A stretch of DNA of 64,000 nucleotides from Sulfurimonas hydrogeniphila. GTDB taxonomy: Bacteria > Campylobacterota > Campylobacteria > Campylobacterales > Sulfurimonadaceae. Positions 1-64,000 of this stretch are shown here, in pieces (within the stretch, counting starts at the first letter, position 1; every line of letters starts with the position of its first letter). The stretch is from assembly GCF_009068765.1 (NCBI RefSeq), contig NZ_CP035534.1, forward strand, positions 496,001 to 560,000. The letters run 5' to 3'. The notes beneath the pieces were generated by a model. It did no database searches. It saw nothing but the letters and a program-made list of their open reading frames with translations, and had not been told where the DNA came from. A program made the translations under genes and the position numbers.

Positions 1-942
1 GCCTGGAGTGAATATATAGGGCAGGAACAGATTAAAAAGAATCTTGCTGTTTTTATAGAAGCTTCAAAAAAAAGAGATGAAGCACTTGATCATGTTTTGT
101 TCTACGGACCTCCGGGACTTGGTAAAACAACTTTAGCCTTGATTATCGCCAATGAAATGAATGCGAATATTAAAGTGACAGCCGCACCGATGATAGAAAA
201 AAGCGGTGATTTGGCAGCAATTCTGACAAACCTGGAAGAGGGGGACATTCTCTTTATCGATGAAATACACAGGCTCTCTCCTGCCGTTGAAGAAATCCTA
301 TACTCTTCTATGGAAGACTATAGAATAGATATTATCATCGGCAGTGGTCCTGCTGCACAGACGGTCAAGATTGATTTGCCTCGATTTACGCTTATAGGAG
401 CGACAACACGGGCGGGAATGCTTTCAAATCCATTAAGAGACAGGTTTGGTATGAGTTTTCGCATGAATTTTTACAATCAGGAAGAACTGGCAAAAATCAT
501 TGTGCAGGCATCGAATAAGCTCGAATGCCAAATCATTCATGAAGCGGCTCTGGAGATTGCAAAAAGAAGTCGTGGAACACCACGTATTGCCCTGCGTCTG
601 TTGCGTCGCGTGAGAGATTTTGCGGAAGTTGCCGATGAAAAAAATATAAATCATCAGCGTACCCGATATGCATTGGATGAACTGGGCATCAATTCACACG
701 GTTTTGATGAAATGGATCTGCGTCTGCTGACGCTTTTAGCAAGTGCCAAAGGACGTGCAATGGGGCTGAGCACGATCGCGGCAGCCTTGAGTGAAGATGA
801 GGGAACGGTAGAAGATGTTTTGGAACCGTATCTGCTTGCAAACGGTTATTTGGAACGGACAGCAAAGGGCAGACGGGCAACACCCGCAACCTACGATGTC
901 TTAAATATGTCATGTGTAAATGAAGACGGGACACTTTTTTAG
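1..942 (+). CDS. ruvB: Holliday junction branch migration ATPase RuvB (5' end cut off by window)
   Basis: RuvB is the hexameric AAA+ motor that drives branch migration of Holliday junctions with RuvA and RuvC. The reading frame is open from base 1, so the natural start lies upstream of the window. Visible features are Walker [10 protein letters not shown] (about residue 36 of the visible part), Walker [11 protein letters not shown], the sensor stretch [17 protein letters not shown], and a C-terminal winged-helix region. The stop codon directly abuts the ATG of the next gene, which suggests co-transcription. Only a short N-terminal segment appears to be missing. Confidence 0.97.
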
Positions 943-1995
943 ATGAAATCACAATATTTTATAGCTGTTTTGTTTGCTACATCTTTGTACTGGATGTATC
1001 TTCTGTATGAACCTTTTTTGCTTGTGATGACTATTGCCGCTTTATTGGCAATTTCTACGGCTACGATCAATAACTATTTTGAAGAGTTGTTTTCCTCTCG
1101 TTTGTTGGCGGCATTTGTATCAAGTCTGCTGCTTGCCATGCTCTTTTTTGCACCGCTTGGTTACTTTTTGGCAACACTCACAATCAAGCTGAACAATTTG
1201 GAGCCGAGCAGTTTGCAAAATATAGAACTCTATATAAACGGGCTGATTACCAATCCACCGAAATTTCTGCTCTTTTTAAAACCTTATCTTGCAGATTCTT
1301 TAAAAGGAATAGATATCAACAGTTTGACTACAAATGCTTTACATGTAGCTGCAAAAATTGGAACATTCAGTGCAGGTTTTGTAAAAAATGCTTTTTTGGT
1401 CATTGTTTTTTACTTTTTTGCTTTGTATAACGGTTCTACAATTGTAGAGTTTCTCAAACGTGTTGTCCAGATGTCTGTTGAAGACAGTACTTTACTTGCA
1501 CGGGAACTCTCCGCTGTTATGAGTGTTGTTTTTTATTCCATCATCGCTACGGCAATGTTTGAAGGTGCACTCTTTGGTATAGTAGTCTCTTTTATGGGCT
1601 ATAACGGCCTGCTCTTTGGCATTATGTACGGATTTGCTTCTTTACTTCCTGTTATAGGAGGAATTTTAATGTGGCTTCCGTTTATGATTTATGAATTTTC
1701 GGTAGGACATAATGCAAATGCTGTTTTTATAGCACTCTATTCAATTATTGTGATTTCCATTATAGCAGATACTTTTGTGAAGCCTTTGATAATTAAGGAG
1801 ATAAACAATCGACTGCTCAAAGAGAGTGATGCACAGCTCAACGAACTTGTTATTTTCTTTGCAATTATTGCAGGGCTGACAACTTTCGGATTTTGGGGAA
1901 TGATTTTAGGGCCTGCAATAACAGCTTTTTTTCTTGCAATTTTAAAACTTTTTGAAGCCAGAACGCAAGAGTGTGAAACGAAAAATCAGGTATAA
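943..1995 (+). CDS. AI-2E family transporter-like membrane protein
   Basis: A 350-residue polytopic inner-membrane protein of the AI-2E/PerM (formerly DUF20) family. Members have about eight helices and have been linked to autoinducer export or Na+/H+ exchange, so the substrate cannot be assigned here. Paired hydrophobic helices at the N-terminus and the conserved C-terminal part (GLLFGIMYGFASLLPVIGG, then FWGMILGPAITAFF) support the family. The ATG starts at the base after the ruvB stop. The 3' end overlaps the convergent lpxL gene by 10 bases. Confidence 0.88.
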   Translation: MKSQYFIAVLFATSLYWMYLLYEPFLLVMTIAALLAISTATINNYFEELFSSRLLAAFVSSLLLAMLFFAPLGYFLATLTIKLNNLEPSSLQNIELYINGLITNPPKFLLFLKPYLADSLKGIDINSLTTNALHVAAKIGTFSAGFVKNAFLVIVFYFFALYNGSTIVEFLKRVVQMSVEDSTLLARELSAVMSVVFYSIIATAMFEGALFGIVVSFMGYNGLLFGIMYGFASLLPVIGGILMWLPFMIYEFSVGHNANAVFIALYSIIVISIIADTFVKPLIIKEINNRLLKESDAQLNELVIFFAIIAGLTTFGFWGMILGPAITAFFLAILKLFEARTQECETKNQV

Positions 1996-2867
1996 ATTTC
2001 GGGTTTGTCGTTTTTCCATCGACGATGGAGCCAAAACCAAAACTTTGGCTCTTTTTTGATGATGGAAGTGAGCCAGTCGGCTTGGAGCTGTGTTGCTTTT
2101 TGTATATCTTCTTTTTCATTCTCTGTTTTATCAACTTTTGTCTCATTAGCTATAATTATTGTGTAGTTTTCTTCATCATCAGTTCTTATGTGTACGGGCA
2201 CTATGGCGGCATTGAATTTGCGTGCCAAATAAGCAGGTGTTGCCGTCATACGCAGCGGTTTGCCTAAAAAATTCACCATAACACCCTCTTTCTCATTGAT
2301 ATTGGTATCTATTAAAATCCCGCTGGCTTTTCCCTGTTTTATAAGGCGTATAAGAGGTTTGACAACATTTGTTTTCTCAAGATTGGTGTTGCCAAATCTT
2401 GCTCTTGCATCGAGCAGCCATTTTTCATAGATTCTGTTTTTGAGCTTTTTGTATACAGGAGCAATGGGTTCTACATGTAAAGCAAGTCCTGCCGCACCAA
2501 GTTCCCAGGCACAGTAATGGGGAGTCACATAAATAACGGCACGGCCTTCTTTGTGAATTCTCTCAATTTCTTTTTTATTTATTACTGTAATTCTCTTGGC
2601 AATTTCTTCTTTGCTCAAATGGCGCATTTCCATAAGGTGTAAAAAGTTATAGAGCAGGTTTTTAAAGCTGTAGCGTGTGATGGTGTCAATTTCTTCGTCA
2701 CTCATACTGTTGTCAAAGGCATAGTTGAGGTTTTGTTTGACGATACGACGGTATTTTTTTGCTGATTTGTAGCCGATAAAGGCTAAAAAGGTAAAAAATG
2801 CTTTGCGTGCTTTATGCGGCACTAGCATTAAAATATGTTCAATGACGAGGAGGAAATTATAGCCCAT
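1986..2867 (-). CDS. lpxL: Lipid A biosynthesis acyltransferase (LpxL/HtrB family)
   Basis: A 293-residue member of the LpxL/LpxM (HtrB/WaaM) family, which adds secondary acyl chains to Kdo-lipid A precursors at the inner membrane. An N-terminal hydrophobic anchor precedes the catalytic region, where HYCAWE supplies the family HX4(D/E) motif. The downstream GILIDTNINEKEGVMVNFLG region and the basic, aromatic C-terminus (FWFWLHRRWK) are typical. It overlaps the upstream waaC gene by 11 bases, so the two LPS genes form one transcription unit. Which acyl chain it transfers cannot be read from sequence. Confidence 0.88.
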   Translation of the reverse strand: MGYNFLLVIEHILMLVPHKARKAFFTFLAFIGYKSAKKYRRIVKQNLNYAFDNSMSDEEIDTITRYSFKNLLYNFLHLMEMRHLSKEEIAKRITVINKKEIERIHKEGRAVIYVTPHYCAWELGAAGLALHVEPIAPVYKKLKNRIYEKWLLDARARFGNTNLEKTNVVKPLIRLIKQGKASGILIDTNINEKEGVMVNFLGKPLRMTATPAYLARKFNAAIVPVHIRTDDEENYTIIIANETKVDKTENEKEDIQKATQLQADWLTSIIKKEPKFWFWLHRRWKNDKPEIYT

Positions 2868-3870
2868 TGGTTAACAGCTCCTTTGCTTTTTGTATGACTT
2901 GTTGTGGAGAAATTTCTTTGATGGAGAAGTCATTTTTATTAATTTTAAGAATATTTACCTTTGAGGGTGATTTGAGTGCTATATTTTTTGGCGTTTCGTA
3001 AATCATTCTCGTGGTAGTCGGACCCAAAAGTGTAATGGAGGGAATATTTTGCGCCCATGCCAGATGTGTCGGACCGGTGTCATTCCCTATAAGCAGATCC
3101 ATGCTCGATATAAAAGATACAAGTTCTCCCAGCGTGAGTTTTGGGGCCAGTACCGCATTTGCCGAATGTGTGCATATCCATTGTGCCTCTTCTTTTTCAG
3201 ATGCATTGCCCCAAATAATGTAACACTGCTCCTGGAGTCTATTGCAAATGTCGGCAACAGACTCTTTTGGATAAATTTTTGAAGGCCAGGAAGCGCCTAT
3301 CACAAAGGCAATGTTTTTTTTCTTGCGTTGCAGTGAAAATTCTTTTGTTTGTGAAAAAACGGGTTCTTTGTTTAAAATCATAGCATCCGTAATCTCAAAT
3401 CCGAGAGCGTCAGCAACAACAAAGCAGTTGCGCTTTATAACATTTTCTTCATACGGGACAGAGGAGGTCGTTTTATAAAAAAGTGCGGCCAAAGATTCAC
3501 GTATTGAATTTTTATCAAAACCATGGGTATTCTTCCCTATGATTCTGGCAACTGCTGCTGACTTTAAAAGTCCTTGCATATCTATTATAATATCATAATC
3601 GGGCAGCATAGAGAGCTCAGCGAATGTTTTTTGTAGCAAGGAAAAGCTTTTTGTCTTTTTGAGTTTTTTTAGATTGACAGTGTGAACTGTATGCAGGTGT
3701 TTGTTGTTTTGTAAAATATCTGAAAAAATCTCTTCACTTATCCAGTCTATTTTTACATCAGGATACTCTTTTTTGATAAACTGCAATACAACTGCACTGT
3801 TGATTATATCTCCGAGTGCGGAGAGTCTGACAATAGCAATATTTTTAATATCTTTTTTCATCAATGACAT
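2857..3870 (-). CDS. waaC: LPS heptosyltransferase I WaaC
   Basis: A glycosyltransferase family 9 enzyme (337 residues) that adds the first L-glycero-D-manno-heptose to Kdo in the LPS inner core. The N-terminal IVRLSALGDIINSAVVLQF stretch is the heptosyltransferase signature, and GNDTGPTHLAWA near the C-terminus is the ADP-heptose binding motif. The waaC-htrB order matches Campylobacter. The start is uncertain: an in-frame ATG three codons downstream (3861) is equally usable, and neither has a clear Shine-Dalgarno sequence. Confidence 0.92.
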   Translation of the reverse strand: MSLMKKDIKNIAIVRLSALGDIINSAVVLQFIKKEYPDVKIDWISEEIFSDILQNNKHLHTVHTVNLKKLKKTKSFSLLQKTFAELSMLPDYDIIIDMQGLLKSAAVARIIGKNTHGFDKNSIRESLAALFYKTTSSVPYEENVIKRNCFVVADALGFEITDAMILNKEPVFSQTKEFSLQRKKKNIAFVIGASWPSKIYPKESVADICNRLQEQCYIIWGNASEKEEAQWICTHSANAVLAPKLTLGELVSFISSMDLLIGNDTGPTHLAWAQNIPSITLLGPTTTRMIYETPKNIALKSPSKVNILKINKNDFSIKEISPQQVIQKAKELLTNGL

Positions 3871-3929
3871 TATACCAATAATAGTAAATCTTTGATATAA
3901 TTCAAATAAATTAAGAAGGAGTGACTTGT

Positions 3930-4835
3930 ATGGTTCCTATAGATATTCAACATTTTGCCGAAGGCAGAACAAAAGCCAGAGCATATTTTTGTTACCTTTT
4001 TTCAAAGAATATTCCCAATAGACTTCCTTCTTTAAGTGAAGATATGATTATGCCGAGACTGCTTAAAATAAAAGCAGATCTTGAAAACTGTGAGGGAGTG
4101 TACCTTCTTGACCACAAGGGTGTACAGGTAAGTCCGACTTTTACAAAAGATGATCGGATAGATGATGATATAGGAAAGATTCGTGCTGACCGTGCGTACT
4201 ACTATCGTGCAGTCAGAGAAGGCAGATGTACGATTACCGATCCGTATCCGTCACTCATTACAGGTGATTTGACTGTAACGGCATCAGCGCCTATATTTGA
4301 TGAAAACGGTTCGCTCAGGTATGTGGCATGTATTGATATGCCGCTTGAAGAAGTGTTGAAAATTGCACATCTCAATAAAATGGATATATTCTTTGGAGAA
4401 TTTTTCAAGTGGACTTATGGTGCTTTTGCATTTGCTTTGGTGGCTATAGCACTTTTGCTTTTCGTAAAAGGGATAGAGAGTTTTTTTGAATATGGAATTT
4501 CAATAGGTCATTTTCAGATTAAAGATGTTTTTGAAGCAACAATTTTGCTTACACTCTCTTTGGCAATTTTTGATCTTTCCAAAACCCTTATTGAAGAGGA
4601 GATATTAGGACGCTATAAAGAACATGACATAGCAGGCCCGCACAAAACGATGGTCCGCTTTTTGGGTTCTATCATTATTGCACTTTCCATTGAAGCATTA
4701 ATGCTTGTATTCAAGTTTGCAATTACAGATCCAAACAAGCTGATCTATTCTATGTATATTATTGCGGGTGTAGGTATACTGATAGTCTCTTTGGCAATAT
4801 ATATCAAATTTACAAAATTAAAGATAGATGAATAA
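3930..4835 (+). CDS. Membrane protein with N-terminal PDC/Cache-type sensor domain
   Basis: About 301 residues. The N-terminal half resembles a PDC/Cache ligand-binding fold (GVYLLDHKGVQVSPTF, DRAYYYRAVREGRC, then a short LTVTASAPIFDENG). The C-terminal half has four hydrophobic segments. No kinase, methyl-accepting or cyclase output domain is present, so any signal must pass through a partner or the membrane part itself. The ATG at 3930 is preferred over the upstream GTG at 3921 because AAGGAG at 3916-3921 lies 8 bases ahead of it. It overlaps hisH by one base (TAATG). The ligand is unknown. Confidence 0.75.
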   Translation: MVPIDIQHFAEGRTKARAYFCYLFSKNIPNRLPSLSEDMIMPRLLKIKADLENCEGVYLLDHKGVQVSPTFTKDDRIDDDIGKIRADRAYYYRAVREGRCTITDPYPSLITGDLTVTASAPIFDENGSLRYVACIDMPLEEVLKIAHLNKMDIFFGEFFKWTYGAFAFALVAIALLLFVKGIESFFEYGISIGHFQIKDVFEATILLTLSLAIFDLSKTLIEEEILGRYKEHDIAGPHKTMVRFLGSIIIALSIEALMLVFKFAITDPNKLIYSMYIIAGVGILIVSLAIYIKFTKLKIDE

Positions 4836-5446
4836 TGATAGCAATAATTGATTATAACATGGGAAATTTGGCAAGTGTGAAAAATGCGTTTGCCAAGCTT
4901 GGACAAGAGACAGTAGTTGAGAGTAATCCTGATAAATTTAAAGAGTATGACAAGCTGATATTGCCCGGTGTCGGTGCTTTTGGTGATGCGATGCAGCATT
5001 TGCATGAACGGAATATGGTAGAGTCCATAAAGGAATTTGCAAAGAGTGACAAACCGATGCTTGGAATTTGTCTCGGAATGCAGCTTTTGTTTGAAAATTC
5101 CGAAGAGTTTGGCAAACATGAAGGGCTCGGGCTTATAAAAGGCAGTGTTGTAAAGTTTGATACGAAAAAATTCAATGAACCTTTGAAGGTTCCGCATATG
5201 GGCTGGAACAGAATGTTTACAAAAGAGCATCCTCTGTTTGCAGGACTGGATGATGAGCATTATCTGTATTTTGTACATACATACCATGTTGCATGTAAAG
5301 ATGCCAATGACATTATCGGAGAAACATATTATGGCTATAAATTTACTTCTGCCGTTGCTCACGGTAATATAATGGGAATACAGCCCCATCCTGAAAAAAG
5401 CCATAAAAACGGTTTGAAAATTTTAGAAAATTTTATACAACTGTAA
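4835..5446 (+). CDS. hisH: Imidazole glycerol phosphate synthase, glutaminase subunit HisH
   Basis: The class I glutamine amidotransferase subunit that supplies ammonia to HisF in histidine and AICAR formation. Signatures are [11 protein letters not shown], the nucleophile elbow [11 protein letters not shown] (catalytic Cys) and the C-terminal His/Glu in QPHPEKS. The 203-residue length is normal. The start overlaps the preceding stop. hisA follows 20 bases later, giving a hisH-hisA pair; hisF is not in the window. Confidence 0.97.
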
Positions 5447-5466
5447 GAGAAAAGGAAGAGAGAAAT

Positions 5467-6177
5467 ATGACATTATATCCGGCAATAGATTTAAAAGACG
5501 GCAAAGCAGTTCGTTTGACAAAAGGTTTGATGGAGAGTGCGAAAATCTACTCAAACGAGCCTTATGAATTAGTGAAAAAATTTGAAGAAATGGGTGCGGA
5601 GTGGGTGCATCTGGTTGATTTAAACGGTGCATTTGCGGGAGAGCCTAAAAATCTTGAACAAATCATCAAAATTCGTCAAAACTCAGATGTAAAACTTGAA
5701 CTTGGCGGTGGTATTCGTGATGAAGCAACGATTCAAAAGATGTTGGATATCGGAATTGACAGGATTATTTTAGGTTCTATTGCGGTAAAAGATCCTCAGT
5801 TTGTAAGAGATATGGCGGCAAAATATCCCATCGCAGTAGGCATAGATGCCATAGACGGATATGTGGCAGTCGAAGGCTGGGGCGAAGTCAGTACCATGCG
5901 TGCGACTGATCTGGCAAAAGAGTTTGCAAATGCCGGTGTAGAGGCGATAATATGCACAGATGTCGGCAAAGACGGTACACTCAGCGGCGTCAATGTAGAT
6001 TTTACACTTGATATCGCAAGAGCCGGTAAAATAAGCACAATTGCAAGCGGCGGTGTGAAAGATGAAGAGGATATAAAAGCTTTGATAGCCACGGGTGAAG
6101 TGGATGGTGTTATCATAGGAAAAGCTTATTATGAGGGCAGGTTGGATTTAGCCAAAATGTTTAAATTGGTAAATTAA
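5467..6177 (+). CDS. hisA: Phosphoribosylformimino-AICAR ribotide isomerase HisA
   Basis: A (beta/alpha)8 isomerase of histidine biosynthesis, 236 residues. The N-terminal [14 protein letters not shown] carries the first catalytic Asp. ELGGGIRDE and [12 protein letters not shown] are the two phosphate-binding glycine loops, and [13 protein letters not shown] carries the second catalytic Asp. A purine-rich ribosome site (AGAGAAAAGGAAGAG) precedes the ATG. It probably forms an operon with hisH. Confidence 0.97.
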
Positions 6178-6246
6178 TAGCAAAACAAACAGAATTTTGC
6201 TATTATTAGATATAAATTATGCAAAATATTATGTAAAGGATTTCAA

Positions 6247-6621
6247 TTGAAATTACTTGTTGTTGATGATAGTTCTACAATGCGTCGTATTATAAAAAAT
6301 ACATTGGCTCGACTTGGTTATAAAGATGTACTTGAAGGTGCAGACGGTGTTGAAGGCTGGGCGCAAATGGACGCAAATCCTGATATTGATATGCTGATCA
6401 CAGACTGGAATATGCCTGAGATGAACGGGCTTGAGCTTGTCAAAAAAGTTCGTGCGGATGAGCGCTTTAAAGATACACCTATCATTATGGTTACGACTGA
6501 AGGTGGAAAAGCAGAGGTTATTACAGCACTTAAAGCCGGAGTAAACAATTATATTGTAAAACCGTTTACGCCTCAGGTTTTAAAAGAAAAACTTGCTGCC
6601 GTGATGGGTGTATCTGAGTAA
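6247..6621 (+). CDS. cheY: Chemotaxis response regulator CheY (TTG start)
   Basis: A single-domain receiver of 124 residues that carries the chemotaxis signal from CheA to the flagellar switch. Residues are canonical: the acidic pair in LLVVDDSS, the phosphoacceptor Asp in MLITDWNMPEMNG, the Thr in VTTEGGKAEV and the Lys in IVKPFTPQ. It is nearly identical in style to Campylobacter CheY. The start is TTG at 6247 with AAAGGA just upstream; no in-frame ATG would keep the conserved N-terminus. Its stop overlaps the prmA ATG (TAATG), so translation is probably coupled. Confidence 0.96.
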   Translation: MKLLVVDDSSTMRRIIKNTLARLGYKDVLEGADGVEGWAQMDANPDIDMLITDWNMPEMNGLELVKKVRADERFKDTPIIMVTTEGGKAEVITALKAGVNNYIVKPFTPQVLKEKLAAVMGVSE

Positions 6622-7454
6622 TGCAAGAGCATTACTACGAATTAGTAGTGAAAGTCTCTTCACATCATGAACTCTTTGCAGATTTTTTGGCAGATACTTT
6701 ACCGATCGGGTTTGAAGAGACAGACAACGGATTCATTATAAGAAGTGAAGAAGAACTCGACACTATAATGTGGGGGATTGAGCAGTTTGCAGAGGCCTTA
6801 CAAAAAGCACTCGGCAAATCTGTAGACGTAGAGTGTACACAAAAAAAACTCCAAAACAATGACTGGGTAGAATCTTATAAAAACAGTATAGAACCCCTTG
6901 TTATAGATAAATTTTACATCCATCCTACATGGAATGACAATCATCCAAACCTGATAAACATAGTAATAGATCCGGCGCTTGCTTTTGGTACAGGGCATCA
7001 TCCGACAACTGCTTCTTCTTTGCGCGCAATTTCTCAACATGTGAAAAAGAATGACAGAGTTTTGGATGTAGGCTGCGGCAGCGGTATACTGGGAATTGCA
7101 GCTATGAAGCTTGGAGCTGTCGTGGATGCTTGTGACACGGACCCTGTATCGGTCGAAAATTCTATAAAAAATGCAAAATTGAATAATTTGGAGTTTCACT
7201 CCATATGGGAAGGTTCTGCTTCAAATTTGGATGAAAAGTACACTATAGTCGTGGCAAACATAGTTGCAGATGTGTTGACTTTTATTGCAAATGATCTGAA
7301 AAAAGCAATGGCAGAGGACGGAATCTTGATTTTATCAGGTATACTGAATAAGTATGAAGAAAAAGTTCTCAATGCTTATAAAGACTGTAAAATAACACAA
7401 AGAATAGCCCAGGACGAATGGGTTACATTAGTTTTAAAAAGAGAGAAAAAATAA
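6621..7454 (+). CDS. prmA: Ribosomal protein L11 methyltransferase PrmA
   Basis: A SAM-dependent methyltransferase of 277 residues that methylates L11. It has an N-terminal substrate-recognition domain, then the Rossmann SAM motif VLDVGCGSGILGIAA, and FGTGHHPTT ahead of it. VVANIVADVL corresponds to the catalytic NIL-type loop. The gene sits between cheY and ftsH, as in Campylobacter, and ends 2 bases before the preferred ftsH start. Confidence 0.94.
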   Translation: MQEHYYELVVKVSSHHELFADFLADTLPIGFEETDNGFIIRSEEELDTIMWGIEQFAEALQKALGKSVDVECTQKKLQNNDWVESYKNSIEPLVIDKFYIHPTWNDNHPNLINIVIDPALAFGTGHHPTTASSLRAISQHVKKNDRVLDVGCGSGILGIAAMKLGAVVDACDTDPVSVENSIKNAKLNNLEFHSIWEGSASNLDEKYTIVVANIVADVLTFIANDLKKAMAEDGILILSGILNKYEEKVLNAYKDCKITQRIAQDEWVTLVLKREKK

Positions 7455-7456
7455 AA

Positions 7457-9433
7457 ATGGCAGATAACGAAAACAAAAACAACAATAACAACTTTTTTAA
7501 TCAAAATCCACTGATAACATTTGCAATATTTTCGGTTGTAGTGATTTTGTTGTTTAAAGTAATGGTTGGCGAAGGTGCCGGCAACAGTTCTGTGATGGGA
7601 ACATCAACAACAAGAATTAAGCCGGTTGACTATTCAGAGTTCAAAGCGCTTGTGAAATCAAAAGCAGTAAAAAAAGTTGAAATAGGCCAGACATATATCA
7701 GGGCTATATCAACAGACGGTTCAAAAATCTACACAACAAGAGTTGTCAAAGGGGATAATGAACTTATAAAGCTTTTGGACAAAGAAAAAATCGACTATAC
7801 GGGCTTCAGTGAAACAAACTGGTTTACCGAGATGTTTGGCTGGCTGTTCCCATTTTTGATTATCATTGCCATTTGGATGTTTTTTGCCGGCCGTATGCAA
7901 AAAAGTATGGGTGGCGGACTGCTTGGAATGGGAAATTCCAAAAAGTTGATCAATTCGGAAAAACCGGATACAAAGTTTGATGATGTAGCCGGTGTGGAAG
8001 AAGCGAAAGAAGAGGTGCAGGAGATTGTAGATTTCTTGAAATATCCCGGTCGTTATGTGGAAATCGGTGCAAAAATTCCAAAAGGTGTTTTGCTGGTCGG
8101 AAGTCCCGGAACCGGTAAAACACTGCTTGCAAAGGCTGTTGCCGGAGAAGCGGAAGTCCCTTTTTTCTCGGTCAGCGGTTCGAGTTTTATAGAGATGTTT
8201 GTCGGTGTAGGTGCTGCGCGTGTAAGAGATCTGTTTGAACAGGCTAAAAAAGATGCGCCGAGTATTATATTTATAGATGAGATAGATGCTATCGGTAAAA
8301 GCCGTGCAGCCGGCGGTGTTATGGGCGGAAATGATGAACGGGAACAGACACTCAATCAGCTTTTGGCAGAGATGGACGGTTTTGGAACAGATACGCCTGT
8401 CATAATTTTAGCTGCAACCAACAGACCGGAAATTCTTGATCAGGCACTGTTGCGTCCGGGCCGTTTTGACAGACAGGTGCTTGTTGACAAACCGGATTTT
8501 GAAGGGCGTGTCAAAATTTTGAAAGTACATGTAAAGAATGTCAAAATAGACAAAGATGTGGATTTGGAAGAGTTGGCCCGTTTGACAGCGGGACTCGCGG
8601 GAGCAGACCTGGCAAACATAGTCAATGAAGCAGCACTGCTTGCGGGAAGAAAAAGTCAAAAAACAGTGAAACAAAAAGATATGTATGAAGCCGTTGAACG
8701 TGCCTTGGCAGGACTTGCTAAAAAATCTCGCCGTATCAATCCTAAAGAGAAAAAAATTGTTGCTTACCATGAAAGCGGACATGCTTTGATGGCAGAGACA
8801 ACAGACGGAGCAAAAAAAGTTTCCAAAGTCTCTATAGTGCCTCGTGGTTTGGCAGCACTTGGTTATACACTGAACAAGCCTGAAGAAAACAAATATATGA
8901 TGCAGATGCATGAACTGTGGGCAGAAGTAGATACTCTGCTTGGCGGGCGTGCTGCCGAAGAAGTATTTATCGGTGAAATTTCTACAGGTGCGGGCAATGA
9001 CCTGGAACGTGCCACAGACATTATAAAATCAATGGTTCAAACATATGGTATGAGTGATATTGCAGGACTTATGGTGCTTGAAAAATCCCGTCAGTCATTT
9101 TTGGGCGGTCCGCAACAGGCGACACGTGAGTACAGTGAAAGAATGGCAGAGGAGATGGATGAATACATCAAAAAGTCATTGGATGATCACTATAAAGCCG
9201 TTGTCAACCGCTTAAAAGAGTACAGTGGGGCGATTGAAGCAATGGTTGCACTGCTTTATAAAAAAGAGAATATTACAGGGGACGAAGTCAGAGAAATTAT
9301 TATAAATTTTGAAAAAGAAAATGGCATAGAGTCTAAAGTTGTAGAAAACAGCGAGAGCATTGAAGAAGAGCTAAAAGCAGATGCCACCATGACAGACACC
9401 GAGAACAGTGACGGAAAAAGTGATGAAAAATAA
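7457..9433 (+). CDS. ftsH: ATP-dependent zinc metalloprotease FtsH
   Basis: A membrane-anchored AAA+ protease of 658 residues that degrades misfolded membrane proteins and regulators. Two transmembrane segments flank a small periplasmic domain. Then come Walker A GSPGTGKT, Walker [12 protein letters not shown], the SRH region [19 protein letters not shown] and the zinc site HESGH. The ATG at 7457 is preferred; an upstream ATG at 7418 would add 13 residues inside prmA without a better ribosome site. The N-terminus has an Asn-rich stretch (NENKNNNNN). The tail is acidic and poorly conserved. Confidence 0.97.
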
Positions 9434-10055
9434 CCTTTTTATTATAAGCAAAAACGGGTATAAATATATTCTTTATACCTTGTTTGCCGCCCTGGTATTT
9501 TGGCTTTTGGATTTAGAGTTTTTTTCATTTTCTGCTTTTGTTCTTGCACTGTTTTTTATGTACAGTTTCAGAAATCCGGAAAGAGAGAATACTTTTTTGG
9601 ATGACAAAGCCGTAGTCTCTCCTGTTGACGGCACTGTAAAATCTATAGATACACTTGAAAGCGGTGAGTATGCCTACAGAATAGTTATAGAATCAGATTA
9701 CAGAAATGTCGGTATATTGCGGATCCCCTTAAGCGGACATCTTGAGAATGTCAAAACCACAAGGGGGGCAAGAACATCAAAAAAATCAAAGCTCTTTTAT
9801 GATTTAAATGAACGTGCAGAACTTTTGTTTGTAGATACCCATAACAATAAAATAAAAGTTCTCCATAGACTCAAGCAGAGTTTTGCGCCGATTGCTATAG
9901 AAATCCCAGTCAGAGAAACCTTGCACAAAGGGACAAGATACGGGTTTGCAACGAACAGTGTTACCGAACTGTATCTTCCAAAGAATTTCAGACTGGACAC
10001 TAAAGTAAACAATGAAGTCCAGGCAGTTCACTCTCTAATCGGTTATTTTACTTAG
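9423..10055 (+). CDS. Phosphatidylserine decarboxylase-related membrane protein
   Basis: About 210 residues with N-terminal hydrophobic helices, then a short-type PSD domain (FRNPERENTF, VVSPVDGTVKSID, SGHLENVKTT). True PSDs self-cleave at a Gly-Ser pair near the C-terminus to form a pyruvoyl group. The aligned position here reads TNSVTELYLP, so Asn replaces Gly. Activity is therefore doubtful, although the Ser remains. The location after ftsH matches the Campylobacter locus, where a PSD-related protein follows ftsH. The start overlaps ftsH by 11 bases; a GTG at 9408 is an alternative. Confidence 0.75.
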   Translation: MKNNLFIISKNGYKYILYTLFAALVFWLLDLEFFSFSAFVLALFFMYSFRNPERENTFLDDKAVVSPVDGTVKSIDTLESGEYAYRIVIESDYRNVGILRIPLSGHLENVKTTRGARTSKKSKLFYDLNERAELLFVDTHNNKIKVLHRLKQSFAPIAIEIPVRETLHKGTRYGFATNSVTELYLPKNFRLDTKVNNEVQAVHSLIGYFT

Positions 10056-10066
10056 AAAGCAGTTTA

Positions 10067-12406
10067 TTATCCATTGGGATGCTCTTTCATAAACAAGAGT
10101 TTGTCTGTATCGATATTAAATTCAAAATATTCTGATTCGAAGCTGTCATCATCTATTTTTTGCAGTTGAATGGCTGCTCCTTCATTGTTCTTGATCTCCA
10201 TATACAAAAGGGCGAGTGCATATCTGGCTTCATAAAAATTTTCATTTTTCATTTTTGACAACTCAAGCAATGCTATTGCATTGGCATGATGTTTGGCCGC
10301 AGTTGATGCAACAGCTCCCAAATAGAGTGTATAAGCATCCTGTACTTTCAACTCGTCAATTAAATGATTGTAATGGGTATAGGCTTCTTCAAAGTTTTTA
10401 TTATACAGGAGTGTCAAAGCCAAAGCACTTTCTATGTCCTGTATATCAGTATCTTTTGTCTGTAAAACATACTTTAGCTGCTCTTGTAGGTAGTAAAGCC
10501 TTCCGGTGATTAAATGTTCCTGTATATATGTGTATCTTGTAATGAAAGGGCCGTAATATAAATCAGTATAGGTGAATTGCTGAGTGTTTAAGTATTTCAA
10601 GACCTCTTCTGCGTATTTTGGTATGCTATACCCAGTAAAATGCGTATCTATATAGATCATATGCGGCAGGATATCATGAGGAAAGATGACTGTGAGTTTG
10701 GATGCAGCAGATTTTGCTCTGTCCAAATTTTTTGTTTTCATTCCAATAAGTACCTTGAGCATAAGATACAAAGGTCTTTGTTTGTAGTCTTTGTCAAGCC
10801 ATTCAATTGCTGAGAGATAGTCATTGTCGTTGATATGTAAAAGAGTATTGTACAAGTCAATCTCTTCACTGCTGTTTTCGCCGGAGAGGGAATCTTTCAA
10901 AATAGATTCCAGTTTTGTGTAATCTTTATTTATAAGTTTGCTGGTCATGACAGCATAAACACCGGAAAGATAGTTTTTGGCATCTAAGTGATAGGAACGT
11001 AAAAAGTGTTTGTTTGCCTGGAGCATATCTCCCATTTGTGCATAGGTCAAGGCTAAATTATAGTGTAAAATAGAGTGTTTGGGCTGTATTTTAACAAGTT
11101 GCTGCAAATCCTGGTTTGCCTCTCGAATTTTTAAAGAAAGAGCCTTTTTAATGGCTTTTGTTATGCCTATATCAACATTTGATGCAGAATAGCTTTTTTT
11201 CAGATATTGCTGGGCAGATTGGATATTGTCAATATATATATTTGCATTTCCTTTTCTAATGTAGCTGATTGTCTGGTTTGCATTAAAAATTTTATAGGGT
11301 GAAAAATAAAATATTTTCTGAAAATTAAGAAATTTTGAATTCTGAATTTTTTTCCTGTAGAGGGTTTGAGCTTTTTGGGGGTCAAATAAAGCATCTTTGA
11401 GTTTGACACTTACAGGATAAATCTTATAAATTTTTTGCGGATATTCATCTGTAACTTTTTTGAGTTGTGATGCCGCTTTTTTTGTATGTCCTGCTTTAAG
11501 GTTTATGTAACTGCGTGCCAGTTTTGCCCTGAGTGGCTGATTGTTTTTTGTGATAGCAGTGTTAAGATGGTCAATTGCAAGATTAAAGTCACCTATCCGC
11601 GCATACAGCAGAGCCAGGCTGAAATCATCTACCTCTTCATTTATTTTTTCCAAAGCATCAATTGCATCATAGTTATTGTTATACAAAGCATTGATTTTCG
11701 CGCTTAAATGATTTTGTATAACCGGATATGCAGGATGATCTGTATTTTTGAGAGCATTTAAAGCACCAAGATAGTTTTTGTTATAATAGCTTATAAGGGT
11801 ATAGTAATATGAGTACAAAGGCGAATTGATCTCATATGGCAAATAGGCATAAGCCAGGTCGATGTAGTATTTAAAACTGGATTGATCCTTTACATGTAAT
11901 GAACATACTGCCGCATTTATAGCGCTTACACATCTTTTCTCATCATTGAGTATCGCATTTTGAAATGTTTTCAACGCCAGTGCATACTGCTTGTTTTTCA
12001 TTTGGGCAACACCAAGATTGTATTGTGAGATGGCCTGCGAATAGTAGGCAATATTTTCATACAGAGCCAGAGCTTTTTCTTTTGCGCCTGTTGCATAGAG
12101 ATAATTTGCTTTGGCAATCATATTTTCAAGTTTACTCTGTTCTATAACGGGAGCTTTTGCTTTTTCAAGCTTGTTTTCCAGGAGACTGAAATTGTCAACT
12201 TTTTTTGTAGAGGATTTTTTTATCAGCAAGAGTGCGGTAACAGCAATAAGCAACACAACAATAACAGCAATTCCTCCAAAAAGAATGATTTTTTTCTGTT
12301 TGGATTCTTCATCATTTTCATCAAGAAATTCGTCAGTTTGCTCATGCGAATGCAATACTGCATCGCTGTCTTCTATGATTATTATCTCTTCTTGTGCATC
12401 AGCCAT
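10067..12406 (-). CDS. Large membrane-anchored TPR-repeat protein (PflB-like candidate)
   Basis: A 779-residue protein. An acidic cytoplasmic N-terminus of about 40 residues precedes one transmembrane helix (KKIILFGGIAVIVVLLIAV). A long periplasmic region follows, made of degenerate TPR-type helical repeats such as AISQYNLGVAQMKNKQYALA and HYNLALTYAQMGDMLQANKH. This architecture and length match PflB of Campylobacter, a flagellar-motor scaffold protein, but I cannot confirm orthology without alignment. It is a single gene convergent with the psd-like gene. A different TPR scaffold is the main alternative. Confidence 0.7.
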   Translation of the reverse strand: MADAQEEIIIIEDSDAVLHSHEQTDEFLDENDEESKQKKIILFGGIAVIVVLLIAVTALLLIKKSSTKKVDNFSLLENKLEKAKAPVIEQSKLENMIAKANYLYATGAKEKALALYENIAYYSQAISQYNLGVAQMKNKQYALALKTFQNAILNDEKRCVSAINAAVCSLHVKDQSSFKYYIDLAYAYLPYEINSPLYSYYYTLISYYNKNYLGALNALKNTDHPAYPVIQNHLSAKINALYNNNYDAIDALEKINEEVDDFSLALLYARIGDFNLAIDHLNTAITKNNQPLRAKLARSYINLKAGHTKKAASQLKKVTDEYPQKIYKIYPVSVKLKDALFDPQKAQTLYRKKIQNSKFLNFQKIFYFSPYKIFNANQTISYIRKGNANIYIDNIQSAQQYLKKSYSASNVDIGITKAIKKALSLKIREANQDLQQLVKIQPKHSILHYNLALTYAQMGDMLQANKHFLRSYHLDAKNYLSGVYAVMTSKLINKDYTKLESILKDSLSGENSSEEIDLYNTLLHINDNDYLSAIEWLDKDYKQRPLYLMLKVLIGMKTKNLDRAKSAASKLTVIFPHDILPHMIYIDTHFTGYSIPKYAEEVLKYLNTQQFTYTDLYYGPFITRYTYIQEHLITGRLYYLQEQLKYVLQTKDTDIQDIESALALTLLYNKNFEEAYTHYNHLIDELKVQDAYTLYLGAVASTAAKHHANAIALLELSKMKNENFYEARYALALLYMEIKNNEGAAIQLQKIDDDSFESEYFEFNIDTDKLLFMKEHPNG

Positions 12407-12568
12407 TGACTACCCTGTTAAATATTGCATCTTTTGTATTGAATAAGCAAAAAAAGTACCAATGCTCTGATCTCTCAAACAATATCATTATATCTTATAT
12501 TTAAGGAGTATTATAGCAGTAACTACCTGATTTGATGTATACATGTAATGTACGAAGCGAGGTAGATT

Positions 12569-12779
12569 ATGAAAGAAATTATTTCAATATACAAAAAACA
12601 ATATTCATTAGACTTCTTGCATAACCTATCATTTAACAGCAAATCCTCTATTTAAAATCGCTTTGAGTGATTATGAACAAATGATACATGCATTTTATCT
12701 GATAGCAGGGGTAGGTATCATGGTTGCAGTACTGAGTCTTTTTATATTTGTGGTGCGTTATTCAAACACGAAAGAGTAA
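12569..12779 (+). pseudogene. Apparently frameshifted small single-span membrane protein gene
   Basis: Two short open frames read as halves of one gene. Frame 1 starts at ATG 12569 behind CGAGG and runs 28 codons to a stop at 12653. The +1 frame, open from 12612, continues with SNPLFKIALSDYEQM and a hydrophobic helix (AFYLIAGVGIMVAVLSLFIF) to a stop at 12777-12779. Removing one A from the AAA at about 12640 would fuse them into a protein of about 70 residues. No function is recognised. An independent short ORF from ATG 12681 (32 residues) is the alternative. The rest of the 12407-12799 gap shows nothing else. Confidence 0.4.
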
Positions 12780-12793
12780 ATAAAACTCTTTCG
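12769..12793. terminator. Hairpin between two convergent small ORFs
   Basis: Perfect 9-base inverted repeat CGAAAGAGT / ACTCTTTCG with loop AAATAAA. It overlaps the stop codon of the small plus-strand ORF and lies just beyond the stop of the minus-strand gene at 12800. The position suits a bidirectional terminator, but the flanking T-runs are weak. Confidence 0.45.
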
Positions 12794-12799
12794 CCTCTT

Positions 12800-12991
12800 T
12801 TAGCATTGTGTTGGGTCTTTGAGACAAATTTGTCTTTGTTTTTCTATTTTTGCTTTTTTCATTTGTAAACTTGATCCTGTTGCTACATCATTGAGAACAA
12901 AGGCAAAAGATACAAGATATAAAAAGGAAAATCCGCCAATTAAAGCAATGATGACATAAATGTTGAAATATTTTGAGAGTCTTTTTTTCAT
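12800..12991 (-). CDS. Small single-pass membrane protein of unknown function
   Basis: 63 residues: a basic N-terminus, one hydrophobic helix (VIIALIGGFSFLYLVSFAFV), then a polar tail ending in KDPTQC with two Cys. A strong ribosome site (GGAGG, 5 bases ahead of the ATG on the minus strand) supports translation. I do not recognise the family. It could be a small subunit of a membrane complex, but nothing nearby indicates which. Confidence 0.6.
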   Translation of the reverse strand: MKKRLSKYFNIYVIIALIGGFSFLYLVSFAFVLNDVATGSSLQMKKAKIEKQRQICLKDPTQC

Positions 12992-13077
12992 AGCGTCCTC
13001 CTTAAAGGATATGCTACTATTTTATTGCAAAGAAACTTAATAATTATAAATAATTTTAATATAATTGCAGTTCTTAA

Positions 13078-13971
13078 TTAATCTCTTTTACTGCACTCCT
13101 GCAGAATATGCTTAATGATTGCATCATAATCAAGGTTAAGTCCTGCTGCAAAAGTTTCAATAAAGGAGCTGTTTTTGTCAGTAATATCAGGATTGAGATT
13201 TGTCCGCATAAAAAAACACTGACCGCTTTGGTTTGTTCTTATACTGATTTGCCCGAAATCTCTGATACCAAGATCAATATAGGCATCTATTGCAAGATTT
13301 TCAACACTCTCTTTGATTGTTTGGTCTTCAATATTTTCCAGAATTTTTTTATTTCCGTTGTTTGATCGTAAAACCTTTGCAGAGGAGATCAGCATAGCAT
13401 CTTCTTTTGTTTTTATGATGGATACAAGATAGTCTTCTCCATCGAGATACTCTTCAATCAAAACAGGAACATTATATTTATTAGAAAGAGAAGCAACGCT
13501 TTTTTCAAATTCGCTGAAACTATTGACAGTAAAACATTTGTTTTCTTCTTGACATTGCAGGGAACGGGCAGGTTTAACAACCAGGGGATAATTAATAGGT
13601 ATGTCGTAATCACGCAAATATTTTTCTGCATCGGCAATAAAATATCTTGATGTACTGATACCTTTTTCTTTAAGATAGGATTTTGCCAGTTCTGTATCTG
13701 CATCAAAGAGCAAAGCTTTTTTATCTGAACCGGTAAAGTTGATATTGTTTTTTTTGAAAAATTCACAGAGCCAAATTTTTTCTCCGTCTTCAGTGACAAT
13801 ATGGTTAAGAGTAAGGATAGCCAAGTGAGGTTTTCTTTGTACTGTCTGGTGTAGGTCTTGTATGGTGTGGCATTCATGAACTTCAGCAGTATATCCAAGG
13901 GATGCTATAGCATGTAAGATGGTATTTTCTTGTAAATGTTCATTTCTTGCTGTTATGATTTCTATATTCAC
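13078..13971 (-). CDS. D-alanine-D-alanine ligase-like ATP-grasp protein with altered metal site
   Basis: A 297-residue ATP-grasp protein with Ddl-like architecture: an N-terminal preATP-grasp domain, the central YPLVVKPARSLQCQEEN, VLIEEYLDGEDYLVSI, and a final RDFGQISIRTNQSG. In Ddl enzymes the last motif is E-x-N with a metal-binding Glu. Here it reads FMRTNLNPDIT, so Arg replaces Glu. The usual SxGS-type serine loop is also not obvious. It may use another substrate or be inactive. It is transcribed alone. Confidence 0.65.
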   Translation of the reverse strand: MNIEIITARNEHLQENTILHAIASLGYTAEVHECHTIQDLHQTVQRKPHLAILTLNHIVTEDGEKIWLCEFFKKNNINFTGSDKKALLFDADTELAKSYLKEKGISTSRYFIADAEKYLRDYDIPINYPLVVKPARSLQCQEENKCFTVNSFSEFEKSVASLSNKYNVPVLIEEYLDGEDYLVSIIKTKEDAMLISSAKVLRSNNGNKKILENIEDQTIKESVENLAIDAYIDLGIRDFGQISIRTNQSGQCFFMRTNLNPDITDKNSSFIETFAAGLNLDYDAIIKHILQECSKRD

Positions 13972-14028
13972 TACTGCGTATCCTTGGTAAAATTAACTGG
14001 CTACATAAGTGTTGTAATTTTTGTGATT

Positions 14029-14105
<77 letters not shown>

Positions 14106-14129
14106 ATATTTGAGTCTAAAGTGGATGTT

Positions 14130-14157
14130 AAAAAGAGCAGACAGTTTTGATAAACTG
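14130..14157 (-). terminator. Rho-independent terminator of the cold-shock gene
   Basis: On the minus strand, CAGTTT-ATCA-AAACTG forms a perfect 6-base stem. It is followed by CTGCTC and a run of five T. It lies 16 bases past the csp stop and before the tRNA. Confidence 0.6.
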
Positions 14158-14172
14158 CCCGCTGTGAAGATG

Positions 14173-14391
14173 TTACAGACCTGTAACGTTTTCTGCTTGT
14201 GGACCTTTGTCACCCTGACCGACTTCAAAAGTTACTTTTTGACCTTCGTCAAGTGAAACACGAGAGTGTCCGTTGTCATTAATTTGACGATAATGTACAA
14301 ATACATCTTTGCCGCCATCTTCTACTTCGATAAATCCGAAACCTTTGTCGCTGTTGAACCATTTAACTGTTCCATTTTGTAATGTTGCCAT
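14173..14391 (-). CDS. Cold-shock domain protein (CspA family)
   Basis: A single cold-shock domain of 72 residues that binds single-stranded nucleic acid and acts as an RNA chaperone. It begins [20 protein letters not shown], with RNP1 (KGFGFI) and RNP2 (VFVHY) intact. The ATG at 14391 is chosen over an upstream in-frame ATG at 14421 because the domain starts there and GGAT lies just ahead. A TATATT box at 14444-14449 on the minus strand would give a leader of roughly 45 bases. The Campylobacterota naming of this gene varies, so no symbol is given. Confidence 0.94.
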
Positions 14392-14602
14392 TGTAAATCC
14401 TTGTTTGTTTGAGTACACCAAATTTCTTTGATGATAAAAATCTAATATAAAGTTTTTCTTTTAGGTGAATGTACTGGAAACAAAGAAGTTATCAATATAA
14501 AGCAATCTAAAGATGTAACTAGAATCATCTTTTCTTGTTGGAAGTATATCTTAAAAAAAATTTAAATGCAAGGAATGTGAACAATTCTTTTTTGTAAAGT
14601 AT

Positions 14603-15853
14603 TTACATCCCTAGATAAGGATGCAAAACTTCAGGAATATTTATACTTCCGTCTTCATTTTGAAAGTTTTCCATAATGGCTACAAGTGTGCGGCCAACGG
14701 CAAGAGAAGAACCGTTGAGGGTATGTACGAGTTCATTCTTTTTCCCGTTTTTAAAACGGATTTTGGCACGTCTTGCCTGAAAGTCTCTTGTATTGCTTAC
14801 AGAAGAAATTTCACGGTATTTGTTTTGCCCGGGCAGCCATACTTCAAGATCGATTGTTTTAGCCGCGGAAAAACCCAAATCTCCTGTACACAGAGTTACC
14901 AGTCTGTGCGGTAATTCCAAAGCAGTGAGTAAATCAGAGGCACATGTGACCATATTCTCAAAAATTATATCGCTTTCACCCGGTGTAGAAATGCTTACAA
15001 GTTCTACTTTATGAAACTGATGCTGGCGTATCATGCCTCTTGTGTCCCGTCCTGCAGCTCCGGCTTCTTTTCGAAAACATGAAGTATAGGCAGTCATTGT
15101 TTTTGGCAGTTCCTCTGTTGTGAGTATCTCATCCTGATAGAGATTTGTAAGAGGAACCTCGGCTGTAGGAATGAGGAAAAGCTCAGGATCCTCTACTTTG
15201 TATAAGTCATCTTCAAATTTTGGAAGCTGTCCTGTTCCTTCAAGGGCTTTTCTGTTGACAAGTGCAGGAACGCTGACCTCTTCAAATCCGCGTTCACGGT
15301 TAAAGTCAAGCATAAAGTTTATAAGTGCGCGTTCCAGTCTTGCACCCATGCCAAAGCTGACAGAAAAGCGCGAAGTTGCCAGTTTGACACCGCGTTCAAA
15401 GTCTATCCAGCCGTTTTGTTCTGCCAGTTCCCAGTGCTCTTTTGGGGTAAATGAAAATTCCCTTGGTGTGAGCACTTTTTTGATTTCGACATTGTCATCT
15501 TCATCTTCGCCGTCTGGCACATCATCATCAGGTATATTGGGTATAGCCATTGCAAGCGCTTCGAGTTCTTCTTGACGAAGGCGTTGCACTTCCAAAGCAT
15601 CAGCAATACGGATTTTATTTTCATCGACTTTTTTCTTCAGCTCTGAGACATCTTTGCCTTCACGTTTGTATACACCGAACTCTTTGCTCATAGCATTTTG
15701 CGCAGCCTGAAGGGTTTCAAAGTGGGATTTTGCCTCTTTGAGTTCTTCAAATTTTATTTTCACTTTTTCCAAAAGCTTTGCATCAACGCCTTTGCGCATC
15801 AGTTTTTTGCTTATACCGTCAAAATCTTTTTGCAATAGTTTTAAATCAATCAT
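14603..15853 (-). CDS. serS: Seryl-tRNA synthetase SerS
   Basis: A class II aminoacyl-tRNA synthetase of 416 residues that charges tRNA-Ser. An N-terminal antiparallel coiled coil (about residues 25-100) that contacts the tRNA long arm precedes the catalytic core. The core shows motif 2 ([23 protein letters not shown], given here as SCFRKEAG and RGMIRQHQF) and motif 3 ([17 protein letters not shown]). It lies 8 bases downstream of metF on the same strand, so the two are probably co-transcribed. Confidence 0.97.
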
Positions 15854-15861
15854 TTTATTCC

Positions 15862-16773
15862 TTATACTAATATGTCTTTGGCTATTTGAAACTGGTTCGC
15901 TGTCATCAGGTGAATCTTAGGATGGAGCTGCTTAAGCTCTTCAAAGAGTTTTTTACTAAGCTCAAATCCCACTTTATACTCCTCCTCTGCACCTTTTGTA
16001 TTTGCCTCTCGGAGTTTGTCTATCCAGCAGGGAGGGACGTTGATCCCCGGTACATGGGATGACAAAAACTGTGCAGTGCGCAGCTTCGTGATAGGAAAAA
16101 CTCCTAAAATAAGTTCTGCATTTTTATTTTCACGGCAACACTCTTTGTTTGCTTTTTCTTTGAGTTCCAAAAGCTGTTTTGCATTTTCAACATCATATAC
16201 CGGCTGTGTTATGATACCTACTGCTCCATGTTTAATTTTCTTTTGCATCTTTTTTTGGAGTGTTTTTGGGTTTTTTGCATAGGAGTTGACAACTGCAAAG
16301 GGGTGTATCTGTTTTGGTACAACATTAAAAGGTTTTGCTGCATAATCCATACCGGAGTTTAAAGCGGCAATGATGTCCAGAAGCAAAGAGCTGTCACCTT
16401 CAAAAACACCTTTTGTATTGGGTTGGTCAGAGATGGTGGCAGGGTCTCCCGTGAGTGCCAGGATGGCTCTGATGTCAACTTCGTTTGCCCCGAGCAAATC
16501 AGACTGCAGGGCAATTTTGTTTCTGTCGCGCATACTCATCGTTGCAATAACAGGCTTGTGAAATCTCTCTTGGAGCAGTTTGGCGGCAAAAAGAGCATTG
16601 TACTTGAGTTTTGCCAAAGGATTGTCTGTGGTGGAAAATCCATCGACTAAATCTGCAAGCCCGAGTGTTTCTATTTTGTCTATCGTCGGTGTAAAAGTTG
16701 CCGAATGCCCGGGTGTAGTTTCAAGAGTAATATATCTGTCGTTTTTTAATTTATGTATCAGTGTGTCAAACAA
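15862..16773 (-). CDS. metF: Methylenetetrahydrofolate reductase family protein
   Basis: A 303-residue TIM-barrel flavoprotein of the MetF family, which reduces 5,10-methylene-THF to 5-methyl-THF for methionine synthesis. Supporting motifs are ALTGDPA (FAD-binding region), [12 protein letters not shown] with the Gln and Tyr of the active face, and GVFPI. The N-terminus ITLETTPG carries the conserved Glu. It shares a short divergent promoter region (16774-16827) with serB. The symbol assumes the canonical reaction; the family also includes divergent corrinoid-pathway members. Confidence 0.8.
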
Positions 16774-16827
16774 AAAAAATCCTAATTCGCTATAATTGCG
16801 ATATTATATACAAAAGAGAGAAAATTT

Positions 16828-17457
16828 ATGCTAAAACTTGCAGTATTTGACTTTGATTCTACATTAATGGACGGTGAAACAATTGATTTTTTTGCGGATG
16901 AATTGGGAATAGGCGAAGAGGTCGCCCACATCACAGAAGAGGCCATGAGCGGAAGACTTGATTTTTTTGAATCTTTACAGCAAAGAGTAGGGCTGCTAAA
17001 AGGGCTGGATTATGCAGTTGTTGAAAAAATAGCACATAATCTGCCATATATGCCAGGAGCACGTGAGACCATAGCAGAATTGAAAAACAGAGGCATGAAA
17101 GTTGTCTGTTTCAGCGGCGGTTTCAGAACAGCGACTTCCTATGCAAAAGATATTTTAGGATATGATGCTGATTTTTCCAATGCTTTACATGTAAAGAACG
17201 GAAAGCTTACCGGACTTGTGGGCGGCGATATGATGTTTAATTTCTCAAAAGGCGATATGTTGGTAAGACTTCAAAATATTTTGGGTGTAAGCGAAGAAGA
17301 GACATTGGTTTGCGGTGACGGTGCAAATGATCTTTCAATGTTTGCCCATGCAGGGACTCGGATTGCTTTTTGTGCAAGAGACATTTTAAAACGTGAAGCA
17401 AATATAATAATACAAACAAAAGATTTAACACAAATATTAAAGGAAATACAATGCTAG
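16828..17457 (+). CDS. serB: Phosphoserine phosphatase SerB
   Basis: A HAD-superfamily phosphatase of 209 residues for the last step of serine synthesis. Motif I is FDFDSTLMDGET, with nucleophile and acid Asp. Motif II is the Ser in CFSGGF. Motif III/IV is VCGDGANDLSM. The short SerB form without an ACT domain fits. The stop overlaps the start of the next gene by 7 bases, implying coupled translation. Confidence 0.93.
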   Translation: MLKLAVFDFDSTLMDGETIDFFADELGIGEEVAHITEEAMSGRLDFFESLQQRVGLLKGLDYAVVEKIAHNLPYMPGARETIAELKNRGMKVVCFSGGFRTATSYAKDILGYDADFSNALHVKNGKLTGLVGGDMMFNFSKGDMLVRLQNILGVSEEETLVCGDGANDLSMFAHAGTRIAFCARDILKREANIIIQTKDLTQILKEIQC

Positions 17458-17750
17458 AGAGTACAGTGTGGAGACAATATCATAATGACAACAGTTTTAG
17501 AGAAAAACTTGCAGAGTTTTGTAGACTTGATACTGTAGATCTGATAGAAGATGACAAAGAACTTTATGCGGCGCTCAAAGCAAAACTGACAAAAAAAGAG
17601 CTGAAACTTTTTGCAATGGATACGGCAGGGATTGCTCAAGGGATAATTAAAAAAGAGTTTGCATATACTGATGAAGAGTTGGAAAAAGCAAAATTCAAGC
17701 TCTATAAAAAGTTAATTCAGGATAAAACAAGGCTCAGTTTCAGAGTATAG
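17451..17750 (+). CDS. Conserved-looking small soluble protein of unknown function
   Basis: 99 residues, mostly charged and helical, with no signal peptide or membrane segment. It starts inside the 3' end of serB (ATGCTAG overlap), so it is probably translated with serB. The central region, LFAMDTAGIAQGIIKKEFAYT, is the most distinctive. I do not recognise a family. The coding pattern and operon position support a real gene. Confidence 0.7.
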   Translation: MLESTVWRQYHNDNSFREKLAEFCRLDTVDLIEDDKELYAALKAKLTKKELKLFAMDTAGIAQGIIKKEFAYTDEELEKAKFKLYKKLIQDKTRLSFRV

Positions 17751-17816
17751 ATTAATCTACAATTTATGAAGATGTCAGTAACATATCACAATGTTATAAG
17801 ATGTAAAGGAAAGTAA

Positions 17817-18155
17817 ATGAAAAAAATGACTTCATTGTTATTGGCTGCTGCAGTGGCCGGGTCTGTTTTTACAACAAGTGCGACAGCTGATGCAAGCAAA
17901 GGGCAAAGGTTTTATTTAAAAAAGCTGAAAATCTGTAAGAAAGACGGACTGAAAAATGGAGCTGTATTTGCGATAAAACATGACCGTAAAGGTTGGGCTT
18001 CTTTAAAAGAGTCTGGAAAACTTCAAGAAGAATGGATGAAAATTTGTCCTCATGGCGTGAAAAAAATTAAGAAAATGAAAGAAAAAGATGTGAAAAACCT
18101 TTATGACTTTGTCTGGAAATATGCAGCAGACGGTGAAGTCCCGACCTGTGGTTAA
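17817..18155 (+). CDS. Exported cytochrome-c-like protein lacking a haem-binding motif
   Basis: 112 residues with a signal peptide (KKMTSLLLAAAVAGSVFTTSATA). The mature part resembles a small cytochrome c fold (DASKGQRFYLKKLKICKK at the N-terminal helix, LYDFVWKYAADGEVPTC at the C-terminal helix), but there is no CXXCH. Three cysteines remain (in LKICKK, MKICPHG and VPTC). It may be a haem-less periplasmic structural or redox protein. The ribosome site AAAGGAAAG precedes the ATG. It ends 4 bases into the convergent neighbour. Confidence 0.65.
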   Translation: MKKMTSLLLAAAVAGSVFTTSATADASKGQRFYLKKLKICKKDGLKNGAVFAIKHDRKGWASLKESGKLQEEWMKICPHGVKKIKKMKEKDVKNLYDFVWKYAADGEVPTCG

Positions 18156-19888
18156 TGACGAGAGTGTTTGTTTAAAATGATTTTTAAACTTACTCTTCTT
18201 GATTTTTCTTTATGCTCTGTGTGATTGGTTATAATTCTATTTCTATAGTTAAGACCGCTCCCCTTTAAAATATGCGTTAAATATTTTTGCTTTGTCGGGT
18301 TTTGTACCAAGAAAAGTGACTTGAACGCTTCATAGGAGCGTTTCATAGAGAGCTCTTCATTGTTTAAAAATCTCCCTGAAAAGGTACTGTTTTTCCACTC
18401 GCTGGAAGTATGTCCATTGATCTCTAAAGTTTTTACCTGCATTCTGTGTGTATATAAAAAATTTACTAATTTTGTAAAAAATTCTCTAAAAAACTTTTTT
18501 TGCTGTTTGCCGAGTTTGTATTCTCCTGCCTTAAAATAAAGATTTTTAGCAGTAAATTCAATAGTTAGATCTTTTTTTATGATAACTTTTTTCGTGTCTA
18601 TTTCTTTTTGAAACAATTGACGCAGCTGCGTGTAGAAATACAGTGTGTTTCTTGCAATCTGGGCAATTGTAGCATCTTTGTTGAGTTTGAGAATCCACAT
18701 ATTGTTTTCATTGGAATTTTTGTCTGTATGTATACCGGCTACACCTACCTGGGAGTTTGCTAAAATGACAGCTTTGTTAAAAACATCATAATTTTCTCCT
18801 CCGTAATGTTCCTGTTTTAAAAGTTTCAGATTTTTGCTGATTATCATCGCCAGACCATCAGTATTGAAACTGTCCCGGACAAAGCCAACTCCAATTAATG
18901 TGCCGTCACTGAACTCCTTGAGATCGTTGATTTGGCTTGAGTATGTTGTACTGATTTCACTGTCAATCAAGATGTTTTTATATATATCAAATTTTACAAG
19001 GCGTATTTGCTTTTTGTGCATGGTATCTGTTTTGGCTAATGATATGACAAAATTATGATCTTTGAGTCTGAGTAAACTTACAGGTTCATTAAAACCATTG
19101 TCCGGAATCTCTTTGAGCCATATATTATCGCCGTTTTGGGTTAATCTTGAGATGTTGACAGCTGTTTTCATTTTTGTATGTGTTGTGCTGAGAACTATTA
19201 TTGAACCGTCATCGGCTTCTGAAGCATCTATCCCCTGATCATCATACTGTGTGCCGTATTTTTTAGTCCACAGCAGATGTGCATCTTTGTCAAACCTGCT
19301 TATGCATACATCATCATTGCCCAAACCGCTTTGAAACATGTTGTCTTGCGTTGATCTGGAAGTAAAAGAGGTGCCTATTGCTAATACTCCGCCGTCTTTT
19401 AAGCTAACAAGTTTATGAATTGTATTATTGTTTTTAGTACCAAAGGAGACTGATCGCTTCAGATGCAAAGCAGCGTCGAGTAACACCAAGAGTTGTGACC
19501 CACCCATTGTGTATCCGCCTATAATATATCCATTCGCAGGTGTTTTTACAAAGGAGGCCGGTTTTGCAAATTGTGTAAGAGGAATGATTTTCGACTGTAT
19601 GATTTGTGCTTTGTCATTCACTTTAATAAGTTCTATTTTGGCACCGTATTTATTTGAAATGTTCTGCAGGTATGCAAAAGGATCATTATATGTTTTGTCA
19701 GCATGTAAACTTTGTTTTTTGAAGTCATATGTAAAACCAAGAGCACTCAAGGTTCCGTCATAATTTTGGGTGATATCAACCAAAGCTGACTGAAAAGGTT
19801 TATGAATAATGAGTGCAAAATCATCAGATGTTTTTGCATGAAGCAAAAAATTATGGAATATCAGTAAAATAAATAAAGTTAGTTTCAT
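18152..19888 (-). CDS. Exported protein with propeller-like repeats and a C-terminal OmpA-like domain
   Basis: 578 residues with a signal peptide (MKLTLFILLIFHNFLLHA). Residues of about 110-400 hold repeated strand units such as GGYTMGGSQLLVLLD and GSIIVLSTTHTK that look like a beta-propeller. The C-terminal 140 residues resemble an OmpA/MotB peptidoglycan-binding domain (YFKAGEYKLGKQQKKF, EINGHTSSEW, SMKRSYEAFKSLF, SRRVSLKIIL). It is probably periplasmic or outer-membrane associated and cell-wall tethered. The function of the propeller is unknown. It is monocistronic. Confidence 0.65.
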   Translation of the reverse strand: MKLTLFILLIFHNFLLHAKTSDDFALIIHKPFQSALVDITQNYDGTLSALGFTYDFKKQSLHADKTYNDPFAYLQNISNKYGAKIELIKVNDKAQIIQSKIIPLTQFAKPASFVKTPANGYIIGGYTMGGSQLLVLLDAALHLKRSVSFGTKNNNTIHKLVSLKDGGVLAIGTSFTSRSTQDNMFQSGLGNDDVCISRFDKDAHLLWTKKYGTQYDDQGIDASEADDGSIIVLSTTHTKMKTAVNISRLTQNGDNIWLKEIPDNGFNEPVSLLRLKDHNFVISLAKTDTMHKKQIRLVKFDIYKNILIDSEISTTYSSQINDLKEFSDGTLIGVGFVRDSFNTDGLAMIISKNLKLLKQEHYGGENYDVFNKAVILANSQVGVAGIHTDKNSNENNMWILKLNKDATIAQIARNTLYFYTQLRQLFQKEIDTKKVIIKKDLTIEFTAKNLYFKAGEYKLGKQQKKFFREFFTKLVNFLYTHRMQVKTLEINGHTSSEWKNSTFSGRFLNNEELSMKRSYEAFKSLFLVQNPTKQKYLTHILKGSGLNYRNRIITNHTEHKEKSRRVSLKIILNKHSRH

Positions 19889-19964
19889 AGGACTGCTTTT
19901 TTAGATAAACTATAGCAATAAATATTCCTAAGTGGTGTTTGTCGGGAAAGTTTAAGGGATGAAG

Positions 19965-20002
19965 TGGTGCAAAAGCACCAGGAAAACCTATTTCAGGTTT
20001 TC
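19965..20002 (-). terminator. Hairpins at the end of the rpsF-ssb-rpsR operon
   Basis: Two adjacent inverted repeats: GAAAACCT / AGGTTTTC (19982-20002, overlapping the rpsR stop) and TGGTGC / GCACCA around an AAAA loop (19965-19980). They are placed to end the operon, but no clear T-run follows on the minus strand. Confidence 0.4.
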
Positions 20003-20251
20003 AAACGGTGCAGTTACAACTTGCTTACGGCTTACAGTATAAGGAACTAAAGCTGCTGCACGAGCACGTTTGATTACTACTGTAATCATATCTTGGTGAC
20101 GTTTACAGTTTCCTGTTAAACGACGTGGCATAATTTTATATCTTTCTGATAATGAAAAACGTAAACTTGCTACTTCTTTGTAATCCATGAAGTCAACTTT
20201 TGCTTCACAGTATTTACAATATCTTTTTTTGTATTTTCTTTTTTCTGACAT
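19988..20251 (-). CDS. rpsR: 30S ribosomal protein S18
   Basis: 87-residue S18, which pairs with S6 on the platform of the small subunit. The core [20 protein letters not shown] and the basic, Cys-containing N-terminus ([20 protein letters not shown]) are typical. It is the last gene of the rpsF-ssb-rpsR operon, 26 bases after ssb. Confidence 0.97.
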
Positions 20252-20277
20252 GGTATACCCTTTGTATCTATTTTTTT

Positions 20278-20835
20278 CTAAAACGGAATTTCATCTTCAT
20301 CTATATCAATTTCAGGAATAGAGCTGCTGCTTGGCATTTCACGACTCTGAGACGCTGCTTGATTGTTATTGTAACTGTTTTGCTGCTGTGGTGCCTGGTA
20401 ACTTTGCTGTTGTTGCACAGGCGGCTGTTGGTACCCTTGCGGTTCTCCCTGCGCAGGTGCGTTATATCCACTGTTTTGTGCCGGTGCATTATAACCGCCG
20501 CCTTGGTTGTCACCCTTGGAATCAAGCATTTGCATAGTTTCTACAATAACAGAATGTTTCGATCTTTTTTGTCCGTTTTGGTCAACCCACTGTTCAAAGT
20601 TTAATCTTCCCTCAACAAGGATTTTACTTCCTTTTCTGAGGTATTGGTTTGCAACTTCTGCACTTCTTCCGAAGAATGTGATATCTACAAAACAGACTTC
20701 CTCTTTCTTTTCTCCATTGCTGGTGAATTTACGGCTTGTAGCAATTGCAGTTTTTGCAATTCCCATTCCCCCTTGAGAATATCTAAGTTCGATATCACGC
20801 GTCAAGTTACCAACTAAAATTATTTTATTGAACAT
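20278..20835 (-). CDS. ssb: Single-stranded DNA-binding protein
   Basis: 185 residues. An N-terminal OB fold ([20 protein letters not shown]) is followed by a Gln/Pro/Tyr-rich flexible linker and the conserved acidic tip ending DEDEIPF, which recruits partner proteins. It protects single-stranded DNA in replication, repair and, with DprA, uptake. It lies between rpsF and rpsR, as in many bacteria. Confidence 0.97.
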
Positions 20836-20865
20836 AAGTTTTCCTTCATTTTATAGCGAATGCTA

Positions 20866-21312
20866 TTACTCAGCTGCTGCTTCTGTTGCCGGAGCTTCTG
20901 TTGCTTCTTCTGCTTTTGGAGCTTCTTCTGTTTGTGCTTCAGCTGCAGGAGCTTCTTCTGCTTTTGGAGCTTCAGGTGCTTTGTTTGCTTTTTTTACAAG
21001 TTCATTCCATGCTTTTATTTCACGGTTTGAATCATATTTGATCGTTATAAATCTTAAAAGGTCTTCGTTGATACGGAAACGTCTTTCAATTTCAGCGATT
21101 GCAGCAGGTGCTACTGAGTAGTAGATTACATAGTAGTAACCACGTTCGTTTTTTTCAATTGGGTATGCTAATTTTCTCATTCCCATAGCGTTTGTCGCTG
21201 CAATTTCTCCACCGTTTGAAGTAATAACTTCTTCAACTGCTTTGACGCTGGCCTGGATTTCTTCTGCAGTAAAAGTAGGTTTTACGATTACTAGGTTTTC
21301 GTAGTGTCTCAT
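20866..21312 (-). CDS. rpsF: 30S ribosomal protein S6
   Basis: 148 residues. The S6 domain fills the first 100 (MRHYENLVIVKPTF, MGMRKLAYPIEKNERGYYYV). A low-complexity Ala/Glu/Pro tail with repeats of the EEAPKAEEA type follows and is longer than in most S6 proteins. GAGGAG lies about 8 bases ahead of the ATG. First gene of the operon. Confidence 0.97.
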   Translation of the reverse strand: MRHYENLVIVKPTFTAEEIQASVKAVEEVITSNGGEIAATNAMGMRKLAYPIEKNERGYYYVIYYSVAPAAIAEIERRFRINEDLLRFITIKYDSNREIKAWNELVKKANKAPEAPKAEEAPAAEAQTEEAPKAEEATEAPATEAAAE

Positions 21313-21336
21313 ATAGTATGATCTCCTCTTGGTATT

Positions 21337-21350
21337 GCCTAATTCTAGGC
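21337..21350 (-). promoter_or_regulatory. Hairpin in the rpsF 5' leader
   Basis: GCCTA-GAAT-TAGGC, a perfect 5-base stem with a 4-base loop, lies 24 bases upstream of the rpsF start, with CCGAAAGG further upstream. In several phyla rpsF leaders bind the S6:S18 dimer for feedback control. Whether this hairpin does so is inference; the full S6:S18 consensus was not traced. Confidence 0.35.
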
Positions 21351-21543
21351 TTTTGTTTCCCTTTCGGATCTGAATATAGTGCCAATTCTGACATTACAAA
21401 GAGAAAGGAACTCGAAATTATACATAAGTTTTGCTTAAAAAAAGCAAATTGAATATATTTATCTTCTTTTAAGTGGTTCTTTATTTGTTTTTAGTTTAAA
21501 TAGATTAATTTAAATTATACAGTATGAAGGGCATAATGAGAAT

Positions 21544-22584
21544 ATGAGTTATAAGGTTTTGATTGTGGATGATGTGATAGAAAATATTCAGGTAGCGATG
21601 AATATTCTCAAAGAAGAGGGATATGACTTTTCATATGCCAAAAACGGGGAAGAAGCTTTAGCCCTTCTGGATTTTAATAATTTTGATTTGGTACTGCTTG
21701 ATATTATGATGCCTGGTATAGACGGATATGAAGTATGCCGACGGATGAAAAACGATCCAAGACTCGTAGATATTCCTGTTGTCTTTTTAACTGCAAAATC
21801 AGATATAGACTCTATGACCAGAGCATTTGAAGTAGGTGGGGTGGATTACCTTACAAAGCCTTTTCATGCGAATGAGCTTCTGGCCCGAACAAAAACACAT
21901 CTTGAACTTTATACTGCAAAAAAAATACTTCAAATTCACAACCTGTCTTTGCAGACAAAATTAAAAGAGGAACAAAAACGTATATACAGTGAACTTGAAG
22001 AGAATCAGAAGGAGATGATTTTTATTTTAACAGAACTTGTTGAATCTGTATCGGATGAGACAGGCAGACACATAAAACGTGTGGCGGAGTACAGCAGACT
22101 TTTGGCACAGTATCATCCTGCTGTTTCGGAGGGAGATGCTGATGTGATTTATCATGCAAGTCCTATGCATGATATTGGGAAGATGGGTATCCCTGAAAAT
22201 ATTTTGCACAAAAAAGGTTCCCTCACAAAAGAAGAATTTGAAGTGATGAAAACGCATACTGAAATCGCCCATAAATACCTGAAAATCTCAAACAGAAAAC
22301 TGATGAAAGCGGCAGATATAATTGCTTATGAACATCATGAAAAATACAACGGAGCGGGCTATCCTCGCGGGCTTCAGGGCAGAGATATTCACATATTTGC
22401 CCGTATTGTAGCCTTAGCGGATGTGTTTGATGCTTTGACACATAAAAGGGTCTACAAAGATGCCTGGAGTATAGATGATGCAGTCAATTATATACAAGAA
22501 CACAGTGGAGATCATTTTGATCCGGAATTGGTTGCTATTTTTAAAGAACATCTTGATGAATTCATTGCAATTGCACAGGATTAG
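21544..22584 (+). CDS. Response regulator with HD-GYP output domain
   Basis: 346 residues. A receiver domain comes first (VLIVDDV, Asp in DLVLLDIMMPGIDG, Lys in YLTKPFHANE). A coiled linker leads to an HD-GYP domain with the HD pair in ASPMHDIGKMGIP, the later HH in YEHHEKYNGAGYP and the DVFDAL segment. HD-GYP domains hydrolyse cyclic di-GMP. The canonical DGxGYP reads NGAGYP here, so activity is likely but not certain. It overlaps the following hybrid kinase, its probable signalling partner, by 29 bases. Confidence 0.88.
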   Translation: MSYKVLIVDDVIENIQVAMNILKEEGYDFSYAKNGEEALALLDFNNFDLVLLDIMMPGIDGYEVCRRMKNDPRLVDIPVVFLTAKSDIDSMTRAFEVGGVDYLTKPFHANELLARTKTHLELYTAKKILQIHNLSLQTKLKEEQKRIYSELEENQKEMIFILTELVESVSDETGRHIKRVAEYSRLLAQYHPAVSEGDADVIYHASPMHDIGKMGIPENILHKKGSLTKEEFEVMKTHTEIAHKYLKISNRKLMKAADIIAYEHHEKYNGAGYPRGLQGRDIHIFARIVALADVFDALTHKRVYKDAWSIDDAVNYIQEHSGDHFDPELVAIFKEHLDEFIAIAQD

Positions 22585-25500
22585 TTTTCTTTTTTTTGTA
22601 TTTTTCTATACTTCGGCTCTTTTTGGAGTTACATTTTCTTCGCAGGAAAAAGAGTGGATAAAAGAGCATCCCGTCGTTCGTTTGGGAGCAGATTACAGTT
22701 GGCCTCCGTATGAATTTGTAGATAAACAGGGAAGACATACAGGGATTGCAGCTGATTTTTTAAAGCTCATAAGCCAAAAAAGCGGTTTGACATTTGCTGT
22801 TACATCAGAAGTTTGGGCTGATGTTATGCGCGATATGAAAGCAGGAAAATTTGACGGTCTGAGTTGTGCGGCAAAGACACCAAAAAGAGAAAAATTTTTA
22901 AAATTTACAACACCCTATGTTGAGATGCCCTTGGTTATTGTCACACAAGCTACGCGGCAAGATATAAAAAACATGGATGCACTGAATAACAAAACGGTTG
23001 CGGTAAACAGGGGCTCGTATCTGCATGAATGGTTGCAAAAAAACTATCCGAATATTCATCTTTACCTTACCTCCTCAAACCGAGAGTCTCTCAAAGCACT
23101 CTCTTTTTCAAAGGTTGATGCCTACATAGGCAATATTGCAGTGGCTTCTTATATAATGAAGCAGGATTATCTTTCAAATTTAAAAATTGTAAATAATGTT
23201 CCGGGAATGGATACAAAAGTTTCTATTGCTATAGACAAAAACAAGCCTGTATTATTTGCAATAATAGAAAAATCATTACAGGATATCAGTGATAAAGAAC
23301 GGCAAAAAATTACAGATAAATGGTTTGAGGCTTCTCAGACAGATACAAAAGTCTCCCGGAGTTTGCAATGGAGTGAGAAAGAGCAAAGGTGGTTACAACA
23401 GCACAAACAGATTACTCTGTGTATAGATCCTGACTGGATGCCTTTTGAAGCTTTTGACAAAGATGGAAAATATATTGGCATCAGTGCCGAATATTTTAAA
23501 GAATTTCAAAAAAATATTCCTGTTCCCATAAAAGTTGTCCGGACAAAAACATGGAGCGAATCGCTTCTTTTTGTACAAAACGGGAGGTGCGAAATACTCT
23601 CTTTGGTTGTCAAAACGCCGCAAAGAGAAAAATATCTGCACTTTACAAAGCCGTATCTGCATACCCCTTTGGTAATTGCCACAAGACCGGATGTTACCTA
23701 TATCAGCAGTATGGAACAACTCGAAGGTAAAAAGGTGGCAATAGTAAAAGACTACTCTTTTAACGAAAGCTACAGACAAAAATATCCAAAAGTAGATTTT
23801 ATTGATGTCAAAAGCATAACGGAAGGGTTGCAAAAGGTGCAAAATGGAGAGTTGTTCGGTTATATAGGCACGCTTATAGGTGTTGGCTATCAAGTGCAGA
23901 CAAAATTTCCAAACCAGTTGAAAATATCCGGACAATTGCAGGACACTCTTTCGTTCAGTGTGGGTATAAAAAAAGATTTGCCGGCACTCGCATCTATTTT
24001 TGAAAAAGTAATCAGCGCAATAAAAGAAGAAGACAGGCACAGAATAGAGTCACGCTGGATAGCTGTAGAATATGCACATGGCTTTGATTATAAACTTTTA
24101 TGGAAACTTCTGGCCGGTGTTGTTTTTATCATTGCTGTTTTTGTCTATTGGAACAGAAAACTGGCATTAGAGATTAAAAAAAGAGAAAAAGCACAGGAAG
24201 AACTTTTGCAAACACAACACAGGCTGCAAATAGAAAAAGACAAGGCCGAAGCGGCAACAAAGGCAAAATCTGAATTTCTTTCAAATATGAGCCATGAAAT
24301 CAGAACACCGCTTAATGCTATTATCGGCTTTTCGGATATACTCAGTGAAAAGATACAGGATCCAAAGTTAAAAAGCCATATAAAAACTGTGAAAAATGCA
24401 AGTCATACGCTTTTGACACTTATAAATGACATACTTGACCTTTCCAAGATAGAAGCAGGAAAACTGATTATAGAGACAAAACCGACAAATCTCTTTGCAT
24501 TGGCTGATGAAGTGGGTTCTATCTTTGCAGTTGAGGTGGAGAGGAAAAATTTGGATTTTGTACTACATGTAAACACCAACATTCCTAAAAGTCTGTTACT
24601 CGATGAAGTACGCATACGCCAAATTTTACTCAACCTGATAGGAAATGCAATCAAATTTACGCAAAAAGGTTTTGTAAAGTTAAGCGTAAGAGCATTTGAT
24701 ATTGATCAGCATCTCTCAAAATTAAATCTGGAGATTTCTGTCGAGGACAGTGGTATCGGTATACCAAAAGAGCAGTTGGCAAAAATTTTTAATGAGTTTG
24801 AGCAGATGGACGGACAGGATACACGCAAGTTTGGCGGTACAGGACTTGGACTGAGTATATCAAAACGTTTGTGTGAAATGATGGGAGGCAATATTTCTGT
24901 AGAGAGCCAAGAGAAAAAAGGAACTGTCTTTAAAGTGCATCTGTATAATGTAAGCATAGCATCAATAGCAGAGAATGATGCACAGGATGATATTCGTATA
25001 AAAAATTTAAAAAATTTAAAATTTAAAAAAGCAAAAATACTGGTTGTTGATGATATTGAAAGTAATCGTGATTTGATAGTGAAAATTTTTGAAAACACTG
25101 CAATTACAGTGATAACGGCAAAAAACGGTTTGGAAGCGATAGCACTTTGTAAAACAGAGCAGCCGGACTTGGTTTTAATGGATATAAAAATGCCTGAGAT
25201 GGATGGCTATGAAGTGACAACTGCATTGCGAAAAATCTCCAAGTGTCCTGTTATTGCATTAACAGCTTCGCTTATGGAAAATGAGCAGGAGTACAAAGAT
25301 ACCCATTTTGACGGTTTTTTACGAAAGCCTGTTTTGAAGTATGATCTTTTTGTGGAATTAAGCAAATTTTTGGCAGTTGATGAGGCGGAAATGCCTGATA
25401 AGCCAGATAAAGAGGTATTTGAACTCAGTGAAAAAGCAAAACAAAACAGTGCTGAGATACGAAAAACTATAGAAGAAGAGATACAGACTCTTTATAAAAA

Positions 25501-25705
25501 AGCACTGCAGACGCATAGCTTTTCTGACACAAAAGATTTTAGCAAAAGACTTTGTACCCTGGCAGCAGAGTATGATATAAAACCTCTTGAGCAGTATGCA
25601 TTGCAACTTCAAGAGAGTATAGAAGCGTTCGATATCAAAGAGCTTGAAAAACTGCTTGAGCGTTTCGATACCACTGCCGAAGATCTATATGACAAACTGC
25701 AATAA
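22556..25705 (+). CDS. Hybrid sensor histidine kinase with two periplasmic solute-binding domains
   Basis: About 1,049 residues, BvgS/EvgS-like. A signal-type N-terminus is followed by two tandem SBP_bac_3 domains (GADYSWPPYEFVDKQGR; CIDPDWMPFEAFDKDGKYIG) and one transmembrane helix (LLWKLLAGVVFIIAVFVYW). The kinase part has the H-box SNMSHEIRTPLNAIIGFSD, an ATPase domain with DSGIGIPKEQL and GGTGLGLSISK, and a receiver (LVMDIKMPEMDGYE). The final 90 residues are helical without an obvious Hpt histidine. The ATG at 22556 lies inside the preceding gene; its ribosome site is weak. The ligand is unknown, and amino-acid-like solutes are only a family expectation. Confidence 0.88.
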   Translation: MNSLQLHRISFLFFVFFYTSALFGVTFSSQEKEWIKEHPVVRLGADYSWPPYEFVDKQGRHTGIAADFLKLISQKSGLTFAVTSEVWADVMRDMKAGKFDGLSCAAKTPKREKFLKFTTPYVEMPLVIVTQATRQDIKNMDALNNKTVAVNRGSYLHEWLQKNYPNIHLYLTSSNRESLKALSFSKVDAYIGNIAVASYIMKQDYLSNLKIVNNVPGMDTKVSIAIDKNKPVLFAIIEKSLQDISDKERQKITDKWFEASQTDTKVSRSLQWSEKEQRWLQQHKQITLCIDPDWMPFEAFDKDGKYIGISAEYFKEFQKNIPVPIKVVRTKTWSESLLFVQNGRCEILSLVVKTPQREKYLHFTKPYLHTPLVIATRPDVTYISSMEQLEGKKVAIVKDYSFNESYRQKYPKVDFIDVKSITEGLQKVQNGELFGYIGTLIGVGYQVQTKFPNQLKISGQLQDTLSFSVGIKKDLPALASIFEKVISAIKEEDRHRIESRWIAVEYAHGFDYKLLWKLLAGVVFIIAVFVYWNRKLALEIKKREKAQEELLQTQHRLQIEKDKAEAATKAKSEFLSNMSHEIRTPLNAIIGFSDILSEKIQDPKLKSHIKTVKNASHTLLTLINDILDLSKIEAGKLIIETKPTNLFALADEVGSIFAVEVERKNLDFVLHVNTNIPKSLLLDEVRIRQILLNLIGNAIKFTQKGFVKLSVRAFDIDQHLSKLNLEISVEDSGIGIPKEQLAKIFNEFEQMDGQDTRKFGGTGLGLSISKRLCEMMGGNISVESQEKKGTVFKVHLYNVSIASIAENDAQDDIRIKNLKNLKFKKAKILVVDDIESNRDLIVKIFENTAITVITAKNGLEAIALCKTEQPDLVLMDIKMPEMDGYEVTTALRKISKCPVIALTASLMENEQEYKDTHFDGFLRKPVLKYDLFVELSKFLAVDEAEMPDKPDKEVFELSEKAKQNSAEIRKTIEEEIQTLYKKALQTHSFSDTKDFSKRLCTLAAEYDIKPLEQYALQLQESIEAFDIKELEKLLERFDTTAEDLYDKLQ

Positions 25706-25768
25706 AATTAAGATTTTTATTTTTTTAGGATATAGTTTCAATAAATTTAACTTTAAGATGAAGAGTAG

Positions 25769-26761
25769 ATGGCAAAAAGAAAAAAAAGAACAAGAAGAAC
25801 GAAGAAAAAAACCGGTTCTTCTTTATTAAAATATACAGCATGGTTTTTAGCACTGACAGCCCTTGTTTTAATATCTTTAATTACAGGGTATTATTTTGGA
25901 GCAAATGATGGAAAAACGCATAAAAAAGAAAAGTCAATAACAAAGCACAAGTCAGCACAAACAATTCCAAAGGCACCAGCTGTAAGTGTAAACAAAAGAC
26001 TGCAGGAGGTACTGAAAAAAGAGACAAAAACATACGTTTCCGCAGCACATGAAATAGATAATGAAACCCTGGCAAACCCTCCGAAGCAAAAACCGAAAAA
26101 AGTGCAGATTTATACATCAAAACCGAAATTGGCTATCATCATAGATGATATGCAGACCGCATCTCAGGTAAGAGCCGTAAAACGTTTGCATCTCAATGTT
26201 ACTATGTCTTTTCTGCCACCACGTGCAGCAAGACCCGACTCTGCGAAACTTGCATCACATGAAAAGTTTTATATGGTTCACTTACCGATGGAAGCAATGC
26301 ACTTTAGTGCTGAGGAACCGCATACTCTCCGCATACATGATTCTCAGCAAAAAATCTCTGCAAAAATTAAAGATATTAAAAAACTGTTTCCAAAAGTCGC
26401 TTATATCAACAATCATACCGGCAGCAAGTTTACATCAAATGAAATAGCAATGAACAGACTGGTTTTTGCGCTAAATGCAAACCATATACGCTTTATAGAC
26501 AGCAGAACGACTGCTAAAACAATGGCACCAAAAGTACTGAAAAATTTCGGACTGAAATATGTTGCGCGCGATGTTTTTTTGGATCATCACATGGACAAGC
26601 CATATATATTAAAGCAGATAAAAAAAGCTATTGCAGTTGCAAAGGCACATGGCAGTGCCATTGCAATAGGCCATCCTCATAAAAATACACTGCAGGCACT
26701 CTCTGAATCTAAGGCTTTGTTCAAAGATGTTGAGTTAGTGCAGATAAATAAAATATATTGA
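25769..26761 (+). CDS. Divergent polysaccharide deacetylase family protein
   Basis: 330 residues. A very basic cytoplasmic N-terminus (AKRKKRTRRTKKK) precedes one transmembrane helix, a linker, and a YibQ-like divergent polysaccharide deacetylase domain: LAIIIDDMQT, FLPPRAARP, VHLPMEAM, YINNHTGSKFTS, IRFIDSRTT, AIAIGHPHKNT. Members resemble NodB hydrolases and are predicted to act in the periplasm on cell-wall or extracellular glycans. dprA follows 7 bases later. Confidence 0.85.
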   Translation: MAKRKKRTRRTKKKTGSSLLKYTAWFLALTALVLISLITGYYFGANDGKTHKKEKSITKHKSAQTIPKAPAVSVNKRLQEVLKKETKTYVSAAHEIDNETLANPPKQKPKKVQIYTSKPKLAIIIDDMQTASQVRAVKRLHLNVTMSFLPPRAARPDSAKLASHEKFYMVHLPMEAMHFSAEEPHTLRIHDSQQKISAKIKDIKKLFPKVAYINNHTGSKFTSNEIAMNRLVFALNANHIRFIDSRTTAKTMAPKVLKNFGLKYVARDVFLDHHMDKPYILKQIKKAIAVAKAHGSAIAIGHPHKNTLQALSESKALFKDVELVQINKIY

Positions 26762-26768
26762 CTTTGCA

Positions 26769-27545
26769 ATGCAACAAATAAATTTTCATATACCCGAACT
26801 TGATGCTATGAAGCACTATCCGGAGAAACTTTTTTACAAAGGAAACAGTGAATTATTGCATAAAAAGAAAATTGCAATTGTAGGAAGCAGAAAACCAAAT
26901 CAATATGCAAGAGAATTGACACACCGGCTTTCTCACAAGCTTTCTTTAGAGGGTGTCTGCATAGTAAGCGGCGGTGCTTTGGGCGTTGATGCCATTGCAC
27001 ATAAGGCTGCCGGTGCAAAAAACACCATTATGGTTGCAGCAACAGGACTTGACAAGCGCTATCCTGCAATCAACAAAAATATTATTGCAGATATTGAGAT
27101 AAACGGTTTGGTACTGAGTCAGTTTGAAGAAGGGACTCCTTCTCGTAAGTATCATTTCCCTTTGCGAAATGAAATAGTTGTTGCTTTGGGAGATGTACTT
27201 GTAGTGACTTATGCAGATTTTAACTCAGGAACAATGCGCAGTGTTGAGTATGCTTTGAAAATGGGAAAAGAGGTATATGTTTTACCACACCGTATAGGAG
27301 AGAGTGAAGCGACAAATAATTTACTTGCAAAAGCAAAAGCAAAAGCTATTTATAATCTAGATGCTTTTGTAGCAGAGTTTGCAGGGTTTACATGTAAAGA
27401 AGTGGCTTTAGATGAGTTTTTGCACTATTGTCAAAGTAATCCGACATACGAAGAAGCTTTGCAAAAATATCCGACAAAAATTTTTGAAGCGGAACTGGCC
27501 GGAACCGTAGAGATAAAAAATGCAAGAGTCTATCTTAGTAACTGA
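26769..27545 (+). CDS. dprA: DNA-processing protein DprA
   Basis: 258 residues, a Rossmann-like DprA/Smf protein that loads RecA onto incoming single-stranded DNA during transformation. Typical motifs are IAIVGSRKPNQYA, IVSGGALGVDAIAHKAA, FPLRNEIVVALGD and SGTMRSVEYALKMGKEVYVLPH. The N-terminal SAM-like domain is absent and the C-terminal winged-helix part is short. It overlaps the convergent AraC-type gene by 11 bases. Its presence implies competence potential. Confidence 0.95.
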   Translation: MQQINFHIPELDAMKHYPEKLFYKGNSELLHKKKIAIVGSRKPNQYARELTHRLSHKLSLEGVCIVSGGALGVDAIAHKAAGAKNTIMVAATGLDKRYPAINKNIIADIEINGLVLSQFEEGTPSRKYHFPLRNEIVVALGDVLVVTYADFNSGTMRSVEYALKMGKEVYVLPHRIGESEATNNLLAKAKAKAIYNLDAFVAEFAGFTCKEVALDEFLHYCQSNPTYEEALQKYPTKIFEAELAGTVEIKNARVYLSN

Positions 27546-28410
27546 TTGATAAATAAAGACTGATGTCAAACTTATTGTCTTTGGATAAATACTTGTTTTT
27601 TTTATAAACGACATAAGGGGGTTTTGTTGTGGTTTCATACTCATTTTGCGGCAGCCAGCTGTGATATACCCAATGAATAAATTTCAAAAAGTCTCCGGAT
27701 TCTCCCTGCAGATCAAATTTTGCATAGACTCCTCCTGAGATTTTAAAGTTTGGCAATCTGTCATTCACGGTAATATTTGGATCCTCATTGACGATGCAGG
27801 CGACATATTGGCACTCGTCAAGCGGTGTAATTGCCGGATTGTCATGCAGAAGTGCAATTTCTTTGTAGTTGGTGAGATTGTTGCTAAACACCCATGTTTG
27901 GAGTTTTTGCCAAGTCTGTTTTATGCTGTCGTTATATCCCCTGTGTCTTATGTAGTATGCTGAAAGTTCAGGCATCTTCACAATTTCAGGTGTAATGGTA
28001 TGAAACTGTGCCTTTGATTTTGTGGCTATTAAAGACTGCTTGAGGATTTTGCTCGAATACTTTTTGTAGCCCCCTTTTCGCCACTCTTTGGGTGTCATGG
28101 CAAAGCGGATTTTAAAAGCGCGTATAAAAGAAGTCTGCGAAGAGTATCCACAGGAGTTTGCAACTTCGGATATTGTGGAGTATTTGTTGGTTAAGAGCAG
28201 ATTGGAAGCTTTTTGCAGGCGTATGGATTTTATACTTTCATATATATTTCGGTTGAATATCTCTTTGAAAATCTTATGCATGTAAAATTTATTGATTTTC
28301 AGGTTTTGGGCAAGTTCATCCATATTGATATCTGTATCTATATTGGTATAGATGTAATACATAATATAATTGGAGATTTTTATCTTTTTTTCTAAAGTTG
28401 TTTTTTTCAT
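27535..28410 (-). CDS. AraC-family regulator with GyrI-like effector domain
   Basis: 291 residues. Residues of about 15-115 form a two-helix-turn-helix AraC DNA-binding domain (MDELAQNLKINKFYMHKIFK; ISEVANSCGYSSQTSFIRAFK, then TPKEWRKGG). The C-terminal 160 residues resemble a GyrI/SOUL-like small-molecule binding domain (SAYYIRHRGYNDSIKQTW, ISGGVYAKFDLQG), as in Rob/BmrR-type regulators. Targets and ligand are unknown. It is divergent from the biotin carboxylase gene. Confidence 0.88.
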   Translation of the reverse strand: MKKTTLEKKIKISNYIMYYIYTNIDTDINMDELAQNLKINKFYMHKIFKEIFNRNIYESIKSIRLQKASNLLLTNKYSTISEVANSCGYSSQTSFIRAFKIRFAMTPKEWRKGGYKKYSSKILKQSLIATKSKAQFHTITPEIVKMPELSAYYIRHRGYNDSIKQTWQKLQTWVFSNNLTNYKEIALLHDNPAITPLDECQYVACIVNEDPNITVNDRLPNFKISGGVYAKFDLQGESGDFLKFIHWVYHSWLPQNEYETTTKPPYVVYKKNKYLSKDNKFDISLYLSISY

Positions 28411-28536
28411 AATTCTTATTATAGCAAAATTAGAAAATAAAAATTACAAAAATAGATAACTTTAATGCCAATTAAAGTATAGAGATAATTTTTTTAAAAC
28501 TTTATAATACTGCAGTTTAAAATATTGGAGAATCAC

Positions 28537-29991
28537 ATGAAGCAAAAAATATCTAAAATGTTGATCGCAAACAGAGGCGAAATAGCGCTGAGAATTATTC
28601 GTGCGTGTAAAGAGTTGGAAATAAAAACAGTCGTTGTGTTTTCAGAAGTTGATGTGGAAGGCGTCTGGGTTGCCAAGGCAGATGAATGCTATCCTATAAT
28701 GGGGAATCCTATTGAAGCATATTTGAACTATGACAGAATAATTTCAATGGCAAAAAAAGCAAACTGCGATGCCATACATCCGGGATACGGATTTTTATCT
28801 GAAAGTGCTGAATTCGCCAGAGCCTGTGAAGAGAACGGCATCATATTTATAGGCCCCAAACCAGAGCACATTGAACTTTTTGGTGATAAGATGGCTTCCA
28901 AAGTTGCGATGAAAAAAATCGGTGTTCCTGTCTTAGAAGGGACTGACACACCGGTTATAGATGTTAAAGAGGGTGAAAAAATTGCCAAAGAGATAGGATT
29001 TCCTGTAATTATCAAAGCTGCATTCGGCGGCGGCGGCAGAGGAATGAGAATTGTCAAGCAGGCAAAAGAGTTTTCTAAAATGTTTGAATCTGCTACAAAT
29101 GAAGCGGTGAAATATTTTGGAAAAGGGGATGTTTTTATAGAAAAATATGTTGAAAATCCTCGTCATATCGAAGTCCAGATTGTTGCTGACAAATATGGCA
29201 ATATTGTGCATTTGGGAGAGAGAGACTGCTCGATTCAGCGTCGTCACCAAAAAGTTATTGAAATTGCACCGTCGCCACTGCTTAATGATGCGGTTCGCAA
29301 AGAACTCTACAGAGTTTCCATCAAAGCAATGTTCAGACTGGGGTATGAGAGTGTCGGAACAGTAGAGTTTTTGGTTGACGAACAGGATAATATTTATTTT
29401 ATAGAAATGAACACCAGAGTGCAGGTGGAACATCCTGTAACTGAAACGATTACAGGTGTGGATATTATACAAAGAATGATAGAGATTGCCGGCGGAGACA
29501 AATTGAAATTTTTACAAGAAGAGATACAGTTTCGAGGCTATTCCATTGAATTTAGAATCAATTCTGAAGATCCGCAAAACAACTTTATGCCAACTGCCGG
29601 TACGGTTACAAAATATCTGACACCTGGAGGACCGGGCGTGCGTCTTGATACAAGCCTTTATGCGGGCTATGAATTGCCTACATGTTATGATTCTATGCTT
29701 GGAAAACTCATAGTCTGGTCTCTGGACTGGGAGGGTGCTGTGAGAAAAGCCAAAAGAGCACTGGATGAGTTCTATATTGAAGGATTCAAAACAAATATTG
29801 TTCTTCACAGAGAAATTGTACGGGATAAAGAGTTTAGAGCAGGAAAATTTAATACAGGCTATCTGGATTCCAAAATGGAAAAATTCAATCTTGGTGCAGT
29901 CTCTCTTCTTGCTGATGAAGAGAAGAAAGTCTCTTTTTTAAGCAGTATTATCAAAAAAATCAAAGAGAATAATTTAATTACAAGAAGCTGA
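28537..29991 (+). CDS. Biotin carboxylase subunit (pyruvate or acetyl-CoA carboxylase type)
   Basis: 484 residues, an ATP-grasp biotin carboxylase that carboxylates carrier-bound biotin with bicarbonate. Visible motifs are KMLIANRGEIALRIIRACKE, HPGYGFLSE, the ATP loop KAAFGGGGRGMRIV, ERDCSIQRRHQK and EMNTRVQVEHPVTE. There is no C-terminal biotinyl domain, so the carrier is separate. The extended C-terminus favours a two-subunit pyruvate (or 2-oxoglutarate) carboxylase subunit A over AccC, but this is not certain. The ATG at 28537 is chosen because GGAG lies 6 bases upstream. Confidence 0.85.
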   Translation: MKQKISKMLIANRGEIALRIIRACKELEIKTVVVFSEVDVEGVWVAKADECYPIMGNPIEAYLNYDRIISMAKKANCDAIHPGYGFLSESAEFARACEENGIIFIGPKPEHIELFGDKMASKVAMKKIGVPVLEGTDTPVIDVKEGEKIAKEIGFPVIIKAAFGGGGRGMRIVKQAKEFSKMFESATNEAVKYFGKGDVFIEKYVENPRHIEVQIVADKYGNIVHLGERDCSIQRRHQKVIEIAPSPLLNDAVRKELYRVSIKAMFRLGYESVGTVEFLVDEQDNIYFIEMNTRVQVEHPVTETITGVDIIQRMIEIAGGDKLKFLQEEIQFRGYSIEFRINSEDPQNNFMPTAGTVTKYLTPGGPGVRLDTSLYAGYELPTCYDSMLGKLIVWSLDWEGAVRKAKRALDEFYIEGFKTNIVLHREIVRDKEFRAGKFNTGYLDSKMEKFNLGAVSLLADEEKKVSFLSSIIKKIKENNLITRS

Positions 29992-30002
29992 AACAGCAGT
30001 GC

Positions 30003-31031
30003 TTAGAGAATAAGCATTGCATCGCCGTAGGAGTAAAACCTGTATTTTTCTTGTATCGCTTCAGCGTAAAGCTGATGCGTTTTATCAAGCCCGACAAAAG
30101 ATGCAACCAGCATAAGCAGTGTTGATTTTGGCAGATGAAAATTTGTCAAAAGATGATTCACGCGTAAGGGTTTGTTGTTTGGATGTAAAAATAGATTTGC
30201 TTCACCCCTCATTTGTCCTTTGTGTCTTGCATAAAATTCTATAGTTCTTGTTGATGTTGTTCCAACACTCAAGACAGGAATATCAGAATCCAAAATCTCT
30301 TTTGCTTCCTTTGAAATATCATAGTACTCCGAATGCATAGGATGGTTTGTAATCACTTCAGCTTCCACAGGTTTAAAAGTACCGCTTCCTACATGTAAAG
30401 TAATATAGGCATGCTTGTGTTTTTTACAAATTCTTTTATGCTGCTCGGAGGTAAAATGCAGCGAAGCGGTAGGTGCGGCAACGGCTCCTTCCTGCGAAGC
30501 AAATACGCTTTGGTATTCATCAGCATCTTCATCCTCATCTGGTCTTTGAATATAGGGAGGAAGAGGGATATGCCCTATTTTGTCTATTACAGGAAGCAAA
30601 TCTTCAAACCGTAAGAGTATGTTATTTTGGTAAAAATTGACTTCACGACTGCCGTCATCATTTAATTGTGTCACTTTTGCCATGAGATTGTCATCAAAAA
30701 ATATCTCTGTGTCTCTCTTCACTTTTCCTCGAATATATACATTGATATTGTGTGCAGTAATGGCTCTGTTTATGAGAAGTTCTATTTTCCCGCCACTCTG
30801 TTTTTTTCCAAAAAGTCTTGCTTTTATAACTTTTGTATCATTAAAAATGAGAGCACACTCCGGAGAAAGAAAGTTTTCAAGATTATAAAAAAAAGTATGT
30901 GTAATTGTGTCCGTGGCTCTGTCGTAGACTAAAAGTTTTGCATGATCACGGGGAGAAGCAGGATAGTTTGCTATAAGTTCATCAGGAAGAGTGAAGTCAT
31001 AGCTTGCAGTGAGTAACTCTTGGTTACTCAT
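30003..31031 (-). CDS. queA: tRNA preQ1(34) S-adenosylmethionine ribosyltransferase-isomerase QueA
   Basis: 342 residues from the chosen start MSNQELLTASYDFTLPDELI. QueA transfers ribose from SAM to make epoxyqueuosine in the tRNA wobble position. Signatures are YPASPRDHAKLLVYDR, HIPLPPYIQR, ASLHFTSE, HVGSGTFKPV and LLTNFHLPKSTLLMLVASF. An in-frame ATG at 31082 lies inside tatC and would add 17 unconserved residues. The chosen start overlaps the tatC stop by 8 bases. Confidence 0.94.
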   Translation of the reverse strand: MSNQELLTASYDFTLPDELIANYPASPRDHAKLLVYDRATDTITHTFFYNLENFLSPECALIFNDTKVIKARLFGKKQSGGKIELLINRAITAHNINVYIRGKVKRDTEIFFDDNLMAKVTQLNDDGSREVNFYQNNILLRFEDLLPVIDKIGHIPLPPYIQRPDEDEDADEYQSVFASQEGAVAAPTASLHFTSEQHKRICKKHKHAYITLHVGSGTFKPVEAEVITNHPMHSEYYDISKEAKEILDSDIPVLSVGTTSTRTIEFYARHKGQMRGEANLFLHPNNKPLRVNHLLTNFHLPKSTLLMLVASFVGLDKTHQLYAEAIQEKYRFYSYGDAMLIL

Positions 31032-31872
31032 CTTTGTCCTTTTTGTCTGTAAGCTCATCATATTCATCATGATGCTTAACACTTAAACTGCTTTCATCTT
31101 CTTCCTCTTCATCATCATCTTCTTCTTCTTCCAAAGGCGGGGCAGGGTTTACCATTTTCACTATCAAAATAGAAAGCAGATAGAGTATCACAAGCGGACC
31201 GGCCATAAGCAGCTGTGTTAACACATCCGGTGGAGTCAGCAGGGCTGCAACTATAAAAATAATAATGATTGCATATTTGAAAAATGCCGTCATCTGTCTG
31301 TCATCAACAAGTCCGAGAAGTGCCAAAAAGTAGGCAAACACAGGCAGTTCAAAAGCAAGACCGAAACCAAACATGATTTTTGTAAAAAATCCGACATAAT
31401 CCTCGATGTTAATAAGCGGAGTAAATTTAAATGAACCGAAGGTAATGAGGAAGTCAAATCCAAAAGGTGTCACAATATAGTAGGCAAAAAGAACACCCAC
31501 AAGAAACATAACTGTACCACCGACAATAAAAGGAATGATCATCTTTTTTTCGTGGGCATAGAGTCCAGGCGCGATAAAAAGCCAAATTTGCGAAAGTATA
31601 ATAGGCAAGGCTCCGACAATCGCTGCAAAAAAGGAAACTTTCAATGCGACAAAGAATGCGCCGCCAACCTGTGATGTGGTAATCATACCGTTTGCCGCAT
31701 TGACAGAGACTTTGCCGACTTCTGTCAGAGCATCATTGAGTGGCTGTACCATCCATGTAAGTATAGGTTCATGGAAGTAAAACATGACAAAAAACATAAC
31801 TATTAAACTTGCTGCTGAAATAGCCAGCCTCTTTCGGAGTTCTACAAGGTGCGGTCTTAATTCATCAAACAT
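31024..31872 (-). CDS. tatC: Sec-independent protein translocase TatC
   Basis: 282 residues. Six membrane segments of the TatC core recognise twin-arginine signal peptides. The N-terminal ELRPHLVELRKRLAISAA and the FGFGLAFELPVFAYFLALLG helix are typical. The C-terminal tail is an unusual, strongly acidic stretch (PPLEEEEDDDEEEEDES) plus a charged end. Start and stop overlap tatB and queA, giving a tatB-tatC-queA unit. Confidence 0.95.
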   Translation of the reverse strand: MFDELRPHLVELRKRLAISAASLIVMFFVMFYFHEPILTWMVQPLNDALTEVGKVSVNAANGMITTSQVGGAFFVALKVSFFAAIVGALPIILSQIWLFIAPGLYAHEKKMIIPFIVGGTVMFLVGVLFAYYIVTPFGFDFLITFGSFKFTPLINIEDYVGFFTKIMFGFGLAFELPVFAYFLALLGLVDDRQMTAFFKYAIIIIFIVAALLTPPDVLTQLLMAGPLVILYLLSILIVKMVNPAPPLEEEEDDDEEEEDESSLSVKHHDEYDELTDKKDKDE

Positions 31873-32284
31873 TTTTATTTTCTTCTTCTTTCTCTGTATT
31901 TTCTTTTTCTTTCTCTTTCTTCTTTTTCTTAAAAGTCACTTCCTGCGTCTCTTTAGGTGCTTTTTCGATTGTATCTTCATCATCTTCTAAAAGATTGTCT
32001 GTGAGGTTTGTAAGTTTTGCACCGGCCTGCGCAGGAATGTCTGTAACTTTGTTCAGGCTTTCGCTGGCATTGAGAAGCTCTTGTTTATAAGCAAGTGCTT
32101 CCTGTTTTATCTGACTTAAATTCATCTCTTCTTCAAGGGAGTCTTTTACTGTTCCTATCGTGTTTTTAACGTTTCTAAAAAATTTAGCAATTTCGACCAT
32201 TGTACTAGGCAGTTTGTCCGGACCTAGAAATAAAATAGCGACAACTGCTATGAGTAGCATCTCTGTAAAACCCATACCAAACAT
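31865..32284 (-). CDS. tatB: Sec-independent protein translocase TatB
   Basis: 139 residues. An N-terminal transmembrane helix ending in the hinge (FTEMLLIAVVAILFLGPDKLP) is followed by an amphipathic helix and a long charged tail rich in Lys/Glu. The Glu near the start and the GPDKLP hinge favour TatB over TatA. It overlaps the tatC start by 8 bases. TatA is not in the window. Confidence 0.92.
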   Translation of the reverse strand: MFGMGFTEMLLIAVVAILFLGPDKLPSTMVEIAKFFRNVKNTIGTVKDSLEEEMNLSQIKQEALAYKQELLNASESLNKVTDIPAQAGAKLTNLTDNLLEDDEDTIEKAPKETQEVTFKKKKKEKEKENTEKEEENKNV

Positions 32285-32343
32285 ATTCAGCCTTCATAGT
32301 TTATTGATAGTGAGATTTTATCCAAAGAATCATTAAAAAATCT

Positions 32344-33399
32344 TCAAGAGGTCAAAAAGAGCGCAATTTCATCTGCCAAAAGGTAATCTGTGTTGTATAA
32401 AATATTATTTTTTAACATGATTTTGTTTTCATTGAGCAAAATTTCTGCTTTTTGCCGTTCCTGTGCATTTAATATATCCTGATCTACGCCGACAACAGAG
32501 CGCAGACCCAAAAAGATCTGTTCGAGTCTTTTGTCTTCTCGTGTGAGTATCTCTTGTCTGATTGACAGAGGATCGCTGATATATGCTTCTATATCAGTTA
32601 AGGGATAAAATCTTGTTAGTCCAAGTTTGCCGACAGCTCCGGCTCCGGCACCGATATAGTCTTTATATTGCCAATAGCCAAGATTGTGAAGAGATTGATA
32701 GCTTCCAAAATTGCTTATTTCATACTGTGAAAACCCATGCTTTTGAATCTCTTTGAAAATCCATTTTGTAAGTGAGAGCTGTTCACTTGACATTTGAGGA
32801 CGGTTTTCAAAGGCCGTACCCTCTTCAATCATTAAGGCATAGGCACTGATGTGATTGATTGGCAGAGACATCGCTGTTTGTATGTCATGTGAAAGAAGTT
32901 CTTTTGTATCACCCAGGGTAGCATAAATCAAATCCAATGAGATGTTTTTAAAGCCGACAGCAGAGGCATTGTGAACAGCATCTGAAGACATCTGCGGGGT
33001 ATGTGCTCTGTTTAAAATTTTGAGTTTTTCCTTATCAAAAGTCTGCGTTCCGAAGCTGATACGGTTCACTCCGAGAGTATACATGCCCTCAAGCCACTCT
33101 TTTGTTGCAGAGTTTGGATTTGCTTCACTGGTTATTTCTGCGTTTTTCACAAGATAAGGATTAAGCAGGTCGAAAATTTCTTCATAAAGCTGCGGGGCAA
33201 CGGTTGAAGGCGTACCTCCTCCTATGAAAACAGTTTCTATGGTCTCTTTTTCTGCCTGAAATCTTTGCAATTCATACTGCAGCTGTTTTTTAAGTGCATA
33301 CATGTAATTCTCTTTGAGATGAAACTTGTCAACATAAGAGTTGAAGGCACAGTAAGAGCATTTGGAATCGCAAAAAGGAATATGAATATAAACTAACAT
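32344..33399 (-). CDS. hemW: HemW-like radical SAM protein
   Basis: 351 residues, a radical SAM protein with the cluster motif CDSKCSYC (CX3CX2C) at the N-terminus (YIHIPFCDSKCSYCAFNSY). Further signatures are VFIGGGTPS, TSEANPNS and VNRISFGTQTF. HemW is a haem chaperone related to coproporphyrinogen oxidase HemN; the short N-terminus before the first Cys and the CX2C ending without a further Cys fit HemW. It is divergent from rppH. Confidence 0.88.
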   Translation of the reverse strand: MLVYIHIPFCDSKCSYCAFNSYVDKFHLKENYMYALKKQLQYELQRFQAEKETIETVFIGGGTPSTVAPQLYEEIFDLLNPYLVKNAEITSEANPNSATKEWLEGMYTLGVNRISFGTQTFDKEKLKILNRAHTPQMSSDAVHNASAVGFKNISLDLIYATLGDTKELLSHDIQTAMSLPINHISAYALMIEEGTAFENRPQMSSEQLSLTKWIFKEIQKHGFSQYEISNFGSYQSLHNLGYWQYKDYIGAGAGAVGKLGLTRFYPLTDIEAYISDPLSIRQEILTREDKRLEQIFLGLRSVVGVDQDILNAQERQKAEILLNENKIMLKNNILYNTDYLLADEIALFLTS

Positions 33400-33476
33400 A
33401 GTGAAATTATAGCCGGATAAACTTATTTTAATTGCTATTGCTGTATAATCGCGTACAATTAAATACAGGTGCTTAT

Positions 33477-33947
33477 ATGAGTAAAGAAGAAATATACCGT
33501 CCCAATGTTGCTATGATAATCGTCTCAAATGAGTATCCGCAAAAAAAAGATGTTTTTATCGCACAAAGAAATGATTTGACTGACATTTGGCAGTTTCCAC
33601 AGGGTGGCATTGATGAAGGCGAAGAGGTCAAAGAGGCTCTTTTCCGTGAAATGGAAGAAGAGATAGGGACAGACTCTGCTGAAATAATAGCAGAATATCC
33701 AGAGTGGATTTCTTATGATTTTCCTCCTAAAATTGCGAGTAAAATGAAGCCGTATAAGGGACAGACACAAAAATATTTTTTACTCAAACTCGCAAAAGAT
33801 GCCAAAATAAACCTAGATACAAAGCATCCCGAGTTTATAAACTATAAATTTGTGGCAATAGAGGATGTTTTAGACTTTACACCGCATTTTAAGCAGTCTG
33901 TATATGAAAAAGTTATAAATCATTTTAAAAGAGAGGGGCTGTTGTAA
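33477..33947 (+). CDS. rppH: RNA pyrophosphohydrolase RppH (Nudix)
   Basis: 156 residues from ATG 33477. The Nudix box reads GGIDEGEEVKEALFREMEEEIG, with its Glu-rich metal site. FPQGG precedes it, as in NudH/RppH/Ap4A hydrolases. RppH removes pyrophosphate from mRNA 5' ends to trigger decay. An upstream in-frame start (33432) would add 15 residues not expected for the family. Its stop is directly followed by the lysC ATG. Confidence 0.92.
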   Translation: MSKEEIYRPNVAMIIVSNEYPQKKDVFIAQRNDLTDIWQFPQGGIDEGEEVKEALFREMEEEIGTDSAEIIAEYPEWISYDFPPKIASKMKPYKGQTQKYFLLKLAKDAKINLDTKHPEFINYKFVAIEDVLDFTPHFKQSVYEKVINHFKREGLL

Positions 33948-35159
33948 ATGCTAATAGTTCAAAAATTCGGTGGGACCAGTGTTGGTGATTTGGAACGCAT
34001 ACAAAATGTAGCGAATCGTGTGGCAAAAACAAAAGAAGCCGGGCATGATGTAGTAGTTGTTGTTTCGGCAATGAGCGGAGAAACAAACAAACTTGTTGGA
34101 TATGCCGAACATTTTTCAAAAAATCCTGCCCGTGCAGAGATGGATATGCTCTTGAGCTCAGGTGAAAGAGTGACATCGGCACTCCTTTCTATTGCACTGC
34201 AGGAGATGGGAATCGATGCTGTTGCAATGACGGGGAGAAAAGCAGGTATTGTAACCGACAAGCAGCATACCAAAGCGCGTATTGAAGAGATTGATCCCAA
34301 AGCTATGAAAAGTGCGTTGCAAAGTGGCAAAGTTGTTGTAGTTGCCGGTTTTCAGGGAGTAAACACAGACGGAGATGTCACAACACTCGGACGTGGAGGA
34401 AGCGATCTCTCAGCTGTTGCTATCGCAGGTGCATTAGAAGCTGACTTATGTGAAATTTATACGGATGTGACAGGTATTTTTACAACAGATCCGCGAATTG
34501 AACCAAAAGCAAAAAAACTTGATAAAATCTCTTATGAAGAGATGCTTGAACTTGCATCATTAGGCGCAAAAGTATTACAAAACCGCTCTGTAGAGCTGGC
34601 AAAAAAACTCAATGTCAATCTCGTAACACGAAGCAGCTTTTGCGATGATGAGGGAACATTAATTACAAAGGAAGAAAATATTATGGAAAAACCACTAGTA
34701 AGCGGAATTGCGTTAGACAGAAACCAGGCACGCATCTCTTTAATGGGTGTCAAAGACAGACCGGGCATTGCTTCTGATATTTTTAATGCATTGGCAGATG
34801 CCGAGGTAAATGTGGATATGATCATTCAGAACAAAGCGGTTGATGATACAACAAATATTGACTTTACTGTACCTGTGAGTGATCTGCATGATGCAAAATC
34901 TGTTGTAGACACCTTTGTGCAAAGCGGTGAAATCAAAGATGATTCTTATAATGAAGATATCTGTAAGGTTTCGGTAGTGGGTGTTGGTATGAAATCGCAT
35001 GCCGGTGTTGCTGCCAAAGCCTTCTCGACGATGGCAAAAGAAAATATCAATATCAATATGATTTCAACATCAGAAATAAAAGTATCCATGGTTATAGACG
35101 AAAAGTATGCAGAACTTGCGGTGCGATCTCTGCACAATACCTATGAGCTAGACAAATAA
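33948..35159 (+). CDS. lysC: Aspartate kinase LysC
   Basis: 403 residues. The amino-acid kinase domain (IVQKFGGTSVGDLERI, SSGERVTSALLS, GFQGVNTDGDVTTLGRGGSDLSA, given as separate motifs) phosphorylates aspartate for lysine, threonine and methionine synthesis. Two C-terminal ACT domains (SLMGVKDRPGIASDIFNAL; VVGVGMKSHAGVAAKAFSTM) mediate feedback inhibition. It heads the conserved lysC-hobA-holB-folP order of Campylobacterota. Confidence 0.96.
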   Translation: MLIVQKFGGTSVGDLERIQNVANRVAKTKEAGHDVVVVVSAMSGETNKLVGYAEHFSKNPARAEMDMLLSSGERVTSALLSIALQEMGIDAVAMTGRKAGIVTDKQHTKARIEEIDPKAMKSALQSGKVVVVAGFQGVNTDGDVTTLGRGGSDLSAVAIAGALEADLCEIYTDVTGIFTTDPRIEPKAKKLDKISYEEMLELASLGAKVLQNRSVELAKKLNVNLVTRSSFCDDEGTLITKEENIMEKPLVSGIALDRNQARISLMGVKDRPGIASDIFNALADAEVNVDMIIQNKAVDDTTNIDFTVPVSDLHDAKSVVDTFVQSGEIKDDSYNEDICKVSVVGVGMKSHAGVAAKAFSTMAKENININMISTSEIKVSMVIDEKYAELAVRSLHNTYELDK

Positions 35160-35167
35160 GTACTTAC

Positions 35168-35716
35168 ATGCCGGATTTTGCACAATGGAGCCTGGATGCC
35201 ATAAGAGAAAAGGGCGGCAGTCTCAGCTGGCTTGAAGAACACCGGTTTGAGTGGTCTAAAACAACTGCATACGCACTGGAACAGATTCTTAATGGCAAAA
35301 CAATTATTCTAATTACTGACGAAAAAAGAAAGTGGTTTGAAAATTACATTTTGAGTTCTTTAAACGGAGTACTGCTTGAACGCCCTATGATACCTATCAT
35401 CAGCATTGACAATATTTATACCCATTACAACAGTGTAGGCAGTGGTGAAATGATAGATATTATAGACGATATGATTTCACTCTCTTTTAAGGGCGATTAT
35501 TTTTTTTGGTACATCGGCAAAGGAGATGATAAACGCAGCGATATCGCCAAAAGAAAAGATGAAAGTTATTTTTGGATCTTTGATGAAGATTTTAACAATG
35601 CGTTTACACTCAAATCCTATGATACGGATTTGGATATCAAACTGTTACAGCTCTACAAACTTTTTGATGCTTCGTTGAATGCTGCAATGTTTGGAGAGGT
35701 TGATGCAAGTTCCTGA
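35168..35716 (+). CDS. hobA: DnaA-activating replication regulator HobA
   Basis: 182 residues. HobA is a Campylobacterota-specific, SIS-fold-like tetramer that binds DnaA and promotes assembly at oriC, the functional counterpart of DiaA. The N-terminus (FAQWSLDAIREKGGSLSWLEE), length and position between lysC and holB match Helicobacter pylori HobA. It overlaps holB by 14 bases. This gene is one of the firmest taxonomic markers in the window. Confidence 0.92.
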   Translation: MPDFAQWSLDAIREKGGSLSWLEEHRFEWSKTTAYALEQILNGKTIILITDEKRKWFENYILSSLNGVLLERPMIPIISIDNIYTHYNSVGSGEMIDIIDDMISLSFKGDYFFWYIGKGDDKRSDIAKRKDESYFWIFDEDFNNAFTLKSYDTDLDIKLLQLYKLFDASLNAAMFGEVDASS

Positions 35717-36323
35717 TGCAATAAAAGGGCATATCCTCATTGCAAATGATGTGGAGGAAGCTGCTGAAAAACTGGAAAATGAACTGCAGGGCTTCCGGGT
35801 TGTAAAGTTTATAGAAGAAAATTTTAAAATTGAACATGCAAAACTTGTAACGGCTGAAGCGTACATCAGTGAAGCACAGACAAAGTATATCATCATCGCA
35901 GCTTTTGAGTTTACTGATGTGGCACAAAACTCTCTGCTAAAACTTTTGGAAGAACCGCCGACAAATATAGAGTTTATTATAATCTCCCCGACGAAATCCA
36001 ACTTGCTGCCTACTGTACGCTCACGACTGCCGATTTTAAAGAACCAGCTCCATCACAGTGTTATGGATTTGGATATTACACTTGCACGACTTGACTATAA
36101 AGAGGTTTTTGCATTTTTAAAACAGCATGCCAGAGTCTCTAAAACAGAAGCCAAAGCTTTGGTTGAAGCGCTTTTTTACAGAGCAACTGTTATAGACAGG
36201 CTCATACTTTCTCCATTGCAGCTGGATAATTTTGACAAGGCCTACAGATTGCTTGATCTGAATTCACGGCCTCAAAGTGTTTTGGCAATGCTGCTTATGA
36301 GCTTTGCACAGGAGAGACCGTGA
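35703..36323 (+). CDS. holB: DNA polymerase III subunit delta' (HolB)
   Basis: 206 residues, a short clamp-loader delta' subunit. The conserved SLLKLLEEPPTNIEFIIISP segment and the TVRSRLPI arginine region are typical. A classical Walker A motif is absent, as in many delta' proteins. The ATG at 35703 lies inside hobA; an upstream TTG-type extension at 35679 would add eight unconserved residues. It overlaps folP by 4 bases (GTGA). Confidence 0.88.
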   Translation: MQVPDAIKGHILIANDVEEAAEKLENELQGFRVVKFIEENFKIEHAKLVTAEAYISEAQTKYIIIAAFEFTDVAQNSLLKLLEEPPTNIEFIIISPTKSNLLPTVRSRLPILKNQLHHSVMDLDITLARLDYKEVFAFLKQHARVSKTEAKALVEALFYRATVIDRLILSPLQLDNFDKAYRLLDLNSRPQSVLAMLLMSFAQERP

Positions 36324-37459
36324 GAGTAGAAAAACTGTCAAATGAAATAAATATAAAAGATGCATTGCAAAAGCTTGGTGTTGATTCGGGCGGTATTACA
36401 ATTTTGGCGTCAAAAGCAACAATGCATATTTTATATATATATGATTTGCATGTAGGGGCTGCCAATATTTTGAAACAGGATGCTCTCTCCATCGGGGCTG
36501 ATTTGGCTGTTCCCCGGGGGACAGTTATCGCAGCAAAGCCAAAAGTTGACTGCATACTCATTGCGAATACAAAACAGCTGAAAGTTTTGGCAAAAAAAGA
36601 GTTGGCACAACCTTTTGGACTCAAAGAGTTAGCAAAAAAACTCAAAGAGTTTGCGCAGGTTCGTCAGCCGGATGCAGTAGAAATTATGGGTATTGTTAAT
36701 GCGAATGATGACAGTTTTTACGCACAAAGCAGGCTCAAAGAAAAAGAAGCAATACAAACCATAGAGACTATGATTCAAGAGGGTGCAGATATAATAGATA
36801 TCGGTGCTGTCTCTTCTCGTCCAAATGCTCCATATGTGAGTGTAGAAGAGGAATTGGCAAGAATAGAACCGCTTTTGAGACTTATAAAAGAAGAAAAACT
36901 GTATGAAAAGGTACAATTCAGTTGTGACAGTTATGAACCAAAAGTTTTACAAAGGGCACTGGAGAGCGGTTTTAGTATTGTAAATGACATAACCGGTTTG
37001 CAAAACGATGAGGTATGCAGGCTTTGTGCGGCTTATAATGCAACAGCGGTAATCATGCATATGAAAGGAACGCCCCAAACGATGCAGAAAAACCCCCATT
37101 ATGAAAATGTCATAGAGGATGTATATGATTTCTTTAGCAAAAGAGTAGAAAAAGCTGAGAGTTTTGGAGTGAAAAAAATTGTGCTTGATGTAGGCATAGG
37201 TTTCGGAAAAAGAGTAGAAGACAATATAAGACTTTTAAATAGCCTTGAGCACTTTTTAACGCTGGGCAAGCCATTGCTGGTCGGAGCTTCCAGAAAATCC
37301 ATGATAGATAAAATTTCACCTTCTTCTGTTGAAGAAAGGCTTCCCGGCACATTGACCCTTCATCTTGAAGCAGTAAAAAACGGTGCATCCATTTTACGGG
37401 TGCATGATGTCGCCCAGCACCTGCAAGCGCTTAAAGTTTTTAAGGCCTTGCATACATAA
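36320..37459 (+). CDS. folP: Dihydropteroate synthase FolP with N-terminal extension
   Basis: 379 residues with a GTG start at 36320 overlapping the holB stop, and GGAGAG just upstream. The C-terminal 270 residues are the TIM-barrel DHPS that joins p-aminobenzoate to the pterin pyrophosphate: GIVNANDDSFYA, ADIIDIGAVSSRPNA, IVNDITGLQND, AVIMHMKGTPQTMQ, VLDVGIGFGK, VGASRKSMI. The usual NxTPDSF reads NANDDSF. The extra 110 N-terminal residues are a feature of this phylum and of unknown role. Confidence 0.93.
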   Translation: MRVEKLSNEINIKDALQKLGVDSGGITILASKATMHILYIYDLHVGAANILKQDALSIGADLAVPRGTVIAAKPKVDCILIANTKQLKVLAKKELAQPFGLKELAKKLKEFAQVRQPDAVEIMGIVNANDDSFYAQSRLKEKEAIQTIETMIQEGADIIDIGAVSSRPNAPYVSVEEELARIEPLLRLIKEEKLYEKVQFSCDSYEPKVLQRALESGFSIVNDITGLQNDEVCRLCAAYNATAVIMHMKGTPQTMQKNPHYENVIEDVYDFFSKRVEKAESFGVKKIVLDVGIGFGKRVEDNIRLLNSLEHFLTLGKPLLVGASRKSMIDKISPSSVEERLPGTLTLHLEAVKNGASILRVHDVAQHLQALKVFKALHT

Positions 37460-37479
37460 AGTATCTATTTTATGTATGC
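37450..37479. terminator. Bidirectional terminator between folP and the cyclophilin gene
   Basis: Perfect 11-base inverted repeat GCATACATAAA / TTTATGTATGC with loop GTATCTAT. It overlaps both convergent stop codons (folP 37457-37459, ppi from 37465). TTTGATTATTT follows on the plus strand. Confidence 0.6.
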
Positions 37480-38010
37480 TTTGATTATTTCCTGACGTTC
37501 CAGCGGTCTGTCTCCGCCAGAACGTCCGGAGGTAGCGACATTGTTTAGTTTTTGCAAAGTTTGCATGGATTTTTGATTTGCAACCTTTCCAAAAATTGTA
37601 TAGCCGCCGTTAAGCCATGGTGTCGGAGCTGTTGTGATAAAAAACTGACTGCCGTTTGTATTTGGACCTCTGTTTGCCATTGCCAAAATACCGGGTTTGT
37701 CAAAAACAAGATTTGCTTTGAATTCATCCTTAAACTCTTTATGCCAGATGCTTTCACCGCCTCTGCCGCTTTCAGTCGGATCACCGCCTTGAATCATAAA
37801 ATTGTGAATGATTCGGTGAAAAGCAACACCGTTGTAATAGCCTTCCTTTACATGTGTAAGAAAGTTCTCAACCGCCAAAGGTGCCGCATCTGGAAAAAGT
37901 TCAAGTTCTATATTTCCCTGTGTTGTTTGCAGGACAACATGCGGATTATTCTCAGTTGAAAACAAAAGAGTCGTATAGAGTAATACCAGTGCCAGTAAAA
38001 TTCGTTTCAT
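37465..38010 (-). CDS. Exported cyclophilin-type peptidyl-prolyl isomerase
   Basis: 181 residues with a signal peptide (MKRILLALVLLYTTLLFS). The cyclophilin core shows FHRIIHNFMIQGGDPT (catalytic Arg, Phe and Gln), LAMANRGPNTNGSQFFITTA and GGYTIFGKV. It catalyses proline isomerisation during folding, here probably in the periplasm. It lies 11 bases after msrB on the same strand. Confidence 0.93.
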   Translation of the reverse strand: MKRILLALVLLYTTLLFSTENNPHVVLQTTQGNIELELFPDAAPLAVENFLTHVKEGYYNGVAFHRIIHNFMIQGGDPTESGRGGESIWHKEFKDEFKANLVFDKPGILAMANRGPNTNGSQFFITTAPTPWLNGGYTIFGKVANQKSMQTLQKLNNVATSGRSGGDRPLERQEIIKAYIK

Positions 38011-38021
38011 TAAAAAGCTCC

Positions 38022-38408
38022 TTATTCTTCTTCAAAGTCTAAACATACAGAGTTGATGCAGTATCGCAATCCCGTAGGCTCAGGACCATCAGGAAAAAGA
38101 TGGCCTAAGTGAGCATCACAACTGCTGCATCTGACTTCTGTACGAATCATACCGTGTGACATATCCTTTATTTCAGTGACAGCCCCTTCAACAGCTTCAT
38201 AATAACTTGGCCAGCCTGTTCCTGAATCAAATTTTGTACCTGATTCAAAAAGCGGGGCACCACAACAGATACATTTGTAAATACCATCACTTTTGTTATC
38301 ATAATATTTTCCGGAAAAAGGGGCTTCTGTGCCGTTTTTTCGGCATACCGAAAAAGCTTCAGGACTCAGAATTTTTTTCCATTCATCTTCACTCTTTGTT
38401 ATTTTCAT
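38022..38408 (-). CDS. msrB: Peptide methionine-R-sulfoxide reductase MsrB
   Basis: 128 residues. The zinc-binding pairs are CICCGAP and [10 protein letters not shown]. The catalytic Cys is in [23 protein letters not shown] is the substrate-pocket motif. MsrB reduces the R epimer of methionine sulfoxide in oxidatively damaged proteins. There is no signal peptide. AAGGAAATT precedes the ATG. It is upstream of the cyclophilin gene, probably in one transcript. Confidence 0.95.
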
Positions 38409-38503
38409 TGAATTTCCTTATGCTTTTTGCGTAGTATAGCAAGTCTGTTTTGTATTTTATATAAAAGGAGGGTTTTGTTCAAAAATTATAGGGGAAAAGA
38501 AAG

Positions 38504-38534
38504 AATAGTACTGCTTCTCAAAAGCAATACTATT
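38504..38534 (-). terminator. Rho-independent terminator of the HU gene
   Basis: AATAGTACTGCTT (38504-38516) pairs with AAGCAATACTATT (38522-38534). On the minus-strand transcript all 13 positions pair, with one G-U. CTTTCTTTTCCCC follows. It lies 7 bases past the hup stop. Confidence 0.75.
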
Positions 38535-38540
38535 AAATAG

Positions 38541-38825
38541 TTATTTACCAGCTGCAACGCGGTCTTTAAGACCTTTACCTGCTTTAAACTTAGGAACCAT
38601 TTTATCTTGAGTCGTATAAGTTTTATCTGTACCCGGAACTTTACCGGTTTTACCTTTTTGAAGTACTGCCGCAAAACTACCAAAACCAACGAGAGAAACA
38701 TCTTCCCCTTTTACTAAGGCTTCGATTACTGCTTCAGTGAAAGCTTTAATTGCATTTTCAGCTTCAACTTTAGTTTTGTAGTTTCCGTGTTCTTGTACTA
38801 ACTCAACGAATTGTGCTTTATTCAT
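38541..38825 (-). CDS. hup: HU-family DNA-binding protein
   Basis: 94 residues, a dimeric nucleoid protein. The dimerisation helices (MNKAQFVELVQEHGNYKTKV), SLVGFGSF and the extended DNA-binding arm ending in VPKFKAGKGLKDRV are typical of HU rather than IHF. It is followed by a strong terminator, so it is likely monocistronic and highly expressed. Confidence 0.96.
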   Translation of the reverse strand: MNKAQFVELVQEHGNYKTKVEAENAIKAFTEAVIEALVKGEDVSLVGFGSFAAVLQKGKTGKVPGTDKTYTTQDKMVPKFKAGKGLKDRVAAGK

Positions 38826-38884
38826 AAATTTACCCTTGGATTAAGATTTGCCCTGAAATAATTCAGCTACAGATACTTTATAGT

Positions 38885-39118
38885 TTATTTGCTTAAATTT
38901 TTCTTCTTTTTGGTGTATTTAAGAAGAAAATCTGAAATTTTTGTTTCTTTTAGTCCACATTTAGCCTGTTTTAAGAGCTTTTTGAAATTTAGAGTCGTTT
39001 TAGGCATCATAATTAAAGCTGATAAATCTTTGATTTTTTTGTATTTATTTGTTGATGTATGTATTGATAAAAACACATCTTCAAGACCATCTCTTTCATT
39101 TTTAGTCAGTATCCCCAT
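38885..39118 (-). CDS. Small basic protein of unknown function
   Basis: 77 residues, Lys-rich, with a C-terminal KYTKKKKNLSK. There is no membrane segment. It starts 4 bases after the HTH gene stop, so the two form an operon. The N-terminus (MGILTKNERDGLEDVFLSIH) looks conserved in style, but I do not recognise a family. Possible roles include a partner of the upstream regulator. Confidence 0.6.
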   Translation of the reverse strand: MGILTKNERDGLEDVFLSIHTSTNKYKKIKDLSALIMMPKTTLNFKKLLKQAKCGLKETKISDFLLKYTKKKKNLSK

Positions 39119-39122
39119 TCCG

Positions 39123-39362
39123 CTACTCCTCTAATCTGTTGATTTTTCTTACAGCCCTGATAATTTCATCATCATCTAATTTACCTAACATTTTTATAAC
39201 AGTTGCCGCAGCCTGTGGTTTGGCACGTCCCAGTTTCCAGTCCTGATATGTACGCATAGAAATCCCCAGACTTTTAGCCATATCTTTAAGGGAAATCTTT
39301 TTCCCATTGTATTGAGACTCTATTGAGTTATGGAGGATGTTAAATAAATCATTTATTTGCAT
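39123..39362 (-). CDS. Small helix-turn-helix DNA-binding protein
   Basis: 79 residues. Residues 20-55 (GKKISLKDMAKSLGISMRTY, then QDWKLGRAKPQAAA) form a helix-turn-helix resembling Cro/CI-type or resolvase-type readers. It has no other domain. An AT-rich 200-base upstream region contains inverted repeats with ATACGG half-sites that could be its operator. First gene of a two-gene operon. Autoregulation is inference. Confidence 0.7.
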   Translation of the reverse strand: MQINDLFNILHNSIESQYNGKKISLKDMAKSLGISMRTYQDWKLGRAKPQAAATVIKMLGKLDDDEIIRAVRKINRLEE

Positions 39363-39372
39363 AAAAAATATT

Positions 39373-39514
39373 ATACGGAATAAATACTTAAATATACATT
39401 TTTTATAATATAAATTGATAATTATCGTATGATAAATATTGATTAATGTGTATTATATAATTTATATATATTATAATGATGTATTTAATGTATTTTGTAT
39501 ACGGATTACCGTAT
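39373..39514. promoter_or_regulatory. Operator-like inverted repeats in the AT-rich spacer upstream of the HTH gene
   Basis: The 39363-39563 spacer is extremely AT-rich. It contains ATACGG at 39373-39378, the inverted repeat TTATC-GTAT-GATAA at 39422-39435, and the inverted repeat ATACGG-ATTA-CCGTAT at 39499-39514. The shared ATACGG/CCGTAT half-site stands out in a GC-poor background. The layout suits binding by the small HTH protein encoded next to it. Confidence 0.4.
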
Positions 39515-39563
39515 GTAAAGAGTATGGAATTTTGAAGAATAAACAGAGAAAATTAAAAAAATA

Positions 39564-41243
39564 CTATTTTTCTTCGATAACTATGGATTTTGCGACAGGG
39601 TGAAGGGTGATGATGTTTTCTTGTATTTCAAGATAAAAGGGAGGATAGAATTTTGCATCTGTTTTGTAGGCTATTTCATGGGCATTGTCAATAGTAAAGA
39701 CAATGTTGTTTAAACCTTTGAAAGGTTCTTTGACAGTAATTTTTGCATTTTTGTAGGCGTTGTGTATTGCCTCTTTTTCTTTTTTAAGGCGTGTAATCTC
39801 TTTTTCCAGCTCTTCAACTTTACTTAAGTTGTGTCTTTTTGCTCCTTCTAATTTATGCCTGAGTTCCTTGATATCTTTGTCTATAAATTGCAGTTTGCTT
39901 TGCACTATTGGGACATCACGGTAGTTTATTTTAAAGAGATTGTCTTCACCGGATACAAGCCGGACGGTAATAGAATTCGAAGCATAAACTTTTAGATTGT
40001 TTTTCACGTGCTTGATGGTAACATCCTGGGCGTAAACAGCACCCCCTATGGAAGCCTCAATTTCTACAGTGGTTGCATGTACCACACCGCCTTCAAGCAG
40101 AGAAATTTTCCCCTCATGGCATCGTAATGTACCTTTATGTCTGTTAATGGTTGCATATTTTGCATACTGGAGTGAGTCCTGGTGGGTAGCTCCCTCAATT
40201 TCAAGGGTTATCGCTTCAAGACGGCTTTTTGCTCCCACAAAACCGTTTACATGTATTCTCTCTGAAACAAGTGTCACCCCTTCTTTTATGGTATCCCTTG
40301 CTGTATCATGCTGTGTCACCACTATTTCAATATTATTGTCTTCGAGGTCTTCTACAAGGTCTTTGTGCTTTGTGATTTCACTGACTTTTATGCGATTGTC
40401 AACAAGAAGTTCTTTGCCGTCATAATGTACATATCCGCGTATTTTGCTTATATATTTTTTTGATGTTGCATTTTCCTCTATTCTAATAGATTTTTCATCA
40501 ACATCTGCCTGCAGGTCATCCATGTTGTTGGCAAAATTTGCGTCTATATATTCACCAAAAGCATTGAGTCCGTTTTGTCCGTATACAGGCTTTTTATACT
40601 CAACAAGAAGTTCATTTTCATCTACTTCAATAACTTCGCCTGTATGTGCTTTTTCTTTAAACCAAAAAATAAGTTTACCCGGACGTGTGAGAACAGGCTC
40701 TATTCCTTCAAACAGAGGAATTTTGACACGTTTGACAAATTTTCCTGCATATATGTACTTCACTAAAATTTTCAGAGATTTTTTCATCTCTTCATCAAAG
40801 ATGTTCACAAGTATTTTATGATACGCTTTGATTTTGTTGCATTCTCTAAAGAGTATTTTTAACAACTCAACAGGCTGATGTGATTTATAGGGAATTTTTG
40901 AATCCGGTGACAGTATCAAAAAAGGATGTGTGAAAAATTTTGAAAAATCTATAGTATATTCAAGTTCAAGATCTCTTTTTTCTTTTTTCATCAGCGAGAC
41001 AGTATAGCGCTGTTGAAATTCCACATGTTCATTGAGTATTTTTTCTTTATCTTTGTATTTTTCCTGTATCTCTTTGCTGTAAAGTTCAAAAGAAGTGCTG
41101 GCATTGCTTTTTATATATGTTTCTGTCTTGTTTATAACAAAGTCACATTCTGATGGAAGAATAAAATTTTCTTGCGCAAATGTTTGCAATGCTTCTTTGA
41201 TATGACGGGTTTTTATAATTTTATGTTCTGTTTTTTTTGGCAT
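39564..41243 (-). CDS. DUF342/FapA-family protein
   Basis: 559 residues. The central region (about 180-430) has the repetitive beta-helix character of DUF342/FapA proteins (VYGQNGLNAFGEYIDA, ISKIRGYVHYDGKELLVD, AITLEIEGATHQDS, GGAVYAQDVTIKHV). A coiled coil follows at about 460-505. The family is named after a flagellar assembly protein and resembles polymerising scaffolds. It is the last gene of a three-gene unit, starting 3 bases from the stop of the preceding gene. A flagellar role here is not shown. Confidence 0.75.
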   Translation of the reverse strand: MPKKTEHKIIKTRHIKEALQTFAQENFILPSECDFVINKTETYIKSNASTSFELYSKEIQEKYKDKEKILNEHVEFQQRYTVSLMKKEKRDLELEYTIDFSKFFTHPFLILSPDSKIPYKSHQPVELLKILFRECNKIKAYHKILVNIFDEEMKKSLKILVKYIYAGKFVKRVKIPLFEGIEPVLTRPGKLIFWFKEKAHTGEVIEVDENELLVEYKKPVYGQNGLNAFGEYIDANFANNMDDLQADVDEKSIRIEENATSKKYISKIRGYVHYDGKELLVDNRIKVSEITKHKDLVEDLEDNNIEIVVTQHDTARDTIKEGVTLVSERIHVNGFVGAKSRLEAITLEIEGATHQDSLQYAKYATINRHKGTLRCHEGKISLLEGGVVHATTVEIEASIGGAVYAQDVTIKHVKNNLKVYASNSITVRLVSGEDNLFKINYRDVPIVQSKLQFIDKDIKELRHKLEGAKRHNLSKVEELEKEITRLKKEKEAIHNAYKNAKITVKEPFKGLNNIVFTIDNAHEIAYKTDAKFYPPFYLEIQENIITLHPVAKSIVIEEK

Positions 41244-41246
41244 TCA

Positions 41247-41897
41247 TTAATACTCTAACAAATCACTGTAATCATACTTCGCAAAATCGAGGTAGAGTTT
41301 ACCGTTTTGTTTAATGACTCTGATATCACTGTCATACACGGCTAAAAATCTTTTTTTGATGATTTTTCTCTGGTAGGGTTCCAGATCAAGTGTTTTCAAA
41401 TAGGTTTTGAGTTCAACAATCTGGTTGTCTTTTTCCGCCTCTATGGTTTTTTGTGTTTGCGGCAAAGGTTCGACATCATGTACCGTGTTGCTGTTTTGGG
41501 CAAGAAGTTTTGTGTTGAGCAGTTCCAAAACCTGCTTTAACTGCTCGTCTTTTGTGGCATAAACTCTTTCTATTTTACTCATCTCATCACGGAGCATCTG
41601 CTCTTTGTCATTGATGAGCTTGTCTATTTTTTCTTCGAGCTGAACAATTTTAGCTTTGAGCTGCAGGTTCTCTTTTTGGTACAATGACAAAACCATGGCA
41701 ACCGTTGTCCGTGGTTTTGCAGGCGGAGTGTTTTGCTGAGGTCTTTGTTGTGGTTGCGGTGAGGCTTCCTCGGGAACAATTATGTAAACAGTGTCATCTT
41801 CAACGATATAATTTAACTTTTTGCTGCGAAGTTTTGAACTGATCATCTCTTTTGACATTTTAAATTTTTTTGAATATTCATCGAGTGTAAATTTCAT
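41247..41897 (-). CDS. Putative HTH-plus-coiled-coil protein in the cyclase/FapA operon
   Basis: 216 residues from ATG 41897, chosen for the AAGGACAG ahead of it. The first 45 residues (MKFTLDEYSKKFKMSKEMIS) look like a small helix-turn-helix. A Pro/Gln-rich linker follows, then a heptad-rich coiled coil at about 70-130, and a C-terminal segment ending VYDSDIRVIKQNGKLYLDFA. I do not recognise the family. The coiled coil could mediate assembly with the DUF342 protein. Confidence 0.6.
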   Translation of the reverse strand: MKFTLDEYSKKFKMSKEMISSKLRSKKLNYIVEDDTVYIIVPEEASPQPQQRPQQNTPPAKPRTTVAMVLSLYQKENLQLKAKIVQLEEKIDKLINDKEQMLRDEMSKIERVYATKDEQLKQVLELLNTKLLAQNSNTVHDVEPLPQTQKTIEAEKDNQIVELKTYLKTLDLEPYQRKIIKKRFLAVYDSDIRVIKQNGKLYLDFAKYDYSDLLEY

Positions 41898-41931
41898 ATA
41901 CTGTCCTTTTTGAAACACCGGGTGTTAAAAT

Positions 41932-42573
41932 TTAGAGGTGCCCTTTATAAATTGGAGGAATAATTATACCTGATTTTCTCAGCCATACACGGTATCCCTT
42001 TTTTTCATTGCCATGCTTGTCCTGAAAAGCAAAGAGGGTGGACTTTTTAAATTCTCTTTCCTGAAGGAGTTGGTTGTACTCTTTATGCACAGAAATGAAA
42101 CGTTTAAAATTGTAATATGCTTCATGAGAGATCATTACCGTTGAAATACTGAAGTCTTTAATTTCCAAGTATCGGGCACAGTCATTGAGTCCTGTGCCTA
42201 TAAAATTCTGATGCCCTAAAATGTCTGTAAATTTATTGATTCTCCCCGTATGCACTGCTATACGCAAGCCATGAAAATAGGAGAATTTCTTTGAAAGCTG
42301 CTCTGAAAAATGATGAAAGCTCAGCCCTAAAATTGTTCCGTAGCCTCTGAACTTTGGTGTGAGTATGCAGTAAAATCCGTCTCCTGTCGGGATATAACCC
42401 AAAATAAGTTCTTCTACAGGAAGTTTTGCACTTTCAAGCAGGCGTTGTATGATTTTTTTGTAACTGCGTGTCAAAAAATTGATGATTTCAAACTGTTGCT
42501 GTATGGTAAGCATTGAAAAATTAATGATATCTATTAAAACTATATCAGTATTGATTTCTTCACAAGCACTCAT
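41932..42573 (-). CDS. Class III nucleotide cyclase-like domain protein
   Basis: 213 residues. The layout fits a class III adenylate/guanylate cyclase catalytic domain. Metal-binding Asp residues are at about D15 (VLIDIINFS) and D65 (IPTGDGFYCIL). The transition-state pair N130 and R134 is in IGTGLNDCARYLE, preceded by GLRIAVHTGR. The usual base-recognition Lys (adenylate) or Glu (guanylate) four residues before the second Asp is Ile. There is no sensor or membrane domain. It is transcribed first in the unit with the coiled-coil and DUF342 genes. The product is unknown. Confidence 0.65.
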   Translation of the reverse strand: MSACEEINTDIVLIDIINFSMLTIQQQFEIINFLTRSYKKIIQRLLESAKLPVEELILGYIPTGDGFYCILTPKFRGYGTILGLSFHHFSEQLSKKFSYFHGLRIAVHTGRINKFTDILGHQNFIGTGLNDCARYLEIKDFSISTVMISHEAYYNFKRFISVHKEYNQLLQEREFKKSTLFAFQDKHGNEKKGYRVWLRKSGIIIPPIYKGHL

Positions 42574-42668
42574 CTTTATGTATCCTTTGGGATTCTGATT
42601 TTAGCATAAAGTTCTTTTAAATGAACTATATATTATAATTGTAAAATTAAATTTTTTAGGGAATTATT

Positions 42669-43748
42669 ATGAGTAATGGTGTATTGGATATTGTTAAACC
42701 CGGGGTCCTTTTTGGTGATGATGTTTTAAAAGTCTATGAATATGCAAAAGAAAATGGTTTTGCTATACCTGCTGTCAATGTTGTAAATACTGACTCTGTC
42801 AACGGTGTATTGGAAGCTGCTGCAAAAGCCGACTCTCCTGTGATTATACAGTTCAGTAACGGGGGTGCTTCCTACTATGCAGGCAAAGGTTTAAGCAATG
42901 ATGGTGAAAAAGCAGCAATTATTGGAGCGGTGGCCGGTGCGATTCATACACATATGATGGCAGAGGCTTACGGTGTTGCGGTGATTCTGCATACTGACCA
43001 TGCCTCAAAAAAGCTGCTTCCGTGGATAAATGCTCTGCTTGAAGCAGGTGAGAGTTATTACAAAACACAGGGAAAACCGCTGTTTTCTTCCCATATGCTT
43101 GATCTCTCAGAAGAGTCTTTAAATGAAAACATCGGTACATGTAAAGCCTATTTTGAAAGAATGAACAAAATCGGTATGAGCATCGAAATAGAGCTAGGCT
43201 GTACAGGCGGAGAAGAAGACGGTGTGGACAACACAAACATTGACAATGCACTTTTATATACCCAACCCGAAGAGGTGGCTCTTGCCTATAAAGAGTTGAG
43301 TGAAATTTCTCCAAATTTTACAATAGCCGCTTCCTTTGGAAATGTACACGGTGTTTACAAGCCGGGAAATGTACAGTTGACACCTAAGATACTAGACAAT
43401 TCACAAAAATATATTCAGGAAAAACTGCATACAAAAGAGAAACCTGTCAACTTTGTATTTCACGGCGGTTCAGGATCTTTGCCTTCAGAAATCAGTGAAG
43501 CGATCAGTTACGGTGTTGTAAAAATGAATATCGATACCGATACTCAGTGGGCAACATGGAACGGCGTTCGTCAGTATATAGAAAAGTATCATGATTATCT
43601 TCAGAGTCAAATCGGAAATCCGGAAGGTGAAGACAAACCGAACAAAAAATACTATGATCCAAGAAAATGGCTGCGTGCCGGACAGGAAGGTCTGGTTGAG
43701 CGTGTTATTCAGGCCTATAAAGACTTGAATGCCATGAACAGAAACTAA
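42669..43748 (+). CDS. fbaA: Class II fructose-bisphosphate aldolase
   Basis: 359 residues, a zinc-dependent aldolase of glycolysis and gluconeogenesis. Zinc ligands and the active site are visible in HTDHASKKLLPW, IEIELGCTGGEEDGV, NVHGVYKPGN, FVFHGGSGS and VKMNIDTDTQWA. The length matches the class IIA long form. TATAAT at 42634-42639 could be its -10 box. It is a single gene, ending 4 bases into a convergent neighbour. Confidence 0.95.
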   Translation: MSNGVLDIVKPGVLFGDDVLKVYEYAKENGFAIPAVNVVNTDSVNGVLEAAAKADSPVIIQFSNGGASYYAGKGLSNDGEKAAIIGAVAGAIHTHMMAEAYGVAVILHTDHASKKLLPWINALLEAGESYYKTQGKPLFSSHMLDLSEESLNENIGTCKAYFERMNKIGMSIEIELGCTGGEEDGVDNTNIDNALLYTQPEEVALAYKELSEISPNFTIAASFGNVHGVYKPGNVQLTPKILDNSQKYIQEKLHTKEKPVNFVFHGGSGSLPSEISEAISYGVVKMNIDTDTQWATWNGVRQYIEKYHDYLQSQIGNPEGEDKPNKKYYDPRKWLRAGQEGLVERVIQAYKDLNAMNRN

Positions 43749-44092
43749 GAGTGCAGTTTTTTGTGAATATCCCTGATACTTTTTGTATCAGGATTTTTTG
43801 TATAGTGTATATGTAACAGCTGTCTTAGTTTGTTTTCATTAAATCTCCAAAAATGCTCTTTGTCAAAATCTTCGTGTTTTGTGACCATTTCATGCAACTC
43901 TTTTTCTGTGAGTTCTCCATGACTGCCTTTTATGATTTTTAAAATCAAATCCATTAATTCTGTCTGTGCCTGAGGGGTTGTGTCATCATCTTTGAGTTGT
44001 TTTGTCGGCATAAATTTATACATTTTCCATGCACTCAGACCGAGACCGAGTAAAAAAGCAATCATCATCCAAGAAGAGAGTGAAAGTTCCAT
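43745..44092 (-). CDS. Small membrane-anchored protein of unknown function
   Basis: About 115 residues from ATG 44092, preferred because AAAAGGA lies just ahead; a TTG at 44113 would overlap that ribosome site. One N-terminal transmembrane helix (SWMMIAFLLGLGLSAWKMY) is followed by a cytoplasmic region that is acidic, then basic and His-rich (LHIHYTKNPDTKSIRDIHKK). I do not recognise a family. It overlaps the fbaA stop by 4 bases. Confidence 0.6.
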   Translation of the reverse strand: MELSLSSWMMIAFLLGLGLSAWKMYKFMPTKQLKDDDTTPQAQTELMDLILKIIKGSHGELTEKELHEMVTKHEDFDKEHFWRFNENKLRQLLHIHYTKNPDTKSIRDIHKKLHS

Positions 44093-44143
44093 TAATATCC
44101 TTTTTTTGCTCAATTATAGGCTTATTTTGATAAAATTCCAGTT

Positions 44144-44854
44144 ATGAATGATAAAGTATTTACAAAACCGATAAAAAAACAGTTTGAATTTGATGAAGAA
44201 GTGGCAGCTGTCTTTGATGATATGCTCGAGCGGAGTGTTCCTTTTTACAAAGAGGCGCAAAAAATTACAGAATTTTTTGCACTGAAAAACCTGAATGAAA
44301 ATGGGAGAGTCTATGATCTTGGCTGTTCAACCGCATCAACACTGCTGAGTATTCACAGAAAACTCTCAAACAAGGCAGAGCTTATAGGTCTTGACAATTC
44401 TGAAGCAATGCTCACGCGTGCAAGAAAGAAATGCGAAGCGTATGGTGCCGACATAAAAGTTTGCAATGCGGATATATTGAGCTATGATTATAAAGAGGCA
44501 GATGTTTTTATCAGTAACTATACTCTGCAATTTATTCGTCCTCTTGTTCGTGAAGAGCTGGTAAAAAAAATAGCCGTTTCATTAAAAAAAGAGGGTGTAT
44601 TTATATTTAGCGAAAAAGTCATCTCTCATCATCCCAAACTCAACAAAGAGTTGATTGAATGTTATTATGATTTTAAAAAAGCGCAGGGCTATTCCGAGTA
44701 TGAAATCATGCAAAAACGCGAAGCTCTGGAAAATGTACTGGTGCCTTACAGTGAAGAAGAAAATATAAAAATGGCATTAAATGCAGGTTTCTCTCATTGT
44801 GAAGTACTTTTACGCTGGGCAAATTTTGCTACTTTTATTGCTGTAAAAGAGTAG
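44144..44854 (+). CDS. cmoA: Carboxy-SAM synthase CmoA
   Basis: 236 residues. CmoA converts SAM and prephenate to carboxy-SAM, used for the 5-oxyacetyl-uridine modification at the tRNA wobble position. [20 protein letters not shown], the SAM motif [15 protein letters not shown] and [14 protein letters not shown] are family features. The partner CmoB is not in the window. Confidence 0.92.
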
Positions 44855-44857
44855 AAC

Positions 44858-45112
44858 CTACCAGACGTTTTTTTCTGCTTTTGGCTGCTCTTTTTCACCA
44901 AAAAAACTTTTGACTTTTGCGCTGCTTTTTTTTATTTCTTTGCCCATTGTCTCATAGGTAATGATGTCATCATCTCCGCACTCTTTGTGATAATATCCCT
45001 GAAAATCGTAGTACTCTTTGCAGTCACTGTAGTATTTTGCAGAAATCCCGTGTTTGTTTAGACAGCCGTTAAAAAAAAGCATGAATAAAACTAATAAATA
45101 TATGCGTATCAT
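44858..45112 (-). CDS. Small lipoprotein of unknown function
   Basis: About 84 residues from ATG 45112, preceded by GGAG; the TTG at 45124 is part of that ribosome site. The N-terminus (IRIYLLVLFMLFFNGC) is a lipoprotein signal with the Cys acylation site. The mature part has two further Cys and a Lys/Glu-rich tail. It lies 25 bases after nth on the same strand, so it is probably co-transcribed. No family is recognised. Confidence 0.6.
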   Translation of the reverse strand: MIRIYLLVLFMLFFNGCLNKHGISAKYYSDCKEYYDFQGYYHKECGDDDIITYETMGKEIKKSSAKVKSFFGEKEQPKAEKNVW

Positions 45113-45137
45113 AATAATCTCCAAGCACTTTGCATAC

Positions 45138-45779
45138 CTAAACTTTGAAACTCTCTTTTGTTCTGCAAAACTCTGTTAAAAAACATTCATCGCATTTAGG
45201 ATTTTTGGCAGTGCAGATGTACCTTCCAAACAAAACCATTGCCTGATGGAGTACATGCAGGTCGGTTTTGAATTTTTTTACCAAAGTGGCTTCTGTTGCC
45301 TTGGCTGTTTTGTCATCGCTCAGACCAAGTCTGTGTGCGACACGAAATACATGGGTATCCACTGCCATTAGGTTCGCACCGGTATACTCTATCATCACAA
45401 CATGGGCTGTTTTTTGTCCGACGCCTGCCAGGGTCTGCAGGTCTTTTTCATTCATTGGTATTTCACCGTCATACACTTCCGCAACACGTTTTGCCATGGC
45501 TATGAGGTTTTTTGCTTTGTTGTTAAAGAAGGAGCAGGTGTTAATAAGCTTTTTCACCTCTTCTATATCAGCATCTGCCAAATCTTGAGGCGTCGGATAC
45601 TTTGCAAACAGGGCAGGAGTAATAAGGTTGACTCTTTTGTCGGTACATTGCGCTGAGAGTGCTACGGCAATTACCAGTTCATAGGCATTTTTATAATGCA
45701 GTTCTGTGACCGCATCACTGTAGCGCTCCATAAAGCGTTTTTGGATCTCTTGGATCTCTTTTTTCGTTGCTTTTTTCAT
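45138..45779 (-). CDS. nth: Endonuclease III (Nth)
   Basis: 213 residues, a bifunctional DNA glycosylase/AP lyase for oxidised pyrimidines. The helix-hairpin-helix LAGVGQKTAHVVM contains the catalytic Lys. DTHVFRVAHRLGL contains the catalytic Asp. The C-terminal CTAKNPKCDECFLTEFC is the [4Fe-4S] loop. Confidence 0.96.
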   Translation of the reverse strand: MKKATKKEIQEIQKRFMERYSDAVTELHYKNAYELVIAVALSAQCTDKRVNLITPALFAKYPTPQDLADADIEEVKKLINTCSFFNNKAKNLIAMAKRVAEVYDGEIPMNEKDLQTLAGVGQKTAHVVMIEYTGANLMAVDTHVFRVAHRLGLSDDKTAKATEATLVKKFKTDLHVLHQAMVLFGRYICTAKNPKCDECFLTEFCRTKESFKV

Positions 45780-45841
45780 AAATGTATTTTAGCAACTTAT
45801 ATGTTATAATCAAAGCAATGACTTTTAAAAAGGGGTAAAAT

Positions 45842-47806
45842 ATGGGCATATTTTCACTGTTTTCGAAACAAAAAAACACGCATGTGTATGATACAGGCAA
45901 AAAAAAGGAGACACTTTTTTCACAATTGGACAAAGATTTCTTTATTGAAGTGGCAGACAGCAGTGATACAATGATGCTCTATTTTTTACAAGGTGAAGGA
46001 TGGATTGGTGCAAATAAAACTTTTTTCACTACAATGAATTATTTTGATATAAAAGATTTTAAAAGAGCCAATGAAAGCATTCGTGATATGTTTTTGAGTG
46101 AGAGTGAAGAGATTTTTACCGAGTCTGACAAAAGTTGGCTGGATTATATCAAAAAGTACAAAAGCGATGGTTACAGGGTAAATATGACTGATGCTAAGGG
46201 GCAACTTCTCAGTATTGAAGCAAAGTGTCACAGGTATTCAAAAAACATGAAGCTGTATATTTTGGAATTAAAAGATGTTACAGAGTTGGAAAAAGCACGT
46301 TTGCAGGTGAAAGAGGTTGAAAAGCTGAAAACAAAATTTTTGGCCAATATAGGGCATGAATTTAGAACTCCGATGAATGGTATTCTCGGATTTATAGAGC
46401 TGCTCAAAGAAACCAGTCTCAACGAACATCAAAATGAATACCTTGATATGATTGATTATTCTTCTAAAAATCTGATGAATAATATTGAAAGTCTCTTGGA
46501 TTTGGCGCAGTTGCAAAGTGGGCGTCTTGCAGTGGAGTCAGAACCTTTTAATCTTCTTGTCGCAATGGAAAAACTCATATATACATGTTTTGACAAGGCA
46601 AGCAACAACGGGGTACAGGTTATGAGTTTTATAGACCCGAAATTGCCACAGGAACTTGAAGGTGATGCAAACAAAATTTTGCAGGTTATGCGTTCTATCA
46701 TTCAAAATGCAATTAAATTTACACCGCATGGCGGCAAGGTTATTATAGAAGTAAAACTTTTAAAACGACTCCAAAACGGAGCCTGTTCTGTCGGTTTTAG
46801 TGTCAAAGACAATGGTCAGGGGATGTCTCAAGAACAGATATCTCTTATGGATGAACCTTTTACCGCAGGCAGTCATGCAGATGAGAGACTCGGCATAGGA
46901 TTGAGCCTCTCAAGCGGTCTGGTACGGTTGATGGGATCAGAATTACGTATAAAAAGTGAATTAGACAACGGTACCTACGTGAATTTTGTTCTTGATTTTA
47001 AAGCTTCAAGAGGGCAAAACTACAAAATGATGCCAAATAAAAAAGCAAAAGTGCTTTTACTGGATAAAGAAAAAGTTGATGATGCCAATTTCTTAACGAC
47101 CTATTTGCGTTCTTTTGCTATTGATGTGACAAAATCTTCCGAACTCAATGCTGATATTTATACAGATATAGATGAGCTTTATGTGGTAGGTGACCAGGGT
47201 GATTCATCGTGGATACTGGATCTGGCGACATATAAAAAGCAGGCACCTGTTGTTTTTCTTTTGGATGAAGATGAAAAACTGCAAACAAAGATGACACACA
47301 TTATTGATGAAGTGATAGAAAAACCATTGCTGGCCAGTGTGATAGCCAAACATCTGTATATGGCAAACAGCTACAAATATACCAATGAAGATAAAAATGA
47401 ACTTACTCTCAAAGATAAAACCGAGGCTTTGGTTGTGGAAGACAATCTTATCAATCAGCGTCTGATAAAAATACTCCTGGAAGAGTATAACATAGATGTT
47501 TCTACCGCCTCTAACGGACTTGAAGCGGTAAAAATGTATAAAGAGAAAAAATATGACATTATATTTATGGATATAGATATGCCGTATATGAACGGGATTG
47601 TTGCAACCAAAGAGATTAAAGATATGATGCTCCTAAAATCACAGGCGCCGATTGTTGCCCTGACAGCAATGGCAATGGAAGGGGACAAGGAGATGCTTTT
47701 GGAAGAGGGGCTTGATGATTATCTTTCAAAGCCGCTAACAAGAGACAAACTGGAGTATATTTTAGACAAATACCTTAAAATAAGCTATGAAAATGAATCT
47801 GTTTAA
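45842..47806 (+). CDS. Cytoplasmic PAS-type hybrid histidine kinase with one degenerate and one intact receiver
   Basis: 654 residues and no membrane segment. A PAS-like domain at about 45-145 (AKGQLLSIEAKCHRYSKN) precedes the kinase: H-box NIGHEFRTPMNGILGFIE, ATPase motifs DNGQGMSQEQ and GIGLSLSSGL. A first receiver-like region (VLLLDKEKVDDANFL to DEVIEKPLLASV) lacks an obvious phospho-Asp. The second receiver is intact (VVEDNLINQRL, IIFMDIDMPYMNG, YLSKPLTRD). AAGGGG precedes the ATG. The stimulus is unknown. Confidence 0.88.
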   Translation: MGIFSLFSKQKNTHVYDTGKKKETLFSQLDKDFFIEVADSSDTMMLYFLQGEGWIGANKTFFTTMNYFDIKDFKRANESIRDMFLSESEEIFTESDKSWLDYIKKYKSDGYRVNMTDAKGQLLSIEAKCHRYSKNMKLYILELKDVTELEKARLQVKEVEKLKTKFLANIGHEFRTPMNGILGFIELLKETSLNEHQNEYLDMIDYSSKNLMNNIESLLDLAQLQSGRLAVESEPFNLLVAMEKLIYTCFDKASNNGVQVMSFIDPKLPQELEGDANKILQVMRSIIQNAIKFTPHGGKVIIEVKLLKRLQNGACSVGFSVKDNGQGMSQEQISLMDEPFTAGSHADERLGIGLSLSSGLVRLMGSELRIKSELDNGTYVNFVLDFKASRGQNYKMMPNKKAKVLLLDKEKVDDANFLTTYLRSFAIDVTKSSELNADIYTDIDELYVVGDQGDSSWILDLATYKKQAPVVFLLDEDEKLQTKMTHIIDEVIEKPLLASVIAKHLYMANSYKYTNEDKNELTLKDKTEALVVEDNLINQRLIKILLEEYNIDVSTASNGLEAVKMYKEKKYDIIFMDIDMPYMNGIVATKEIKDMMLLKSQAPIVALTAMAMEGDKEMLLEEGLDDYLSKPLTRDKLEYILDKYLKISYENESV

Positions 47807-47864
47807 TAACTATTAATATATTGTTATTAAACTTCTCTTTATCAATTTAGTAAGGAACTCTATA

Positions 47865-48695
47865 ATGAATAAAATTACAATGCTATTATCTGCCCTGTTG
47901 TTGACAGGTTCAGTCGTCTGTGCAAAAACATTAGTGACAGTAAACGGAAAACCAATTACCCAAGAAGAAGTTGACCAGGAGCTGATGCAGGCGACACAGG
48001 GGCGTTTTAACCAGGTACCGGCTGATCGTCAGGCTGCATTCAGACAACAGGTTTTACAACAGCTTATAGGCAAAGAGTTGATTTATGATGATGCAAAAAA
48101 ATCCGGTATCATCAACTCTGCGGAGTATAAGAATGAATACAATAAGCTTGAACAAAGAATGAAAAAAGAGCTTGCTATTCAGGTTTGGCAGAAGAAACTG
48201 CTTGACGGCATTAAAATTTCAACAAAAGAGTTAAAAGACTACTATAACAAAAACAAAGAAGAATTTAATGAAAAAGAGAGCGTGCATGCCCGCCATATTT
48301 TAGTAAAAACCAAAGAGGAAGCAGAAAAAATCATTGCGCAGTTGAAACATTTAAGCGGAGAAAAACTCAAAGAAAAGTTTATAGAGCTTGCGAAAAAAGA
48401 GTCAACAGGGCCTAGCGGATCAAAAGGCGGAGATCTTGGATATTTCAGTAAAGGGCAAATGGTACCTGCTTTTAATGATAAAGTTTTTTCTATGAAAAAA
48501 GGCGAAGTGACATCAGAGCCGGTTAAAACACAGTTTGGATACCATGTTATTTATGTGGAAGACAAAAAACCTTCATTGACACGAAGTTTTGATGAGGTAA
48601 AAGCATTTATAGAACAGCGTCTGAAAATGGAAAAATTTAAAGCTGTTATGAAGAAAAAAATGGATGAACTGCAGAAAAAAGCATCTATTAAGTAG
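47865..48695 (+). CDS. Exported parvulin-type peptidyl-prolyl isomerase (PEB4/SurA-like)
   Basis: 276 residues with a signal peptide (NKITMLLSALLLTGSVVCA). An N-terminal SurA-like chaperone part (VNGKPITQEEVDQELMQ) precedes a parvulin domain (VHARHILVKTKEEAEKI, GGDLGYFSKGQMVPAF, VKTQFGYHVIYV). The length and layout resemble Campylobacter PEB4, a periplasmic chaperone for outer-membrane proteins. The next gene starts 6 bases after the stop. Confidence 0.92.
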   Translation: MNKITMLLSALLLTGSVVCAKTLVTVNGKPITQEEVDQELMQATQGRFNQVPADRQAAFRQQVLQQLIGKELIYDDAKKSGIINSAEYKNEYNKLEQRMKKELAIQVWQKKLLDGIKISTKELKDYYNKNKEEFNEKESVHARHILVKTKEEAEKIIAQLKHLSGEKLKEKFIELAKKESTGPSGSKGGDLGYFSKGQMVPAFNDKVFSMKKGEVTSEPVKTQFGYHVIYVEDKKPSLTRSFDEVKAFIEQRLKMEKFKAVMKKKMDELQKKASIK

Positions 48696-48701
48696 TTAGG
48701 C

Positions 48702-49562
48702 ATGCAAAACTCTCCTCTTTCTAAAATTATTTTAGAAGAGAGAGAGTTTTTTGTCAAACGCGATGACCTCATTGACCCCTGTTTGGCAGGGAACAAATAC
48801 AGAAAACTCTACACGCTCTTAAATACTCCAGACAACATTTATGATACGCTGATATCCTACGGCGGAACACAGTCTAATGCTATGCTGGCGTTGGCCGCCT
48901 TGTGTCAGAAAAAAAAATGGAAATTTCTTTACTATACAAAAAAACTCTCTGCAACACAAAAAGAGCAAGGCAGCGGAAACTATGCGCATGCGCTGAAATT
49001 AGGTATGCAGCATAGAGAGATAGAAAATGATTTTTATAAAGAGTTTATTGCTTCTTTGCGCTTACATGTAAATGCAAAAACCTGTTTTGTTGATCAGGGT
49101 GGCGCAGTACAGGAAGCAAAAACAGGATTGGAAGTTTTAGCGCAGGAGATACAGGAACAAAGCAGAGACTTACATGTAAAGGCAGTCGCAACACCTTCCG
49201 GTACAGGGACAACAGCACTTTTTTTAGCACTTGCTTTACCTGAGTACAGAGTTTATACAACACCCTGCATAGGGGACAGCAGCTATCTCAAAAAGCAAAT
49301 GCGTGCTTTGGCAGAAATTCCGGACAATCTTGTTATCCTGGAACCAAAGAGAAAATACCATTTTGCAAAACCCTATAAGGAGTTTTATGAGATATACAAG
49401 GCTTTACATGTAAAGGGAATTGAGTTTGATTTACTTTATGCTCCGGCAATGTGGCAGGCACTTTTGGAACAAACTGATGAAAAAATTATGTATATACATA
49501 GCGGCGGAGTGAGCGGTAACAAAAGTATGCTTGCTCGTTATGAGAAAAAAGGACTCATATAA
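48702..49562 (+). CDS. PLP-dependent ACC deaminase/D-cysteine desulfhydrase-like protein
   Basis: 286 residues of the tryptophan-synthase-beta fold. The PLP-binding Lys lies in CLAGNKYRKL, followed by SYGGTQSNAMLALAA and the phosphate-binding VATPSGTGTTALFLA. The family includes ACC deaminase and D-cysteine desulfhydrase; the substrate is not determined here. The gene contains three copies of the ACATGTAA motif. Its stop codon (49560-49562) lies inside the first attC-like element, which marks one border of the accessory block. Confidence 0.85.
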   Translation: MQNSPLSKIILEEREFFVKRDDLIDPCLAGNKYRKLYTLLNTPDNIYDTLISYGGTQSNAMLALAALCQKKKWKFLYYTKKLSATQKEQGSGNYAHALKLGMQHREIENDFYKEFIASLRLHVNAKTCFVDQGGAVQEAKTGLEVLAQEIQEQSRDLHVKAVATPSGTGTTALFLALALPEYRVYTTPCIGDSSYLKKQMRALAEIPDNLVILEPKRKYHFAKPYKEFYEIYKALHVKGIEFDLLYAPAMWQALLEQTDEKIMYIHSGGVSGNKSMLARYEKKGLI

Positions 49563-49645
49563 CGGAGGCGCGGTGAGCGGATAACGACTGAAGATAGCCA
49601 ATACATTGCCGTTAGGTAATTTATTGGATACTCTGTTTTGTTATA
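49557..49645. repeat. attC-like element 1 (downstream of the AAA/TOPRIM gene)
   Basis: An 89-base imperfect palindrome bounded by ATAAC (from 49559) and GTTATA (49640-49645), with ends related to the integron attC core AAC/GTT. It contains ATAACGGAGGCGCGG, GTGAGCGGATAACGA and, 21 bases later, CCGTTAG. The same blocks at the same 21-base spacing recur in element 2. The outer end lies 4 bases from the stop of the minus-strand gene at 49650. Confidence 0.5.
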
Positions 49646-49649
49646 CTTT

Positions 49650-51122
49650 TCATGAAAGCTGTTTTTTTAAAAACAAAGAAATTTTATCTAAACTCACTCT
49701 GTCATTTTCAAATAAATAAGCAACAATAATCTCTACAATTTCACTTCTACTTTTATTTCTAGCTCTTAATTCAGTATCAATGTGATTGTAAAACTTTTTA
49801 CCATTGTTGTCTTTTGTAGTAGCTACTTCTGTTTTATATTCATCAATTATAGTTTTAAGACTTTTTTGATGAAAAATAAAATCATTTAATTCTCTAAATA
49901 GTTTATGGTCAACATTATCATATAGTTTAGATTTTAGATATTTTTCTAAACTTTCAATTGGTAAATAATTCAATGGAATATTGTTTGTTATCCCTTGCTT
50001 AGTAATATACTTTTGTGCTTCTTTTTTAACATCCCCATCTAGCACAATAGAAATACTTGAAGTTTTACCAATTAAATTACTAGCCACAACTTCTTGTGCT
50101 AAATCTATAACATTAGTATATCCTCCACAAGGAAGAATATGAATAAGTCGATTTGAATGTAGTTTTTCTTCTTTTAGTATTCTTTTAATAATCTCTTTTG
50201 CTAAGTCATCTTCAACAAGTATTACATAATCATATCCTGAATGGTCGTAAAGTATTCTTGTCGCATATGAAGGATAACAAGGATTTAATACTTCTAAACT
50301 ATCATCTGCATATCTTTCAAGAAAAAAGATATTTTCAGGTGTAATACCACTAATAAGTTCTATAGAGTGAGTAGAAAAATAAATTGCATAATTATATTCA
50401 ATAGCAATTTCTTTTAAAAATGCCACTAATCTTTTTAAAGACGATGGATGCAAAGCCAATTCAATTTCATCTAAAAATAATATACATGGTTTTAATAAAC
50501 TAGCTCTATCACTATTTCTAATATTAATAGAATTTAGAACACTGATTAAAAGGTTTTCTCCAGTAGACATGTGAAACTGACTAATTCTTTTACTTCCTTT
50601 TTGATAATAAAAAATATCACCACGAAAATTAACTTCAGAGCCTGCATTAGAATTATTTAATTTAAAAACTTTATCATAAAAGCTTATATTATTATGCAGT
50701 ATTTTTCCTAAGTTTTCGCGAATAAAATCATCAACATTTTCAAGTTCTTTATTACCAATTTTATCTAAACTTTTCAATGTTCTATAATCTGTATTTTTAA
50801 ATCTGTTTCCAAAAATTATTGAGCCTTCATAAAATCCTTTAACATTCATTTTTCCATCTGAAGACTGTTCCCATTTACCATTGTTTTTTTTCCATGCACG
50901 AGTTGCATTATTAAGAGAAAATTTGATAAATGCATCATCATCAGTTTCACCAAAATAGTCATTCATTGGCATATTAAAAAATACACTGGAAGCACATGTT
51001 ACTAAAGTACTTTTACCAGCACCATTTTGACCTGTAATTGCATATAAACCTTTATCAATAGGTAATTCTATTTCAAGATTATTGATAGATTTGATTTTGT
51101 TAATTGATATTTTCAATTTCAT
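49650..51122 (-). CDS. OLD-like AAA-ATPase with C-terminal TOPRIM nuclease domain
   Basis: About 490 residues (start at 51122, or 51134 for four more). The N-terminal half is an ABC/SMC-type ATPase: Walker A GQNGAGKST (about 31-39), signature MSTGE, Walker B PCILFLDEIELALHP, H-loop FSTHS. The C-terminal half has TOPRIM-type acids in VILVEDDLAKE and VLDGDVKKE. This is the layout of OLD-family nucleases, many of which act in phage defence. It is AT-rich relative to its neighbours, flanked by attC-like elements and a hairpin. No partner helicase of the Gabija type is visible. Confidence 0.8.
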   Translation of the reverse strand: MKLKISINKIKSINNLEIELPIDKGLYAITGQNGAGKSTLVTCASSVFFNMPMNDYFGETDDDAFIKFSLNNATRAWKKNNGKWEQSSDGKMNVKGFYEGSIIFGNRFKNTDYRTLKSLDKIGNKELENVDDFIRENLGKILHNNISFYDKVFKLNNSNAGSEVNFRGDIFYYQKGSKRISQFHMSTGENLLISVLNSINIRNSDRASLLKPCILFLDEIELALHPSSLKRLVAFLKEIAIEYNYAIYFSTHSIELISGITPENIFFLERYADDSLEVLNPCYPSYATRILYDHSGYDYVILVEDDLAKEIIKRILKEEKLHSNRLIHILPCGGYTNVIDLAQEVVASNLIGKTSSISIVLDGDVKKEAQKYITKQGITNNIPLNYLPIESLEKYLKSKLYDNVDHKLFRELNDFIFHQKSLKTIIDEYKTEVATTKDNNGKKFYNHIDTELRARNKSRSEIVEIIVAYLFENDRVSLDKISLFLKKQLS

Positions 51123-51148
51123 ATATATTTCCATTTATTTATTTTTTA

Positions 51149-51277
51149 GGATAACGGAGGCGCGGGTGTTCAACCCGCGCCTCCGTTATCCGGTCACGTA
51201 GTGAGCGGATAACGATTGTCGTGAGCAATAATTTTCCCGTTAGAGTCAATTATTGATCTCCTCGTACTTGTTATATC
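51149..51277. repeat. attC-like element 2, containing a perfect 19-base hairpin
   Basis: A 129-base element with GGATAAC at one end and GTTATATC (51270-51277) at the other, 2 bases from the stop of the interrupted gene at 51280. It shares GTGAGCGGATAACGA and CCGTTAG (21 bases apart) with element 1. An inner inverted repeat, CAATAATT / AATTATTG, flanks CCGTTAG. At 51149-51191, GGATAACGGAGGCGCGGGT pairs perfectly with its complement across a 5-base loop (GTTCA). Confidence 0.5.
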
Positions 51278-51279
51278 TT

Positions 51280-52112
51280 TTACTTTTTCTGGTGCATGCA
51301 TTGGCTTAAATCAGAATTATCCATTTTCACATAACCTTTAGCAACTATATAATATCTAGAAAACTGATTTGCAAAACACAATATTAAGGATGTTGCTTCT
51401 TTTAAATCTATTATAGGTGTAATTCTTTTTGGTTTTTTTGCATGTCCACCATGTCTAGCATTTATACCTAGAACAACTGGATTATTACAGGCAGATGTAA
51501 AGCGTTCTAAATCTTTTAAGTTAATTAATGATTCCAATGTAATATCAACCTCTTTAGAACCATATTTTATTGTATCTACAATCTTGTACAATGTATTCCA
51601 TGTTAGAATTTTATCTGTAAAACTATTGCTTGAAATCACTCCTGCTTGAAATAATAATGTTCTAATAACAAAATCTATTTTAGAGATATTAAATAGTGTT
51701 GCGTCGAATGTAGATGGGAGCTTAATCTTAGGATTATTCGTATAATATTCTTCATTATGCAGAAATGGATATTCTTCTATTGAATCACTCCATAAAGACA
51801 TGCCATTATTAGGTTCTATTCCCAGTTCTTTATTCTCAATATGGTAATTAGAAAATTTAATATTTGGTGGAGTCATTTTTGAGGAAACAAAGATAGCTCC
51901 ATTAAAAAGAATATTTAAGCTAATTAATCGTTTATTTAATTCTTCTTTTTTTTTAGTCCTTCAATATGAGGGGAATAAGCTGAAAATATAATTTGATCTA
52001 AATGGTCATAGTCAAAAGTTAAGTGTAAGTCATGTGATTTCCAACTTTGTGTCATACCTCTAAGATAGATATGATGGTCTAGAATAATTTCAATTTCACG
52101 TGTGTCTATCAT
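51280..52112 (-). pseudogene. Cassette gene of unknown function interrupted at a run of nine A
   Basis: An ATG at 52112 behind AGAGAGG opens a 58-codon frame (MIDTREIEIILDHHIYLRGM). It ends at 51936, shortly after nine A (T on the plus strand, 51946-51954). One extra A would join it to the downstream frame, which reads EELNKRLISLNILFNGAIF and on to 51280. The fused protein would have about 277 residues. The part from ATG 51876 alone encodes 198. Near the C-terminus, LGINARHGGHAKKP followed by a helical end vaguely recalls HEPN-type proteins. No function is claimed. It may be phase-variable, truncated or a sequencing error. Confidence 0.6.
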
Positions 52113-52146
52113 TGTGCCTCTCTTTAGCTGATAATGTTTTTTAAGT

Positions 52147-52200
52147 GATATAACAAAAAGTGGGTGGCACGTTTAGGGCTCAGCTACGTTTTGTTATATC
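52147..52200. repeat. attC-like element 3 (short)
   Basis: GATATAACAAAA (52147-52158) pairs perfectly with TTTTGTTATATC (52189-52200) around a 30-base centre that contains a further imperfect pairing (GTGGC / GCTAC). It ends 8 bases before the stop of the lipoprotein gene at 52209. The TTGTTATATCTTTTAC border is shared with element 2 and, less exactly, element 1. Confidence 0.5.
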
Positions 52201-52208
52201 TTTTACAT

Positions 52209-52958
52209 TTAATTATAATCTTTTATAACTTTATATGTAATATTCATATTTGTTGCTTTTAAGACTTTGATTCGTAGTCCTTTGAAACCGATTATTGTTT
52301 TTCCATCTTTTTCTAACTCGTATTCAATATCTTGCGTAAATGCTGGTCTTGCCATATTGTCTTTAAATTCTCTAAATGAGATTTTTATAAGATTTCCTTT
52401 TTTACCTTGATATAAAGCTACATATTTAAATGAGTCTTCTGTATAAATAGGTTTAGATTTTTCCAATTTATATTTAGTTGATTGATCTAATTTAACAAAA
52501 TCCTTACTCCCTTGTGTAGTCAAATATGTAAAAGTATTATCATTGTTCATATCTATTAAACAATCATAAGGAGAATAACACATTGCATTTTTTCCTTCAA
52601 CATTTCTTAATAAGTGCCATGAATCGTATGGATAGAGCGTTTTAGTGACTTTGACTCCCAATGAAGTGACTGGAAGAGTTTCTGATGAATCGATACTGAT
52701 TCCATATCTACTACCTTTTGCGACACCTTCTAAAATTACTTTCTGTGTTGTTGGATTTATCAAATAAGACTTACTATACATATTTTGTCCTATTTCAGCT
52801 GTAGTAATTTTATTTAACTTAGGATCTCGTATTACAGTTCCTGGACCATTTGGATCCACAATATGACGAATTGATGGATTTATTTGTGGACCGCTACTAC
52901 ACCCTACTAACATCAATGTCCCTGCAATCGCGAATGATACAATTAACTTTCTTTCCAT
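52209..52958 (-). CDS. Lipoprotein of unknown function in a cassette-like setting
   Basis: 249 residues. The N-terminus (RKLIVSFAIAGTLMLVGC) is a lipoprotein signal with Cys at the lipobox. The mature protein is rich in predicted beta strands (KGSRYGISIDSSETLPVTSL) and has a Cys pair in NAMCYSPYDCLID. No family is recognised. It is an AT-rich gene with an attC-like element just past its stop. Cassette lipoproteins of unknown role are common in chromosomal integrons. Confidence 0.65.
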   Translation of the reverse strand: MERKLIVSFAIAGTLMLVGCSSGPQINPSIRHIVDPNGPGTVIRDPKLNKITTAEIGQNMYSKSYLINPTTQKVILEGVAKGSRYGISIDSSETLPVTSLGVKVTKTLYPYDSWHLLRNVEGKNAMCYSPYDCLIDMNNDNTFTYLTTQGSKDFVKLDQSTKYKLEKSKPIYTEDSFKYVALYQGKKGNLIKISFREFKDNMARPAFTQDIEYELEKDGKTIIGFKGLRIKVLKATNMNITYKVIKDYN

Positions 52959-53423
52959 TTTATTTTACTCCAAAAATTCAATTTACCTAATTTACATTTA
53001 TAAATAGGCATATTCAAATTTCCAGATAATGTGGCTTCTTGGATATAACTATTCTATCAACGAACATTATAACACAAATGACTCATATATTAAAAAATAA
53101 ATGAACACCAATAATGTTAGTTTATTGGAAATTTTATTGTGGTTTGTCATGTTTTTGATGATTTATGAAAATAATGACTGTTATGCTTAAAAATAAAGTG
53201 TGCTTTTATTGCTGAATTGACTAATATTTGAACAAAGTGTTTGTTCCTTTAGGTAGGAGAGATTATTATGAGTGCTAAAAAAATCTAATGAATGATTTTG
53301 CTTAACTTCCTTGACAAATAAAGACTCAGGTCGGTATAATTGTAACGCTTTGCAACTAAAGTAGCAAAATGATATTTTGCAAAAAGGTATACTTTCAGCA
53401 TAAATAAAAAAAAGGATTGAGAG
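52959..53423. other. Non-coding stretch between the accessory block and clpB
   Basis: 465 AT-rich bases. They hold the clpB promoter (53311-53340), a 29-codon hydrophobic ORF without a ribosome site (53101-53190), and a six-codon ORF (53268-53288) behind a strong AGGAGA. GATATAAC occurs at about 53047, but no matching arm was found, so no fourth attC-like element is called. The stretch may contain the right-hand border of the accessory block. Confidence 0.5.
53311..53340 (+). promoter_or_regulatory. Consensus sigma-70 promoter for clpB
   Basis: TTGACA (53311-53316) and TATAAT (53335-53340) are separated by 18 bases. They imply a transcript starting near 53347 and a 5' leader of about 75 bases. 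Both boxes are perfect, which is notable in a phylum where -35 boxes are usually weak. No CIRCE or HAIR inverted repeat is visible nearby. Confidence 0.75.
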
Positions 53424-56000
53424 ATGAATAACATTTTTGAGAAACTAACACATAATATGACAGAGGCGATTGAGAGTGCGTTGTCTTTAGCTTTACATAA
53501 CAAAAATCAGGAAGTGACACCGGTACACTTTTTGTGGGCACTTTTAACAAATTCGGATTCTGTACTGAACCAAATGTTTAACAAGTTGGGTATAGATAAA
53601 GTCGCAATGGAATTAGATATTAAAAGTATGGCAGAAAAACTGCCAAAATCTTCAAGTGTGACAAAAGAAAATATCAAACTTTCCCAGGATTTTGTACGAA
53701 CACTTGAAAACGGTATAGGTCTGATGACAAAAAACGGAGATTTTTATCTTGCTGTAGATACATATATATTAGCAAATTTAAATACAGAGCCGTTTTCAAC
53801 AATACTGCCAAAATATGTTGATGTCATGCAGTTGAGCAAAGAGCTTGAAGCAGCTCGCGGCGGTGCGAAAATTGATTCGCAAACAGCGGATGAAACATTA
53901 GAGGCACTTTCCAAGTATGGTATTGACTTGACAAAAGAAGCAGCGGAGGGAAAACTCGCACCGGTTATCGGACGTGATGAAGAGATAGCACGAACAATGC
54001 AGATTCTGATCCGTAAAACGAAAAACAACCCAATGCTTCTAGGAGAGCCTGGGGTTGGTAAAACAGCACTGGTTGAAGGACTTGCACAGAGAATTCAAAG
54101 TGGCAATGTTCCAACTTCTTTACAGAACAAGCGTGTGGTTGCGCTTGATATGTCGGCATTGATAGCCGGTGCAAAATACCGTGGTGAGTTTGAAGACAGA
54201 CTCAAAGCGGTTATAGATGAAGTCAAAGAAAACGGGAATATTATTCTGTTTATTGACGAAATTCATACTATAGTCGGTGCCGGAGCATCAGAGGGTTCAA
54301 TGGATGCGGCAAACATCCTGAAACCTGCGCTTGCCCGTGGAGAACTCCATACTATAGGTGCAACGACGCTCAAAGAGTACAGAAAATATTTTGAAAAAGA
54401 TGCTGCATTGCAACGCCGTTTCCTGCCGATCGCTGTGGATGAACCGAGTGTAAACCAGTCACTGCAGATTCTTCGCGGAATCAAAGAGAGATTGGAAGCT
54501 CACCATAATGTGAGTATTGCAGACAGTGCATTGGTCGCTGCGGCAAAACTCTCTGACAGATATATAGCAGACAGATTCTTGCCGGATAAAGCGATCGATC
54601 TGATCGATGAAGCAGCAGCGGAACTCAAAATGCAAATAGAGTCTGAACCAAATGAACTGAGTGCTGCAAAACGCAAGCTCTCAGAGCTTATGGTTGAAAA
54701 AGAAGCACTGAAGATGGAAGAGACACCTGCGAATAAAAAGCGACTTGAAGAGATAGAAAAAGAGTTGGCTGATATTGAAGAAAAAGTAAGAAAACTTGAG
54801 TCTCAGTTCCAAACAGAAAAAGAGGTGTTTGAAAAAATCTCAGCTATTAAAGCTGAAATAGAAGCAAAACGCCGTGAAGCAGAGCTTGCAAAAAGCCGTT
54901 CTGAATTTAACCGTGCTGCAGAAATTGAGTATGGAGAAATTCCAAAACTCATTGAAGAAGAAAAAGCCTTAAATGAGCAGTGGAACAGAATGCAGGCAGA
55001 GGGAACTCTCTTGAAAAATTCTGTTGATGAAGAGTCGATTGCTTCTATTGTCAGCAGATGGACAGGTATTCCTGTAAATAAAATGCTGCAAAGCGAGAAA
55101 GACAAGATCCTGCATGTCGAAGATGTGCTGAATGAAACGGTTGTAGGACAGTCACAGGCGACGCATGCTGTTGCTCGTGCTATTAAACGCAACAAAGCAG
55201 GTCTGAGCGACAAAAACAGACCTATAGGCAGCTTTATGTTCCTTGGGCCAACAGGTGTCGGTAAAACACAGACTGCAAAAACTTTGGCAAAATTCTTGTT
55301 TGACTCTGAGGATGCGCTCATTAGAATTGATATGAGTGAATATATGGAAAAACATGCTGTGTCACGCTTGGTCGGTGCAGCTCCTGGATATGTCGGCTAT
55401 GAAGAGGGAGGACAGCTTACAGAGGCTGTAAGAAGAAAACCTTATTCTGTTGTACTTTTTGATGAAGTGGAAAAGGCACATCCTGATGTGTTCAATATGC
55501 TTCTTCAGGTGCTTGATGACGGGCGTTTGACAGACAACAAAGGTGTTACGGTTGATTTTAGCAATACTATTATCATCCTGACATCAAATATTGCAAGTGA
55601 CAAAATTATCACTCATTCAGGAAGTCCTGAACTTGAAGGCATGGTTATGGCCGAACTCAAAAAAGCCTTTAAACCTGAATTTTTGAACAGACTTGATGAA
55701 GTGGTAATCTTTAATGCGCTTGGCAAAGAACAAATTAAAGGGATTGTCGATATATTCTTTAACGAGATTGTCAACAAAGTTAAAGAGAGAAATATTGAAC
55801 TTTCTTTAAGTGAAGAGGCAAAAGAGTATATTGCAGAAGCCGGATTTGATCCTGTATACGGAGCACGTCCGCTCAAACGAGCATTGTACGAAATTGTGGA
55901 AGACCGTTTGGCTGACTTGATTCTTGAAGGGACAGTGAAAGAGGGCTCTCATGTTGAATTTACCGTTGTAAACGGTGAGGTGGAAGTTAAGGTTTCTTAA
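53424..56000 (+). CDS. clpB: Protein disaggregase ClpB
   Basis: 858 residues, a heat-shock Hsp100 that resolubilises aggregates with DnaK. It has an N-terminal Clp repeat domain, AAA1 with [15 protein letters not shown], the coiled-coil M domain (about 405-520, Lys/Glu-rich), and AAA2 with [15 protein letters not shown] and [13 protein letters not shown]. The C-terminus [15 protein letters not shown] is typical. It is transcribed from the consensus promoter at 53311. Confidence 0.97.
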
Positions 56001-56069
56001 GAATCTTAACCACGCTTTAAGTAAAGTTTTTGTAAACTTCCGAACTTAAATCAGATAAGGATATGTCGA

Positions 56070-56204
56070 ATGAAAAGAACATACCAGCCACACAATACAC
56101 CTAGAAAGCGAACACACGGTTTTAGAGCCAGAATGGCTACTAAAAATGGTCGTAACATCATTAATCGTCGTCGTGCCAAAGGTCGTAAAAAATTGACAGT
56201 ATAG
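56070..56204 (+). CDS. rpmH: 50S ribosomal protein L34
   Basis: 44 residues with the full L34 sequence pattern ([20 protein letters not shown], ending [12 protein letters not shown]). Its end overlaps the inferred rnpA start, as in many bacteria. AAGGA lies upstream of the ATG. First gene of the rpmH-rnpA-yidD-yidC-jag-mnmE-ruvX cluster. Confidence 0.97.
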
Positions 56205-56530
56205 GCGGATTCAACACACTGAAACTCCATAAAGAGTTTCAATATGTTTACAACAAAGGAAAAAACCAACATTCTCAGAGTGTTGTCCTCTTTTTCCTTC
56301 CTCAACCAGGAGTACGCAAAGTAGGTTTTACCGCCACCAAAAAACTTGGCAATGCGGTAAAGCGTAATCGGGCGAAGCGCCGTCTTCGTGCGCTTTTTTG
56401 TGAGTACTCCTATTCACTAAAAGACGGTATCTATGTATTTGTTGCAAAAGCGGCAATCTTTGACGCACCATTTGAAAAACTCACCAATGATTTCCATAAA
56501 GTATTAACCCGTGCGAAAACTTTTACTTAA
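56192..56530 (+). CDS. rnpA: Ribonuclease P protein component, apparently with a non-standard start codon
   Basis: About 112 residues if translation begins at ATT 56192. The protein subunit of RNase P assists tRNA 5' processing. The core motif is intact ([20 protein letters not shown]), as is the N-terminal [18 protein letters not shown]. The frame is open only from 56189 and contains no ATG, GTG or TTG before the conserved region. ATT 56192 (with AGG about 9 bases upstream) or ATA 56201 would have to start it. It lies in the standard position after rpmH. The exact start is uncertain; the gene itself is clear. Confidence 0.88.
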
Positions 56531-56834
56531 GCTTTTATGGCTCTATCAGAAATTTTTTACACTTATCGGCTATGGATCATGCCGCTATTATCCTACATGT
56601 AGCGAATATGCACGTATAAATTTCGAAAATAATTCAATTTCAAGTGCTTTTTACCACTCTTTTACTAGAATACTACGTTGCAATCAATTTTTTGACGGCG
56701 GAATAGAGTATCCACTCCTGGACAAACTCTCTTTAGAGCCCGCTAAACTTGAAATTGATACTGTAAAATATTGGTTGGTTCCAAATAAAAAAAACCGCTA
56801 TTACATCATAAAAAATTTTTTATATAAAGGGTAA
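56511..56834 (+). CDS. yidD: Membrane protein insertion efficiency factor YidD
   Basis: 107 residues with a GTG start overlapping the end of rnpA by 20 bases. The signature GYGSCRYYPTCSEYA and the amphipathic N-terminus are diagnostic. YidD assists YidC-dependent insertion at the inner membrane. It is followed 3 bases later by yidC. Confidence 0.94.
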   Translation: MRKLLLKLLWLYQKFFTLIGYGSCRYYPTCSEYARINFENNSISSAFYHSFTRILRCNQFFDGGIEYPLLDKLSLEPAKLEIDTVKYWLVPNKKNRYYIIKNFLYKG

Positions 56835-56837
56835 TTT

Positions 56838-58448
56838 GTGTTAGACAAAATGTCACCAAACCAAAGACTGATAGTCGCCGTACTATTGTCAATAATTTTT
56901 TTCGTAGGCTATACTGCGATATTTCCGCCAAAAGAACAAAAGGTAGCAGAGAATGCTAAAACAGAAAATGCTGCGTCTTTAACAGATACACAGAACAAAG
57001 ATGTTGCATCACGAGTAGAAGAGGCGTCAGGACATGCTGTATCTGAATTGGAAAAAGCAGATAAAAGCATATCCAATACCATCGTTACAATTACAAACAA
57101 GAATTTTATCTTAAAAATTGACACGCTCGGACGTATCTCTTCAAAAGAGTTGCTTGAAGAAAAGTTCAGAAATGATGATAATCTGCATGCACAGGTTATT
57201 CCGGAATTTGGAACGAAACCGCTTTATATCCGTTTCAGTGATGATGCTGTTAATGATGAAGCTACAAAAGTGGCATATAGTGCAAATGTAAGCAGTGTAG
57301 AGCTATCCGACAAGCCGGTTACTGTTACGCTGACACAAAAGTTGTCAAATCTTACCGTTACAAAAATACTGACATTTTATGCAGATGGGCATTATGATGC
57401 AAAAATATCTACATCGCAGGATGTCAGACATTATGTTTATCTGGGAGACAGACCGCAGGTTTCCAAAAAGCTTATGGCAGTTGCCGGTGCACTCATCTAT
57501 ACAGATGATGATGTTGTGCATATTATTGAAGACGGTGATGCCGAGGGAAGAAAAGTATTTCAGGGTGTAAAACTTGCATCATCGTTTGATCAGTACACTG
57601 CAATTATACTCTATGGATTTCAAAAAGATACCAATGTCATCGTTGAACGCGGAAAAGATGACAACCCTGTTGTCTACTTTGAAGCAGGCAAAGAAGAGAA
57701 CATACACGGATACATCGGACCAAAAGAGCATAAAGTCCTTAAAGCGATTGATCCGATGCTGACAAATGCTATAGAGTACGGCTGGTTTACTTTTGCTGCC
57801 AAACCTCTTTTTGCACTGCTTTCCTGGTTACACGGAATTTTTGGAAACTGGGGATGGGCTATTATTGCATTGACGGCAATTATCAGAATTGTACTTTATC
57901 CTTTGACATACAAAGGTATGGTTTCTATGCAAAAAATGAAAGAACTGGCACCGAAACTCAAAGAGCTCAAAGAAAAGTACAAAAAAGATCCGCAACGTCT
58001 CAATGCGGCTACGATGGAGATGTATAAAAAACACGGTGCCAACCCATTGGGCGGATGTCTCCCTATGATATTGCAGATTCCTGTGTTTTTCGCGCTTTAC
58101 AGAACACTTTTGAATGCTGTTGAACTGCAGGGTGCGCCATGGATTCTGTGGATTAACGATCTGTCCCGTATGGATCCGTACTATGTGCTGCCGATTTTAA
58201 TGGGTGCGTCTATGTTTTTACAGCAACGTATGACACCAAACAACTTTACAGACCCTATGCAGGAAAAAGTATTCAAATATCTTCCTGTCATATTTACATT
58301 TTTCTTTGTAACTTTTCCTTCGGGATTGGTGCTGTACTGGTTTACAAACAACCTGTTCTCAATTGCACAGCAGTATATTGTAAATCAGCAGTTCAAAAAT
58401 GCCAAAGATGCAAAAGCGGCAATTGAAAAAAGCAGTGAGAAAAAGTAA
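56838..58448 (+). CDS. yidC: Membrane protein insertase YidC
   Basis: 536 residues. An N-terminal anchor (RLIVAVLLSIIFFVGYTAIF) is followed by a large periplasmic beta domain and the conserved C-terminal insertase core (PLTYKGMVSMQKMKELAPKL, NPLGGCLPMILQIPVFFALY, FFVTFPSGLVLYWFTNNLFS). A GTG start at 56838 is chosen because AAAGGG lies 6-7 bases upstream; ATG 56850 is the alternative. It overlaps the jag ATG by one base. Confidence 0.96.
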   Translation: MLDKMSPNQRLIVAVLLSIIFFVGYTAIFPPKEQKVAENAKTENAASLTDTQNKDVASRVEEASGHAVSELEKADKSISNTIVTITNKNFILKIDTLGRISSKELLEEKFRNDDNLHAQVIPEFGTKPLYIRFSDDAVNDEATKVAYSANVSSVELSDKPVTVTLTQKLSNLTVTKILTFYADGHYDAKISTSQDVRHYVYLGDRPQVSKKLMAVAGALIYTDDDVVHIIEDGDAEGRKVFQGVKLASSFDQYTAIILYGFQKDTNVIVERGKDDNPVVYFEAGKEENIHGYIGPKEHKVLKAIDPMLTNAIEYGWFTFAAKPLFALLSWLHGIFGNWGWAIIALTAIIRIVLYPLTYKGMVSMQKMKELAPKLKELKEKYKKDPQRLNAATMEMYKKHGANPLGGCLPMILQIPVFFALYRTLLNAVELQGAPWILWINDLSRMDPYYVLPILMGASMFLQQRMTPNNFTDPMQEKVFKYLPVIFTFFFVTFPSGLVLYWFTNNLFSIAQQYIVNQQFKNAKDAKAAIEKSSEKK

Positions 58449-59320
58449 TGATTAAGATTGAGGCAGTAACCCTGGAAGGTGCATTCAAAGATGCAGCCAC
58501 TGCACTGGACTGCTCTGTAACGCAGCTGGCTGTTGAAGTTGTACAGGCTCCAAGCAGTGGCTTTTTAGGCTTTTTTAAAAAGAAAGCTATAATAGTTGCA
58601 ACAATAAAAAATGAGATTTCCAAAGAAGAAAAAGAACCGCAAAAGACTCCTCAAAAGGCTCCGGAAATTTTGCCGGATACAAATGATGATATACAACAGC
58701 ATACAATGCTCAACGATACAATTATGCCTACGTCATTTGTAAGTGATCAGGATGAAGATGAACTCGAAGAAGATTTGGCGAGCGGGCTTGCATATACAGC
58801 AGACTATGATGATGAATATGATGACATAGCAATAGAAGAAGTGAGCGATACTCCAAATATAGAAACAATTGTTACAGAGGTTGAAAAAGACATTAGCCAA
58901 CTCTTTGCTCTTATCTGTTTTGACATAGAAAAAGTTGAAGTTTCAGCCTATGACAAAGAAACACTGTTGGTTGAGTTTAAGGGTGAAGATGCAGCACTTC
59001 TTATAGGAAAAGAGGGCTATAGATACAAGGCGCTCTCTTATATGCTGTTTAATTGGATTAATACAAAATATGGTTTGCAAATACGTCTTGAGATAGCAGA
59101 GTTTTTAAAAAACCAGGAAGAGTCGGTTGGGAGATACCTAACAAATGTTTATGAAAATATTGACAGAGACGGACGGGCACAGACAAAAATACTTGACGGT
59201 GTACTGGTACAAATTGCACTCAAAGAGTTGCGTGAACGGTATCCGGACAAATACGTAGTTATCCGTTCTACAAAAGACGGTCTGAAATATATAATCATTA
59301 ATGATTACCACAACAACTAG
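58448..59320 (+). CDS. jag: Jag (KhpB-like) KH/R3H RNA-binding protein
   Basis: 290 residues. The N-terminal Jag domain (IEAVTLEGAFKDAATALDCS, ending GFLGFFKKKA) is followed by a long acidic linker, a KH domain (VEFKGEDAALLIGKEGYRYK) and an R3H domain near the C-terminus. Jag/KhpB binds RNA and is encoded with yidC across bacteria. The start overlaps the yidC stop (TAATG). Confidence 0.92.
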   Translation: MIKIEAVTLEGAFKDAATALDCSVTQLAVEVVQAPSSGFLGFFKKKAIIVATIKNEISKEEKEPQKTPQKAPEILPDTNDDIQQHTMLNDTIMPTSFVSDQDEDELEEDLASGLAYTADYDDEYDDIAIEEVSDTPNIETIVTEVEKDISQLFALICFDIEKVEVSAYDKETLLVEFKGEDAALLIGKEGYRYKALSYMLFNWINTKYGLQIRLEIAEFLKNQEESVGRYLTNVYENIDRDGRAQTKILDGVLVQIALKELRERYPDKYVVIRSTKDGLKYIIINDYHNN

Positions 59321-59323
59321 ACT

Positions 59324-60661
59324 ATGAATGAAACTATAGCTGCCATTGCAACAGCAAATGGCATTGGCTCTATTGCTATTATTCGTTTGAGTGGTGAAAA
59401 AGCTCTGACAATAGCAAAACAGCTTACATGTAAAGAGAATTTCATCCCCAGATATGCCACACTCACAAATATTTACAATAATGAAAATGAGCTTATTGAT
59501 GAAGCGATAGTTATTTACTTTCAGGGACCATACTCTTTTACTGCTGAGGATGTTGTAGAGATACAGTGTCACGGCGGTTTTATAGTTGCACAGAGTATTC
59601 TCAGAGCAACACTCAAAGCAGGGGCACGTCTTGCCAATGCCGGTGAATTTTCAAAACGGGCTTTTCTAAACGGAAGAATTGACTTGAGTGAAGCAGAAGC
59701 CATAGCACAGCTTATAGAAGCCAAAAGTGAAGATGCGGCAAAAATTTTGGCTTCTCAGATGAAAGGTTCTTTGAAAGAATTTATAGAGCAGGTCAGAGAT
59801 GAGATTATTCATATTCTGGCATACAGTGAGGTTACTATAGATTATGCAGAAGAAGACTTGCCTCAGGATTTGGTAGCACAGATAGAGTCAAAACTTGAGG
59901 AACTCTATGCACTGCTCGAAAAAACCCTTATTGCTTCAAAGTCAAGAGAGGGATTGATGCAAGGGTTTAAGGTGGCTATTATCGGAAAGCCAAATGTTGG
60001 TAAAAGTTCACTCTTGAATGCCCTGCTTAATTATAACCGTGCGATAGTCAGTGATATAGCCGGCACAACACGGGATACAATAGAAGAGCAGGTCAGAATA
60101 GGCACACACCTTATACGGATTGTAGATACTGCCGGTATTCGTGAATCAAACGATGAAATAGAGCGTATTGGAATACAGCGTAGCCTTGAGGCAATCCGTG
60201 AAAGTGATATTGTTATAGCTTTGTTTGATGCTTCGCGCGTTGCAGATGCACAAGACAAAGAAATAGTAAAACTTATTGCCTCAAACAAAGAAAAAAAAGA
60301 GATACTTGTTGTTAAAAATAAAATAGACCTGGAAGAAAAATTTGACTTGCCGGGCTTGGCTTTTGATTTGGCATTGAATTCCAAGAGTGATGTGACGGCT
60401 TTGGTTAAAAAGCTTGAAGAAATTATGGACTCAAATAATGTAAGTGATGAGATTATGCTTATCTCTGAGCGTCAAATTTCTGCAGTTGAAGCGACAATGC
60501 AAAATATACAAGAGGCTTTTGAACCGCTCAAGGATCAGGAATTGGAAATATTTTCTTTTCATCTCAATGAAGCTGTAAAGGCAATGGCAGGCATTACCCG
60601 TCCGTTTGAAAATGATGAAATGCTTGATAAAATGTTCGGCTCTTTTTGTCTGGGTAAATAG
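59324..60661 (+). CDS. mnmE: tRNA uridine-5-carboxymethylaminomethyl modification GTPase MnmE
   Basis: 445 residues, acting with MnmG on the wobble uridine of tRNAs. It has an N-terminal folate-binding domain, a helical domain, and a GTPase insert with G1 GKPNVGKSS, G2/G3 GTTRDTIEE and DTAG, and G4 NKID. The C-terminal FCLGK holds the conserved Cys. It begins 3 bases after jag. Confidence 0.96.
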   Translation: MNETIAAIATANGIGSIAIIRLSGEKALTIAKQLTCKENFIPRYATLTNIYNNENELIDEAIVIYFQGPYSFTAEDVVEIQCHGGFIVAQSILRATLKAGARLANAGEFSKRAFLNGRIDLSEAEAIAQLIEAKSEDAAKILASQMKGSLKEFIEQVRDEIIHILAYSEVTIDYAEEDLPQDLVAQIESKLEELYALLEKTLIASKSREGLMQGFKVAIIGKPNVGKSSLLNALLNYNRAIVSDIAGTTRDTIEEQVRIGTHLIRIVDTAGIRESNDEIERIGIQRSLEAIRESDIVIALFDASRVADAQDKEIVKLIASNKEKKEILVVKNKIDLEEKFDLPGLAFDLALNSKSDVTALVKKLEEIMDSNNVSDEIMLISERQISAVEATMQNIQEAFEPLKDQELEIFSFHLNEAVKAMAGITRPFENDEMLDKMFGSFCLGK

Positions 60662-60663
60662 TT

Positions 60664-61080
60664 TTGAAATATATTGCAATAGATTTGGGGCTCAAACGTA
60701 TCGGATTGGCATATTCAGCACATAAAGAGATCGTTACACCTCTTCCCGCCATTATAAGAAAAAACCGCAACCAGGCTTCACTGGAAGTAAAAAAAGCCAT
60801 AAAAGAGTGGGAAGCTGATGCGGTTGTCATAGGCATTCCTCTGGGCGGGAGCAGTGAAGATGAGATGCGCAGACGTATTGAACATTTTATGAATCTGGTT
60901 GCTTTTGAGGGAGAAATCTTTTATCAGGATGAAGCTGGCAGCTCACTTGAAGCGGAGCAGATGATGAAAGGTAAAATAAAATATATCCGCGATGGTCGAG
61001 TGGACTCACTTTCAGCAATGATTATTTTACAAAGATTTTTACAACTTAAAGGCACCTCTAAAAACCCTGATATATATTAA
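60664..61080 (+). CDS. ruvX: Putative pre-16S rRNA nuclease / Holliday junction resolvase RuvX (YqgF)
   Basis: 138 residues with an RNase-H-like fold: IAIDLGLKRIGLAYS (first catalytic Asp), VVIGIPLGGSSED, YQDEAGSSLEAEQ and DSLSAMIILQRFL (last Asp). The TTG start at 60664 lies 2 bases after the mnmE stop and keeps the conserved N-terminus. The family is implicated in 16S rRNA 5' maturation. Confidence 0.9.
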   Translation: MKYIAIDLGLKRIGLAYSAHKEIVTPLPAIIRKNRNQASLEVKKAIKEWEADAVVIGIPLGGSSEDEMRRRIEHFMNLVAFEGEIFYQDEAGSSLEAEQMMKGKIKYIRDGRVDSLSAMIILQRFLQLKGTSKNPDIY

Positions 61081-61154
61081 CATTCACAGCAATATTCCTA
61101 CTGCTTTGCTATGGTGTCAATGATATTAAAGCTTCAGTTTACTACAATATAACT

Positions 61155-63656
61155 ATGTTAAATAAAACTATAACGTTTCAAAATATATCAGAATTAAAAA
61201 AAATGAAGCCTTTTGCTTCAGACTCTAAAACACTTATACAAATATTTTGTGCAAATAATAATCTACAAGAGATAAAAGAGATACAAAACTATTTTGCAAC
61301 AACTTATCCCCAGACTACGATTATCGGGACAACAACAGATGGTGCCTTGCACAATACAGATATTTATATTGCATCAAAGCATGTTGTAACCTTTACGAAA
61401 TTTGAAAAGACAGAGTTGAAGGCTATCCTTGTAGAGCATGCCGATTCTACACAAATGAGCTATATCTGCGGTAAAAAATTACTAAGAAAAATTCTGCGTC
61501 CCAATACAAAAGCACTCATCAGTTTTGCTGACGGACTCCACACAAACGGGGAAGAGTTCCTAAAGGGCATTAACAGTATTAATCCAAACATCGTAGTTTC
61601 AGGCGGGTTGGCCGGTGACAACGGAGAACTCAAAAAAACTTTTGTATTTAACAATAAGCATATTACTGAGAATGGAGCAGTCGGTGTTACTTTGAATTCT
61701 GATGCATTGAATGTTTTTACCCACTACAGTTTTGACTGGACACCTATAGGCAAGAAGCTTACAATTACAAAAGCAGTTAAAAACAGAGTGTATGAAATAG
61801 ACGGTATAAGCGCCGTAGATATGTATGCAAAATATATGGGCAAAGAACTGGCTCAAAATCTTCCTAAAATCGGTATAGAATTTCCACTTATATTTGAAAA
61901 AGACGGGGTAAACATAGGCAGGGCAGTACTGTTTAAACACGAAGACGGTTCGTTGACCTTTGCCGGCAATCTTGACGAGGGTGAGAAAGTCCGTTTTGGT
62001 GTAGGTAATGTTGATAATCTGCTAAAAAGTGGTGAATATCAGCTGGATAAAATATTTGACAGACTTCAGTTTCAACCCGAAGCCGTATTTGTTTACTCCT
62101 GTATGGCAAGAAGACGTTTTATGGAAAAATATATAGAGTATGAATTAGAAGGACTCTCTACGCTTGGCGACATAAGCGGTTTTTTTACTTATGGAGAATT
62201 TTTTTCTAATCAGAAAAGTGATTTGCTTAATGAATCCATTACTCTGCTTGGTCTAAGCGAAAGCAATAAAACACTCGAGAGTGTTCACAGAAAAAGTGTT
62301 ATACACAAAAAAGATTTCGCAGTGAGTACAGAATATGCCCTTGCAAACCTTGCAAACAGCGTATCGCAGGAGTTGGCTGAGTTAAATGCCGAACTTGAAA
62401 AAAGAGTGCAAAGAAGTGCGGAGTTTATCTACAAACAGGCATATTTTGATAAATTGACAGAGATGCCAAACAGATTGAGTCTGCTTCACAGGATAGATGA
62501 GTGTGTGGGTGAAACAGTTTTTTTGGTAAATATTGATGATTTTACTACTATAAATGATTTTTACGGGCATGCGGTAGGCGATACTGTGTTGGTAAAAATG
62601 TCGCAATATTTACACGAATTTACAAAACGTGAGGGAATGGAGTTATTTAAGTTGCCTTCGGATGAGTTTGCCATTATTTCAAATAAAGAACAAACCTATA
62701 CGGTTATTGAAAATACCATTCAACAGCTTATAAGTAATATAGAACAAAAAGAGTTTTTGGTAAAAGATCAGGTTATTCATGTTTCGGTGACTGTTTCAGC
62801 AGCATATATCAATGAGAAAAAAACCGGTCTGGCTAATGCCGATATGGTGCTTAAAGCTGCGAAAAAAGCGCACAAACCCTATTTGATTTTCAATAAATCT
62901 TTAGAACTTGCAAAAAAATATGAGTCAAATCTGCAAATGGCAAATGAGATTAAAAGAGCGATAGAGAATGATGACATTATTCCGTACTATCAGCCTATTT
63001 TTAGTATAAAAACAGGAAAAATTGAAAAATATGAAGCACTTGTACGCCTGAGAAAAGCTGATGGAAAAATTCTTTCTCCCTATTTTTTTCTTGAAATCAG
63101 TGAAAAAATAAGGCTCTACCCTCGAATAACCGAAATTATGATAGAAAAAACATTTTCTTTTTTTGCCGGCAACGGTTTGGACTTTAGCATCAATCTCTCT
63201 TTCAGTGACATATTCAGCGAAAAAATGCGAAATTTTCTTTTTGAAAAAATCAAAGAGTATAGTATTGCAAAGCAGTTAACAATAGAAATTCTGGAAACAC
63301 AGGAGTATACGAACGAAAATATCGTAAACGATTTTACAAAAGAAGTCTATGCATCAGGCGCATCTATTGCCATTGATGATTTTGGAAGCGGATTTGCCAA
63401 TTTTCAATATATGACAAGTATTTCATGTGATTATATGAAAATAGACGGTTCGCTGATTAAAAATATTCATCAGGATCAAAATTCGCGCTTGATTGTCGAA
63501 ACAATTGTGGTATTTGCAAAAAAACTTGGGAAAAAAGTCATAGCAGAGTTTGTGCACTCTGCCGAGGTGTTGGATGTTGTCAGAGAAATTGGTATAGAAT
63601 ATGCGCAAGGGTATTACCTTGGCGAACCACAGGAAAAGCTTATTGAGCCATTATGA
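61155..63656 (+). CDS. FIST-domain cyclic di-GMP protein with degenerate GGDEF and intact EAL
   Basis: 833 residues. FIST N and C sensor domains fill about 1-385 (VVSGGLAGDNGELKKTFVFN, FVYSCMARRRFM). A GGDEF domain at about 425-570 reads LPSDEFAII in place of GGDEF, so diguanylate cyclase activity is unlikely. The EAL domain (about 595-833) keeps YEALVRLR, NLSFSD, EILETQE, IDDFGSGFAN, MKIDG and QGYYLGEP, consistent with phosphodiesterase activity. No membrane segment. FIST domains are thought to bind small molecules such as amino acids; the ligand here is unknown. Confidence 0.87.
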   Translation: MLNKTITFQNISELKKMKPFASDSKTLIQIFCANNNLQEIKEIQNYFATTYPQTTIIGTTTDGALHNTDIYIASKHVVTFTKFEKTELKAILVEHADSTQMSYICGKKLLRKILRPNTKALISFADGLHTNGEEFLKGINSINPNIVVSGGLAGDNGELKKTFVFNNKHITENGAVGVTLNSDALNVFTHYSFDWTPIGKKLTITKAVKNRVYEIDGISAVDMYAKYMGKELAQNLPKIGIEFPLIFEKDGVNIGRAVLFKHEDGSLTFAGNLDEGEKVRFGVGNVDNLLKSGEYQLDKIFDRLQFQPEAVFVYSCMARRRFMEKYIEYELEGLSTLGDISGFFTYGEFFSNQKSDLLNESITLLGLSESNKTLESVHRKSVIHKKDFAVSTEYALANLANSVSQELAELNAELEKRVQRSAEFIYKQAYFDKLTEMPNRLSLLHRIDECVGETVFLVNIDDFTTINDFYGHAVGDTVLVKMSQYLHEFTKREGMELFKLPSDEFAIISNKEQTYTVIENTIQQLISNIEQKEFLVKDQVIHVSVTVSAAYINEKKTGLANADMVLKAAKKAHKPYLIFNKSLELAKKYESNLQMANEIKRAIENDDIIPYYQPIFSIKTGKIEKYEALVRLRKADGKILSPYFFLEISEKIRLYPRITEIMIEKTFSFFAGNGLDFSINLSFSDIFSEKMRNFLFEKIKEYSIAKQLTIEILETQEYTNENIVNDFTKEVYASGASIAIDDFGSGFANFQYMTSISCDYMKIDGSLIKNIHQDQNSRLIVETIVVFAKKLGKKVIAEFVHSAEVLDVVREIGIEYAQGYYLGEPQEKLIEPL

Positions 63657-64000
63657 AAAGATTATTGCTTGGATGGGTTATTTCGCTGAAACGTTCTTTT
63701 AATTCTCTGTCAAAAGTCAAAATAAAGACATTTGTATTTTTTAATCCGGCATCTTGAAAATTTTGCAGTAAAACATCATCTGCCACATTTTTTCCATGAT
63801 CACACTTCATAAAATTAAATGAGTTGAGTGTTTTGCCGTAATCATATAAATTTGCCTCCCATTCCGCTCGTTTAAGATAGAGGGAATCAGGGTTTGCTGC
63901 TAAAAAAATATTGGTATCAGAAATTTTGTAAGGCTCGATAATATCATTGAAAATCGAGGCAATACTTGAAAAATTTTCTATATCCCAAAAAAGATAACTT
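63640..64000 (-). CDS. NYN/PIN-like domain protein (5' end cut off by window)
   Basis: The frame is open from the right edge to a stop at 63640, about 120 residues. It begins YLFWDIENFSS, the opening motif of NYN (PIN-like ribonuclease) domains. DHGKNVADDVLLQNF and NVFILTFDRE follow, supplying the expected acidic residues. It is probably an RNA-processing nuclease. It overlaps the FIST gene by 17 bases in convergent orientation. The N-terminus is outside the window. Confidence 0.6.
   Translation of the reverse strand, partial: SYLFWDIENFSSIASIFNDIIEPYKISDTNIFLAANPDSLYLKRAEWEANLYDYGKTLNSFNFMKCDHGKNVADDVLLQNFQDAGLKNTNVFILTFDRELKERFSEITHPSNNLFIMAQ

Follow-up and report, generated by a model that had tools for sequence, protein, structure and literature searches.

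The window analysed here is the 64-kb stretch spanning positions 496001-560000 of contig C1 of Sulfurimonas hydrogeniphila (G000), whose genome of 2,342,011 bp consists of this one contig. Within it, two plus-strand genes form the native flanks of an inserted block: on the left the gene of a PLP-dependent enzyme (48702..49562; an ORF with a PF00291 match, E 2e-7, just under the cut-off), whose orthologues adjoin clpB in relatives, and on the right clpB itself (ORF, 53424..56000). The block begins at 49563, the first base 3' of the PLP stop codon (TAA, 49560-49562, which abuts the terminal core site of the array), and extends to about 53288 with its attI included; it is thus longer than the 49557-52200 given in the initial annotation. 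Read along the minus strand, it consists of attI, a lipoprotein cassette ending in attC3, a frameshifted cassette ending in attC2, a shrunken ORF-less cassette, an ATPase-TOPRIM cassette ending in attC1, and a 22-nt ORF-less remnant, after which the PLP stop follows.

The cargo is heterogeneous. The first cassette gene (52209..52958, minus strand) encodes a predicted lipoprotein with a lipobox-like N-terminus and belongs to no known family in Pfam or PADLOC. The second (51280..52112, minus strand) is frameshifted: it is open only from 51876 (ORF 51280-51876), the part upstream lying in a different frame across a poly-A run, and it has no Pfam or PADLOC match. The third and largest (49650..51134, minus strand) matches a retron-associated ATPase-TOPRIM family (PADLOC ATPase-Toprim_I-B, E 1.5e-43), with AAA_23 and AAA_21 above cut-off; to judge from these matches its product is a defence-like, OLD-like ATPase with a probable TOPRIM domain, plausibly directed against phages. 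Relatives of the first gene, all distant, occur in 7/99 other genomes of the genus, and those of the second in 1/99, where the match is partial. Such rarity is as expected of cassette cargo.

Each gene is followed on the minus strand by a hairpin element, and the AAC/GTT cores, palindromic folds and positions of these elements after cassette genes are those of attC sites. attC1 (49582..49643) and attC2 (51210..51273) lie 6 nt 3' of the stops of ORFs 49650-51134 and 51280-51876, respectively, and the short-type attC3 (52151..52196), with perfect arms of 12 nt, lies 12 nt 3' of the stop of ORF 52209-52958. The three elements were recognized correctly at the outset, with shared blocks, borders and arms as claimed, and are far above chance: in the 64 kb, both strands counted, the block ATAACGGAGGCGCGG occurs three times and GTGAGCGGATAACG twice, CCGTTAG stands at the same 21-nt spacing in elements 1 and 2, and the elements are bordered by TTGTTATA(T)CTTTT. 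The most striking blocks common to elements 1 and 2, however, lie outside the attC hairpins and are remnants of a separate family of ORF-less cassettes, described below.

A regular-expression scan for hairpins was too noisy for use. Homology was assessed with a covariance model (R1) built solely from 15 aligned attC sites of the genome's other arrays, hence free of window elements, and with an attC-type structure imposed. This structure is well supported (86.7% of cells paired versus 29-45% with partners slid; covariation score 0.247 versus 0.02-0.06). As anticipated in the initial annotation, the model recognizes attC1 with 74 bits (E 2.1e-18) and attC2 with 47.9 bits (E 8.7e-11), and it detected no further locus in the 64-kb window. 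Sites related to attC1 occur in three arrays elsewhere in the genome, and attC2 likewise has relatives in the other arrays. Genome-wide, the elements are not scattered, a possibility considered from the start: the 17 strong R1 sites fall into only four clusters, namely the window (545-547 kb) and the regions at 1127-1140 kb, 1229-1235 kb and 2247-2249 kb, while relaxed matches added other attC types, both short and long, at 1125-1140 kb. The window scan with R1 did not match attC3, which lies below the reach of this model; its homology is to a short attC of the integrase-linked array (G000:C1:1137890-1137937), with which it has TAACAAAAC..AGCTGAG.CCTAAACGTGCCAC in common. No R1-type attC sites were found with the relatives of the first and second cassette genes in other genomes; as this holds for the relatives of the first gene, movement of the window's own cassettes was not seen.

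At the head of the array, the minus-strand region 53049..53250 comprises attI and the intI/attI intergenic region. Window positions 53046-53241 (196 nt) match the attI/intI region of a relative, G093, at 89% identity (E 4e-70), and the region aligns with the intI locus of another, G084, at 77% identity across 208 nt. On the minus strand the site reads TATAATGTTCGTTGATAGAATAG^TT, with its G^TT core at 53047-53049 and, at 53066-53071, a TATAAT that is probably the -10 box of Pc. The corresponding genus motif, AATGN{3,5}TTGAATAAATAG, has 89 matches in 53/100 genomes versus none for the reversed control. The stretch 53100-53150 was considered as a decayed fourth attC and rejected, as the attI alignment places it in the intI/attI intergenic region. 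Beyond attI, on the plus strand, 53250..53288 holds a ribosome-binding site and an ATG followed by five codons (MSAKKI*), at the position where intI starts in L244 and L238 (MSVKKK...). The AGGAGAGATTATTATGAGTGCTAAAAAAATCTAA found at this expected start resembles the ATTATGAGTGTAAAAAAGAAAC of the intact L238 gene, and the segment probably preserves the opening codons of an intI that was otherwise deleted; beside attI, this probable start remnant is all that remains of the gene.

Taken as a whole, the block 49563-53288 is very probably a chromosomal integron that lacks its integrase. Several observations count against this explanation: the putative intI remnant spans no more than some 40 nt, the attI core is slightly degenerate (GTTGATAGAATAG where GTTGAATAAATAG is expected), attC3 escapes R1, the relatives of the first cassette gene lack R1-type attC sites, and the array is absent from the closest relatives although more distant species (G026 and probably G007) have one at this position. 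The reading of a deleted intI draws both on the intI-start-like AGGAGAGATTATTATGAGTGCTAAAAAAATCTAA and on intI fragments at other attI loci. Among 30 attI loci sampled across the genus, tblastn retrieved a substantial intI at five (one of them only partly aligned) and a C-terminal fragment at one, and detected no intI in the fetched DNA at the other 24, absence being weaker for those loci that reach contig edges. At 25/30 loci the gene is whole nowhere in the fetched DNA, and several of these bear visible fragments: about 20 N-terminal codons are kept at one locus, the first seven codons are joined to the last 23 at another, and at further loci only the 3' end or the start codon persists. intI deletions are recurrent across Sulfurimonas, whose searched genomes often have several attI loci each, most of the sampled ones without an integrase.

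One integron integrase did emerge above cut-off when the gene was sought elsewhere in the genome, as the initial annotation had proposed (1124252-1125154; 378 bits, cut-off 265). It is divergent from the 1125-1140 kb array. Its catalytic-tyrosine motif, ETTMIYTHVVSEMNK in intact relatives, reads ETLKWLHHTFALATVVSAFSARHVVSEMNK and has no tyrosine remaining; G093 carries a nearly identical 16-residue peptide between TMI and YTH. Given this disrupted active-site motif, we infer that the enzyme is inactive, and the array is probably frozen for the same reason.

The GC-rich blocks common to elements 1 and 2 proved to be relics of an ORF-less cassette, which in its full form measures 151-156 nt and has a G^TT core at both ends. 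The window copy at 51155..51212 (minus strand, 58 nt), recovered by a covariance model of this cassette (R2; 67.1 bits, E 5e-13), retains the leader hairpin and outer stem with the interior deleted, and carries the same compensatory G-C to A-T change in both arms. The 22-nt remnant at 49563..49584 (TTATCCGCTCAC|CGCGCCTCCG, minus strand), enclosed between two G^TT cores, is shorter still, and a similar one lies beside an attC at G000:C1:1231018-1231078. The cassette is present in 31/100 genomes of the genus (E 1e-3 or better) and, by its covariance model, in 25/397 Campylobacterota genomes belonging to 11/68 genera. Among 70 copies from 11 genera, 27 follow attI (assigned by a clean regular expression), 42 follow the end of an attC (assigned by a looser rule plus reading of the flanks) and one lies at a contig edge, so that all copies with a readable left flank (69/69) are G^TT-bounded units inserted exactly at an attI or attC core. 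Since each of them also has the same orientation, the unit was rejected as an independent transposon.

The fold of this unit is conserved. Alignment of 31 distinct full copies yielded 49 pairs, 21 of them with compensatory change, and the bottom strand folds more stably in 31/31 (mean -55.8 versus -44.8 kcal/mol, DNA parameters). In the attC-like domain, 30 wobble-type cells are A.C on the top strand, that is, G.T wobbles on the bottom strand, versus two G.T (sequences of related copies being counted, not events); by pair position the bias is 14 versus 2, and ordinary attC sites lean more weakly in the same direction (17 versus 11). Core repeats of the leader and inner arm co-vary (GATAAC, GGCAAC, GACAAC) in 29/31 copies, and in its predicted fold the circular single strand becomes a paired rod that encloses the core. 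Classical attC sites have an unpaired central spacer and extrahelical bases; here the R''/R' cores are present and the outer stem is perfectly paired, such a spacer not being visible in it. One copy is overlapped by a 51-aa ORF, but the variability of the arms and the changes in length speak against coding. Nothing in the window elements or in the full copies exceeded the Rfam gathering score, and relaxed thresholds gave chance matches only. Likewise, the likeness of the 13-mer GTGAGCGGATAAC to a lac operator was discarded as coincidence because other copies carry an unrelated self-complementary stem in its place.

What maintains such a unit can be addressed from these patterns. It is best read as a minimal cassette that would spread as a strong IntI substrate. 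In a more specific form of this reading, tentative and in our estimate somewhat short of an even chance, it would be self-propagating: the whole body would constitute the bottom-strand fold, a nearly fully paired circular rod whose helix encloses the recombination core, and this preferred substrate would repeatedly land at Campylobacterota attI sites, including integrase-less loci that would need service in trans. Its maintenance as a regulatory RNA or promoter, through a bottom-strand transcript with intI or the array as its target, is a rather unlikely alternative to a mere recombination substrate, yet one with several points in its favour: 27/69 copies directly follow attI as the leading cassette, it is the bottom strand on which the fold is constrained, and ORF-less cassettes are known with antisense promoters in Treponema and with an sRNA in Xanthomonas (PMC8876359). 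However, the bottom strand is also the one that IntI recombines (PMC11023631), so the simpler recombination account already covers the strand asymmetry; moreover, many copies lie mid-array, and no conserved promoter or terminator was evident on inspection by eye.

Comparison of the PLP-clpB interval in relatives, also suggested by the initial annotation, revealed an empty site. The gap measures about 130 bp in L052/G043, L095/G093 and L054/G037, which show 93%, 95% and 81% PLP identity to the window, respectively, versus 3.86 kb here; G033 has a different gene in the interval. The closest relatives are thus without an array, whereas this interval holds one in the more distant G026 and probably also in G007: G026 has an attI array in the same orientation, G007 an attI directly upstream of clpB. 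Taken together with the empty relatives, these loci imply either that the interval was struck repeatedly or that an ancestral integron was lost in many species. The second option, in which an integron of the genus ancestor at PLP-clpB was inherited vertically and cleanly lost from most species instead of being gained in this lineage, draws its appeal from G026 and G007, but it must contend with the emptiness of the two closest relatives (95% and 93% PLP identity) and with the attI sites themselves, as that of the window resembles the intI-locus attI of G093 and those of G026 and G007 are of another type. We regard it as improbable, though worth keeping in view. As a question about the history of the locus, it is compatible with an integron that lost its integrase.

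The initial annotation was right to place the array at the PLP stop, where it starts at 49563. A classical CALIN formed by insertion of cassettes directly at a non-integron attG site, with no attI involved, was our own first reading of the locus: attG insertion is documented (Loot et al. 2024, as cited in PMC11023631), a clean G^TT core marks the left end precisely at the PLP stop, and relatives have an empty site. This reading was overturned by the attI homology at 53049-53250, which, together with the intI start remnant, places an attI and its intergenic region at the other end of the array, and we now consider it very improbable. A reading of the elements as ordinary terminators of transcription or as REP-like repeats behind genes, which palindromes directly after stop codons might suggest, is practically excluded by the genome-wide search, which found no copies outside the four arrays, by the conserved AAC/GTT cores, structure and spacing, and by the attI at the array and the integrase in the genome.

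The integrase-lacking integron thus accounts best for the locus: the attC model, the attI homology and the empty site uphold the integron reading of the initial annotation, with the correction that the array is more than a bare CALIN, having kept an attI of its own. Because these cassettes stand behind their own attI and the probable first codons of intI, the array is better called an integrase-losing integron than a set of cassettes in a foreign site. In the course of events that we propose, IntI would have acted on attC sites folded from single strands, recombining them at attI and so assembling the array, and the adjacent intI would have been deleted afterwards, down to its first codons. 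The remaining genomic integrase, now with a broken active-site motif, could formerly have acted on the array in trans. The GC-rich blocks derive from the ORF-less cassette, little more than a folded recombination site and one that spreads via Campylobacterota integrons.

Integrase-less integron arrays are common, and their origin is usually guessed. Here, the attI, the intI remnant and the empty site of sister species make this origin readable, and many parallel loci of the genus Sulfurimonas show intI at various stages of its decay. The weightier result is the ORF-less cassette, which is widespread and apparently undescribed: it is cargo-free, its fold is conserved over 11 genera, it occurs only at integron cores and it often comes first, which raises the question of whether such units are selfish cassettes or a dedicated non-coding part of the integron. 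Both questions are open to test in cultivable strains, e.g. S. autotrophica. A search of the openly accessible literature brought up no account of this ORF-less family, nor of multiple attI loci lacking an integrase in Campylobacterota, the novelty of both being provisional.

With at least two attC sites and no integrase gene nearby, the array falls within CALIN, a standard IntegronFinder class (PMC9024848), with which it shares a series of attC sites behind cassette genes and the lack of an adjoining integrase gene. It differs in having kept its attI, a probable Pc and a remnant of the intI start, which make its origin by deletion of the integrase directly legible. Integron parts have already been reported in the genus by IntegronFinder, as an In0 and a CALIN are listed for S. 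autotrophica (PMC10295459); the listing itself mentions no attI, ORF-less cassette or pattern of integrase loss. In Xanthomonas, deleted or truncated intI genes likewise reflect repeated, lineage-specific integrase loss with arrays retained and with extra arrays at other chromosomal loci (PMC12444791), whereas Sulfurimonas genomes often have several attI loci, most sampled ones integrase-less and each retaining its attI. Finally, the ORF-less cassettes of Treponema and that of Xanthomonas (sRNA-Xcc1) are also gene-free, bounded by integron core sites and sometimes first in the array (PMC8876359); the present family differs from them in its compact multi-arm fold over nearly the whole unit, in a leader hairpin in which the upstream core is paired, and in being common to 11 Campylobacterota genera and without an Rfam match.

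Among the Sulfurimonas stretches L214-L243, individual genomes carry multiple attI capture sites, and the majority of the attI loci sampled are devoid of an integrase. Deletions of the integrase gene (intI) at these loci are graded in extent, one product consisting of the first 7 codons fused to the last 23. The source genome (G000) likewise displays a second attI without integrase, at G000:C1:2250536 (L050:12536), the first cassette of which is a complete ORF-less cassette.

In the stretches G000:C1:1124207-1124269 (L246) and L244, the integron integrase was seen to carry an in-frame peptide, HHTFALATVVSAFSAR, which interrupts the catalytic-tyrosine motif; a near-identical peptide is placed between TMI and YTH in the integrase of a relative, G093. 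The DNA encoding this insert is palindromic, is found full-length in a single copy in G000 and has the look of a small palindromic element lodged inside a gene.

In three genomes (L047, L241 and L232), intI or what is left of it borders, at its 3′ end, on a gene beginning MIERFYLKDYLSFKE, probably recN, which suggests that integrons of the genus have their primary site here. The interval between the PLP-enzyme gene and clpB looks like a recurrent or ancestral integron spot, as G026 (L248) harbours an attI array within it and clpB is immediately preceded by attI in G007 (L249). In the window array, the part of the cassette 2 gene at 51877-52112 is out of frame across a poly-A run; the gene could be a pseudogene, or slippage or a mistake in sequencing could account for the shift.

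Three long attC sites (approx. 129 nt; G000:C1:1125798-1125926, 1128020-1128149 and 1129856-1129984) with a conserved interior belong to the integrase-linked array of G000. In L218, L233, L237 and L239, further attI-first cassettes are also poor in genes, and open with a self-complementary leader hairpin different from that of the ORF-less family; the latter may thus be one among several such families.
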